Source: Clostridiales bacterium
GTDB lineage: Bacteria > Actinomycetota > Coriobacteriia > Anaerosomatales > SLCP01
DNA: 48,521 nt
Direction of reading: 5' to 3'
NCBI GenBank assembly: GCA_018333995.1
Contig: JAGXSG010000030.1
Location: 1 to 48,521 of the forward strand
Shown here: one piece after another, positions 1 through 48,521 of the stretch
How the letters are laid out: each line of letters opens with the position of its first letter
How positions within the stretch are numbered: position 1 is the first letter of the stretch
Translations under genes and position numbers: made by a program
The notes under the pieces: generated by a model
The model's input: only the letters and a program-made list of their open reading frames with translations
Databases searched by the model: none
Told to the model about the DNA's origin: nothing

Positions 1-970
1 GCCGCACAGAGCAGACGACCATCGTGTCGTCGACGTGCATGAACACTTTCTCTGATCCCTTTGGATAGTTCACTTCCTGGAAGATGCGGTGACTCAGGAA
101 GTCCGGGGGCCACATGGCGATCGCAAGTATGGCAAACGGCAATACTGCGATGAAATGTCCAAGGTCCGGCATCCCCAGCATCCATCCGGTACCCTCTCCC
201 CACCAGTAGAACGGATTCAGGTTCGGAATGCCTGGCGAGGTCTTGAATTCAAAGGGCGCACCCATAGACAGTGCGACAGTGACCGCAAAGAACGAGCACA
301 AGGGTATCGCCATCCATCTCTTACCTATTCTTGCCAGGTACGTGTATAGGATGATCGTCACGAATATGACGACGAGAAATACCAGCTCAAGGCCGAGTGG
401 TTTTGCCCATGCCCTCAACGCGTCTATCTGTCCTAGCAACCCTGTCAATCCCAAGAACACAAGCAGCCCCCCACGCACGCCGATTCCAGTCAGGTTTACT
501 AGTCTTGACCCACCCTTCATCAATCCAAGCATCAGCCCGAATACCCCGACCATCACACCAAGAGCAAGAGGATGGCCCCCGGCAAGAGCGATGAGTCCGA
601 TCAGTGGGAGCATCGGTCCATGGCTTCCCGGAAGATTCACCCGTGGATTCAGAAATCCGCTGACGGGAATGACGAAGAGCAGCGCCGCGATCAGCATCTC
701 GAATCTTACGTTCTCCACCACGAACTCCGGCGTAAGACCAAAGCCGGCTGCGAATGCTGAGACGATCGCCGTCACCATGACGATCTTCCCGATCGTCCCG
801 GATATCGCAGGGACGATATCCTCGACTTCGAAATTGAAGTCTCGCATCGGAAGGTTGAGAGCCCATCGCTTGGGTCTCATTGTCTTCAGTTCATTCTCCA
901 GGTATTCATCCCTCGTCGCGAATGAACTCTCCGGTCTATGAAGATTCCTATATGTGCCCTCTTCTACCAC
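1..970 (-). CDS. DUF3360-like multi-pass membrane protein (partial, C-terminus off the left edge)
   Basis: An open frame runs from a GTG at 968-970 to the left edge with no stop, so the C-terminus is missing. The GTG is preceded by a GAAGGAG ribosome site 8 nt upstream, and an in-frame TAG lies further upstream, which supports this start. The protein begins VVEEGTYRNLHRP and carries the conserved-looking stretch MRPKRWALNLPMRDFNFEVE before a run of hydrophobic segments, with NLPGSHGPMLPLIGLIALAG among them. From memory this matches the DUF3360 family, about 500-residue membrane proteins resembling sulfate/anion permeases. No substrate is established. The frame stays open through the five-C run near 108-112, so there is no frameshift. 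A real gene is very likely; the family name is less certain, and no partner gene is adjacent. Confidence 0.75.
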   Translation of the reverse strand, partial: MVEEGTYRNLHRPESSFATRDEYLENELKTMRPKRWALNLPMRDFNFEVEDIVPAISGTIGKIVMVTAIVSAFAAGFGLTPEFVVENVRFEMLIAALLFVIPVSGFLNPRVNLPGSHGPMLPLIGLIALAGGHPLALGVMVGVFGLMLGLMKGGSRLVNLTGIGVRGGLLVFLGLTGLLGQIDALRAWAKPLGLELVFLVVIFVTIILYTYLARIGKRWMAIPLCSFFAVTVALSMGAPFEFKTSPGIPNLNPFYWWGEGTGWMLGMPDLGHFIAVLPFAILAIAMWPPDFLSHRIFQEVNYPKGSEKVFMHVDDTMVVCSVR

Positions 971-1028
971 CTGATCGACTCCTTCGACGGCCGCGTCCCG
1001 TGGAGTGGCGTGACTCCCGCGAGACCCT

Positions 1029-1160
1029 TCAATCCCTGAAGTCTACTTCACTGGCGCGAGCAGGGTCGCGGCCCCGCTCGCGCATCTTCTTGATCAGTTC
1101 GACGTCGACCATCCCGAGCACTCGCTTCCTCCTGCCGTCGGCGTGGTCCCGGAAACACAC
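1029..1160 (-). pseudogene. Orphan C-terminal protein fragment, family unknown
   Basis: A minus-strand frame ending in TGA at 1029-1031 reads like natural protein: VCFRDHADGRRKRVLGMVDV, then ELIKKMRERGRDPARASEVD. It has no credible start. Further upstream it becomes low-complexity and overlaps the plus-strand DUF3800 remnant. It is probably the tail of a gene whose front half was lost. I do not recognise the family. It could also be a chance open frame in GC-rich DNA. Confidence 0.25.
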
Positions 1161-1177
1161 GGGCTCTACGCGCGACG

Positions 1178-1354
1178 GTACAGGCGTCGGTGGGGTGGTC
1201 GAAGTCGGACCTCAATCTGCAGGTCGCCGACTACATCTCGTGGGCGGTTTACCGCAAGTGGAACTCTGGTGACCTGCGGTCGTACCGGATCATCGAGCAG
1301 TGCATCCGGTCCGAGGCGGATCCGCTTGAGGGGCATGCCGAGGAGTACTACTAG
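1178..1354 (+). pseudogene. Remnant of a DUF3800-family gene (C-terminal ~58 codons)
   Basis: A reading frame ending at TAG 1352-1354 encodes LNLQVADYISWAVYRKWNSG followed by DLRSYRIIEQCIRSEAD. This is the typical end of DUF3800 proteins, which close with an LQxADYxxWAxYRKWE-like motif. No start codon and no N-terminal part with the family's Asp-rich MxxxxDESG motif is found upstream; the frame loses similarity before about 1178. The element is therefore a decayed fragment. DUF3800 genes are common in accessory DNA and near mobile elements, which fits the gene-poor stretch here. The rest of 971-1739 holds only another fragment and two hairpins; I see no intact gene there. Confidence 0.6.
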
Positions 1355-1396
1355 CGGCCTCAGACATGCGACCACCCCGGCTATCCGCTTGCGCGG

Positions 1397-1415
1397 AAGA
1401 GCTCCATGAGCTCTT
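1397..1415. repeat. Perfect 8-bp inverted repeat (hairpin)
   Basis: AAGAGCTC and GAGCTCTT are separated by CAT. The hairpin lies 43 bp after the DUF3800 remnant stop. No T-run follows, so a terminator role is uncertain. Confidence 0.4.
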
Positions 1416-1467
1416 GTCACCAGGGTGGAACCTTTTCACGGTGAGTATACCCAGGTGGGCGCGAGCC

Positions 1468-1503
1468 CGCAATCACACCTGGGCCAGCCTGGGTGTGATT
1501 GCG
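1468..1503. repeat. Perfect 12-bp inverted repeat in gene-free DNA
   Basis: CGCAATCACACC at 1468-1479 is exactly mirrored by GGTGTGATTGCG at 1492-1503, with a 12-nt loop. No T-tract follows on either strand. It lies between the decayed fragments and the convergent end of the AOR operon. It could be an RNA hairpin, a protein-binding palindrome, or a leftover mobile-element end. Confidence 0.6.
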
Positions 1504-1739
1504 GTGGTGAATGAGCCGGGGATGGCTCTCATCGAAGTCAGGACATATGACCCGCGTCCACTGGCTGTCGCCAACATTGTAGATTCGCTCTTACCGTGCC
1601 TCTCACCGCGAGGATGTGGACGAGCGAGTCGAAGGAGCAGGAATGTTCGTGGTAGGAGGAATGACGCGGTTCCGTGACCACTTCAGTGCGTACGCTGACC
1701 GGTACGTGCCTATCGGCGGAATCAGGTGCAGATCCCCGC

Positions 1740-3665
1740 TCAGCGCGCGCGGGACTTCCTTCCCCCGGTCCCAAGGCGACTCATGAGGGCGTCGTCAGGC
1801 AGCCCGTTCTTACTCCAGCCGCGCTGACGGTAGTAGTCGCGCTTGAGCGACTCGAGCGGCACAGCGCCCCTCCCGCCGCCGTCCGGCTCTTGCTCACGTG
1901 TCAGCCGCTCCGGCAGGGTGTCGGCCGAACTGTCGACGCCAAAACGTGCCTGCAGCGCCCGCTCGAGATTGTAGGCGCGTTCACCGACCGCCCAAAAACC
2001 GCCGAAGCCATACCGCTCACCGGTCGCGAGTTCGATCGCCCTGATATGCGGGATAAGAGGCATGGGGATGCGGAGAAGGCCCCGTGGCGCGATGCGCATC
2101 AGCCGCAGCACAACGGCCGCATGCCGGAAGAGGATCGCAGCCGAGCGGCCCCAGGCGCTCTTGGGCGTCGCAACGAGCGAGCCGGGCAGGACGCCGAGCG
2201 TGGTGAAAAGACAGCTCCCCGCCGAGGAAATCGCCTCCATGAGGTCCTGGAAGAGCACCACCAGCGCCGCCTTGCCCTTCGGTGAACGGCCGTCCATCCG
2301 CAGAGCGAGCCCTTCGAGGGCCACGCCGTAGCCGCCGCCAAGATGACACCCGCCGCGGTTGGCGACTGCGTACCCGAGACCCTGACCCACAGCCCGGCGT
2401 GGCTCGTACGCCGCGATTTCCAGACCCTTCACGTTCATGGCGAAATCGGCCCCACCGTAGCGCTCGGCCAGCGCCCGGCTTCCGTCGGCAAGCTCATCGC
2501 CCAGGCCGCGACGGTACGCGATGTCTTCGAAGGTCGCCGCCAGCCCGTCGGTTCTGCCGAACTCCAGTCCGTTGTCCCACAGCCCCCGCTCGGCGGCTTC
2601 CATGGCAAACGAGATCGTCCCGCCCGTGCTCATTGTGTCCAGGCCAAGCTCGTCGAGTATCTCGTTCCATTCGATGATCCGGTCGAGGTCAGGGTTGTCG
2701 AGGTTGGCGCCGAGCAACACGAGCGTTTCGAGCTCGGGTCCCTTGATGCGCCGACCATCGAGTTCAACCACTCTTCCGCAGCGGATAGGGCAGCTTGTGC
2801 AGCCGGCCGTATCCACGAGGCGCCGTGCCGCGAGGGCCTCCCCATCGATCTGCCCCGCGCCATCGAAACGTCCGTGTTTGAAGTTACGGGTTGCGACAAT
2901 TCCGAGATCTTGCATCGGCTTGAGGAACCCCGCGGTTCCTAGGCGCGGAAGTGAGCCGCCGGCGATCGGATGGGCTTTGAGCGCCGCGCTCCACTCCTTG
3001 ATGTGCTTGCTATAGCGTTCGGGCTCGGCGACGGGAGTCCTCCGGGTGCCCCAGGCGGCGATGCCTTTGAGGTTCTTCGAGCCGAACACCGCACCCATGC
3101 CGGCGCGGCCGGCGGCGCGGTCGTCTGAGAGAAGACACGCGTACGCGACGAGGTTCTCGCCGGCAGGCCCGGCGACGATGGTCCCGCAGCGTTTCCCGAC
3201 GCCCTTGCGGAGCGCGTCCTGGGCTGCGGTTGTCCTGAGTCCCCAGACATCTTTGGCGTCGTGAACGGTCACGCCTTCCTCGGCGATCTCGAGCCAGACA
3301 GGCTGTGCGGCAGCGCCTGTCACGATCAGTGCATCGTAGCCCGCACGTTTGAGGTGCGTGCCGAACGAGCCCCCGCAGTTCGAGGTGGCGGGCAGGCCGG
3401 TGAGCGGCGAGCGAGCCGCAACGCTGAAGCGGGATGACGACGGCGCGCCGGTGCCGGTAAGCGGCCCCGTTGAGATGACCAGTACGTTCCCCGGTTCGAG
3501 CGGGCCGGCATCTGTGGGCAGGATGTCCGCGAGTATGCGTGCCGCCATCGCCTTTCCGCCGAGCCAGGTCCGGTACTCCTCATCGCTCCAGGGGTAATCG
3601 CGAATCTCCCCGCTGCTCAGGTCGACAGCGAGCACGCGGCCCATCCAGCCGCCCCGCAGCGTCAC
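1740..3665 (-). CDS. aor: Aldehyde ferredoxin oxidoreductase (tungstopterin type)
   Basis: 641 residues, close to the usual 600-650. The enzyme oxidises aldehydes to acids with ferredoxin as acceptor, or runs in reverse, using a tungsten bis-pterin and one [4Fe-4S] cluster in the cytoplasm. The N-terminus carries the family opening MGRVLAVDLSSGEI; residues 95-116 hold the SNCGGSFGTHLKRAGYDA signature. Cluster cysteines are C289, C292, C296 (CTSCPIRC) and C485 (SAGSCLFTTLG). It starts with GTG, overlapping by 4 bp the stop of the iron alcohol dehydrogenase, so the two are translationally coupled. An internal ATG seven codons later is an alternative start. The AOR/ADH pairing suggests acid-aldehyde-alcohol interconversion. 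Substrate cannot be told from sequence; it could be a broad-range AOR. Confidence 0.93.
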   Translation of the reverse strand: MTLRGGWMGRVLAVDLSSGEIRDYPWSDEEYRTWLGGKAMAARILADILPTDAGPLEPGNVLVISTGPLTGTGAPSSSRFSVAARSPLTGLPATSNCGGSFGTHLKRAGYDALIVTGAAAQPVWLEIAEEGVTVHDAKDVWGLRTTAAQDALRKGVGKRCGTIVAGPAGENLVAYACLLSDDRAAGRAGMGAVFGSKNLKGIAAWGTRRTPVAEPERYSKHIKEWSAALKAHPIAGGSLPRLGTAGFLKPMQDLGIVATRNFKHGRFDGAGQIDGEALAARRLVDTAGCTSCPIRCGRVVELDGRRIKGPELETLVLLGANLDNPDLDRIIEWNEILDELGLDTMSTGGTISFAMEAAERGLWDNGLEFGRTDGLAATFEDIAYRRGLGDELADGSRALAERYGGADFAMNVKGLEIAAYEPRRAVGQGLGYAVANRGGCHLGGGYGVALEGLALRMDGRSPKGKAALVVLFQDLMEAISSAGSCLFTTLGVLPGSLVATPKSAWGRSAAILFRHAAVVLRLMRIAPRGLLRIPMPLIPHIRAIELATGERYGFGGFWAVGERAYNLERALQARFGVDSSADTLPERLTREQEPDGGGRGAVPLESLKRDYYRQRGWSKNGLPDDALMSRLGTGGRKSRAR

Positions 3666-4846
3666 AGCGCACCTTCAAGGATCGCGACGAGCTCCTCGTA
3701 GGTCGGTTGTTTGATGTTCATCAAGAGCGCCGCGTCATCGAGCGCCACAGACGCGATCTCGGGAAGCTGCTCGATGCTCACGCCTGCTTGCGTAAGCGTC
3801 AGCGGCAGGCCGGTGCGCTCGTGCAGCTGCACGAGCAGTGCTCGCACAGCATCTATCGCGGCCTGCCCGCGCTCGGCGGGGGGCGTGGCGGCGTAGACAT
3901 CGATTCCGGCGAGGTTCGGCAGGATCGCACCGTAGCGGTCGCACACGGCATCGCTGTTGTACGCCATCCCGTGCGGGAGCAGCAGCGCCATGGCGTCCCC
4001 GTGCGCCACCCCGGCGACGGCTCCTACCGCATGCCCCAGTGCGTGCACGATGCCGACCATCGAGTTGCTGAAGGCCACGCCGGCCATAAGTGCCGCGTTG
4101 GCGAGCGCCAGGCGTGCGCGCTCGTCGTCGGGGCGGTCGAGGGCCTGCGGAAGGTACTCGCGTATGAGGTCGAGCGCGGAGCGCGCGTAGTTCTCGGAGA
4201 GAGGGTTGGCCTGTCGGCAGCTCACCGACTCCACAGCGTGGGTGAGCGCGTCCATCGCCGTCGATGCGGTCAACCGGGGCGGGAGCTTGAGCGTCATGCG
4301 CGGGTCGAGGATGGCCACGTCGGGCAGGAGCGAGAGCGACTGGAAGATCAGTTTGAGATGCCGCTCGGTGTCTTTGATGACCGCTGCCGAGGTCGCCTCA
4401 GATCCAGTACCCGCTGTGGTCGGGATGGCGATGAACGCAACACTCCGTCGGCCCCGAAGGCTCTCGGCGCCGCGGTAGTGCATCAGGTCGGTTGCGCCGT
4501 GGGTGAGCACGATCGCCGCTCCCTTTGCGGTGTCCAGTACGGAGCCGCCGCCTACCGCGATGATCGCGTCCGCTTGCGTCTCTCGGAAGACCCGGGCCAC
4601 CTCGTTGACCACGGCCACCGAGGAGTCCACCGGCACGTCTGCGAAGATGGTCGCGACGGTCGCCTCGGTGTCCGCCAGCGCGTCGATCACGACGGTGGCG
4701 ATCTTGAGGTCGAGGAGCTGTTCGTTCGTGATCAGCAGCGGACGCGACACGCCGAGTGAGAGGAGCTCGAAGCCGATGTGCTCGATCGCTCGGCTTCCCG
4801 AGAGGATCTTTGCCGAGTTCTGGAACTCGTAGTAGGCAGGAATCAC
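3662..4846 (-). CDS. Iron-containing alcohol dehydrogenase
   Basis: 394 residues from a GTG start (IPAYYEFQNSAKILSGSRA). This start follows an AGGAG site and overlaps the upstream stop by 4 bp (GTGA). The frame stays open far upstream, but that stretch lies over another gene and looks like noise. NAD(P)-binding motif: GGGSVLDTAKG. Metal-site regions: STAMDALTHAVES, HALGHAVGAVAGVAHGDAMA and LLPHGMAYN, giving the Asp and three His expected of type III alcohol dehydrogenases. It reduces aldehydes to alcohols or the reverse, in the cytoplasm, with NAD(P)H. It sits between an SCP2-like protein and AOR in a tight operon, so it likely shares an aldehyde pool with AOR. Iron dependence is a family property; zinc or other metals are possible. 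Confidence 0.93.
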   Translation of the reverse strand: MIPAYYEFQNSAKILSGSRAIEHIGFELLSLGVSRPLLITNEQLLDLKIATVVIDALADTEATVATIFADVPVDSSVAVVNEVARVFRETQADAIIAVGGGSVLDTAKGAAIVLTHGATDLMHYRGAESLRGRRSVAFIAIPTTAGTGSEATSAAVIKDTERHLKLIFQSLSLLPDVAILDPRMTLKLPPRLTASTAMDALTHAVESVSCRQANPLSENYARSALDLIREYLPQALDRPDDERARLALANAALMAGVAFSNSMVGIVHALGHAVGAVAGVAHGDAMALLLPHGMAYNSDAVCDRYGAILPNLAGIDVYAATPPAERGQAAIDAVRALLVQLHERTGLPLTLTQAGVSIEQLPEIASVALDDAALLMNIKQPTYEELVAILEGAL

Positions 4847-5367
4847 GGGCGCTCTCCTGAATCGATTGTCACGTTCGAGTGCAGTAGGTTCGCATAGGCG
4901 ACCAGATGCCCCCGGCTGCGTTTCGCAGGGCGGGGGAGGATGCGACGGGTCATGATGTCGGGGAAGAGGTAGCCCTCGACGATGTGCAGGCATCGCAGGA
5001 TCGACATCGCATGCCTGAGATCGCCGCTTACGGTGGAGCGGTGCTCGGCGAATGCGTCGAGCACGCCCTTGACGCCCAGCAGGCAGGGCAGCGCAACGTC
5101 CACGCTCTTGAAGGTGACGAGCAGGTCCGGATCGGCCTCGGCGTAGCCTAGCGCGGTAAGTGAGTTGCCTTCGCGGCGCCATGACACGCGCGGTCCCCAC
5201 GGCGCGATCAGCAACGTGACGACGGACGGGTCGGGCCAGGAAGCAACCTCTCGGCGCACACGATCGTCCAGCCGCGCTGATGCGATGAGTCCCCGGCCGA
5301 GGAGCCACAGCACGAGGGCGGCGACGGCCTTGCGGCCTCGCTTCGCCCTCCAGCCATGTCCTGCCAT
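4843..5367 (-). CDS. SCP2-like lipid-binding domain protein
   Basis: 174 residues, first gene of the AOR operon. The ATG follows an AAGGAG site. After a basic start and a hydrophobic stretch (KAVAALVLWLLGRGLIASAR, possibly membrane-associating), residues 80-150 read DLLVTFKSVDVALPCLLGVK and SGDLRHAMSILRCLHIVEGY. This resembles SCP2/sterol-carrier-like proteins found beside oxidoreductases. The expected role is binding a hydrophobic ligand; no enzymatic residues are seen. Position at the head of an AOR/ADH operon suggests it delivers or shields a hydrophobic aldehyde or acyl substrate, which is inference. Its stop overlaps the ADH start by 4 bp. Confidence 0.6.
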   Translation of the reverse strand: MAGHGWRAKRGRKAVAALVLWLLGRGLIASARLDDRVRREVASWPDPSVVTLLIAPWGPRVSWRREGNSLTALGYAEADPDLLVTFKSVDVALPCLLGVKGVLDAFAEHRSTVSGDLRHAMSILRCLHIVEGYLFPDIMTRRILPRPAKRSRGHLVAYANLLHSNVTIDSGERP

Positions 5368-5394
5368 GGGCTTCTCCTTGGAACGGTCTCACTC

Positions 5395-5403
5395 ATCGTA
5401 CCA
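5395..5403 (-). promoter_or_regulatory. Possible extended -10 promoter for the AOR operon
   Basis: On the minus strand TGGTACGAT (TG-N-TACGAT) lies 28 bp before the ATG of the SCP2-like gene. No convincing -35 hexamer is seen, as is usual for extended -10 promoters. Confidence 0.3.
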
Positions 5404-5496
5404 TTCCACTGTTTTGGACTCAGAGGGCGGACTGGCGAACCGGGCGGGGGTCTCGATTCCGTGCCAAGCGCACCCATATGCTCACCATCGACCCGC

Positions 5497-6423
5497 TCAG
5501 AGATCGCGCTTGGCGAACAGACGCGCTCCGATGGCGATAAGGATCACAGGATAGGCGGCGGCGTAGATCACCATCCATGCACTCGGCGACTCTGCCGGGG
5601 TCAGGATGGAACCCCCGCCTCCGCCCAGCAGTAGCAGTCCCCCAGGCAAGAGGTATTCGATCGCCTTCCTGTACATCGCGTCGGCCGGGAGAAGCAAGCT
5701 CGATATGATTCCGAGGTTGACCATCGTTTCGTTCCTGATCGCGCTCCCGATCTGTTCGATGAACCCGCCGACGAACGAGATGCCGTACGCCGCCGCGCAC
5801 AGCACTCCGTTGGCCAGGGTCGGTAACCTGGTGGTGCCGAGCATCGCCAATCCGAGGAGCGCGAGCGGAGCGAGTGTCAGAAGCGCCAGTGCAGTCGGCA
5901 CGTTTGCCACGGGCGCTTCGATCAACCATAGGGCAAGCCCTATCAGTGCACTCATGAAGGCAAGATTGTGGAGGGCCAGCATCAGGCCGATGCCGAGCGT
6001 TTTTCCTACGAGTAACTCTGTCCTGCGAATAGGACGGACGAGCACCCCATGGAGCAAGCCCGTATCGAGCTCACTCGAGATTGCCGCCACGGAAGCGAAC
6101 ACTGCCGTCAGGCCGACGATGAGGCTTGCCGGAAACAGACCCACATACAGCAACTGAGCCGCCATCACGTTTTCCATGAACGCAGGGGTAGCAGCGTGGC
6201 CGCTGACTGCCAGATCCCGTGATGCGAAGTGCAGCGCTAGTCCGTACAGCGCAAGGTACCCAGCTGACATCACGACCGCGGCGATGATCATCTTGCGCTG
6301 CCACGCTTCCCGAAAGGTGAGCCCGGCGACGACCGCAATCCGCCGCGCCGATCCGGCTATCCCGCCGGCGGTCACTGACGCTTTGTGCGGCGGCGCTGAC
6401 GCGACGCTAGCTTCGCCGCGCAT
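5497..6423 (-). CDS. ABC-2 type transporter permease
   Basis: 308 residues from the ATG at 6421-6423 (MRGEASVASAPPHK), which overlaps the ATPase gene by 17 bp; an open frame further upstream is less likely. About six hydrophobic segments follow a cytosolic N-terminus, including MIIAAVVMSAGYLALYGLAL and AQLLYVGLFPASLIVGLTAV. Between helices 2 and 3 is the ELDTGLLHGVLVRPIRRTEL loop typical of NatB/ABC-2 permeases. It is the membrane half of an exporter whose ATPase is immediately upstream. The substrate is unknown. It is the last gene of the sigma/anti-sigma/ABC operon, so it is expected to be induced by the sigma factor. Confidence 0.85.
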   Translation of the reverse strand: MRGEASVASAPPHKASVTAGGIAGSARRIAVVAGLTFREAWQRKMIIAAVVMSAGYLALYGLALHFASRDLAVSGHAATPAFMENVMAAQLLYVGLFPASLIVGLTAVFASVAAISSELDTGLLHGVLVRPIRRTELLVGKTLGIGLMLALHNLAFMSALIGLALWLIEAPVANVPTALALLTLAPLALLGLAMLGTTRLPTLANGVLCAAAYGISFVGGFIEQIGSAIRNETMVNLGIISSLLLPADAMYRKAIEYLLPGGLLLLGGGGGSILTPAESPSAWMVIYAAAYPVILIAIGARLFAKRDL

Positions 6424-7342
6424 GTTGCGCCTCCTTGACGGCATCGAGGAACAGCGCTTCGAGGGTCCGCCTCCGCCTGACCACACCAGTCACCTGTGCT
6501 CCTTCCGAGACCAAGCGCTCCACCAGCCCTGGGATGCGACTCTCATCCGGAAGACCGGCCACGAGGCGGAGCGGTTCGTCGACAAGGACGCTGGCCTCCA
6601 GGGGACGCAGCCGCACAGCCGCGCCCGCGAACGGCTCAGCGAGGGCGACCTCCACCTCACACGGTCCGGACAGTAACGCCGAGAGCGGTCCGGACTCGAT
6701 CACCCTTCCGTGATCGATCACCGCCACCTCGTCGCAGACGGATTCGACTTCAGTGAGCAGATGACTGTTGAGGAAGACCGTCACGCCACGCTCACGCGCG
6801 GTTAAGAGTATCTCCCTCACCTCGTGCCGGCCAAGAGGGTCGAGCGCGGACGTCGGCTCGTCAAGGATGATCAGGTCCGGATCGGCCAACAGCGCGCACG
6901 CGAGTCCAAGACGTTGCGTCATGCCTTTACTGAAGGAGCGGATCTTGCCGCTGTCCTGGGATTTGAGACCCACCAGATCGAGCACACGCTTGGAGCTTTC
7001 GGTAATCGCCCCCGACTCCATCCCGGCAAGACGGCCGTGGAGCCTGAGCAGCTCAGAGGCGGTCAGCCAATCCTGGTAGCGGAAGACCTCGGGCAGAAAC
7101 CCGATGCCGGTCCTCGCACCCAGGTCGCCTAACGGTCTCCCCAGCACCTCGGCGCGGCCGCTGGTTGGTGCGATCAGGCCGACCATCAGTTTCACGAATG
7201 TGCTCTTCCCGGCCCCGTTCGGGCCGAGGAACCCGAAGATGTGCCCCCTGCGAACCCGGAGGCACACCTCCTCGCATCCGACCTTGCGACCGTAGTGCTT
7301 CGTCAGGCCGTCGGCATCTATGACAAGCGACGTGGCAGTCAT
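6407..7342 (-). CDS. ABC transporter ATP-binding protein
   Basis: 311 residues. Walker A GPNGAGKS, signature SFSKGMTQRLGLA (variant of LSGGQ), Walker B LIILDEPTSALD and H-loop NSHLL are all present. The C-terminal 100 residues form the extra domain seen in NatA/CcmA-type exporters. It drives the adjacent permease. The start ATG overlaps the anti-sigma stop by 4 bp, and its own stop lies inside the permease gene. The degenerate signature (FSKGM) is common in this subfamily and does not imply inactivity. Coupling to an ECF sigma/anti-sigma pair suggests an envelope-stress or peptide-resistance exporter; the substrate is unknown. Confidence 0.92.
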   Translation of the reverse strand: MTATSLVIDADGLTKHYGRKVGCEEVCLRVRRGHIFGFLGPNGAGKSTFVKLMVGLIAPTSGRAEVLGRPLGDLGARTGIGFLPEVFRYQDWLTASELLRLHGRLAGMESGAITESSKRVLDLVGLKSQDSGKIRSFSKGMTQRLGLACALLADPDLIILDEPTSALDPLGRHEVREILLTARERGVTVFLNSHLLTEVESVCDEVAVIDHGRVIESGPLSALLSGPCEVEVALAEPFAGAAVRLRPLEASVLVDEPLRLVAGLPDESRIPGLVERLVSEGAQVTGVVRRRRTLEALFLDAVKEAQHARRS

Positions 7343-8547
7343 CGGATCATAGACTCCGCGATCGCGATCGCCCTCTCATCACCAAAAGCCAATACGGCAC
7401 GCAAGATGCCATCCTGCTGCCAGATGACCGACACTATGGTCACGGGCTCAGTCTCCTCTGGGGAAGCCCCCTCAGCGCTCGAGGGGTCACTGGAATCCTG
7501 CGTCGCCGCGTCAAGGGCCTCGCTGGTCACCTCCGGGTATACCAGTACCGCGGGTATCCCGCCAATCGAAATCTCGCGCGCACTGCCATCGATGTTGGGG
7601 ACGATCAGTGTGTGTTGCCAATCGTCGATGGATTCGAGCTGCCGCCGTACGTGCTCAGGCAAGAGCGGCAGACTTATCAGCACATCGCGAAGCTCGAGCG
7701 GATTCACGCCTTCCGGCACGATAAGCTGTGGACTGCGCGCCTGACCTATGTTGGCATACTCGGCGATATACTGCTCCGAATCCGCCCCGTAGGTCGCGGC
7801 CACCATGGAAGGTATTCGGATCTCAAAAGCCTCACCGTCGAGCGATCTTGGTAGCTCCTGCTCGCTTCCGTAGTAAGCGAGCAGATCGTTGACCTCATCC
7901 ACATCGAGCTTGAACTTCATGATAAGACCGCTCTGAAGCGACAGTATCGGAGTGCCCGCGACGCCTGTGTCGGGAAGTACGACCGGGAAGTCGACAGCAG
8001 CCTGGGCTTCCTCCAGAGTCACCCCTCGCGATTCTTGATCGCCTTCGATCCACACTTCACCGAGAGTCCCCATGTCCACGTGCCCGGGGGCACCCTCCAA
8101 CTCAAGAGCGATACGCTGCAGATCGGACTGGGTAAGCGCGATGGTTCGTATTTGTTCGACGCGAAAGACGTTCAACATATCCGCTGCGGCGCTGCGAACC
8201 TGCGGGAATCCTAGAGATGAGAGTGCGAGCACGGCCACGGCGATGGAGGCCGCTCTGCCCCAGCCAAACTCAGCCACGCGCGCTCTCCAGCTCCACCGCC
8301 GCGCAGGCGCCGGGCTGCGAAGCGAGGACACGGATGCGATCGGCGCCTTTGGCGTCTCTCCCGCGACTGATTCTGCGATTCGCAGTCGCCCGAGTGCATT
8401 CGCCGCGAACAGACGGTCCTCCCGCAGACGCCCGACCGTGCGGTCACACCGTTCACATGTGCTCAGATGCGCCTCTATCTGTGCTCGCGCCTCCGAACTC
8501 AACTCGTCGTCGACGTACTCCATCAACTCGCCATCTTCGTAATGCAT
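7339..8547 (-). CDS. Zinc-finger anti-sigma factor with large extracytoplasmic domain
   Basis: About 402 residues. The N-terminal zinc-binding anti-sigma (ZAS) motif is HLSTCERC (HxxxCxxC) within MHYEDGELMEYVDDELSSEA. One membrane span follows (ASIAVAVLALSSLGF), then some 270 residues predicted outside the cell. The best start is ATG 8545-8547, 9 nt after GAGGAA; a GTG three codons earlier overlaps the sigma stop by 4 bp and is an alternative. It should hold the sigma factor inactive until an external signal arrives. The outer part is much longer than in simple ZAS proteins and its second half (near residues 240-390) is acidic and Ser/Glu-rich. It carries no protease-like motif that I recognise. 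Confidence 0.85.
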   Translation of the reverse strand: MHYEDGELMEYVDDELSSEARAQIEAHLSTCERCDRTVGRLREDRLFAANALGRLRIAESVAGETPKAPIASVSSLRSPAPARRWSWRARVAEFGWGRAASIAVAVLALSSLGFPQVRSAAADMLNVFRVEQIRTIALTQSDLQRIALELEGAPGHVDMGTLGEVWIEGDQESRGVTLEEAQAAVDFPVVLPDTGVAGTPILSLQSGLIMKFKLDVDEVNDLLAYYGSEQELPRSLDGEAFEIRIPSMVAATYGADSEQYIAEYANIGQARSPQLIVPEGVNPLELRDVLISLPLLPEHVRRQLESIDDWQHTLIVPNIDGSAREISIGGIPAVLVYPEVTSEALDAATQDSSDPSSAEGASPEETEPVTIVSVIWQQDGILRAVLAFGDERAIAIAESMIR

Positions 8548-8552
8548 AGCAC

Positions 8553-9128
8553 TCACTTCCTCTTTTCTCTCGAGGACTCGGCGGAATAGCCCTCGTACGC
8601 CTCACGGAATCGGCTTTGCGCCCTTGCCAGCGTGGTGCCTACAGAGCCGGGGGCGATCCCTATCACTTCGGCTATCTCGGCGTATGTGGATCCCGAGTGG
8701 CGCAGCAGGAGAACAGTGCGGTCACGCGCGCCCATTCTGGTCAAGGCGTCGCGCACGTCGATGGCCTCTTCCAGAGAAGAGCTCCCGCACTCGCCAGCGT
8801 GCTGGCATAGCGCGTCCCTCACACCGGCCCGGCCTTCGCGCGCCCTGCGCCGCTCCTCGGCTCGGAAGTGGTTGTAGGCGAGGTTGGACGCTACGCGTTG
8901 TAGCCAAGGACCGGGGTCGCGCACAGCTCCTGATCCCTCGGCGGTCGCACGCTCCCATAGCCGCACGAACGCCTCTTGCGCCAAATCTTCCGCGATCTGC
9001 AGATCTCCTGTGAGGTACCGGAGGTGCCGTACGATCCTTGTTCGCTCGGAAGAGAACAAGGATTCGAAATCGTGCGGGCCGGATGCTGCGCGCGCGTCCA
9101 TCGAGAGCGCCACTCCTCCTCCTCGCAT
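8553..9128 (-). CDS. ECF-type RNA polymerase sigma factor
   Basis: 191 residues. Region 2 reads DFESLFSSERTRIVRHLRYL and DLAQEAFVRLWERA; region 4 reads MGARDRTVLLLRHSGSTYAE then IAEVIGIAPGSVGTTLARAQ. There is no region 1 or 3, so it is an extracytoplasmic-function sigma. The ATG at 9126-9128 has an AGGAGG six bases upstream, which settles the start over later in-frame GTG and ATG codons. It heads a four-gene overlapping operon with its anti-sigma, an ABC ATPase and a permease. It probably directs its own operon and other envelope-stress genes. A TATATC lies upstream at about 9185, but no clear ECF-type promoter is seen. Confidence 0.92.
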   Translation of the reverse strand: MRGGGVALSMDARAASGPHDFESLFSSERTRIVRHLRYLTGDLQIAEDLAQEAFVRLWERATAEGSGAVRDPGPWLQRVASNLAYNHFRAEERRRAREGRAGVRDALCQHAGECGSSSLEEAIDVRDALTRMGARDRTVLLLRHSGSTYAEIAEVIGIAPGSVGTTLARAQSRFREAYEGYSAESSREKRK

Positions 9129-9225
9129 CGAGAACCTCCTGCTGCCGTGGCCACTGGGATGCCCGAACCGGTCATCCGCTCATGTGATATAGACACCGCA
9201 GCTGGATGATGTGTGACACGGCTCC

Positions 9226-9460
9226 TACTCTGGCAAGCGCCACTTGCGGGCCGGGCTCGTCTCCAAGGTGCACAAGACGCGCAAGGGGCTGCGCGTGTTC
9301 TTCTGCCGCCGACCGTAGTCGACGCACTCAAGGAACACAAGGCTCGTCAGAGTGATTTGGATAGTATGCGTGACGTACACTCGGGGGTAGAAGACCTGGC
9401 CTTTCTGCAGGGCCGACGGCACCTGCGACGTTCAGAACCACGCCGAGGGCCCCTCGTGTG
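9226..9460 (+). pseudogene. Tyrosine integrase remnant (frameshifted)
   Basis: Pieces of one integrase catalytic region appear in order but switch frames. GLVSKVHKTRKGLRVFF (frame of 9226) continues as LPPTVVDALKEHKARQ and EDLAF (shifted frame), then as CRADGT back in the first frame at 9406. Together this matches the usual integrase text: a KTKxxxRxxxLPxxVVxALxxHRxRQ block followed by DLVFCRxDGTP. The catalytic Arg box I and the His/Tyr C-terminus are absent. The gene is dead. It lies just before a tRNA-like 3' end, as expected for the scar of an integrated element. The rest of 9129-9631 holds only that tRNA fragment and a terminator. Confidence 0.6.
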
Positions 9461-9518
9461 CTGCCTTTCAGGAACTCGCAAAAAGCGCGTAGTTCCGTTG
9501 ATGAGGATCCCCCGTACC

Positions 9519-9542
9519 GAGTCGAATCCCTCCCTCTCCGCT
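9519..9542 (+). other. tRNA-Ser-like 3' end fragment (candidate attachment-site scar)
   Basis: GAGTCGAATCCCTCCCTCTC followed by CGCT resembles the T-arm and acceptor 3' strand of tRNA-Ser (..TTCGAATCCC-N-CCCTCTCCG..), with one mismatch in the T-loop and G as discriminator. No D-arm or anticodon arm is upstream, so it is not a functional tRNA. Its position about 60 bp after an integrase relic suggests an att duplicate left by integration into a tRNA-Ser gene. Confidence 0.4.
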
Positions 9543-9555
9543 AGGAAGCTTGAGA

Positions 9556-9593
9556 ACGAGGGCGACCTACCTAGCCGGTACGGTCGCCCTCGT
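9556..9593 (-). terminator. Strong hairpin terminator after the MacB-like operon
   Basis: ACGAGGGCGACC (9556-9567) and GGTCGCCCTCGT (9582-9593) form a perfect 12-bp stem with a 14-nt loop. It lies 39 bp beyond the stop of the minus-strand permease gene. On the plus strand it is followed by a T-rich stretch (GTTCCTTCTTGCTTCT), so it may stop transcription from both sides. Confidence 0.7.
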
Positions 9594-9631
9594 GTTCCTT
9601 CTTGCTTCTAGCGCCATCGAGTACTCGGTCG

Positions 9632-10849
9632 CTACTGGTATCTGAGTGCCTCGATGGGACTTAGGCGCGCCGCTCGGCGGGCGGGGTAGAAGCCAAAGAC
9701 CACACCTACGAACGCGCAGATGCCGACCGCAAGGGCGATCGCGTTGAGCGACACAATTGGGACGATTGAGATGAGGGAGCCGGCCACACTCGAGATCGCC
9801 CAGCCCACTACGATCCCGATCACCCCGCCTAACAATGTCAGCACAACGGATTCGGTGAGGAACTGCGTTGCGATCACGCCCTCGTCAGCGCCGATAGCCT
9901 TCCTAAGCCCGATCTCACGCGTGCGCTCGGTCACGGTGGTGAGCATCATGTTCATGATGCCGATCCCTCCCACCAGCAGTGAGATGCCTGCGATAGCGGC
10001 GAGGAGCCCTGTGAGCATCGAGGTCACTTGCGTTACGGTATCGAGCAGCTCCGTCATGTTCCGAATCTGGAAGTCAGCGTCTTCAGGGTCGTCGATGCCG
10101 CGCACTTCGAGCAGCTTCGACTCGACAGAGGCCTCGGCTTCGGCCATACGTTCGACGTCGCTTACCGCGAGAGTGATGGACGAAAGCTCTTCTCCGCCGG
10201 ACACGCGGCGCTGATGGGTTGTTAGCGGGATGAACGCCGAGGAATCCGTGTTGGAGAGTCCGAGGCCCTTCTCGGCGAACACGCCGATCACGCGCAGACG
10301 CATGTCTCCGTGCCGCACGTGTTCGCCCACGGGGTTGACCCCTTCCCCGAAGAGGTCTTCGGCGAGCTGTGATCCCAATACGACGACCTGAGAACTCGCC
10401 CGCACGTCACGCTCGCTCAAGAAGGCGCCTATGGCGATCTCAAGGTTTTGCACGCTGGCGTGAGCGGGTGTGACGCCGATGATTTGCGCACTGGCGGCAG
10501 ACTCGGGGCTCACGAGCTGCCCCGCGCTTTGCACGTAGGGATCGACACCGGAGATCAGGTCGAGGGCAGCGAGGGCCTCGGCGTCTTCCAAAGTAAGCGC
10601 CTTCGAGGATGCCGAGACGCTTTGAGTTCCGAAACCGTCGCCACCCGATGCTCCCGGCTGGACGACGAGCAGGTTTGAGCCGATACCGGAGATGCTCTCT
10701 TCGATGCTCGCCTGTGCGCCGCGCCCGATTGCCAGCAGCGCGATGACAGAGGCAATGCCCACGACGATGCCCAATATTGTGAGCCCGCTGCGAAGCTTGT
10801 TGGCGGTCAGGGAGCGCAGTGTTTCCGAGATGAGGTCGGAAAGTCTCAT
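9632..10849 (-). CDS. MacB-like ABC permease (FtsX/MacB_PCD family)
   Basis: 405 residues. N-terminal hydrophobic helix near residues 20-42 (LRSGLTILGIVVGIASVIAL), a periplasmic-type MacB domain of about 230 residues, then three membrane helices starting with LLAAIAGISLLVGGIGIMNM. The motif MLTTVTERTREIGLRKAIGA is diagnostic for MacB/LolC-type permeases. It ends FYPARRAARLSPIEALRYQ, also typical. It works with the ATPase that overlaps it by 4 bp and the HlyD-type adaptor upstream. In monoderm bacteria such systems export peptides or lipids without TolC. It is the last gene of the operon, with a terminator 39 bp downstream. Substrate unknown. Confidence 0.92.
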   Translation of the reverse strand: MRLSDLISETLRSLTANKLRSGLTILGIVVGIASVIALLAIGRGAQASIEESISGIGSNLLVVQPGASGGDGFGTQSVSASSKALTLEDAEALAALDLISGVDPYVQSAGQLVSPESAASAQIIGVTPAHASVQNLEIAIGAFLSERDVRASSQVVVLGSQLAEDLFGEGVNPVGEHVRHGDMRLRVIGVFAEKGLGLSNTDSSAFIPLTTHQRRVSGGEELSSITLAVSDVERMAEAEASVESKLLEVRGIDDPEDADFQIRNMTELLDTVTQVTSMLTGLLAAIAGISLLVGGIGIMNMMLTTVTERTREIGLRKAIGADEGVIATQFLTESVVLTLLGGVIGIVVGWAISSVAGSLISIVPIVSLNAIALAVGICAFVGVVFGFYPARRAARLSPIEALRYQ

Positions 10850-11535
10850 CCGGCGTCAACCTCCTCAAAGAGCAATCCGTCACGGATGTGGACAGTGCGT
10901 TTTGCGCGCGCTGCGACCTGAGCTTCGTGCGTGATGAGCAGAATCGTGCGACCTTCGCCGTTTAGGCGGGCAAGCAGGTCCATCACTGCGGTGCCGGTGA
11001 CTGAGTCAAGGTTGCCGGTCGGCTCATCGGCGAGAATGAGTGAGGGGTCGGTTACGAGGGCGCGTGCTACCGCCACACGCTGCATCTGTCCGCCCGAAAG
11101 TTCGTTAGACCGGTGCGTCCACAGCGGTTCGTCAAGCCCCACCGAGCGAAGCGCAGCCGCCGCACGGTCTTCGCGTTCATCCGGGTCGACTCGTCCATAC
11201 AGCATCGGCAGTACTACATTGCGCATCACGGTCGCTCGGGGAAGGAGATTGAACGACTGGAAGACGAATCCGATGGTCTCCCGGCGCACTCTGGCCAACT
11301 CGTGCGTGTCGAGCCCGGCCACGTCACGTCCGTTCAGTCGGAAGACTCCGCCCGTTGGTGTGTCGAGGCAGCCAATGATGTGCATTAGCGTCGACTTGCC
11401 TGAACCGCTGGGACCCATGACCGCCAAGAACTCACCTGGTTCCACCGTCAGCGAGACGCCGCGCAGCGCATGCACCTCGCTGCTCACCGAGCCGTAGACC
11501 TTCGTCAAATCGCGCGCGTCGATTATCGCCGTCAT
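10846..11535 (-). CDS. MacB/LolD-type ABC transporter ATPase
   Basis: 229 residues, the standard length for a stand-alone LolD/MacB-type ATPase. Walker A GPSGSGKST, Q-loop FVFQSFNLLPRATV, signature LSGGQMQRVAVARAL, Walker B LILADEPTGNLD and H-loop ITHEAQ are all intact. It powers the FtsX-type permease that follows with a 4-bp overlap. The adaptor gene upstream also overlaps it by 4 bp, so the three are made together. Mechanotransmission rather than direct transport is the family model. The acidic C-terminus (LFEEVDAG) is short and unremarkable. Confidence 0.95.
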   Translation of the reverse strand: MTAIIDARDLTKVYGSVSSEVHALRGVSLTVEPGEFLAVMGPSGSGKSTLMHIIGCLDTPTGGVFRLNGRDVAGLDTHELARVRRETIGFVFQSFNLLPRATVMRNVVLPMLYGRVDPDEREDRAAAALRSVGLDEPLWTHRSNELSGGQMQRVAVARALVTDPSLILADEPTGNLDSVTGTAVMDLLARLNGEGRTILLITHEAQVAARAKRTVHIRDGLLFEEVDAG

Positions 11536-12878
11536 TGGGGTCCCCTTGGGGCACCGCCGCCCGGAGCACCGCCGCCCGAAGCGCCGCCGCCCGAAGCGCC
11601 GCCGGGCATGAGCAGCATGCCGTTGCCGCCTTCGGTGGCGGCGTTCACCGTTCCGGTCACGACGGTGTCGCCCTCAGAGAGGCCCGAGAGCACCTGCGTG
11701 TGCGTGTCATTCGAGAGTCCTGGTTCGATGGCGACGCGGCTTGGCGCGGCGCCAGCGTTGTTCAGCACAAGGACGTGGTAGCCGTAGTCGTCGCTTTCGA
11801 CGGCGGCATTCGGGACGATCAACGAGCTGTCTGTCACCGCGGTCACGATTTCCACGGTTGCGGACATCCCCGGCCTGAGCGCGCTTTCTGTGGAGTCAAA
11901 CTTGATCCAGACGTCGAATGTCACGACGCCATTCGTAACGGCGCCGTCGCGAGCAATCTCTTGCACGCGACCGGTAGCGATAAGGCCGGGCAGTGCGTCA
12001 ATCTCCATCTCGGCGGGTTGCCCTACCGCGAGCGTGGGCAGATCAACTTCGTTCACGGCTAGCTTGAGTCCCAGCGCTCCCTGCCCAACGAGTGTCATCG
12101 GGACCGACGAGCCCGTCCCGGATGTTGCGCCTCCCGTGCTTGCCGTCTCGATCGAAGCGCTCGTGACCGACGAGGTGCCGCTGCCGTTGATCGCATCGCC
12201 CTCCTCGATTGTGATCGACCAGACGATGCCCGCCGCGGGCGCTGTGACCGAGAGGTCGTTTTTGGCCTCAACCGCTTCGTCATATGAGCGCTTGGCGCTG
12301 GTACGCGAGGCTTTCGCCGTGGCGAGTCCCGCTTCGGCCACTGTGACGTCGGTTGTGGCCGCCGAGATGTCAGCGTCGGTTACGGTCGCCGTCTGGTTTG
12401 TGGCGGTTTGCGTCGCGGGTTGGCTAGACGCGACGGTCGCTTGTTGCTGTTCGCGACGCTCCCTCAGATCAGCAAGCGCCAAGCGGGCGCGCGAGAGGGC
12501 CGCTTCTGCCCGTGCGACGCTCTCTTGGGCCTGACGGTAGGTCACGAGCGCTCTTTCGGCTGTCGCGTCGGCTGTCGCGGAGTCCATCGTGTAGAGCGTA
12601 TCGCCTGCTGAGACCTCTTGGCCTTCCTCGACTGCTATGGAGGCGACTTTCCCAGAAGAGCTCGGCCACGCCTCTACAGGCTCGGAATACTCGAGGTTGC
12701 CCGTGCCCGAGATTGTCACCGAGATAGAGTCGCGGCGCACTTGAGCGGTCTGAAAGGTCACCATGTCGCCCGGTGGCGCGGCCGCCCGCGTCACCGCCCA
12801 GACCGCTCCCGCGGTTACCAGCAGTAGCGCCACGCCTATCCAGCCGCGATACCGGCGGATCGTTTTCCGAAGCTTCAT
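11532..12878 (-). CDS. MacA-like membrane fusion protein (HlyD family)
   Basis: 448 residues from ATG 12876-12878 (MKLRKTIRRYRGWIG), which has AAGGAG nine bases upstream; the open frame extends further but without such a site. One N-terminal anchor helix (WIGVALLLVTAGAVWAV), a biotinyl-lipoyl-like segment (VASIAVEEGQEVSAGDTLYT), an alpha-hairpin coiled coil of about 100 residues, then beta-barrel domains (VGQPAEMEIDALPG). The hairpin is interrupted by a Thr/Gln/Ala-rich insert (SSQPATQTATNQTATVTDAD). The C-terminus is an odd Gly-rich tail of GGASG/GGAPG repeats. It bridges the MacB-like permease to the cell wall or outside. Located directly after a two-component system, which probably regulates it. 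Confidence 0.9.
   Translation of the reverse strand: MKLRKTIRRYRGWIGVALLLVTAGAVWAVTRAAAPPGDMVTFQTAQVRRDSISVTISGTGNLEYSEPVEAWPSSSGKVASIAVEEGQEVSAGDTLYTMDSATADATAERALVTYRQAQESVARAEAALSRARLALADLRERREQQQATVASSQPATQTATNQTATVTDADISAATTDVTVAEAGLATAKASRTSAKRSYDEAVEAKNDLSVTAPAAGIVWSITIEEGDAINGSGTSSVTSASIETASTGGATSGTGSSVPMTLVGQGALGLKLAVNEVDLPTLAVGQPAEMEIDALPGLIATGRVQEIARDGAVTNGVVTFDVWIKFDSTESALRPGMSATVEIVTAVTDSSLIVPNAAVESDDYGYHVLVLNNAGAAPSRVAIEPGLSNDTHTQVLSGLSEGDTVVTGTVNAATEGGNGMLLMPGGASGGGASGGGAPGGGAPRGPQ
11551..11607 (-). repeat. 15-bp imperfect tandem repeat encoding a Gly-rich tail
   Basis: Almost four copies of a unit like GCACCGCCGCCCGAA (plus strand), at 11551, 11566, 11581 and 11596. They encode the GGASG/GGAPG repeats at the end of the adaptor protein. 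Such a repeat can vary in copy number by slippage without changing frame. Confidence 0.8.
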
Positions 12879-13031
12879 CGTGTTGCACTCCTTATCGCGA
12901 TAGAGGTCGCTTTTACAGTAGCGGCCACGATGAGGAGTTACGTCGTGCTGTGGATGGCTGTTTCGCATACACCGCAGGAAGCAAGCGGACGAAAGGGTGC
13001 TCCCTGCGGACTACGGCGCCCAAGCGGTCAG

Positions 13032-13700
13032 TCAGGCGCCGCCGGGAGTTACGAGTCCGCTTTCGTAGGCGATCACCACGAGCTGCGCCCTGTCACGGGC
13101 GGCGAGCTTCGTCAGGATGCGCGAGACGTGCGTCTTCGCGGTCATGGGGCTGATGAATAGCCTCTCGGCGATCTCGCCATTACTGAGCCCATGGGCGACT
13201 AGGCCCAGGATCTCGCGCTCGCGCTCGGTGAGCACGTGCAGGGCTGTCGGGTTCAGGCGGGAGATGCTGGGGCGCGAGGCGAACTCACGCACGAGGCGCC
13301 GAGTGATGCTTGGGGCGAGGAGCGCATCACCCTGCGCAATCACCCGAATCGCTTCGATGAGCTGATCGGGCTCTGTGTCTTTGAGCAGGAACCCGCTCGC
13401 TCCCGCCCGCAGTGCCTGGTAGACATAGTCGTCCGCGTCGAAAGTCGTGAGCACGAGCACACGCGGACCGTCTTCTCGCTTCTCATCGAGTATGCGCCGC
13501 GTCGCTTCGAGCCCGTCGGTACCCGGCATGCGCACGTCCATCAGCACCACGTCGGGTGAGAGTAGTGCCGTCATGGCGACGGCGCTCTCGCCATCCTCGG
13601 CTTCACCTACAACCTCCAGGCCGTCGGCCGCGTCCACGAGCACTCGGAAGCCGGCGCGCACAAGCGCTTGATCATCGGCGATAAGGACCTTGATCGTCAT
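13032..13700 (-). CDS. LuxR/NarL-family response regulator
   Basis: 222 residues. Receiver domain at 1-120 with acidic pocket D9-D10, phospho-acceptor D55 (VVLMDVRMPGTDG), Thr in LTTF and Lys in FLLKD. The C-terminal LuxR helix-turn-helix reads LTEREREILGLVAHGLSNGE and IAERLFISPMTAKTHVSRIL. It is a DNA-binding regulator phosphorylated by the adjacent kinase, whose stop overlaps its start by 4 bp. The gene order kinase, regulator, adaptor, ATPase, permease suggests it controls the export genes just downstream, which lie 153 bp beyond its stop. Confidence 0.95.
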   Translation of the reverse strand: MTIKVLIADDQALVRAGFRVLVDAADGLEVVGEAEDGESAVAMTALLSPDVVLMDVRMPGTDGLEATRRILDEKREDGPRVLVLTTFDADDYVYQALRAGASGFLLKDTEPDQLIEAIRVIAQGDALLAPSITRRLVREFASRPSISRLNPTALHVLTEREREILGLVAHGLSNGEIAERLFISPMTAKTHVSRILTKLAARDRAQLVVIAYESGLVTPGGA

Positions 13701-14902
13701 GAGGTTCCTCCAAGCGGGATGGTCGCGGTGACCTCGAATCCTCCACTATCGCGCGGACTTGCCGCAAACGTGCCGCCAAGAGCCTCGATCCGCTCGCGCA
13801 TGCCGCGTATCCCATGGCCGTCAAGAATGGCGGCGGTATTCTGGCCGTCATCGCTTATGCGTAGTCTGAGCGCATCAGAGGCGTCTATGTGAACCTCGAT
13901 ATGCCGAGGTGATGCATGGCGCACCGCGTTTGTGAGCGCCTCTTGCACGATGCGGTAGGCCGAGACTGAAGCGAATGCGGGTATGGCTTCGAGGTTGCCG
14001 TTCAACACCAGGCTAACCCGGTATCCGGCGTCTCGGACCTGGGTGACCAGACGTTCAACATCGGTGATACCCGGGGTCGGCTCCAGTCGCGCGCCGCCCT
14101 CGTCAGTGCGCATCACGCCGAGCACGGAACGCACTTCGGCGAGCGCCTGCTTGCCGGTCAAGCGAATGTGACGGATAGACTCGCTTGCTTTCTCGGGATC
14201 TCGTCTCACGAGTGTCTCAGCCGCCGCGGCTTGCACTGTGACAATCGAAAGACTGTGTGCGAGGACGTCATGCAGCTCACGTGCTATCCGGATACGCTCT
14301 TCGCTAACGCGGCGGGACGCTTCCTCTTCGCGTGTGCGCTCAGCGTCTGTGGCTCGTTGCTTGAGCGCTTCGATGTACTCTCGTCGGCTACGGACGCTGT
14401 CGCCCAGGAACGCGGATGCGGACATGAGCACCACAGCGGAAACCGACTCGCGTAGCCAGCGCATGTCCTGCGAAGCGGTTAACAGCGGGATGGCGAGCAC
14501 CGCGGCCAGCACGAGCGCCGCAATCCACCGGGGGCGCCTACGTGTGGCCATCGAGGCCGTGGTATAGAGCGCGATCATGGGGCCGAGTAGCGCGAACGCG
14601 GGCGGACGAGGCTCCAACGCATAAGCGAGGGCGAAACCGGTTGAAAGCGCGAGCGCTATTAGCGGGTTAGTGCGCCGTAGAGCGAGGGGGAGGAAACAGC
14701 CCGCGACGAGCAGGTACGTGAACGCGTCCGTAACTTGCGTTCCTATCGGCGGGGTGCCAGGAGGCAAGGGAGCCTTGCCTGCGAGTAATGAGTCAACGGT
14801 CCAGACTTGCAACATGGTCAGCATCGCAAGACCCACCGCCATCGCGGTGTCTACCGCGAGCGGGGACGCGTTCTCGATGCGCTGTCGAAGTAAGGCAAGC
14901 AT
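13697..14902 (-). CDS. Sensor histidine kinase (HisKA_3 type)
   Basis: 401 residues. Residues 15-170 hold about five or six hydrophobic helices with almost no outside loop, so the signal is probably sensed within the membrane. A short coiled coil follows (near 175-200), then the dimerisation/phosphorylation motif ARELHDVLAHSLS with H211, and an HATPase domain with ISDDGQN and GHGIRGMRERIEALGG. The pattern is that of NarL-system kinases such as LiaS/DesK. It pairs with the regulator that overlaps by 4 bp. No good ribosome site is seen before the ATG, so expression may be low. Confidence 0.93.
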   Translation of the reverse strand: MLALLRQRIENASPLAVDTAMAVGLAMLTMLQVWTVDSLLAGKAPLPPGTPPIGTQVTDAFTYLLVAGCFLPLALRRTNPLIALALSTGFALAYALEPRPPAFALLGPMIALYTTASMATRRRPRWIAALVLAAVLAIPLLTASQDMRWLRESVSAVVLMSASAFLGDSVRSRREYIEALKQRATDAERTREEEASRRVSEERIRIARELHDVLAHSLSIVTVQAAAAETLVRRDPEKASESIRHIRLTGKQALAEVRSVLGVMRTDEGGARLEPTPGITDVERLVTQVRDAGYRVSLVLNGNLEAIPAFASVSAYRIVQEALTNAVRHASPRHIEVHIDASDALRLRISDDGQNTAAILDGHGIRGMRERIEALGGTFAASPRDSGGFEVTATIPLGGTS

Positions 14903-15141
14903 GTAGTCATCGTAATGCGACGCGGGGCGCTCCGATAGCCACTCAGGGTGTATGTGCGCGTGCTACCGGGGGAGCACGTGGCGGCCCGCGACCCGAAATG
15001 GCTTCCACATGAGGGCGAGCGCACGGGGACATTCCTTTATTGCCGCGTGCTTCGGCGGACCATGACGCCCTGTGCGCGGTTACGCCCAGCGGTACGCCGG
15101 GAATCGTCGTGGGAGGACCGACGAGAAAGGTGGACGGACAG

Positions 15142-15561
15142 ATGACTGATGACAAAGCGCGCGCGAAGCCAGCGCGTAAGTCTGCGTCGAAGAAGGCCGA
15201 CGGACTCGCCGAAGTTCGTGCGAACATCGCCGAAATGCCCGAGCCTGACCGGATGATGGCCGAGAGATTTCACTCGATCATCGAGAGAACAGCGCCCTCG
15301 CTCACGCCCAGGATGTGGTACGGGATGCCGGCGTACGCGAAAGACGGCAAGGTGCTGTGCTTCTTCCAGAGCGCGTCGAAGTTCAAGGTAAGGTACGCGA
15401 CATTTGGATTCGAGCCGGAAGCCGCGCTCGATGACGGCGCCATGTGGCCGACGGCGTTTGCCCTGACTTCGCTGGGCGACGACGAAGAGAAGCGGATAGC
15501 CGCCCTCGTCAAGAGGGCTCTTTGGCCTACTGCGGCGGTTGACACGTCTGGCACGGAGTGA
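15142..15561 (+). CDS. DUF1801 / YdhG-like protein
   Basis: 139 residues from ATG 15142, preceded by AAAGGTGG. The first 25 residues are Lys/Ala-rich and likely disordered ([17 protein letters not shown]). The rest carries the DUF1801 features: [20 protein letters not shown], then [20 protein letters not shown] and RYATFGF. The family fold is small and alpha/beta; a frataxin-like fold has been reported for members, and no firm function is known. Its last 35 bp overlap the convergent nuclease gene. A longer frame starting at 15040 lacks a ribosome site. Confidence 0.8.
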
Positions 15562-16393
15562 ACCCGCGAGCCTTGGCCTCGTCGAGTGTCACGGGGATTT
15601 TGCTCCTGGCTAGGTGCCGGCACTCGCCGGTATGGTATCGTTCGCCGGTTCTCGTGATGTAGACGGTAGTGCCGCCTGGGGGGTCGCCGCGCACGCCGGT
15701 GCCGCTTGGTGCGGCCGGTGCCTCGCCGCCCACACTCCAAAGGCCGCGCCCGGCTTCGCGCGCTTCGACCTGGTAGCGGGTGAAACGGTCAACGTAGCGG
15801 ACGTTGGGCGGAAAGGTCGACAGCTGCGCGAAGCCGTCCAGCAGGAGACGGGCGTTGAGCATCTTCGCGCGGATCTCGGCGTCCGTGGCCGCGGATGGCT
15901 GTTCAAGCCAGATGTAGGCGAGCATTCGCCCGTAGCGGTCGCGCGGTTCGATGTCGGTCTCGAGCCACACACGCGCGCCGATTGGGAGGGCGCGTGCGGT
16001 GTATGCGGACGACTCCCGGCCGTATGGCTCGACCCCTCCGTGGGTTTCCGGTGTGTCGACGCCGATGAAGCGCACCCGCTCCTCGACGCCGTTTTCCAGT
16101 CGGAAGCGTGCGGTGTCGCCGTCGGTGTGGCCCGTTACGGCGGCGGCGATGACCTTCGGAGCGGTGGCAGGCGGTTCGGGCGAAGGCGCAGGCGCAGGTG
16201 CAGGCGGGGGCGTCGGAGCGGGCGGGGGTGCAGGTGTAGGCGTGGGCGTGGGCGCAAGCGTGGCGTCCTCGGAATCTGCGACCGGCGCAGGCGTGAACGT
16301 CGCGTCCGCTGTGCAGCCGACGAGGGCGAGTCCCGCCAGGAGGAGCGGGAGCAGTCGCAGGGCAAGCGGACGAATTCCAGCCGCGATCCTCAT
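15527..16393 (-). CDS. Thermonuclease-like (SNase) lipoprotein
   Basis: 288 residues. A signal peptide with lipobox LVGC (C27) suggests anchoring outside the membrane. Residues 40-78 are a Pro/Ala/Thr-rich linker. The nuclease domain has the DGDT opening and the catalytic set: Arg and Glu in [10 protein letters not shown] and the second Arg in [14 protein letters not shown]. The C-terminus adds a small Cys/His module ([14 protein letters not shown], then TPCQTCQPP), which may bind metal and is often attached to such nucleases. It probably cleaves extracellular DNA or RNA for nutrition or clearance, using Ca2+. It overlaps the convergent DUF1801 gene at its 3' end. Confidence 0.9.
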
Positions 16394-16474
16394 GCATCAA
16401 GTATAACCGCCGGGGTTCGGCCAGCCGTCCGTGGCGTGTCCGGAGGCTCGGCGGACTTTGTGGAGTAGCGTTGG

Positions 16475-16975
16475 CTACGGGATGGAGAGCAGCTCGACCT
16501 CGAAGATGAGGGTCGCGTTTGGCGGAATTACGCCGCCTGCTCCACTCGCGCCATAGCCGAGATCCGGCGGGATCGTGAGCTTACGCTTCCCGCCCACCTT
16601 CATGCCCTCGACTCCCTGGTCCCAACCGGCGATGACCTGGCCTTGTCCAAGAGCGAACTGGAATGGTTGTCCTGAATCGAGCGAGGAGTCGAACTTGGTC
16701 CCGTCGGTGAGCCAGCCGGTGTAGTGTACGGTCACGTTGTTGCCGGCCGTGGCCACCGCGCCCGTTCCTGCGGTGATGTCTTCGATCACGAGTTCGGTGA
16801 CGTCAGCCGCGGCGGGTGTCTCCGGGACTGTCTCTTCAGGCGGGGTTGTGACTTGCCCGGCGTCGGTTGGCGGCGTTTCCACCTCGTCGGCTGGAGTGCG
16901 GCCACATCCGGTGGTGACAGCAACGGCAAGCGCGGTGATGACGCAGAGCACGATGAGCGCTGATCTTCTGAGCAC
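16475..16975 (-). CDS. FKBP-type peptidyl-prolyl isomerase lipoprotein
   Basis: 166 residues from GTG 16973-16975, five bases after GGAGG; a longer frame upstream has no ribosome site. Signal peptide with lipobox TTGC (C24), a Thr/Pro/Glu linker, then one FKBP domain: [40 protein letters not shown] and [10 protein letters not shown]. Aromatic and acidic active-site residues (Y, F-D, W) are intact. It helps fold exported proteins outside the membrane. It lies 87 bp after the hydrogenase large subunit gene but has its own ribosome site; a link to the hydrogenase is not implied. Confidence 0.93.
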
Positions 16976-17062
16976 GTGAGCCTCCGATCGTTCGCGGGTA
17001 CTCGCGTAGGGTAACGCACGCATCTTAAAGACGCACGCCCTGCCCGCGTACGGTGCCGCACC

Positions 17063-18325
17063 TTAGTGCACCGCGCATGACAAGCAGGGGTCGTACGCGC
17101 GCACGAGTTGTTCGATCTGCTGCACGAATTCGGTTTCGGGAAGTCCAGCGACTGTAGGAGCGAACGCGCGCATGTCAGCCTCGAGGTTTGCGAGGTTTTG
17201 CGCTGTTGGGGTGATCACGTCGCCTGCGGTGATGACCCCGCTGTCGTCTATCGAGATGCCATGGTACAGGGTGCCGCGCGGCGCCTCGGTCGCGCCACGG
17301 CCGCTGCCGACGCGGATCTCGAAGGAGACCGGAGCGCTCGAGCCTGTGTTCTCGATGAGAGCCTCGCACAGGTGCGCACATCGCTGGGCGCAGTCGACGA
17401 GTTCGATCGCTTGGCAGAGGTTGTTGTGGAAGGTGTTGCGGGATGGACGGCTGAAACCCGCCTTCTCGGCGACAAGCTGCGCTGCTGGCATGAGTCGCTT
17501 CCACGAAAGGTTGACGCGGGCGAGCGCGCCAACGAGAAACGTCCGCCCATCGACAGTTGTGTGCTTCGCGTTGCTGTGGCTAACAACCGACTCGCTGAGG
17601 AACTCGGGATACTCGGAGACTGGACGGCGCCATCCAGCATCCATCGCACATACGTCGCCGTCGTAGATGGCGTAAGTATCCGGTGAAGACAGGCCGAGCA
17701 TGTCGCCGGAGGTTTCAAACTCCGGAACGGTGAAACCCGCGAACAGCTCCACCGTGTCGGCGGCGTCTCTCGCCGCGGCGTGCAGCCGCTCAGAGAAATC
17801 CGCGAGATCCGTCGTGCTCGGCTCGGCGGTGAATCCTCCGATGGCGGCGGTGACCGGGTGGACGGCGCGGCCTCCGATGAGCGTAGTGAGATCGTTTCCG
17901 AGCTTTTTCAGAGTGAGGGCGCGAGCGACGATATCGGGCCGAGTCCGTGCGAGCGGGAAGACGCTCGGAAGGCCCACATAGTCCGGCGCGGCGAACAGGT
18001 AGAGATGCGTAGCGTGATTTTGCAGGTACGATCCGTAGACGAGAAGCTCGCGCAACATCCTTGTACGCGGACTCACTTCGATGCCGAGAGCTGATTCCAC
18101 CGCCTTGATGCTCGTTAAGGTGTGGTTTGGCGAACAAATGCCGCAGATGCGGCTTGTGATGAGAGGCGCTTCATCGAACCGTCTGCCGATGATCATCGAC
18201 TCGAACAACCGTGCGGGCTCGACGATGTCCATCTGAATCCGTTCGACCATTCCGCTCGTGACGTCGACGGAGATGGTGCCGTGCCCTTCGATCCGCGCCA
18301 CATGCTCGACTGTCAGAGTGGTCAT
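17063..18325 (-). CDS. hydA: Group 3b-like [NiFe]-hydrogenase large (alpha) subunit
   Basis: 420 residues, cytoplasmic. It binds the NiFe(CN)2CO centre through C61 and C64 (RICGICSPNH) and C414 and C417 (DPCLSCAVH). The proton-path Glu is in RIEGHG. The protein stops exactly at His420: the codon after CAC is TAA. Most large subunits have a further peptide that a dedicated endopeptidase removes after this His; here none exists, so processing seems unnecessary. The gene is last in a four-gene set ordered as in hydBGDA sulfhydrogenases. The start overlaps the small-subunit stop by 4 bp. No maturation (hyp) genes are in the window. Confidence 0.95.
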   Translation of the reverse strand: MTTLTVEHVARIEGHGTISVDVTSGMVERIQMDIVEPARLFESMIIGRRFDEAPLITSRICGICSPNHTLTSIKAVESALGIEVSPRTRMLRELLVYGSYLQNHATHLYLFAAPDYVGLPSVFPLARTRPDIVARALTLKKLGNDLTTLIGGRAVHPVTAAIGGFTAEPSTTDLADFSERLHAAARDAADTVELFAGFTVPEFETSGDMLGLSSPDTYAIYDGDVCAMDAGWRRPVSEYPEFLSESVVSHSNAKHTTVDGRTFLVGALARVNLSWKRLMPAAQLVAEKAGFSRPSRNTFHNNLCQAIELVDCAQRCAHLCEALIENTGSSAPVSFEIRVGSGRGATEAPRGTLYHGISIDDSGVITAGDVITPTAQNLANLEADMRAFAPTVAGLPETEFVQQIEQLVRAYDPCLSCAVH

Positions 18326-19065
18326 CGATCCTCCGAAGCCGAGTTGTACAGGTCAAGAACGGACTCGAATGCCTCGGGATCCACCCCGTGTTCCGCCACG
18401 ATCAACCGGGCCGCTGCCATGTTTGCGTCCTTTGCTACTCCGCGACAACCGGTACAAGGCCTGCCGAGGGAGACGCATTTTGCGCCGCATCCGGTGCGCG
18501 TGACGAGTCCCAGACATACGATGCCGGCCTCGTACATGCAGGTGTTCTCAGCGATCTTGCATGCCGCGCACAGTGGCTCGCGTGGCGGACGGTTCGCCAT
18601 TCCCCGCAACGCTCGCTGCATGACCGTGACGAACTCCGCGGGATCGATCGGACATCCGGGCACGTGGTAATCGACTTGGATGACCGCGCTTACGGGCATC
18701 GGAGAGATTCGCCCACACGCGACATCAGAGCTGCGCTCTCCGTAGACGCGATCGGCGTGTCCCTCGAGGTCGCCGTGCGTGACGAGCGCGGGCAGCCCGC
18801 CGCCGGTGGCGCACGCGCCGATCGCGATGATGCCGCCTGCGGTCGCCCGCACCTTGCGTAGCAGCTCTACGTGGTCCCTGGTCGTGACCGCGCCTTCGAC
18901 TATGGCGACGTCGTACTCATCCGGCATGCGCCCGCTCGATGCAAGCTGCCAGTAGGAAAGATCGATCGTGCCTAACACGTCGAGGAGGTGGTCTTCCATA
19001 TTGGTCATCTGTACCTGACACCCGTAGTCGCTCGCAAGGCCGATTACCACGACACGGGCGGGCAC
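18322..19065 (-). CDS. hydD: [NiFe]-hydrogenase small (delta) subunit
   Basis: 247 residues, no Tat signal, so cytoplasmic. It carries FeS clusters between the NiFe site and the diaphorase. The proximal-cluster region reads ASDYGCQVQMTN: C16 is kept, but the usual first Cys of CxxC is D13. Other proximal ligands are in IGACATGG and HVPGCPIDP. C-terminal cysteines CAACKIAENTC, TGCGAKC and PCTGC supply two more [4Fe-4S] clusters. GTG start, with AGGAGG eight bases upstream; it follows the diaphorase stop with no gap (TAGGTG). The Asp at a proximal ligand position resembles the 3Cys/1Asp proximal cluster of actinobacterial-type hydrogenases, though those belong to a different group. Confidence 0.93.
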   Translation of the reverse strand: MPARVVVIGLASDYGCQVQMTNMEDHLLDVLGTIDLSYWQLASSGRMPDEYDVAIVEGAVTTRDHVELLRKVRATAGGIIAIGACATGGGLPALVTHGDLEGHADRVYGERSSDVACGRISPMPVSAVIQVDYHVPGCPIDPAEFVTVMQRALRGMANRPPREPLCAACKIAENTCMYEAGIVCLGLVTRTGCGAKCVSLGRPCTGCRGVAKDANMAAARLIVAEHGVDPEAFESVLDLYNSASEDR

Positions 19066-19926
19066 CTAGATCGCCTCCTGCAGGTTCATCGCTTCCCAGT
19101 AGTTGAATACTGGGCCGTCCACGCACGCGTACTGGTGCCCTACCCCGCAGTGTCCGCACTTGCCGATCCCGCACTTCATCCGCCGCTCGAAGCTCACATA
19201 GATGCGGTCGACGTCCATCTGCTTCTTGCGCATTTCGTCGATGACGTAGCGGTACATCACCGGCGGACCGCAGATCGCGCCGTACGTGCGTTGGGAGTCG
19301 ACTTCGATGCGGCCGAAGAGGCCCGTGACGAGTCCGACTTCGCCGTCCCACGTTTCGTCCGGATGGTCGACCGTCATGATCAGCTCGAAGTCCTCACGGT
19401 GCCGCCACATGTCAAACTGACGACGGAAAAGTACCTCGCCAGGGTTGCGCGAACCGTAGAGGATCGTCACCTTGCCAAAGCTGTGCCGTTCGTCATGGAT
19501 GTGATTGATGAGCGACTTCAGAGGCGCAATTCCCAGGCCGCCGGCTACCAGGAGCACGTCGTGCCCTTTCATCTCGTCGAAGGGAAAGCCCCGTCCAAAC
19601 GGCCCGCGCAGGCCCACGATGTCGCCGCAGTGCATGGCGTGGAGCGCGCCGGTCACGTCGCCCGAATCCCGGACGCACAATTCGATGAAGCCCTGTTTCG
19701 AGGGTGCCGAGGATATCGAGATCGGCGCCTCACCTACACCGAATATCGAGAGCTCAACGAATTGTCCCGCGTCAAAGTCGAAGGCGTCACGGACGTCGTC
19801 GTCGATGAGCCGGAATTCGAAGAGCTTCTCGGTATCAGTGAGTTCGGTGATCGAGGTGATCCGAGCGGACCAAGGCAGGTACGGGTTGGCTTTGAGTTTG
19901 CGGTAGGCCTGCGCGGTGTCCCTCAT
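19066..19926 (-). CDS. hydG: Hydrogenase diaphorase (gamma) subunit, FAD/NAD(P)-binding
   Basis: 286 residues of the ferredoxin-NADP reductase fold. FAD-binding segment GQFVELSIFGVGEAPISISS; nucleotide-binding GGLGIAPLKSLI; C-terminal NAD(P) motif CGPPVMYRYVIDEM. A [2Fe-2S] site of the PyrK/HydG type is formed by four Cys in MKCGIGKCGHCGVGHQYACV. It exchanges electrons between NAD(P)H and the FeS chain of the hydrogenase. The GVGEAPISISS variant is typical of sulfhydrogenase gamma subunits. It overlaps hydB by 4 bp. Choice of NADH or NADPH cannot be read with confidence from the sequence. Confidence 0.95.
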   Translation of the reverse strand: MRDTAQAYRKLKANPYLPWSARITSITELTDTEKLFEFRLIDDDVRDAFDFDAGQFVELSIFGVGEAPISISSAPSKQGFIELCVRDSGDVTGALHAMHCGDIVGLRGPFGRGFPFDEMKGHDVLLVAGGLGIAPLKSLINHIHDERHSFGKVTILYGSRNPGEVLFRRQFDMWRHREDFELIMTVDHPDETWDGEVGLVTGLFGRIEVDSQRTYGAICGPPVMYRYVIDEMRKKQMDVDRIYVSFERRMKCGIGKCGHCGVGHQYACVDGPVFNYWEAMNLQEAI

Positions 19927-20930
19927 TCATCTCCTCCAGATTGCAGGGCCGCGATCACGGTCCGCGGATCGATGCCTGCCTTGCACGCGCGCTCGCAACG
20001 AGCGCACCCGACGCAAAGCACTCGCTCGAACTTCGACAGGTAGCCCCACTGCTTGTGGTAGTAGCGGTACTTCACTCGGCTCGGGCGTGACCCTCGGAAG
20101 TTGTGTCCGTGAGCGACCTCGGCGAACTCGGAGAACTGGCAGCTGTCCCACGACCGGACACGTGATCCTTCTGTTCCGTCCGGCGAGAGGCGGTCTTTCA
20201 CGTCGAAGCAGTAGCACGTTGGACATACCATTGAGCACGCGCCACAGCTGAGGCAACGCTCGCCAAGCTCTTCCCATACGGGGTCGTCAAACTTCGCATC
20301 GAGCAACAGCGGCAACTGCGCGGTGTCGAGCTGTTGCGTGAAGGACGCCTTGAACGCGCGGATGACGCGCTGGTAATCGGCGGTGTCGGCGTCGTTGATC
20401 GCACGCGTCTCGACGTGGCTGTCCAACAGTTCAGCGCCTTCCACCGAGCGCACGGACACGAAGTACCGGTCCTCCAGGTCGGTGAGGAAGATGTCGAAAC
20501 CCCAGTGGACCTCGTCGGTGCCCCACGCGTTGCAAAAACAGGTGCCGCTCGGCGTACAGCCGATGCCCACGATGAGGGTGCTTTCCCTCCGGGAGCGGTA
20601 GTACGGATCCTCATACCCGCCGAGAAAGACGTTGTCCATCAGCATAAGCGCGTTGAGGTCGCACGAATGCAGTCCAAAGAGCACACGGCGTCCGGCTGGA
20701 ACAGCTGTCGCGGAAGCTTCGCCGTCGGTGACCGAGAACGACATGAGCTCCTCGGAGGGTGGCAGGAAGTACTTCTTGGCTGGCAGCAGCGTGGTGTCGT
20801 AGTCGAGCCGGAGGTCTTCCGGGTCCGCAATCGAGGCGAAGACGAAGTCGTCACCCTTCGCTACAGGGCCAATCACCTCGAAGTCTGTCGATAGCCCTCG
20901 AATGAGTTCGGCGATGCGGTCCTTTTCCAT
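19923..20930 (-). CDS. hydB: Hydrogenase beta subunit with two [4Fe-4S] clusters
   Basis: 335 residues from ATG 20928-20930; the frame continues upstream without a ribosome site and over the promoter, so the short form is chosen. Residues around 220-330 carry two ferredoxin-like cluster motifs, CLSCGACSMVCPTCYC and CVGCARCERACKAGIDP. The front part (FGLHSCDLNALMLMDNVF) is typical of HydB/AsrA, the electron-transfer subunits of group 3b hydrogenase and anaerobic sulfite reductase. First gene of the hydrogenase operon, with a clear promoter 75-100 bp upstream. Without a catalytic sulfite reductase subunit nearby, the hydrogenase role is the natural reading. Confidence 0.93.
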   Translation of the reverse strand: MEKDRIAELIRGLSTDFEVIGPVAKGDDFVFASIADPEDLRLDYDTTLLPAKKYFLPPSEELMSFSVTDGEASATAVPAGRRVLFGLHSCDLNALMLMDNVFLGGYEDPYYRSRRESTLIVGIGCTPSGTCFCNAWGTDEVHWGFDIFLTDLEDRYFVSVRSVEGAELLDSHVETRAINDADTADYQRVIRAFKASFTQQLDTAQLPLLLDAKFDDPVWEELGERCLSCGACSMVCPTCYCFDVKDRLSPDGTEGSRVRSWDSCQFSEFAEVAHGHNFRGSRPSRVKYRYYHKQWGYLSKFERVLCVGCARCERACKAGIDPRTVIAALQSGGDE

Positions 20931-20976
20931 GATGCGAAAGAACAAGTTCGTCCCCGATCCGCAACTGTTGATACGC

Positions 20977-20989
20977 CACGTGCGACGTG
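20977..20989. promoter_or_regulatory. Candidate operator in the hydrogenase leader
   Basis: CACGTGCGACGTG is a perfect 5-3-5 palindrome. It lies just downstream of the expected transcription start of hydBGDA, where a bound repressor would block transcription. The regulator is not identifiable. Confidence 0.35.
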
Positions 20990-21002
20990 CGCGGTCTGCG
21001 TG

Positions 21003-21031
21003 ATTGTAGTTGCCATCCAAGGCTCCGCCAA
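21003..21031 (-). promoter_or_regulatory. Sigma-70-type promoter of the hydrogenase operon
   Basis: On the minus strand TTGGCG (21026-21031) and TACAAT (21003-21008) are spaced by exactly 17 bp. The predicted start near 20996 leaves a leader of about 65 nt before the hydB ATG. The -35 box sits just beyond the end of the small membrane protein gene. Confidence 0.6.
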
Positions 21032-21033
21032 GG

Positions 21034-21318
21034 CTAGAGCAAGGCGGTCCAGAGCACTGCCGCAGCGGTGAGTCCACCCAAAGACAGGCCGAGTATCCCC
21101 CACCGGGCGTATCGCGTCGATAGGGTTAGCACGCCGGCGGCCATGCCGACGAACCACGCGAGCACGCCGATGGTTGCGATGACTTGGCCGAAGACGTCCG
21201 TAGCGGCCTCGCTTCCGCCCATGGCCCAGGATCCGGCCGAGGCGGCCAGTGAGGCACCGCACCCGATAACACACACCGCGGCCATCATCTTGCTGGAGAT
21301 GAGACGCTTTTTGGGCAC
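21034..21318 (-). CDS. Small membrane protein of unknown function
   Basis: 94 residues from a GTG start preceded by GAGAGGAG seven bases upstream. Three hydrophobic segments: MMAAVCVIGCGASLAASAG, VFGQVIATIGVLAWFVGMAA and YARWGILGLSLGGLTAAAVL. There are no catalytic motifs or cysteine clusters. The good ribosome site and hydrophobic pattern support a real gene. It is on the same strand as the hydrogenase genes, but a strong promoter separates them, so co-function is only a possibility. Family not recognised. Confidence 0.65.
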   Translation of the reverse strand: MPKKRLISSKMMAAVCVIGCGASLAASAGSWAMGGSEAATDVFGQVIATIGVLAWFVGMAAGVLTLSTRYARWGILGLSLGGLTAAAVLWTALL

Positions 21319-21479
21319 AGTGAGACTCCTCTCGTTTCTCGTAATGGTACGTCACTGTGGCAAGATGAAATACTGTACTCCGGGTCAAATCGGTCGATGG
21401 GTATCTTGTAGTGGATGACAGGCGGTCCGCCGAGCGTGGCGGTCCGTGTCACCGATCCCGGCGAAGAGAGGAATCGCGG

Positions 21480-24275
21480 ATGACGAGACGAGAAGCCGAG
21501 CACGCTGTCACAACCGGGCGGACCGAAGCCACGCGCCCGTGGCACGCGTTGACAACCGAGGAGGTGACTGACGCCTTCGGGACGACTTCAACCGGTTTGA
21601 CCTCGACTGAGGCGGCTGAACGACTTGCCGAGCATGGACGCAACCTCATCCCTCGCGGCAAGGGCGACTCGGTGCTCGATCTCTTGTGGCGGCAGATCAA
21701 CAACCCACTCATATGGGTGCTGATCGCCTCGGCGGCCGTCGCGATGTTAGCTGATCCGGTCGACGGCATGAAGAACGGCCTTGTCATCCTGGGTGTCGTC
21801 GTGCTCAACACTCTCATCGGCTTCGGTCAGGAGTACAAGGCGAGCAAAGCCATCGAAGCGCTCACTCAAATGGTGCCAGAAAACGTCGCGGTCATGAGGG
21901 ACGGCAGGAAGATCACGCTTGCGGCGTCCGAGATCGTCCCGGGTGACGTGGTCGTGCTCGCCAGTGGAGACCGGGTCCCAGCTGACGTGCGCCTCATCGA
22001 ACTGCGCAACCTTCGGATCGAGGAAGCGGCGCTCACGGGGGAGTCCGTCCCCTCGGCCAAAGACCTCCAGCCCGTGGATGAGGCGGCGGGAATCGGCGAT
22101 CGCGACAGCATGGCGTACGCGGGGACGGTGGTCACGTACGGGACGGGATCCGCGGTCGTGGTGGCTACCGCCGCGGACACGGAGCTCGGGCGGATATCGA
22201 CGATGCTCAAGGAGACTACGAGCCTGCTGACTCCCCTCACGAAGGATCTCGCGACGATTGGGAAATGGATTTCTGTCGGGATCGTCGCGCTTGCCGTGGC
22301 GATGCTTTTCGCGGGCACGTGGCGGACGATGGCGGAGACGGGGATCGAGTGGTTCCCGGCGCTGCGAGAGACGGTGATCTTTGCGATCGCGCTCGCTGTG
22401 GGAGCGATTCCCGAGGGTCTGCCAGCGATCGTGACGATCGCGCTCGCGATCGGTGTCCAGCGCATGGCCGCGCGAAACGCGGTCGTACGCAAGCTGCCGG
22501 CTGTCGAGACGCTTGGCTCGACGACTGTCATCTGCACCGACAAGACCGGGACGCTCACGCGCAACGAGATGACTGTGCAGGAACTCTGGACCCCGGGTTT
22601 CGGCGCGTACAGTGTCTCGGGGGTCGGGTACGAGCCAACGGGTGAACTCGTGCGCGACGGGGCGGTCCTCGAGCATGTGCCGGACGACGTCGCCGCGCTG
22701 TTGCGTGCCGGCGCGCTGTGCAACGACGCGTCTTTAGCCCAGGAGGAAGGTCAGTGGAAGCTGCATGGAGATCCCACTGAGGGCGCTTTGGTAGTCGCCG
22801 CGGAAAAACTTGGTATCAGCTCTGAGCGGCTCAGGGCCGATCACCGCCGGCTCGACGTAATCCCCTTCGAGTCCGAGAACCAGTTCATGGCGACCCTTCA
22901 CGATCAGGACGGCGGCACGATCCTGCTCAAGGGCGCTCCCGAAGTCGTGCTGCGTCGCTGCCGCGTCGAGGGTGACGTGCTTGGCGAAGTGGAGTCTCTA
23001 GCGGCTCGAGGCATGCGGGTTCTCGCGTTCGCGTCGAAACCGGCGCAGGGGCGTGCCGCAGTGGACATGCATGACATGGAGGACGGGTTTGAACTCCTCG
23101 GCCTCCAGGGGATGATCGACCCTCCTCGGCCGGAAGCGATTCGAGCGATCGAGCGGTGCCATGCGGCAGGTATAACCGTGAAGATGATCACCGGTGACCA
23201 TAAGGCGACCGCTCGAGCGATAGCCGCGGAGATAGGCATACTGGACGACGCGGCCGGTGCGAAGGTGACCACGGGTGTCGATCTCGCTGTGATGTCAGAT
23301 GACGAGCTGTACGAGGTCGCCCATACGTGCAACGTGTTCGCCCGGGTGGCCCCGGAACACAAGCTCAAGCTCGTGAACGCATTGCAGCGCCGCGGTGAGG
23401 TCGTTGCGATGACCGGTGACGGCGTGAACGACGCACCGGCGCTCAAGCAGGCCGACATCGGGGTCGCGATGGGAATCACCGGCACCGCAGCGTCCAAAGA
23501 GGCTGCCGAGATCGTTCTTGCCGATGACAACTTCGCGTCGATCTCAGCGGCGGTCGAAGAAGGCAGGCGCGTGTACGACAACCTCATCAAGTCGCTCGTC
23601 TTTGTGTTGCCCACCAATCTCGGGCTTGCGCTAATCCTCGCGTGTGCGGTTGTGTTCTTTCCCTTTGGTGAAGTTACGAGGATTGTCGACGGTGAATTGC
23701 AGACGGTGCGCGAGTTGTTGCTGCCGATGGCGCCGGTACAGCTACTGTGGATCAATCTCGTGGCCGCTGTCGCGCTCGCGCTGCCGCTCGCCTTCGAGGC
23801 TAAAGAGCCCGGTGTCATGCGGCGCCCGCCGCGCGATCCCAAAGCCCCGGTGCTCAGCGGCTTTGTGATCATGCGCGTGATTGTTGTGGCGATTCTCATG
23901 ACCGCCGGGGCGCTCGCGCTGTTTACGGTGGCGTTTCGCGAAGCGGCGCCTGGTCAGGAGAGCGCGCTGGCCAACGCGCAGACGATGGCGGTGACGACCG
24001 TCATCATGTTCCAGATCTTCTACCTGTTCAACTGCCGGTCGCTCCGTGATTCGGTCCTCGATATCGGAGTGTTCTCAAACCGCCAGGTCTTCATCGGGAT
24101 CGGTGCGGTCGTCGTGTTTCAGGCGCTCTTCATCTACGCGCCGTTCATGCAGTCGCTTTTCGGTTCAGCTCCGCTGAGTCCGGTTGACGTCCTCATGACC
24201 GTTGCCGCCGGCGCGATCATCCTCCCGGTGATCACGATCGAGAAATCGTTGCGCCGGCGATTGGAGCGTGCATGA
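21480..24275 (+). CDS. P-type cation-transporting ATPase (P2 type, SERCA/PMA-like)
   Basis: 931 residues from ATG 21480, seven bases after AGAGGA; the frame is open 69 bp further up without a site. N-terminal cation-ATPase domain, TGES actuator loop at 187-190, PEGL in M4 at 311-314, phosphorylated Asp354 in CTDKTGTLT, the KGAPEVV nucleotide-binding motif, [20 protein letters not shown] hinge, and about ten membrane helices. Ca2+ pumps have a Thr-Asp pair in M6; here the region reads [20 protein letters not shown], so the ion-binding Asp is missing, as in CtpF/PMA-like members. The ion is therefore unclear. Unusually, it is translationally coupled (4-bp overlap) to an ABC exporter. Confidence 0.95.
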
Positions 24276-25219
24276 TCAACGCCGTTGATCCGGCACGCGG
24301 GGGCGATAATATCATCCAGGCGCGCGATGTACGGATGCGCTACGGTGCCAACGATGTGCTGCACGGGGTCTCCTTCGATGTCGATCAGGGAGAGGTCGTC
24401 GCGTTGCTCGGACCTAACGGCGCGGGCAAGACGACCATGATCGAGATACTCGAAGGGCTCAGGGTGCGGTCGGCCGGGGATGTCGCGGTGCTCGGCGAGG
24501 ACCCGGCCAGCGCTGGTGAAGACTGGCGGTCGCGCACGGGGGTAGTCCTCCAGTCGTGGCGCGATCACGCGCGGTGGACGCCGAGGATGCTTCTTGCGCA
24601 CATCGGCCGCTACTACGAGCCGTACTCGACGCCACAGCGGCGGCGCCCGCGCGACGCCGACCGGCTGCTTGCGGCGGTCGGTCTTGATGATAAGGCGGAC
24701 CATAAGATTCGAACGCTCTCAGGAGGCCAGCGTCGTAGGCTCGACGTGGCTATCGGTCTCATCGGCAATCCGGAGCTGTTGTTCCTCGACGAGCCAACAG
24801 CGGGACTCGACCCTCACGGGCGCAGGGAATTTCACGACCTCGTGAAAGCGTTGAGCGAGAGAGACGATACGACCATCCTGCTCACGACACACGATCTTGC
24901 CGAGGCGGAGCGGCTCGCAGACCGGATCATGGTGCTGGCCGCCGGGCGCATCATCGCGAATGGAAGCGCCGAGGCTCTCGCCCGCCAGATCGGGCGTGAA
25001 GCGCTGGTCCGCTGGCGGGAGGATGGTGTCGAGCGCGAGCGCGCGACTTCAGATCCCACGGCGTTCGTGCGAGAGCTGCTCACTTGCGATAGCCGCCATG
25101 TCAGTGACCTCGAAGTCAGAAGGCCCTCTCTTGAGGAGACCTACCTCGCCCTCGTCCATGAACACGAGGGAGGCCACCAACTGAAAAGTGGCGCGCTGTT
25201 TGAGGAGGCGAGAGCGTGA
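24272..25219 (+). CDS. ABC transporter ATPase (CcmA/drug-export type)
   Basis: 315 residues. The ATG overlaps the P-type ATPase stop by 4 bp and has GGAG five bases upstream. Walker A GPNGAGKTT, Q-loop VVLQSWRDHARWTPRMLLAH, signature LSGGQRRRLDVAIGL, Walker B LLFLDEPTAGLD and H-loop TTHDLAEAERLAD. An 80-residue C-terminal domain follows, ending in SLEETYLALV, a typical tail of antibiotic-type exporters (the LExxFLxLT motif). It drives the permease that begins 4 bp before its stop. The substrate is unknown. Confidence 0.95.
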   Translation: MINAVDPARGGDNIIQARDVRMRYGANDVLHGVSFDVDQGEVVALLGPNGAGKTTMIEILEGLRVRSAGDVAVLGEDPASAGEDWRSRTGVVLQSWRDHARWTPRMLLAHIGRYYEPYSTPQRRRPRDADRLLAAVGLDDKADHKIRTLSGGQRRRLDVAIGLIGNPELLFLDEPTAGLDPHGRREFHDLVKALSERDDTTILLTTHDLAEAERLADRIMVLAAGRIIANGSAEALARQIGREALVRWREDGVERERATSDPTAFVRELLTCDSRHVSDLEVRRPSLEETYLALVHEHEGGHQLKSGALFEEARA

Positions 25220-26070
25220 GCGCCATGGCGCATGCGATCAGGATCGGTCTTGCCCGCGGTTGGACGGACTTCTCGCTCAGCATCAGGAGCGTGCAGGATC
25301 AAGTCTCAACGGCGATCATGCCGCTTGTGACGATCGGATACCTGTACTACCAGCGTGATACTCCTGTCGAGGGCACGACACTCATGCTCCCCGCCGTCGC
25401 CCTGCCGAGCATCCTTGCGGCACTGATAGTGTTCGGACTGGTCACCGGTCCGGCGTTTCAGCTGGCGATGGATCGCGAGGATGGGACGCTGCTGCGCGCC
25501 AAGTGCGCCCCGCACGGGACCACCGGCTACGTTACCGGCCAGGTCGTCTATCACTCCCTCAATACGGTGCTGATCCTCGTGGTGATCATGGTTCCGAGCG
25601 CGATCGTCTTCGACGCGTTTGGTGCCCGAGGGATGGATGGATGGATCACGTTTTCGTGGGTGGTCTGGCTCGGCCTGCTCGCGACAATGCCGATCGGCAT
25701 CGTGATCGGATCGGTTGTCCCGAGCTCTCGCGCCACGGTCACGTGGGCGATGCTTCCCCTCATGGCGCTTACCGTGATATCCGGGATCTTCTTCCCCATG
25801 ACGCGCTTGTGGGAGTGGGTGCAGGTTGTCGCGCAGATGTTCCCGATGTACTGGATCGGTCTGGGACTGCGCTCGGCGTTCTTGCCTGCCGAGGCGGCGG
25901 TGATCGAACTGGGAGGCGCGTGGCGTCCGGTCGAGACCGCGCTGGTGCTTGGCGTATGGGCCGCAGCTGGCCTGTCGATAGCCCCGCGGGTGGTTCGCCG
26001 CATGGCTCGCCGCCAGTCTGGCGCGGCTGTCGCCAAGGCTCGTGATGAAGCGGCTCAGTGGGGCCAGTAG
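25216..26070 (+). CDS. ABC-2 type exporter permease
   Basis: 284 residues from GTG 25216, with GAGGAGG seven bases upstream. Six predicted membrane helices, including LPSILAALIVFGLVTGPAFQ and SWVVWLGLLATMPIGIVIGS. The cytosolic loop DREDGTLLRAKCAPHGTTGY and the late segment AMLPLMALTVISGIFFPMTR are typical of ABC2 membrane proteins. Third gene in the P-ATPase/ABC operon. No terminator is apparent in the 93 bp before the following lipoprotein gene. Confidence 0.92.
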   Translation: MSAMAHAIRIGLARGWTDFSLSIRSVQDQVSTAIMPLVTIGYLYYQRDTPVEGTTLMLPAVALPSILAALIVFGLVTGPAFQLAMDREDGTLLRAKCAPHGTTGYVTGQVVYHSLNTVLILVVIMVPSAIVFDAFGARGMDGWITFSWVVWLGLLATMPIGIVIGSVVPSSRATVTWAMLPLMALTVISGIFFPMTRLWEWVQVVAQMFPMYWIGLGLRSAFLPAEAAVIELGGAWRPVETALVLGVWAAAGLSIAPRVVRRMARRQSGAAVAKARDEAAQWGQ

Positions 26071-26163
26071 CGGGTACGTACTCGCTGTCAGCTGAATTCG
26101 CGCGGCGGATCGGCTGGCTTTTGCTAGACATCGCTACGGCGGGATAGGAAGGGGTGGCGTGTT

Positions 26164-26685
26164 GTGAGAAGGACAGTGACCTTGATGGCGGTGGCGATAC
26201 TCGCTGTGGGGATAGCGGGTTGCACGGCTGTTCAAGAACAGGTAGCGGAAGAGGTAACGGAGGGGATTGCGGGCGAGGTGGTCGGGGGCAACGTGGAAAT
26301 CAGCGGTGATGGCGTCACCATCGAGACTCCGGAGGGGCAGGTCGCGGTAGGCGATTCCGCGACACTCCCGGATGGTTTCCCAGCGGATTTTCCGATCCCA
26401 GGCGATGCGGTCATCACGAGTTCGACGGGCACCTCGAGCCAAGGGGAGAGCGCATTTTGGGTGAATCTGACCAGGCCAGGTACCGTCACAGACGCCTTTG
26501 AGTGGTACAAGACCGAGCTTCCAGCGGCCGGGTGGACGATTGCGCTTGAGGTAGCGGCATCTCAGGGAGCCGGTAACGAGGCGACGCTGCAGGCGGAGAA
26601 GGATCAGCTCAGCGCCACGATGAGTATCACCGAAGGTGCTGAAGGCGCGGACATCGCCCTAGTGCTCATGGGCGGGGGGCCGTGA
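26164..26685 (+). CDS. Predicted lipoprotein with YKxxLxxxGW motif
   Basis: 173 residues from GTG 26164, with a GGAAGGGG stretch upstream. Signal peptide and lipobox IAGC (C20). The mature protein has a short acidic linker, then LPDGFPADFPIPGDAVITSS and AFEWYKTELPAAGWTIALE. The pattern of a pxDFPxPxxA segment followed by YKxxLxxxGW recurs in many small extracytoplasmic proteins of unknown function. It may stand alone or be co-expressed with the transport genes 93 bp upstream. No catalytic residues are seen. Confidence 0.75.
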   Translation: MRRTVTLMAVAILAVGIAGCTAVQEQVAEEVTEGIAGEVVGGNVEISGDGVTIETPEGQVAVGDSATLPDGFPADFPIPGDAVITSSTGTSSQGESAFWVNLTRPGTVTDAFEWYKTELPAAGWTIALEVAASQGAGNEATLQAEKDQLSATMSITEGAEGADIALVLMGGGP

Positions 26686-26712
26686 TCGCGGGGGGGCGGG
26701 GCGCCAAGATAG

Positions 26713-28990
<2,278 letters not shown>

Positions 28991-29024
28991 GCTCCGTCAG
29001 ATCGCACTAGCCGCTTCCCGCGCC

Positions 29025-29627
29025 TCACTGCAACGGAACGGTGGGTTCATGACACTCGGTGCAGCCGTCTTCCTCGAAACGCCGATGGTTGTCGGGGAGT
29101 GAGTTGCGCTCTCCGGACTGGTGACAGAAGAGACACTCCCTGAAGTAGCCGTCGAGCGGATGAGGGACCGGTCCGGCGTAAGCTCGCGTAAGTCCCGCCG
29201 GCGCGGGCTCGCGCGACGCGGAGCGCGGGTCGACGGGGTGGCAGAGCAGGCATTCGTACGTCTCGAAAGCGAGATGCCCGGCGGGCATCCCGAGATCCCG
29301 CCCGGGATCGCCGTGGCAGTGCAGGCACCGTTCGTCACCCATCGCGACTGAGTGCGGCACGAGGACACGGGGTGCCTGACGGTGGCACGAGCCGCACGTG
29401 GGGACAGCGTAGTTGCGGTGTGTGACCGGGATAGTGCCGAGGGCGACAGCATGACACTCGAGGCAGGGTTCCGTGCGCTCGAGACCCGCGTGCGGATTTC
29501 TCGGCACGGGGGCCGTGCCTACTTCGCTGGGGGTGAGTGCCGCAGCCGCCAGAGCGAAGAGCACAGACGCGCTCGCGAACAGCCCGATGAGTAGCAGCAC
29601 GGCCGTGGAGACGATACGGTGGTTCAC
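29025..29627 (-). CDS. Hexaheme cytochrome c, membrane-anchored or secreted
   Basis: 200 residues with six CxxCH heme-binding motifs at C55, C78, C101, C126, C165 and C189 (CLECH, CGSCH, CLHCH, CLLCH, CLFCH, CTECH). Residues 8-30 form one hydrophobic helix (AVLLLIGLFASASVLFALAA), a signal anchor or uncleaved signal. Additional histidines (HRNYA, PHSVA, GHLAF, DNHRRF) can serve as sixth ligands, fitting bis-His hemes. The protein should lie outside the cytoplasmic membrane. It begins 10 bp after the stop of the flavo-heme reductase, so the two are one operon and likely exchange electrons. The sequence does not match NrfA or NapC closely. Confidence 0.92.
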   Translation of the reverse strand: MNHRIVSTAVLLLIGLFASASVLFALAAAALTPSEVGTAPVPRNPHAGLERTEPCLECHAVALGTIPVTHRNYAVPTCGSCHRQAPRVLVPHSVAMGDERCLHCHGDPGRDLGMPAGHLAFETYECLLCHPVDPRSASREPAPAGLTRAYAGPVPHPLDGYFRECLFCHQSGERNSLPDNHRRFEEDGCTECHEPTVPLQ

Positions 29628-29637
29628 GACAGATCAC

Positions 29638-31074
29638 CTACACCATGTCGAAGCGTTCGGTGTGGACGCGATGTCCCGGAACGCCGATCTGGGGCAACAC
29701 CTTTTCCATCGCATCCATGAGCGGGGTGGGTCCGCAGATGAAGTACTGAAAGCGCCGGTACAGGTTGGGGGGCAGGTGACGGCAGAGTATCTCGGCGGTG
29801 ACGAAGCCGCGCTCCCCGGTCCATCCTTCATCGGCGCTGAGCACCACGTTCACGAGCGTGAAGTTCTCCATCCGGTCCGCCATCTCGGCAAGCTCCTCTC
29901 GGAAGGTGAGGTCGTCGTAGTCGTTCGCGGCGTGAAAGAGGTAGACAGGCCTCACGTCACCGCGCGTCTCGAGCGCTTGAATCATCGCGTAGAGAGGCGT
30001 AATGCCCACCCCGCCGCCGATAAGGACGAACCCGGCGCCTTCTTCGCGGTCGATGGTGAATACGCCGTGCGGACCATCAACCCACGCCCGGGTGCCCGGT
30101 TCGATGGTGGGGACGACATCGGTAGACCAGTCGCCGAGCTGTTTGATCGTGAAGGCGATGGTGCCGTCGTGGCTCGGCACGTCCCCGTTTGAAGAGAACG
30201 AGATGGGATGCTGGGTGGGCACGAACGGGTTGCGCCCGAACCCCAGCCACGCGAACTGCCCGGGCTCGAACAGGAAGCCCTCGTGTCCGATAGGGCGAAG
30301 GACGAGCGTCGTGGAGCGTCCGTGCTCGGCCCGGTTCTCGACTACCTCCCAGGGGTGTCTGAGCAGCTGGATCGGGCGGATGAGTCGGTAGCGCAAGAAC
30401 ATGAGCACAAAAGTGATGAGATACGCGGTCCAAAGGACACGCATCGCCGGGTGAGCGGCGAGCCGTCCCAGGCCCAAGACGTGCGCTCCAGCAAACCCGA
30501 TGAGCGCTATGGAGAGCAGTCCGTGCGAGACCTGCCATACCTCGTAGGAAAGGCGGATCTGCCGCCGGAACACGGACAGTCCCACCACGAGCATCGCCAA
30601 CGCGAGCGCGGCCATCCCGGCGATGACAGGCCACGGTGATGTAGCTGACGGGATGAGGACGCTCGGCGGGTAGGCGCTGTTCACGAGGAGCAGGAGAGGG
30701 TGGATCACCGCGAGTGCGAAGGCGGCGATGCCGATCTGCCGGTGGAACTGCAGAAGCGAGTCAAGTCCGAAGGCGCCGGCGACACCTCCGAAGCGCGAGA
30801 CAAGCGCAAGCTCGGTCGCCATGAGTGCGAGCGCGATGTAGCCAGTCGCGATAGAGAGGTAGACGAATGGCCCCGCCCCTTGTTCGGCGTCGAAGAGGAC
30901 AGCGCCGGCGATAAGCGGGAAGAGGATGAGGGCCAGATAGAGCCCGAACCAAAACACGCCGCTGACTATGAGCCGCATGAACTCCCATCCCCTCTGCCAT
31001 GCGTTGGTCGCGTCCGCCCGAGAATTGCTGGACCAATCACCTGTAACCTTCATGGAGACTCTACCCGTAGGCAT
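29638..31074 (-). CDS. Ferric reductase-like transmembrane flavo-heme protein
   Basis: About 478 residues; the start may be 7 codons later (31053), neither site having a clear ribosome site. About six helices in residues 33-235 make a ferric-reductase-like domain. The heme b histidines are probably in LLQFHRQIGIAAFALAVIHP and EVWQVSHGLLS with GAHVLGLG. The C-terminal half is a ferredoxin-reductase module: FAD site PGQFAWLGFGRNPFVPTQHP, nucleotide site IGGGVGITPLYAMI and FICGPTPLMDAMEKVLPQIG. It should move electrons from cytosolic NAD(P)H through FAD and two b hemes to the outer face, where the hexaheme cytochrome encoded next would accept them. An NADPH-oxidase-like or metal-reductase role is also possible. 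Confidence 0.9.
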   Translation of the reverse strand: MPTGRVSMKVTGDWSSNSRADATNAWQRGWEFMRLIVSGVFWFGLYLALILFPLIAGAVLFDAEQGAGPFVYLSIATGYIALALMATELALVSRFGGVAGAFGLDSLLQFHRQIGIAAFALAVIHPLLLLVNSAYPPSVLIPSATSPWPVIAGMAALALAMLVVGLSVFRRQIRLSYEVWQVSHGLLSIALIGFAGAHVLGLGRLAAHPAMRVLWTAYLITFVLMFLRYRLIRPIQLLRHPWEVVENRAEHGRSTTLVLRPIGHEGFLFEPGQFAWLGFGRNPFVPTQHPISFSSNGDVPSHDGTIAFTIKQLGDWSTDVVPTIEPGTRAWVDGPHGVFTIDREEGAGFVLIGGGVGITPLYAMIQALETRGDVRPVYLFHAANDYDDLTFREELAEMADRMENFTLVNVVLSADEGWTGERGFVTAEILCRHLPPNLYRRFQYFICGPTPLMDAMEKVLPQIGVPGHRVHTERFDMV

Positions 31075-31166
31075 GTAGAAGCCGACGGGTAGCTCGGCGG
31101 GCTCGCTACGTAGTAGTGGGTACCAACTCTGTGAGTCGGCTCATCCGGCCGCGGGAGGGGTGCCTG

Positions 31167-32384
31167 TTGAACGTGCTTGTCATCAACTCGGGAAGCTCGT
31201 CGGTCAAGTACGAGCTGTTCGCAATGGGCGCCGACGCCGAGCACTCCATGCTCAACGGCGAGGTCGAGCGCATCGGGTCGCCGGAAGCGTCCCTGTGGCA
31301 AGAGGTGCGTACCGAGGACGGTGCAACGTACCGTGACTGCCGGGACGTGCGCGCGAGCGATCACAGCGAGGCCCTCGACTGCGTGCTGGAGGCGCTCGAC
31401 GGCGCTGCCGATGCGACCGGCGCAGGACCGCTCCAGGCTGTGGGACACCGTGTCGTCCATGGAGGCGAGCGCTTCGCCGACCCGGTCGTGCTCGACGGCG
31501 ACGCCATCGCCGCGATCGAGCGGCTCGCGCTCCTCGCCCCGCTGCACACCGGCGCGAACCTCGCGGGCATCGAGGCCGCCCGCATCCACCTGCCCGACGT
31601 TCCCCACGTCGCCGTGTTCGACACCGCGTTCCACCGCACGATGCCCGCGCATGCGTGCGTCTACGCACTCCCGCGCGAGCTCTGCCGCGAGCACGGCATC
31701 CGCCGGTACGGATTCCACGGCACGTCGCACGCGTACGTCGCGAAGCGGGCGGCGGCGTTCCTCGGCAGGCCGCTCGAAGAGCTCGCGCTCATCACGCTGC
31801 ACCTCGGGGCAGGCGCCTCGGCCACGGCCATACGCGGCGGCGAGAGCGTCGACACGTCGATGGGGATGACGCCGCTCGAAGGCCTCATGATGGGAACCCG
31901 GTGCGGCGACGTCGACCCGGCGGTGCCGATGCTTCTCGCGCGCCTCACCGGGCGCTCGCGCGAGGACGTCCACCGCCTGCTCAACAACGAGAGCGGTCTT
32001 CTCGGCGTGTGCGGGGCAGGCGACATGCGCGAGGTCCACCGGCTGGCCGAGGAGGGCGACGCGGATGCCGCGCTCGCGCTCGAGATGTTCTGCTACCGCG
32101 TCAAGAAGTATGTGGGCGCGTACGTCGCAGCTCTCGGCGGGGCCGATGCGATCGTGTTCACCGCCGGTATTGGCGAGAACGACGCCGAGGTGCGCTCCCG
32201 TGTGTGTGGCGGTCTTGACGTGCTCGGCATCGAGATCGACGAGGCGCGCAATCGCGCGAAGGTCGGGGGTGAGCGGCGCATCAGCAGCGACGCGTCGCGC
32301 GTGGCGGTGCTGGTCATCCCCACCGACGAGGAGCTGGAGATAGCACGGCGCACGGTCGAGTGCGTGAACGCGTCGAGTCCGTAG
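31167..32384 (+). CDS. ackA: Acetate kinase
   Basis: 405 residues from TTG 31167, six bases after GGAGGGG; GTG at 31173 is an alternative. It makes ATP and acetate from acetyl phosphate in the cytoplasm. Conserved elements: NVLVINSGSSSVKYELF, VGHRVVHGGERF, FDTAFHRTMP, YGFHGTSHAYVAKRAA, GTRCGDVDPAV and FTAGIGEND. The usual HLGNGxS reads HLGAGAS here, so an Asn near the nucleotide site is replaced by Ala. It lies 61 bp before phosphoketolase, whose product acetyl phosphate is its substrate, so the two form a direct pathway. This three-gene block is visibly more GC-rich than its neighbours. Confidence 0.96.
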   Translation: MNVLVINSGSSSVKYELFAMGADAEHSMLNGEVERIGSPEASLWQEVRTEDGATYRDCRDVRASDHSEALDCVLEALDGAADATGAGPLQAVGHRVVHGGERFADPVVLDGDAIAAIERLALLAPLHTGANLAGIEAARIHLPDVPHVAVFDTAFHRTMPAHACVYALPRELCREHGIRRYGFHGTSHAYVAKRAAAFLGRPLEELALITLHLGAGASATAIRGGESVDTSMGMTPLEGLMMGTRCGDVDPAVPMLLARLTGRSREDVHRLLNNESGLLGVCGAGDMREVHRLAEEGDADAALALEMFCYRVKKYVGAYVAALGGADAIVFTAGIGENDAEVRSRVCGGLDVLGIEIDEARNRAKVGGERRISSDASRVAVLVIPTDEELEIARRTVECVNASSP

Positions 32385-32445
32385 CCGCGTCGAGTGCCCG
32401 AACACGTCGGGACACGGGACACCCAGTCACGAGGAGTGAGCAGTC

Positions 32446-34857
32446 ATGGAAGACAGAGCCACTGGCACGGTCGAGCCGGCCGGGACGCAGCAGTCGGCAC
32501 CCCTTCCCGCCGAGGACCTTGCCGCGATGCATGCCTACTGGAGGGCCGCCAACTACCTTTCGGTGGGGCAGATCTACCTGCTCGACGACCCGCTGCTGCG
32601 CGAGCCGCTCGGCATGCACCACATCAAGCCGCGCTTGCTCGGGCACTGGGGGACCACGCCGGGGCTCAACTTCTGCTACGCGCACCTCAATCGCGTCATC
32701 ACCCGCGACGACCTCGACATGATCTTCATCACGGGCCCGGGGCACGGCGGGCCGGCCAACTGCGCCAACACGTGGCTCGAAGGCTCCTACAGCAAGTACT
32801 ATCCCGACGTGACCCGTGACGAAGAGGGGATGCAGAAGCTCTTCAAGCAGTTCTCCTTCCCGGGTGGCGTGCCGAGTCACGCCGCTCCCGAGACGCCCGG
32901 TTCGATCCACGAGGGGGGCGAACTGGGCTACGCGCTCTCGCACGCGTTCGGCGCGGCGTTCGATAACCCCGACCTCATCGTGGCGTGCGTCATCGGCGAT
33001 GGCGAGGCCGAGACGGGGCCGCTCGCCGCCGCGTGGCACTCGAACAAGTTCTTGAACCCGGTGACCGACGGCGCCGTGCTGCCCATCCTCCACCTCAACG
33101 GCTACAAGATCGCCAACCCTACCGTGCTCGCGCGCATCCCCCACGCCGAGCTCGAGGCGTACTTCGTCGGCAACGGATGGAAGCCGTACTTCGTGGAGGG
33201 GAGCGAGCCCGAGGCGATGCACCAGGCGATGGCCGCCACGCTCGATACGGTCATCGCCGAGATACGCGCCCTCCAGGAGGAGTGCCGCGCGACCGGCTGC
33301 ATGACGCGCCCCACCTGGCCGATGATCGTGCTCCGCTCGCCTAAGGGGTGGACCGGCCCGGCCGAGGTCGACGGGAAGAAGGTTGAGGGCAACTGGCGTT
33401 CGCACCAGGTCCCGCTCGCCGACGTCGCGCACCGGCCCGACCGCCTCGCGATGCTCGAGGAGTGGCTGCGCAGCTATCGGCCCGAGGAGCTGTTCGACGA
33501 GGATGGGGCTCCTCGGCCGGAGATACTGCGCTTCGTACCCCAGGGCAAACGGCGGATGGGGGACAACCCGCATACCAACGGCGGGTTGCTGCGCCACGAC
33601 CTCCGCATGCCCGACTACCGCGACTACGCGGTCACGGTCGACGAGCCCGGCCACGAGTTCGCCGAGGCCACGCGGGTGCTCGGCACCTTCCTGCGCGACA
33701 TCATGGCCGCCAACATGCGCAACTTCCGGCTCTTCGGCCCTGACGAGACCGCCTCGAACCGCCTCGACGCCGTCTACGAGGTGAGCAAAAAGACGTGGCT
33801 CGCCGAGTACCTGCCCGCAGACGCCGATGGCGGCGAGCTCGCGCCTGACGGGCGGGTGATGGAGATCTTGAGCGAGCACACGTGTCTGGGGTGGCTCGAG
33901 GGCTACCTGCTGACCGGTCGTCACGGGCTCATCAGCACGTACGAGGCGTTCGCCCATATCATCGACTCGATGTTCAACCAGCACGCCAAGTGGCTCAAAG
34001 TCGCCAAGAACGAGGTCGAGTGGCGCGCGCCCATCGCCTCGTGCAACATCTTGCTGTCGTCGCACGTGTGGCGCCAGGACCACAACGGGTTCACCCACCA
34101 AGACCCCGGGTTCATCGACAACGTCGTCAACAAGAAGGGCGACGTGGTGCGCGTCTACCTGCCGCCGGACGCCAACACGCTCCTGTCCGTGGCCGACCAC
34201 TGCCTGCGCAGCAAGGACTACGTCAACGTCGTCGTCGCCGGCAAGCAGCCCTCCCCGCAGTTCCTCGGCATCGACGAGGCCGCCCGGCACTGCGCGAGCG
34301 GTCTGGGCATCTGGGAGTGGGCGAGCAACGACAAGGGCAGCGAGCCGGACATCGTGATGGCGTGCGCCGGCGACGTGCCCACGGTCGAGACGCTCGCTGC
34401 GGTCGACCTGCTGCGTCAGCACTTCCCCGACCTGAAGGTCCGCGTCGTCAACGTCGTCAACCTCATGAAGCTCCAGCCTGCCGAGGAACACCCGCACGGC
34501 CTCACCGACCGTGAGTTCGACGCGATCTTCACAGTCGACAAGCCGATCGTGTTCGCGTTCCACGGTTACCCATGGCTCATCCATCGTCTCGCGTACCGGC
34601 GCACCAACCATCGCAACCTGCACGTGCGCGGGTTCAAAGAGGAGGGGACCACGACCACGCCCTTCGACATGGTCGTCTTGAACGATCTCGACCGGTTCCA
34701 CCTGTTCTACGACGCGGTCATGCGCGTGCCGCAGCTGCACCACATGGTCGCTTACGCCGGGCAGTTCGTGCGCGACAAGCTGTTCGAGCACCGCGAGTAC
34801 ATCACGACGTACGGCGAGGACATGCCGGAGATCCGCGACTGGCGCTGGCCGTACTGA
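32446..34857 (+). CDS. xfp: Xylulose-5-phosphate/fructose-6-phosphate phosphoketolase
   Basis: 803 residues, the usual length. It splits xylulose-5-P (and often fructose-6-P) with phosphate to acetyl phosphate and glyceraldehyde-3-P or erythrose-4-P, using thiamine diphosphate. The family signature appears as [20 protein letters not shown] and [16 protein letters not shown]; other conserved pieces are [40 protein letters not shown] and [23 protein letters not shown] 32446 follows AGGAGTGAGCAG. It feeds acetate kinase encoded upstream, a route for acetate and ATP without phosphofructokinase. Strong third-position G/C gives a very long empty antisense frame that is not a gene. Confidence 0.98.
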
Positions 34858-35714
34858 TGCGGGCGGCCGAGGCCCTCGCCGGGCTCCGGGAGTGCCGCGC
34901 GTGCCCCCACGAGTGCGCGGTCGACCGCACGGCTGGCGAGCGCGGCGTGTGCCGGGCGGGCGCGCTCGCGTGCGTGTCGAGCGCCGGACCGCACTTCGGC
35001 GAGGAGGGGCCGCTCGTGGGCAGGGGCGGGTCGGGCACGGTGTTCTTCGCGTGGTGCAACCTGCACTGCGTCTTCTGCCAGAACTACGACATCTCGCAGC
35101 TCGGGCACGGGGAAGACGTGACCGCGAGCGAGCTTGCGGACATCTTCCTCGGCGTGCAGCGGGCCGGGTGCGAGAACGTCAACCTCGTGAGCCCCACGCA
35201 CTTCGCGCCGCAGATCCTCGAGGCGCTCGATGTCGCGGCCTCCCGCGGTCTCGACCTGCCCCTCGTGTGGAACACCGGCGGCTACGAGTCGCTCGCGACC
35301 CTCGCGCTGCTCGACGGTGTGGTCGACGTCTACATGCCCGATCTCAAGTACGCCGATCCCGCCACAGCCGCACGTCTCTCCGGTGCCGCCGACTACCCCG
35401 AGCGCGCGTTCGCCGCGCTGCGCGAGATGCACCGGCAGGTCGGCGACCTCACACTCGACGAGCGCGGCATCGCCCGCCGAGGGCTCCTCGTACGTCACCT
35501 CGCGCTGCCCGCGGGGCTCGCCGGCACCCCGGAGGTGATGGCGTTCCTTGCCGAGGAGATATCGCGCGACACGTACGTGAACGTCATGGACCAGTATCGG
35601 CCGTGCCACCGGGCGGGCGAGCATCCGGAGCTCAGACGGCGCATCACCGCCGAGGAGTACGCCGATGCGGTCGCTGCGGCGCGAGCGGCGGGGTTGCACC
35701 GGTTCGCGCGGTGA
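34857..35714 (+). CDS. PflX-like radical SAM protein (COG1313 type)
   Basis: 285 residues. The ATG shares its A with the phosphoketolase stop (TGATG). The N-terminus has a Cys-rich motif, CRACPHECAVDRTAGERGVC, then HFGEEGPLVGRGGSGTVFF. The radical SAM cluster motif is CNLHCVFC (CxxxCxxC), followed by NTGGYESLATLALLDGVVDV. It resembles PflA-type activases but belongs to the PflX group, whose substrate is unknown. The C-terminus has no glycine radical domain. Tight linkage to xfp could mean it modifies a partner enzyme in this pathway. No glycyl radical enzyme is in the window. Confidence 0.88.
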   Translation: MRAAEALAGLRECRACPHECAVDRTAGERGVCRAGALACVSSAGPHFGEEGPLVGRGGSGTVFFAWCNLHCVFCQNYDISQLGHGEDVTASELADIFLGVQRAGCENVNLVSPTHFAPQILEALDVAASRGLDLPLVWNTGGYESLATLALLDGVVDVYMPDLKYADPATAARLSGAADYPERAFAALREMHRQVGDLTLDERGIARRGLLVRHLALPAGLAGTPEVMAFLAEEISRDTYVNVMDQYRPCHRAGEHPELRRRITAEEYADAVAAARAAGLHRFAR

Positions 35715-35740
35715 GACCTGCGGGTTCGCGCCGCGCATCC

Positions 35741-36166
35741 CTACTCGGCAGCGCCGGTTGTGTCGTCGATCTCCTCGATCGTCTCTGCGATGACCTCAGG
35801 CCCGGCCATACGGATCGACATCCCTTCGAACCGCTCGCCTACGACGCTGACCTGACGGCCCTCCAAGGGGGCGAGAACATTGGCGACCTCATCGGCGTTG
35901 GCGATGACAGCAACGTTCGTGTCCTCGGCACCGGTCGTGTCGACAACCGCCCAGAAACCGCCTTCGAGATCGACCCATGTGAGCGTACCGATCGCCTGCA
36001 CGGTGCCACCTTCCAGATCGTAGAGGCCGGGCGCAAGCCGGAGTTCTGTTCCGGGCGTATCGACAGCCCCGTTCTGAACATCGGACGAACGGTCTGCCGC
36101 TGCGCACCCGACTAACACGAGCGCGAGCGATAGGGCTAGCACGAGTGCGAGTATCCGTGTGAACAT
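35741..36166 (-). CDS. Predicted small lipoprotein
   Basis: 141 residues from ATG 36164-36166, six bases after GGGAGG. Signal peptide (ILALVLALSLALVLVGC) with lipobox Cys21. The mature part reads LRLAPGLYDLEGGTVQAIGT and GFWAVVDTTG, then EGRQVSVVGERFEGMSIRMA, which suggests a small OB-like beta barrel, as in proteins that hold a short nucleic-acid or ligand-binding fold. This is only a visual impression. It is convergent with the radical SAM gene, 26 bp apart. Family not recognised. Confidence 0.75.
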   Translation of the reverse strand: MFTRILALVLALSLALVLVGCAAADRSSDVQNGAVDTPGTELRLAPGLYDLEGGTVQAIGTLTWVDLEGGFWAVVDTTGAEDTNVAVIANADEVANVLAPLEGRQVSVVGERFEGMSIRMAGPEVIAETIEEIDDTTGAAE

Positions 36167-36451
36167 GGTGCGCCTCCCTTCGTCGTTGGAGTTCCTACCC
36201 GCTTTGACGTGGGCCACAGCGCGTCGGTTCGCGGGGGAGTAGGGACCAGCGCAGCGCACGGTCAAGAGGGGGATTCGCTTAACTCTCCGCCGTCACCTCG
36301 GCACGCTCGTGCAGTCGATACATCGGCGCGTTCTGCCGACACAGAAGGCGCCAATCCGCCCTTCGAGCGGGGTGCCGAGTCGATGGAGCGGGCTGCATGT
36401 CGGCGGGGTATCATCATGCGGGATCGTCCGGCTGCGAGAAGGGGATCCACC

Positions 36452-37402
36452 ATGTTCGAAGGGCCGATTTCCGTGCTGTCGTGTTCGGGATTGCGGAAAC
36501 GTTTCGGCGAGCTTGTCGCGGTAGACGGCGTGAGCTTCGAGATCGCCGCTGGCGAGACGTACGGATTGCTCGGACCCAACGGGGCTGGCAAGACGACGAG
36601 TATCGCGATGATCTGTGGACTGCTCGAGCGCGACGCGGGCGATGTGAGACTGCTTGGTGAGCCCTTCACGCCGCGCAGTGTGGCCGCCAAGCGTGCGATC
36701 GGGTACGTGCCGCAAGATCTCGCGATCTATCCTGATCTGACCGCCCGCGAGAACCTTGCGTTTTTCGGGCGTCTGTACGGGCTTTCCCGGGGCGAGCTTG
36801 CCGCCCGCATCGTCGAGGTCCTCGAGATCATCGGTCTGGCTGATCGCGCCGGCGACAAGGCTGGTGAGTACTCGGGCGGGATGAAGCGGCGCCTCAACAT
36901 CGGCATCGGCCTCTTGCACAGCCCCAGACTCCTCGTGCTCGACGAGCCCACCGTGGGCGTGGACCCGCAGAGCCGCAACGCGATTCTGGCGAGTGTCGAG
37001 CGTCTTGGCGAGGAGGGAATGGCGGTCCTTTATACAACCCACTACATGGAGGAGGCCGAGCGTCTTTGCGATCGCGTGGGCATCATCGACCACGGGGCCA
37101 TAGTGGCCGAGGGAACCCGCACTGAGCTTGTGCGCCTTGTGGGAGAGCACGACCGCGTGAGGCTTATCGCGACAGGCGATCTCGACTCGGCGGCGCGCTC
37201 GCTTGCCGGGATACCCGCCGTTCGCGAGGCCGATGTCGCAGATCACGGCCTGGAACTCATCGTTGAGAACGCGGCTGACGCTCTGCCGCGGCTGCTCGGA
37301 ACGCTTGCCGCGGCTGGCGTTGCGGTCACCAGCGTTGATGTCGATCAGCCCGATCTGGAGGCGGTCTTCCTGCACCTCACCGGCCGTGCGCTCAGGGACT
37401 GA
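36452..37402 (+). CDS. ABC transporter ATPase (drug/Na+ export type)
   Basis: 316 residues from ATG 36452 (MFEGPISVLSCSGLRKRFGE), seven bases after AAGGGG; longer in-frame starts upstream lack a site. Walker A GPNGAGKTTS, signature YSGGMKRRLNIGIGL, Walker B LLVLDEPTVGVD and H-loop TTHYMEEAERLCD. The C-terminal domain ends LEAVFLHLTGRALRD, the classic tail of DrrA/NatA exporters. It drives the two permeases that follow; genes overlap by 1 and 4 bp. The 286 bp upstream holds no gene; a TATCAT at 36409-36414 could be a -10 element, with no clear -35. Confidence 0.95.
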   Translation: MFEGPISVLSCSGLRKRFGELVAVDGVSFEIAAGETYGLLGPNGAGKTTSIAMICGLLERDAGDVRLLGEPFTPRSVAAKRAIGYVPQDLAIYPDLTARENLAFFGRLYGLSRGELAARIVEVLEIIGLADRAGDKAGEYSGGMKRRLNIGIGLLHSPRLLVLDEPTVGVDPQSRNAILASVERLGEEGMAVLYTTHYMEEAERLCDRVGIIDHGAIVAEGTRTELVRLVGEHDRVRLIATGDLDSAARSLAGIPAVREADVADHGLELIVENAADALPRLLGTLAAAGVAVTSVDVDQPDLEAVFLHLTGRALRD

Positions 37403-38628
37403 TGACGATGAGAACCGCGCTGCTCATCGCAAGGAAAGACCTCACGCGGAAGATGCGCGACAAGTCGGTGTTCATCTACGGCATACTCGCGCCGCTCGGC
37501 CTTTCCGTTATCTTCAGTTTCGTGTTTGGGCCGATCGACTCCGCCCGCTTCCACGCGACCTACGCGCTCGTCAACGAGGATGAGGGTCCTATCGCCGAGG
37601 CGTTCATCGAGGTGCTCGCCGCGCTTGAAGAAGACGGCATCGCGACAATCGTCGAGGTCGGCTCGGCAGCAGAAGCCCGCACGCGTGTCGAGCGCGCCTC
37701 TGCTGAGTTCTCAGGCGAGGAAGGTGAGACGGCAAGTGCCGCGTTCGTGATCCCGGCAGGATTCTCGGAGGGTATCGCCTCCGGTAAGGGCGGCGAGATC
37801 ACCGTCATCGGCAGTGCAACCTCGCACCTCGCCAGTCAGGTCGCATACTCCATCGCGCACGGATTCTCAACGGAGGTCGGTGCCGTCGAAGTCGCCGTGC
37901 GCACCGTGCTTGAGCATGCCGATCCATCAGACGGGCAGCTTCACACGGCCGAGAACGCCGGACGCCTGGCCGAGGAGGTCGCCAACACCCCGCCCCCGGT
38001 GTCACTAGACGACGTTACCGCGGCCACGCGTCAGCTTTCGCAAACGACGCACATGGCCGCTGGCATGTCGGTGTTCTTTCTCTTCTTCACCGTCGCTTTT
38101 GGAGTGAGCGGTCTGCTCGAAGAGCGTCGGGTAGGCACGATGGATCGTCTTCTCGCCGCACCCATCGACCGTCGGCAGATCATCCTCGGCAAGGCCCTGA
38201 CGTCCTTCGGGCTCGGTATTGTGAGCATGACGGTGCTGGTGGTCGCGACGTCGCTGCTGCTCGGCGCTAAGTGGGGCGATCCGGTGGGCGTCGCGATGCT
38301 CGTCTTTGCGGTCGTCTTTGCGGCGATGGGGATACTCGGCGTGGTCGCGGCGACCGCCAAGACGCAAGCGCAAGCCGAGAACTTCCAGGCCATCATCTCT
38401 CTCACGCTCGCGTTTCTCGGCGGGACGTTCTTCTCGGTGGCGCAGACGGGGGGCGTGCTGCAGGCCTTGAGTCTCGTAACGCCGCACGCATGGTTTTTGC
38501 GGGGACTGAACGACCTCGCCGCCGGGGACGTGTCAGCGGTATACGAGCCGGTGGCCGCGCTCCTGCTCTTTGGGCTTGTCACCGGCGGGGTCGCGTGGCC
38601 GTTCATGAGAAAGGCGGTGGAGCGGTGA
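37402..38628 (+). CDS. ABC-2 permease with large extracytoplasmic domain (YhgE/NatB-like)
   Basis: 408 residues; the first ATG shares its A with the ATPase stop (TGATG), and an ATG two codons on is equally possible. One N-terminal helix (VFIYGILAPLGLSVIFSFVF), an outside domain of about 190 residues, then five helices starting MAAGMSVFFLFFTVAFGVSG. The loop EERRVGTMDRLLAAPIDRRQ and the late TPHAWFLRGLNDLAAGD are typical of ABC2_membrane_3 proteins. It probably pairs with the next permease as a heterodimer. Substrate unknown. Confidence 0.92.
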   Translation: MTMRTALLIARKDLTRKMRDKSVFIYGILAPLGLSVIFSFVFGPIDSARFHATYALVNEDEGPIAEAFIEVLAALEEDGIATIVEVGSAAEARTRVERASAEFSGEEGETASAAFVIPAGFSEGIASGKGGEITVIGSATSHLASQVAYSIAHGFSTEVGAVEVAVRTVLEHADPSDGQLHTAENAGRLAEEVANTPPPVSLDDVTAATRQLSQTTHMAAGMSVFFLFFTVAFGVSGLLEERRVGTMDRLLAAPIDRRQIILGKALTSFGLGIVSMTVLVVATSLLLGAKWGDPVGVAMLVFAVVFAAMGILGVVAATAKTQAQAENFQAIISLTLAFLGGTFFSVAQTGGVLQALSLVTPHAWFLRGLNDLAAGDVSAVYEPVAALLLFGLVTGGVAWPFMRKAVER

Positions 38629-39797
38629 AGGCGCTCGTTATCGCACGCATGGCGGTCACCCGTTTGCTGCGTGACCGCTCGAACATCTTCTTCGTCTTCA
38701 TGTTGCCCATGATGATCATCCTCGTGCTCGGTACCGCTTTTGGCAGCGGCTTCGACGCGAAGGTAGGCGTGCTTGCGGAAGGAGAAGGGGCGCTTAGCCG
38801 GGAGATTGTCGGCGGCATCGCCGCGCTCGATGGGGTTGAGGTCATCGAGTACGAGGATCGCGACGAGATCGTACTCGCGGTGGAGCGCGGTGTGGTGCAG
38901 GCCGCCGTGTTGATCCCCGCCGGCTACGACTCGCGCCTCGCCGTCGGCGAGGAGGTGGCGATCGAGTACGTCGCCCGTCCGGACGCATCGGCGATGGCGT
39001 TGCGCAGCACTATCGAGCCGGTGATCGTCGAACAGGGAGCGCTGCTGCGGGCGGCCGCGTTCGCGGTTGCCCGCTCCGGCGTCGGGCACGCCGACGCGAT
39101 TGCGACGGCACGCCAGGTGGTAGCCGAGAAAGCTGCGATCGGCGTGAACACCGAGGTTCTAGGTGAGATCTCTCCGTTCGAGCAGATCGGTCAGTTTCAG
39201 CTGGGAGCGTACTCGCAGCTCCTGCTTTTCGTGTTCCTCACGTCCATGACGGGATCGACAGCGCTCATCGAGTCACGCCGGATCGGGGTGTCGGCCCGGA
39301 TGCTTGCGACTCCAACATCGGCGCGTACCGTGATTGCTGGGGAAGCTCTCGGCCGGTTGGCGGTCGCCCTGGTGCAAGGGGGCTTCATCATGGCCGGCAC
39401 GGCGCTGATGTTTGGAGTGGAGTGGGGCGATCCGTTCGGCGCCGCCGCGGTTCTGTTCCTTTTCTCGCTAGGGGCGTCGGGCGTCGCGATGCTCATTGGC
39501 TCGGTGTTGAACAGTGTTGAGCAGGCCGGCGGCGTCGGTGTGGTGCTCGGAATAGGGCTCGGCGCTCTTGGCGGGGCAATGGTGCCGCTCATGGTGATGG
39601 AGACTCTCTCGCCCGCCCTCTACCGCGTCGCGCACGTCACGCCGCACGCATGGGGCATCCGCGCGTTCGAGGAGCTCATCCTCGGTGGCGGGACGACCGC
39701 TGATATCGTGCCGGAGCTCGGGGTCCTGGCCGCGTTCGCGCTCGTCGTCTTCGCGCTCGGCGCGTGGCGGCTACGTGTCGCGATCACGCGTTTGTGA
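38625..39797 (+). CDS. ABC-2 permease, second subunit
   Basis: 390 residues from GTG 38625, overlapping the first permease stop by 4 bp (GTGA). Same architecture as the preceding gene: N-terminal helix (NIFFVFMLPMMIILVLGTAF), outside domain of about 180 residues, then five helices. The loop ESRRIGVSARMLATPTSART and the ending TPHAWGIRAFEELILGGGTT parallel the first permease, so the pair likely arose by duplication. Together with the ATPase they form a heteromeric exporter. The operon ends here with a weak hairpin downstream. Confidence 0.92.
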   Translation: MKALVIARMAVTRLLRDRSNIFFVFMLPMMIILVLGTAFGSGFDAKVGVLAEGEGALSREIVGGIAALDGVEVIEYEDRDEIVLAVERGVVQAAVLIPAGYDSRLAVGEEVAIEYVARPDASAMALRSTIEPVIVEQGALLRAAAFAVARSGVGHADAIATARQVVAEKAAIGVNTEVLGEISPFEQIGQFQLGAYSQLLLFVFLTSMTGSTALIESRRIGVSARMLATPTSARTVIAGEALGRLAVALVQGGFIMAGTALMFGVEWGDPFGAAAVLFLFSLGASGVAMLIGSVLNSVEQAGGVGVVLGIGLGALGGAMVPLMVMETLSPALYRVAHVTPHAWGIRAFEELILGGGTTADIVPELGVLAAFALVVFALGAWRLRVAITRL

Positions 39798-39800
39798 AGA

Positions 39801-39818
39801 GCGGGCGACGCTACCCGC
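39801..39818 (+). terminator. Weak hairpin after the ABC exporter operon
   Basis: GCGGG and CCCGC (39801-39805, 39814-39818) form a short stem followed within a few bases by AATTTGTGTG. It may be a poor terminator. Confidence 0.25.
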
Positions 39819-39909
39819 CCGGGAATTTGTGTGCATAAAGACTCCTTAACGTCACGCCGATACAGATACTGAGCTCCAGTGCATGTCTTGATGCGGGGAA
39901 GGACGCTGC

Positions 39910-41664
39910 ATGCCCCCTAAGGATGGCGGCGCGCTTCCTGCCGATGCCGGGCAATCCACCGGCCCAGGCAGTTGCGCGCACGATTTCGTCGTGAGCGAAC
40001 CGGAGTTGCGCTCACTGCTTCTCGATCTCGTCAGCGACGCGATCATCTGCCACACCCTCGACGGATGCATCGTCTACGCCAATGAAGCCGCGTGCATGCA
40101 ACGTGGCTACACGTGCGAGGAGTTCATCGGCATGCGCCTTGGCGATGTTGTGAGCGTCAAGGAGAGTGAGCGGGTGGCTGAGCGCGTCGAGACGTTGCTG
40201 CGCGAGGGGTCGATGGTATTTGAGTCTGAGGACGTCACACGGGACGGAAGCGCGATTCCCATCGAGGTGCACGCCCGGATCGCCGAGGTAGCGGGCGTAC
40301 AGATCATCATCAGCATCATCCGGGACATCAGCGAGCGTAAGCGCGCCCAGGCCGAGATCGAATCACTCGCGTTCCGCGACACTCTCACCGGGCTTCCCAA
40401 TCGCAGGATGTTCATGGACCGGGCGCGGATGACGCTTTCGAACGCTCGCCGCACAGGAGAGAACGTCGCTCTGCTCTTTCTCGACATCGACTACCTCAAG
40501 CGGGTGAACGATCAGCTTGGACACCGGGCGGGAGATCGTCTCCTGTCGCTCGTGGGCATGCGGCTGTCCGATCTCGTTCGTACGGCCGACACTGTCGCAC
40601 GCCTATCGGGTGACGAGTTCGTGGTGCTCATGCCCGGCATCAGAGACGCGACGACCGCCGAGGAGGTCGCGTCGAAGATTCTCGCGGGCCTGAAGGAGCC
40701 GCTCGATCTGGACGGAACCGCATTATCGGTGACCGCGTCGATAGGTGTCGCGCTCAACGACCCGCGGGAGATCGGGGTCGAAGAGATGCTCGCGCGTGCC
40801 GACGGGGCGATGTACGCGGTCAAGTCCGGATCGCGAAACGCATACGCACTCCACGTGCCCAAACGGGCCGAGAGCCCTTTGGACGGCTACGAGCTCGAAG
40901 GCCAGATCGCTCGAGCGATCAATCGCGACGAACTCGTCCTCTACTACCAGCCGCAAGTCATTCTCTCTGATGGCCGTGTCGAGTGCGTTGAAGCGCTCAT
41001 CAGGTGGGATCATCCTGTTCGCGGCTTGATCATGCCCGACCGTTTTGTTGCACTCGCAGAGGAGTCCGGACAGAGCGGCGCCCTCGGCCGGTGGGTGATT
41101 CGCACGGCGTGTAGGCAACATAGTGAGTGGCTCGATTCGGGACTTCCGGCGGTTCGCATCGCGGTGAACATCTCCTATCGTCAAATGCTGCAGCCCGGGC
41201 TCGTTGACGTGGTTGAAGCCGCGCTTGCCGAGACGGGCATGGACGCTCGCTACCTCGAGCTCGAGCTCAATGAGATGGACATCGTGCGGGCAAACGAGAC
41301 GGTCCGGCGTACCCTCGGAGCGCTGCGTGAGCGAGGAGTGAGGCTCGCGGTTAGCGGATTCGGTGAGGGCTACTTGGTCCGGGGCTACGTGCACGGGGTG
41401 CCGGTTGATACCCTGAAGATTCACCGGTGTCAGGGTTCGGAGCTCGACGCTGAAGCGGGGTCGAAGGTCTCCTCGGCGATACTTGCGCTTGCCGACGGGC
41501 TTGCGCTCAACACCGTCGTCGAGTGTGTCGAAGACGAGAGGCAGCTGCGCGAGGCGGCGAGGGGGCGCAGTGGCGGTGTCCAGGGTCACGTATTCAGTCG
41601 TGCGCTTCCGCCGCATGAGGTCGCTGCGCTCATCCGTGACGGGTTCACGACGGGTACGGTGTGA
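39910..41664 (+). CDS. PAS-GGDEF-EAL protein with degenerate EAL domain
   Basis: 584 residues, soluble. PAS domain at 32-145. GGDEF domain at 150-315 with SGDEF at 233-237 and an inhibitory RxxD site (RTAD, 224-227) exactly five residues before it, so it may make c-di-GMP under product control. EAL domain at 325-584 keeps ECVEAL (361-363), VNISYRQM and LELNE. However, the two metal-binding aspartates of the DDFGTGYS motif are lost: the text is SGFGEGY (482-488), with Ser-Gly where Asp-Asp should be. KIDxxF also reads KIHRCQ. The EAL half is probably not a phosphodiesterase but may bind c-di-GMP or a partner. The histidine kinase gene follows 132 bp downstream. Confidence 0.93.
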   Translation: MPPKDGGALPADAGQSTGPGSCAHDFVVSEPELRSLLLDLVSDAIICHTLDGCIVYANEAACMQRGYTCEEFIGMRLGDVVSVKESERVAERVETLLREGSMVFESEDVTRDGSAIPIEVHARIAEVAGVQIIISIIRDISERKRAQAEIESLAFRDTLTGLPNRRMFMDRARMTLSNARRTGENVALLFLDIDYLKRVNDQLGHRAGDRLLSLVGMRLSDLVRTADTVARLSGDEFVVLMPGIRDATTAEEVASKILAGLKEPLDLDGTALSVTASIGVALNDPREIGVEEMLARADGAMYAVKSGSRNAYALHVPKRAESPLDGYELEGQIARAINRDELVLYYQPQVILSDGRVECVEALIRWDHPVRGLIMPDRFVALAEESGQSGALGRWVIRTACRQHSEWLDSGLPAVRIAVNISYRQMLQPGLVDVVEAALAETGMDARYLELELNEMDIVRANETVRRTLGALRERGVRLAVSGFGEGYLVRGYVHGVPVDTLKIHRCQGSELDAEAGSKVSSAILALADGLALNTVVECVEDERQLREAARGRSGGVQGHVFSRALPPHEVAALIRDGFTTGTV

Positions 41665-41796
41665 GGGCGGCGGTTTCAATCCGACGATTCACGTGCTCCG
41701 TCCACCGCGGCGACATTTCGTGGCAGAATGGACACGTGGATGGGAAGGTCGTGAGAGTCCCAGGCCGTAGGGTGCCCCGGATGGAACAGGCCGACC

Positions 41797-43593
41797 GTGC
41801 GGGAGTCATCAGCGGGTGAGTCTGAAACGCGCAGAAGCGGCGGTGACCTGCGGCCACCGAGGCGGCGCGGCTTCATCGTGGCGTGGGTGGCGCTTCTGGC
41901 TGTCGCCGTAGTGGCGGGAAGCGTTACACACTACCGATTCCGTCAAGCCCACATCAACGAGCAGCGTGTAGCCATACTGGTCGTTGCTGAGCTGGCTGCG
42001 AATCGGGTTGAAAAAGTAATCACGGACCGGATAAGTGACGCGCGCCTGATGTCGGAGAACTTCGGGTACGCCCTTCGCGTGAGAGACTTCTTCGACGATC
42101 CTGGGGATGCTGTCAATGCTATGGCGGTGAGCTCGCGGCTTCTCGCCGAGCACAAGCATCGCAACTACGCATACCTTCAGCTTGTCGCTTCCGACCTGAC
42201 GCAACGGATGGGTGTGCCTGACACGGCTACACCCCGTGCCGTCGATACCGATGCCGTGAGCCGGGCGCTCCGTTCACCGGGCGCGGTCGAGCTGGGTGAC
42301 GTACGGGTGACACCCGAAGGTGAGGTTGAGTTGGCCGTCACCGCGCCGCTTTCGGCACCGGGCGTTGACGGTTTGGAAGTGATCGCGGTCTGTGTGTTCC
42401 ACCTCGACATGGAACAGACGGTCTTCACGCAGCTGGAGAGGTGGCCCGGGGTCAACCAGAGCGGGGAGATCCTGCTCGTCTCGCCAGCACATGCCGGATA
42501 CACGATACTCAGCCCACGGCGGTTTGGCACGGTGGAAGATACCGGCCCTCTACTTCAGGTCGCATCCGGCGAAGGCGTCACAGGTGATGACTTCGGGGAC
42601 AGGAGACCGTTCTCTGTCAGAGACTATCGGGGCGTCGAGGTCGAGGCGGCACTCGCTCCGGTTGCTGGGACACCCTGGTACATACAGGCGAAACTCGATA
42701 GATCAGAGGTCTACGCACCTGTTAGGAACCACCTTCTCACCGTTGCGGCTTCCATGGCGGCGTGGGTGGTAGCTGTCTCGCTCGGTATGCACTTACTCTG
42801 GCGCTCAAGTAGGCACAAGCATGAAATCGCATTGGCAACTATCAAGCATGCTGATTCCAAGGCCGAGACGCTTGAGTATCTCAACCGCGAACTGGAGCAG
42901 GCGAACTCGGTCAAGAATGCATTCCTTGCCAGCATGAGTCACGAGCTACGGACGCCGCTCAACGCGATCATCGGATTCTCCGGCGTGCTCAAGCAGGAGT
43001 TGGCGGGCCCTCTCAATCCGGAGCAGATGAAGCAGGTTGAGATGGTGCACACGTCGGGGCGGCATCTACTCGCGCTCATCGATGATGTTCTCGATATTGC
43101 GAGAATCGAAGCTGGCGGATTCGATGTGACTCCTGAGCGATTCGGCCTTCATGATGCCGTGTCAGGGATCATCGAGATGATGGCTCCGATTGCCAAACAG
43201 AAGGCCATCGAGTTGCGGCATGTCGGACCAACGATCCCTATCGAGGCCTCAACGGATCTCGGGAAGTTCAGGCAAATTCTCTTAAACCTTGTGGGAAACG
43301 CCGTCAAGTTCACTTCTGAAGGGCATGTGGAGGTACGGTTCGGAGGTCGGCCGTACGGAGGTATCTGGATCGAGGTCGAAGACACCGGACCGGGAATCTC
43401 GGCGGAAGACCTCGAGCACATCTTCGAGCCCTTCGTGCAGCTTGAACAATCCGGTGAAGCTAAGGCAAAAGGCACCGGCCTGGGGCTGGCCCTGTCCCAG
43501 GAAAACGCGGCGCTTCTCGGAGGGCGAATCACGGTGGCGAGCCAGCCTGGTAAGGGCACAGTATTCAAGCTCGAGCTTCCCAGCCTGCTGTAA
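41797..43593 (+). CDS. Membrane sensor histidine kinase
   Basis: 598 residues from a GTG; no strong ribosome site is seen, so the exact start is unsure. Membrane helices at about 26-42 and 312-335 enclose an extracellular sensor domain of some 270 residues (Cache/CHASE-like by layout). A short linker coiled coil leads to HisKA with H382 (SMSHELRTPLNAIIGFSGVL), then HATPase with N box LLNLVGNAVKFT, EDTGPGISAEDLEHIFEPFV and GTGLGLALSQ. No receiver or output domain is attached and no response regulator gene is adjacent, so its partner lies elsewhere. Adjacent to the GGDEF/EAL gene on the same strand. Confidence 0.93.
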   Translation: MRESSAGESETRRSGGDLRPPRRRGFIVAWVALLAVAVVAGSVTHYRFRQAHINEQRVAILVVAELAANRVEKVITDRISDARLMSENFGYALRVRDFFDDPGDAVNAMAVSSRLLAEHKHRNYAYLQLVASDLTQRMGVPDTATPRAVDTDAVSRALRSPGAVELGDVRVTPEGEVELAVTAPLSAPGVDGLEVIAVCVFHLDMEQTVFTQLERWPGVNQSGEILLVSPAHAGYTILSPRRFGTVEDTGPLLQVASGEGVTGDDFGDRRPFSVRDYRGVEVEAALAPVAGTPWYIQAKLDRSEVYAPVRNHLLTVAASMAAWVVAVSLGMHLLWRSSRHKHEIALATIKHADSKAETLEYLNRELEQANSVKNAFLASMSHELRTPLNAIIGFSGVLKQELAGPLNPEQMKQVEMVHTSGRHLLALIDDVLDIARIEAGGFDVTPERFGLHDAVSGIIEMMAPIAKQKAIELRHVGPTIPIEASTDLGKFRQILLNLVGNAVKFTSEGHVEVRFGGRPYGGIWIEVEDTGPGISAEDLEHIFEPFVQLEQSGEAKAKGTGLGLALSQENAALLGGRITVASQPGKGTVFKLELPSLL

Positions 43594-43676
43594 TGAGCGG
43601 GTAGTTCCTGCTTGGCTGACGAGTGTGGAGATCGCACTCTTCGCCCAGGGCTGAAGCGTCATCAGTAAGGCTCGGG

Positions 43677-43682
43677 TATACT
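43677..43682 (+). promoter_or_regulatory. Candidate -10 element for citrate synthase
   Basis: TATACT lies 148 bp before the chosen ATG. No good -35 hexamer is found at 16-18 bp; CTGAAG is 20 bp away. If used, it gives a leader of about 140 nt. Confidence 0.35.
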
Positions 43683-43829
43683 ATCGTCCCGAAAGGCCAC
43701 GAGACGTTACGTATCGTGAGAGTGCCGTCGCAGTGCTCAGGCGCGAACGCTCCGGTTCACCCCAGGCTGCTCGGCAACGGTCTTCGGTACGTCCTCAATT
43801 CGCGCGCGCTGACACGACGGGGAAAATCG

Positions 43830-45179
43830 ATGCCCAAGAACGACGTGAATCTCACACGGTGGAGCAAGCTCGCAGAGGCGAACAGCGTATTCGCGCCGGA
43901 ACTCTTCGAGAAGTACGACGTCAAGCGGGGTCTGCGTGATGAGTCCGGTCGAGGTGTGGTCGCCGGTCTGACGCAGGTGGGTGATGTCATCGGCTACTAC
44001 ACCGACACAGGCACGAGCCATCCGTCTCCTGGGGAACTCATCTACCGCGGCATCGACATCAACGAAATTGTGGAAGGCTTCACTTCGGCAGGCCGTCGGG
44101 GGTACGAGGAGACTGCGTACCTGCTTCTCTTTGGCGAATTGCCAAACGCCGATGAGCTTGCCGAGTTCGAGGACGTGCTCGCTTCGTACCGCAAACTGCC
44201 GCGACAGTTTGTGCACCACGGCATCTTGGACATGCCGAGCCGGGACATCATGAACGCGCTCGCGCGTACGGTGCTGTCGCTATACACGCTCGACGATCGA
44301 GCGGACGATACTTCCATCGCGAATGTCTTGCGACAGAGTCTCCATCTGATCGCCAAGCTTCCGATGCTGTCCGTCTATGCCTATCAGGCGCATCTCGATG
44401 ATTCCCTCGGCAAGAGTCTTGTCATCCACCGGCCGGTGCGCGAGCTTTCAACCGCTGAGAACTTCTTGCACATGCTCCGCTCTGACTCAAAGTACACCCA
44501 GCTTGAGGCGACGCTGCTCGATCTTTCGCTTGTTGTGCACGCCGAGCACGGGGGCGGAAACAACTCAACGTTCACGACGCACGTGGTCACGTCGACAATG
44601 ACCGACACGTACTCAGTCATCGCTGCCGCGCTCGGTTCGCTGAAAGGACCGCGTCACGGAGGTGCGAACATCAAGGCGCTGGAGATGCTCGCAGACGCCG
44701 AGGAGCGTGTTCGTGACTGGGAAGACGAGGACGAGATCGCCGCCTATCTCGACCGGATTCTCGACAAGCAGGAGTTCGATCGCTCTGGGCTCATCTACGG
44801 GATGGGGCACCCCGTCTACTCGATATCGGACCCGCGCGCCCTCATCCTGAAGCGTTACGCCGAGATGCTCGCCGTCGAGAAGGGCCGAGAGATGGAGTTC
44901 CGCTTCTACGAGCGGATCGAGCGTCTCGCGCCCGAGGTCATCGCGAAGGTCAGGACGATGCAGAAGGGCGTGAGCGCCAACGTCGATTTCTACTCCGGCT
45001 TCGTCTGCGAGATGCTTGGGATACCCAAGGAGCTCTTCACCCCACTCTTCGCGATCTCCCGTGTTGCGGGGTGGTGCGCGCATCGTATCGAGGAGATCGC
45101 CACCGGCGGCAAGATCATCCGGCCCGCATACAAGGCGGTCGGTCCAAGGCGGGAGTACATCCCGCTCGAGCAGCGGTAG
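43830..45179 (+). CDS. gltA: Citrate synthase (citrate/2-methylcitrate synthase family)
   Basis: 449 residues from ATG 43830 (MPKNDVNLTRWSKLAEANSV), with GGGGAA four to five bases upstream; the frame is open far upstream without support. It condenses oxaloacetate with acetyl-CoA (or propionyl-CoA). Conserved segments: GELIYRGIDINEIVEGF, LVVHAEHGGGNNSTF with catalytic His, LGSLKGPRHGGANIKALEM and GMGHPVYSISDPRA. The length is above the approximately 370-430 residues of common types because of an N-terminal extension, as seen in Firmicutes and Actinobacteria. It stands alone. Choice between citrate and methylcitrate activity cannot be read from sequence. Confidence 0.95.
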   Translation: MPKNDVNLTRWSKLAEANSVFAPELFEKYDVKRGLRDESGRGVVAGLTQVGDVIGYYTDTGTSHPSPGELIYRGIDINEIVEGFTSAGRRGYEETAYLLLFGELPNADELAEFEDVLASYRKLPRQFVHHGILDMPSRDIMNALARTVLSLYTLDDRADDTSIANVLRQSLHLIAKLPMLSVYAYQAHLDDSLGKSLVIHRPVRELSTAENFLHMLRSDSKYTQLEATLLDLSLVVHAEHGGGNNSTFTTHVVTSTMTDTYSVIAAALGSLKGPRHGGANIKALEMLADAEERVRDWEDEDEIAAYLDRILDKQEFDRSGLIYGMGHPVYSISDPRALILKRYAEMLAVEKGREMEFRFYERIERLAPEVIAKVRTMQKGVSANVDFYSGFVCEMLGIPKELFTPLFAISRVAGWCAHRIEEIATGGKIIRPAYKAVGPRREYIPLEQR

Positions 45180-45397
45180 CGGTCGCTGGGTTTCTCGGCG
45201 GTCGTGGCGTGCGGGGTGGACGGCGCGCGAGGAGGCCGGCGTGCATTCCGCTACGCGGCGTGCTACACTCCGCAGGCTTAGTACCTAAGACCCGGTTGTC
45301 CTCGATGCGCTAACCTGCGCGATCGCCTTCGGATCAACTGCGTCTGCAACGCGGTGCCGCCCGGATTGGGCAGGCACGCCCGAAGGAGACAACCAAT

Positions 45398-46627
45398 ATG
45401 TCGTTCGAACCGCTCGGCTTAGAGCCGCGCCTTCTTGCCGCCGTGACTCGCATGGGGTACACGGTGCCCACGCCCATTCAGTCCCAGGCGATTCCGCACG
45501 TTCTTGCCGGGCGTGATGTAGTCGGCGTCGCTCAAACAGGGACCGGAAAGACCGCCGCTTTCGTGCTGCCGATGTTGCAGCGCACGCCCGTGAAGCGAGG
45601 CGTGCGCGCGCTCGTGGTAACACCTACCCGTGAGCTCGCTTCTCAGATCGCGGACGTGACACGTACGGTTGCACGCACGACAGGGCACCGGACGGCGGTC
45701 GTATTTGGCGGTGTGGGGATCCAGGCCCAGGTATCTACGTTGCGTCGAGGAGTCGACGTCGTCATCGCGTGCCCAGGCCGGTTGCTCGACTTGCACTCTC
45801 GCAGAGCTGTCGATCTGTCTGGCGTCGAGATCGTGGTTCTCGATGAGGCGGATCGCATGCTCGACATGGGATTCTGGCCCGATGTACGGCGCATCCTCGC
45901 ACTGCTTCCGGCGCGCCGTCAGAACCTGCTCTTTAGCGCGACGATGGCCGCCGAGGTAGTCAAGGTTGTCGATTCGGTGCTTACCGACCCGGTACGCGTC
46001 GAGGTGGCTCCGCCGAGCACCCCGGTCGAGCGGATCGGGCAATCGGTGTATCCCGTGTGCGGGACGCAGAAGACCGATCTGCTCGTTGAATTGCTCGCCG
46101 CTGAGCGCGATCGCACACGCACGCTCGTCTTCACCCGCACGAAGCACCGGGCTGACCGTCTGAGCAGACAACTGATCCGCCGTGGAATCATGAGCGAGGC
46201 GATTCACGGTGACCGCTCGCAGGGGCAGCGCGAACGCGCCCTCGAGGCGTTCCGTTCGGGGCGCTCGAAGGTGCTCGTCGCAACGGATGTCGTCTCCCGC
46301 GGCATCGATATCGATGGCATCGGCCGGGTCATCAATTACGACATGCCCAACACCACGGAAGACTACATTCACCGCATCGGCCGTACCGCGCGCGCGGGGG
46401 CGAGCGGTTTGGCTGTGAGCTTCCTTGCCGCCGAGGAACATGACACGTTGCTCGCGATCGAGCGGCACCTCGATACCGTGCTTGCGTGTGAGGATCTTGC
46501 GGGATTCGAGTACAAGGAGCGAACGCTTCCCGATCCGCGCAGGCATGAGGCCCGCGCCGTGGCGCACAGTGGCCGCAGCGGTCGCCGGGGCGGCAAGGGA
46601 CGTGCGGGGAGGCGCGGCGGCCGGTAG
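45398..46627 (+). CDS. rhlE: DEAD-box RNA helicase (RhlE-like)
   Basis: 409 residues from ATG 45398, nine bases after AAGGAG. Motifs in order: Q motif VPTPIQSQAIP, Walker A AQTGTGKTAAF, PTRELASQ, DEADRMLDMGF, SAT, FTRTKHRADRL, ATDVVSRGIDIDGIG and YIHRIGRTARAG. The tail is basic and Gly/Arg-rich (RSGRRGGKGRAGRRGGR), useful for RNA binding. It unwinds RNA duplexes in ribosome assembly or mRNA decay, often cold-induced. A TACACT at 45264-45269 may be its -10, which would give a leader of about 120 nt. Confidence 0.96.
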   Translation: MSFEPLGLEPRLLAAVTRMGYTVPTPIQSQAIPHVLAGRDVVGVAQTGTGKTAAFVLPMLQRTPVKRGVRALVVTPTRELASQIADVTRTVARTTGHRTAVVFGGVGIQAQVSTLRRGVDVVIACPGRLLDLHSRRAVDLSGVEIVVLDEADRMLDMGFWPDVRRILALLPARRQNLLFSATMAAEVVKVVDSVLTDPVRVEVAPPSTPVERIGQSVYPVCGTQKTDLLVELLAAERDRTRTLVFTRTKHRADRLSRQLIRRGIMSEAIHGDRSQGQRERALEAFRSGRSKVLVATDVVSRGIDIDGIGRVINYDMPNTTEDYIHRIGRTARAGASGLAVSFLAAEEHDTLLAIERHLDTVLACEDLAGFEYKERTLPDPRRHEARAVAHSGRSGRRGGKGRAGRRGGR

Positions 46628-46643
46628 TCTCGGCGAGACCGGC
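46621..46643. terminator. Possible bidirectional hairpin between convergent genes
   Basis: GTCTC-GGC-GAGAC with flanking CCG/CGG and a small bulge, starting inside the rhlE stop region. There is no T-tract. It separates two convergent genes, which fits a shared terminator. Confidence 0.25.
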
Positions 46644-46685
46644 TCAGAATCAGCCGCGCAGTCCAGACGTACCTATCGTGCGGGC

Positions 46686-48521
46686 TTACTCCCCGTCAGC
46701 CGCGATCCCATCGAGCTTGAAGATGAAGCGCACGTCGCCTGTCGCGCCGTCCGGCTTGCCGAGGAACGTGTCGTACGCCTCCGCCGCTTCTTCCATCCGT
46801 GAGACGACCACCTCCCCAAGGTTCGACTCGTCGATCCCTTCTCCGAGTTTGGTGGAGATTTCGCTCAGCGCAAGCGTGGTGGTCGAGACGCCAGGGACCT
46901 TGGCGCCCGCAAGCGTGCCTCCGTCACGCACCGCGAGGAGTGCGTCGCGGAGCTGGCCGAGCATTCCGGGCAGCTCTTCGAGCGGCTCAAGCGCGTCCGC
47001 TGCCAGCACTATCCCGGAGCTTACGCCCTCGAGACCGCGCGCTGCGTCTGCCAGGCCGTCGCGGCTTGCCGTCAGGCCGGGCATGCGCTGCCCACCGGGC
47101 ACGGGGCCTCCATCGCGCAGAGTCTCAAGCGCGACCGCAAGTGAGTTGAACTGACCCGGCAACGCGATAAGCGGAGCGGTGCCCGCAGCGAGCGCGTCGA
47201 GCGAGTCAGCGATCCGGGTGAGGCTTGAGGAAAGCTCAGTGAGCGCGCTACGGGTTCCAGTCAGGCCAAGCGGCATGCCCATCGCGTCGTCGCCGTCGCG
47301 CAACGCGGTGAGCATCTGCGACTGTGCGGATAGCCCGGTTGCTATCTCGACCGCCGCCGCGGTGTGGGTTGTGTCTGCGGACGCGTCGGCGAGCGCCCAC
47401 GCGCTTGTCTCAAGTCCGGCGTTCGATGCGGCGATGGCGTCTAGGTACGCGATTTGCCCGTCGAGGAGTTCTACCATGCCGTCCACGTCCGCCTTCGTCT
47501 CCCGGACATCACCGCCGAGCGCCTTAATCGCGGCGGGAATCTCGGCTATAGGCCGGTGGTCGTGTCCGCGCAGTTGAGCGATGACAGAGTTGAGGTACGC
47601 GATCTGTGCGTCGAGCAGGTTGGCGAGTCCGGAAACGCCGGCGCCAAGATCGCGCGATCCCGCGGCGAGCCGTTCGAAACCAGCCGCCGCGTCTCCGATT
47701 CCGGCATACTGGGCGGGATCGATCCCATCTGCCATACCACCGAGGATGTGGTGATGTCCTTCCGACAGCTGCTTGAGGCCGCCGAGTCCGTCACGCAACT
47801 CGGCAAGTTGATCGGTCACCGAGAAATCGGGTGAACCTGCCATCTTCGGGAACACGGATACGACTATCGGTTCGATTTCGATGTCATCACCGGTCATCTC
47901 GATCACCACGGTGGTTTCGGGCTGCGGGAACGCCATGAATGTGTGGCTCACCGTGGAGCCGGAGACACTTACGATCTCCGCGTCAGCGACGATATCTGTA
48001 AAGCGCGTGCCGTCAACTTCGATCATGACCGGCGCGAGCATTGGCACCCAGTACTCGGCTTGTCCTGAGCGGATGAGGCCGTCGGCACCGGTGTAGGTGA
48101 CTTCTTCTTCCACCCGAAGACGGTTGGTGACCGTCACCTCGATGCGGACCCGTCCGCTCGCGCCCGCAAGATCTCCTGGTGTTGTGCGTCGGCCATCGAG
48201 GTAGTAGACGGCGTCGATCTCGATGGGGAGTTGCTCTTGGGTCGTTGCGCGGTAGAAGAAGTCACGGCGGCTGTTGACGTCGAGGGTCCAGGTGACGCCG
48301 TCTGTGGACACGCGCGGCTCGAGCGAGTCTTCGAGCGCTTCCGGTGACGTGACGGTGCCAGGATCGAAAACCTCCACCGTTCCGTCGCCATCGACGCGCA
48401 ACCAGTCGATCACGACCGTTTCGCGCGGCACCCCACTCGCATCGGCGACGACGTAGACCGTCTCGTCATCGTGGACGGTGAAGCCGGACGGTAACGCTCG
48501 GCCCGTCTCGGCTGAGGCGGG
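46686..48521 (-). CDS. Large extracytoplasmic coiled-coil protein (N-terminus off the right edge)
   Basis: At least 612 codons, open to the window edge in frame; the text PSGFTVHDDETVYVVADASG at the edge shows that the gene goes on. The first third is beta-rich (VSTDGVTWTLDVNSRRDFFY, RIEVTVTNRLRVEEEVTYTG, YWVPMLAPVMIEVDG). The rest is long, alpha-helical and repeated: LLDAQIAYLNSVIAQ and LLDGQIAYLDAIAAS are near copies. It ends GDVRFIFKLDGIAADGE. The layout recalls YhgE/Pip-type proteins with a leading outer domain and coiled coils, but no membrane helix is seen in this part. It may be an envelope or transport-linked protein. Family not firmly recognised. Confidence 0.75.
   Translation of the reverse strand, partial: PASAETGRALPSGFTVHDDETVYVVADASGVPRETVVIDWLRVDGDGTVEVFDPGTVTSPEALEDSLEPRVSTDGVTWTLDVNSRRDFFYRATTQEQLPIEIDAVYYLDGRRTTPGDLAGASGRVRIEVTVTNRLRVEEEVTYTGADGLIRSGQAEYWVPMLAPVMIEVDGTRFTDIVADAEIVSVSGSTVSHTFMAFPQPETTVVIEMTGDDIEIEPIVVSVFPKMAGSPDFSVTDQLAELRDGLGGLKQLSEGHHHILGGMADGIDPAQYAGIGDAAAGFERLAAGSRDLGAGVSGLANLLDAQIAYLNSVIAQLRGHDHRPIAEIPAAIKALGGDVRETKADVDGMVELLDGQIAYLDAIAASNAGLETSAWALADASADTTHTAAAVEIATGLSAQSQMLTALRDGDDAMGMPLGLTGTRSALTELSSSLTRIADSLDALAAGTAPLIALPGQFNSLAVALETLRDGGPVPGGQRMPGLTASRDGLADAARGLEGVSSGIVLAADALEPLEELPGMLGQLRDALLAVRDGGTLAGAKVPGVSTTTLALSEISTKLGEGIDESNLGEVVVSRMEEAAEAYDTFLGKPDGATGDVRFIFKLDGIAADGE

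Follow-up and report, generated by a model that had tools for sequence, protein, structure and literature searches.

Two adjacent genes on the minus strand of the window (the whole 48,521-nucleotide stretch of DNA that was analyzed), one encoding a flavocytochrome of the NOX/ferric-reductase type and the other, after a gap of 10 bp, a hexaheme cytochrome c, probably form a dedicated transmembrane module for electron export, in which NAD(P)H, FAD, two b hemes and the hexaheme cytochrome c would be linked in that order. The arrangement itself, a flavo-heme reductase followed at 10 bp by a six-heme cytochrome, had been proposed in an earlier note on this DNA and is confirmed by domains, motifs and coordinates. 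We infer from there that the two proteins dock directly, which way the electrons flow, what accepts them downstream and what the pair does for the cell.

The reductase gene probably occupies positions 29638–30978 (minus strand, as for all features of the pair given below) and encodes 446 aa, because its close orthologs begin at the Met equivalent to that at 30978, most of them with a GCGAGGTA-type ribosome-binding site just upstream; the same Met start is found in all 11 other close orthologs that were aligned. The earlier note had begun the gene at 31074, which is 32 codons too early; the in-frame extension to this upstream ATG (30979–31074) lies outside the ORF in most close orthologs and is probably not translated. 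The cytochrome gene (29025–29627) starts with GTG and encodes 200 aa with six CXXCH motifs. Both genes are under selection, with dN/dS values that range from 0.03 to 0.19 for the reductase and from 0.09 to 0.28 for the cytochrome. A search for PHROG matches (phage origin) to the pair returned none, and no Rex-type operator upstream of it scored above shuffles. Convergent with the cytochrome gene lies a full-length catalase-peroxidase gene, katG (26744–28990, plus strand), which finds no support as a functional partner, being no conserved neighbour of the pair. Elsewhere on the minus strand the window carries genes for the alpha, gamma and beta subunits of an NAD(P)-linked NiFe (sulf)hydrogenase-like enzyme (17063–21077; HydA/ShyA, HydG/ShyC and HydB/ShyB types), another NAD(P)H-linked redox enzyme, and a gene of the aldehyde:ferredoxin oxidoreductase type (1740–3665).

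Two Pfam matches define the reductase: the heme-binding membrane domain Ferric_reduct (PF01794; 30493–30846; E 2e-15, 57.2 bits vs a gathering cut-off of 28), which forms a six-helix core in the AF2 model, and the NAD(P)H-binding domain NAD_binding_1 (PF00175; 29704–30024; E 4e-22), which carries the motifs GGGVGITP and CGP. The concern that the protein might lack heme histidines is answered by the alignment, in which H79 (30742–30744), H93 (30700–30702), H152 (30523–30525) and H166 (30481–30483), together spanning 30481–30744 with H79 and H93, and likewise H152 and H166, 14 residues apart, are invariant in 19 homologs at identities down to 34%. The same four histidines coincide with those of SpNOX in a profile alignment and, by analogy, H79/H152 would bind the inner heme and H93/H166 the outer heme. 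In the AF2 model (mean pLDDT 80.8, pTM 0.73) six long helices are followed by the FAD and NAD domains. The best PDB matches of this model are SpNOX structures, with TM-scores of up to 0.76 (by target) at 16–18% identity, and the next are flavohemoglobins, DUOX1, NOX2 and NOX5. The reductase is therefore like SpNOX and bacterial NOX-like proteins in its six-helix core, its four matching heme histidines, its FAD and NAD(P)H domains and its fold, while being only 16–18% identical to SpNOX in the fold alignment and having an FAD-site motif, HPISF (30196–30210), that is a variant of the HPF[TS]x of NOX. The published filters for bacterial NOX comprise four heme histidines, an NADPH motif, an FAD motif H[PSA]F[TS][LIMV] and 3–7 transmembrane helices (PMC5676040). 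Four heme histidines, an NADPH motif (GVGITP) and, in the model, six long helices with a NOX fold are present in the reductase; the FAD motif is not, as the window has HPISF and the aligned close orthologs HPISF, HPICF or HPICL, although some distant relatives do have it. Because of this difference in the FAD motif the protein is, by its sequence, NOX-type or NOX-like and not a NOX proper. An acidic stretch, HAANDYDDL, after the second strand of the NAD domain may place it nearer to NADH than to NADPH enzymes; SpNOX takes both (PMC11564096).

The cytochrome begins with a conserved MNHRIVS, followed by an N-terminal membrane helix (residues 5–31; 29535–29615; residues 2–31 in the AF2 model) whose hydropathy (Kyte-Doolittle 19-residue mean 2.54) far exceeds that of the remainder of the protein (at most 0.56). 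Because the first seven residues are more conserved (mean 86%) than the heme region (69%), this N-terminus appears to be a retained anchor and not a cleaved signal peptide. With an export or anchor helix and c-type heme sites, the protein is predicted to be an extracytoplasmic multiheme c-type cytochrome, which sets aside the worry that it might be cytosolic. Each of the six CXXCH motifs is preceded by an invariant His, at spacings that alternate between 9 and 8, in 14 of 14 cytochromes, a register that never arose when the window protein was shuffled 20,000 times around fixed heme motifs. The motifs fall into three tandem diheme units of the form H-x8-CXXCH...H-x7-CXXCH, starting at H46 and H70 (residues 46–82; 29382–29492), H92 and H118 (residues 92–130; 29238–29354) and H156 and H181 (residues 156–193; 29049–29162), an arrangement that is absent from every other multiheme ORF of the genome; the region 29049–29492 looks like an internal triplication of a diheme unit of 37–39 residues. 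Since twelve invariant histidines serve six hemes, six bis-His low-spin electron-transfer hemes are predicted. Such hemes are electron carriers to which neither peroxide nor O2 binds. Matches to the cytochrome c3/c7 models are borderline and partial (PF14537 and PF14522; 25.0 vs a cut-off of 25 and 24.1 vs 24.8), and no convincing solved structural relative was found in the PDB; the AF2 model, built from 14 sequences, reached a pLDDT of 47 and was therefore kept out of the fold search.

That the pair might not be conserved was addressed by genome searches. In a protein search of 60 relatives, reductase orthologs of 60–77% identity were found in 11 genomes, and in 11/11 the ortholog is followed on its own strand by the gene for the six-heme cytochrome. 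A profile survey of the class, with one genome per sampled species as in all genome surveys here, found the cytochrome in 14 of 298 genomes with the reductase beside it each time; conversely, the cytochrome gene comes next after each of the 14 reductase orthologs with an identity of 60% or more. A divergent form of the reductase occurs without cytochrome in three genomes of the same class survey, and a cytochrome without reductase was found neither in the 298 class genomes nor in 396 phylum genomes, the latter containing no cytochrome homolog beyond the window's own. A scan of named genomes yielded two further pairs, L054 and L057, possibly identical to survey genomes G107 and G128. In the 14 genomes the pair is always adjacent, with an intergenic gap of 8–13 bp, and the reductase and cytochrome distance matrices are closely correlated (Mantel r 0.92; 0/10,000 permutations as high), a correlation for part of which shared host descent accounts. 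The pair is thus conserved and, in these surveys, confined to related subsurface Actinobacteria of a single order, Anaerosomatales (14/69 genomes sampled); as some 80% of the order is without it, iron reduction in the order does not centrally depend on it.

Flanking genes vary, and the conserved unit is therefore the two-gene pair itself. The genes ackA-xfp lie by the window's pair and those of two relatives, a citrate synthase gene in four others, and menaquinone genes of the mqnA/mqnE type flank the pair in another relative; at L063:3902-5847 the pair is divergent from futalosine-type menaquinone biosynthesis genes of the MqnA and MqnC/E types. The presence of acetate kinase-phosphoketolase or citrate synthase genes alongside gives a weak hint, compatible with redox balancing. 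Reductase relatives of 34–50% identity in Acidobacteria and Phycisphaerae have no multiheme neighbour, so the enzyme does not need the cytochrome everywhere. Neither a flavinylated nor a multiheme partner was seen beside the cytochrome-less relatives, and neighbour clustering and inspection by eye turned up neither an ApbE gene nor one for an FMN-binding protein next to the pair or to its relatives. Two cytochrome-less relatives, L059:1617-4076 (an Acidobacteria MAG) and L045:10874-13549 (Anaerosomatales), adjoin a gene of the PEP synthase type (PPDK_N, PEP-utilizers), a hint that the reductase family may have another association as well.

In the export mechanism proposed here, hydride from NAD(P)H would be taken up by the reductase through its cytosolic FAD/NAD(P)H domain, and single electrons would pass from the inner b heme (H79/H152) to the outer b heme (H93/H166) and from there to the hexaheme cytochrome c instead of to O2. 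The cytochrome, which its N-terminal helix would keep on the outer side of the membrane, would relay them through its six bis-His hemes to other extracytoplasmic carriers, for example the larger multihemes of the host, and so to Fe(III) or similar acceptors. NOX enzymes move electrons outward without protons and in doing so lower the membrane potential. As electrons leaving through the pair would likewise exit without protons, so that membrane potential would be spent and not built, the pair would be a redox outlet or a supply of reductant and not a pump; its likely role is to dispose of excess reducing power or to provide reductant outside the cytoplasm, not to conserve energy directly. A precedent for transfer into a cytochrome is offered by SpNOX, which reduces cytochrome c directly under anoxia, without O2 (PMC5676040, PMC11564096), and whose variants H69A-H129A and H83A-H142A are inactive (PMC5676040).

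The earlier note had let two proteins suffice for the whole way to the cell surface. The first part of this route, from cytosolic NAD(P)H to the outer membrane face, is upheld by the anatomy and the strict co-conservation of the pair; the last step is not, as cultured Anaerosomatales, which are strict anaerobes with pili-like appendages, have a Gram-positive wall (PMC9686372) and an anchored cytochrome of 200 aa stops at the membrane's outer face, so that further carriers would be needed. The host genome (1.95 Mb) contains 38 ORFs in which CXXCH occurs three or more times, that is, about 37 besides the paired cytochrome, as well as a match to ResB (c-heme maturation/attachment), and so has both heme-attachment machinery and candidate acceptors. 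Two of its multiheme ORFs, one of 1896 aa with 11 CXXCH (G000:C16:41706-47396) and one of 1187 aa with 13 CXXCH (G000:C21:32384-35947), are candidate carriers of electrons through the wall. The claim that the route dispenses with quinone agrees with the logic of the module, but the host does have futalosine-type menaquinone genes (mqnA, two of the CofH/MqnC type and UbiA-type prenyltransferases). In both cultured Anaerosomatales respiratory quinones were undetected, and one of the two, Parvivirga, respires Fe(III) (PMC9686372).

Three other readings of the pair were weighed. The hexaheme cytochrome might itself be terminal, with soluble or chelated Fe(III) close to the membrane as its direct acceptor and no further cytochromes behind it, and the pair would then be an assimilatory or dissimilatory ferric-reductase unit. 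The PF01794 family includes ferric reductases, some MsrQ-like NAD-binding proteins adjoin the VIT1 iron transporter (PMC8238504), and SpNOX has a slow anaerobic ferric reductase activity (PMC11564096). This reading is nevertheless unlikely: soluble Fe(III) is usually reducible without multiheme relays, neither an iron transporter nor a siderophore gene is seen among the pair's conserved neighbours, and the many larger multihemes of the host could take the electrons over. It is very improbable that electrons flow inward, from outside to NAD+, or that the hexaheme supplies a specific extracytoplasmic reductase in the manner of MsrPQ, since the conserved neighbours of the pair include no reductase gene and NOX-type flavin chemistry favours outward flow, even though MsrQ feeds MsrP (PMC5676040) and MsrQ-like NAD-binding proteins feed flavinylated partners (PMC8238504). 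The disposal of peroxide or oxygen beside katG, also entertained in the earlier note, and with it the reading of the reductase as a superoxide- or O2-reducing NOX, with the cytochrome scavenging its products or feeding a katG-linked peroxidase function, is very improbable despite the NOX fold and the katG next door, because katG is convergent and not conserved as a neighbour, the invariant candidate second His at all six predicted bis-His c hemes leaves no open catalytic site for peroxide or O2, HPISF departs from the strict NOX FAD motif, and cultured relatives are strict anaerobes (PMC9686372).

The export module preferred here differs from SpNOX in that no protein acceptor is known for the latter, whereas a candidate acceptor is encoded next door in the pair. 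MsrPQ is likewise a system in which a heme membrane protein of the NOX family feeds an extracytoplasmic redox protein; MsrQ, however, has no FAD/NAD domain fused to it, and MsrP is a molybdoenzyme. CymA, CbcL and ImcH, the inner-membrane entry points for multiheme extracellular electron transfer, oxidise quinol, in contrast to the direct oxidation of NAD(P)H proposed for the pair. Listeria-type EET (Ndh2-EetAB-PplA) proceeds via quinone and flavoproteins with no multiheme cytochrome; it shares with the pair NADH-fed electron export in a Gram-positive setting, and the multiheme cytochrome is found only in the latter. Rnf, an ion-pumping multi-subunit ferredoxin enzyme, is unrelated to NOX. The Rnf-MmcA system of Methanosarcina acetivorans (PMC6703419, PMC11024163) nonetheless also joins a membrane oxidiser of a cytosolic carrier to a multiheme cytochrome and skips quinone. 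Systems of MsrQ-like proteins with a C-terminal NAD-binding domain (PMC8238504) have in common with the pair both PF01794 and PF00175 and a proposed flow of electrons from NAD(P)H to a carrier outside the cytosol; there the partner is an FMN-binding protein, here it is a hexaheme cytochrome c. These flavinylated systems comprise 1,437 clusters with PF00175 and occur broadly in Actinobacteria, and in related systems cytochromes and flavinylated proteins interchange (PMC8238504). In the literature searched, of which coverage was partial, no multiheme cytochrome was found described as the partner of a NOX-type reductase. The kind of reductase is already known, and what appears to be new, judged from sequence, is a multiheme c partner for a NOX/MsrQ-like NAD(P)H reductase, replacing MsrP or a flavinylated protein.

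Which acceptor bacterial NOX-like proteins use in the cell is not settled, and SpNOX may have a protein acceptor (PMC5676040, PMC11564096); the pair supplies a specific, genetically linked candidate for this family. The chances are about even that a NOX-family enzyme here has a hexaheme cytochrome c, and not O2, as its natural acceptor and provides an NAD(P)H-driven, quinone-independent entry into Gram-positive multiheme extracellular electron transfer. If so, multiheme electron export would in these organisms be fed straight from NAD(P)H, bypassing quinone.
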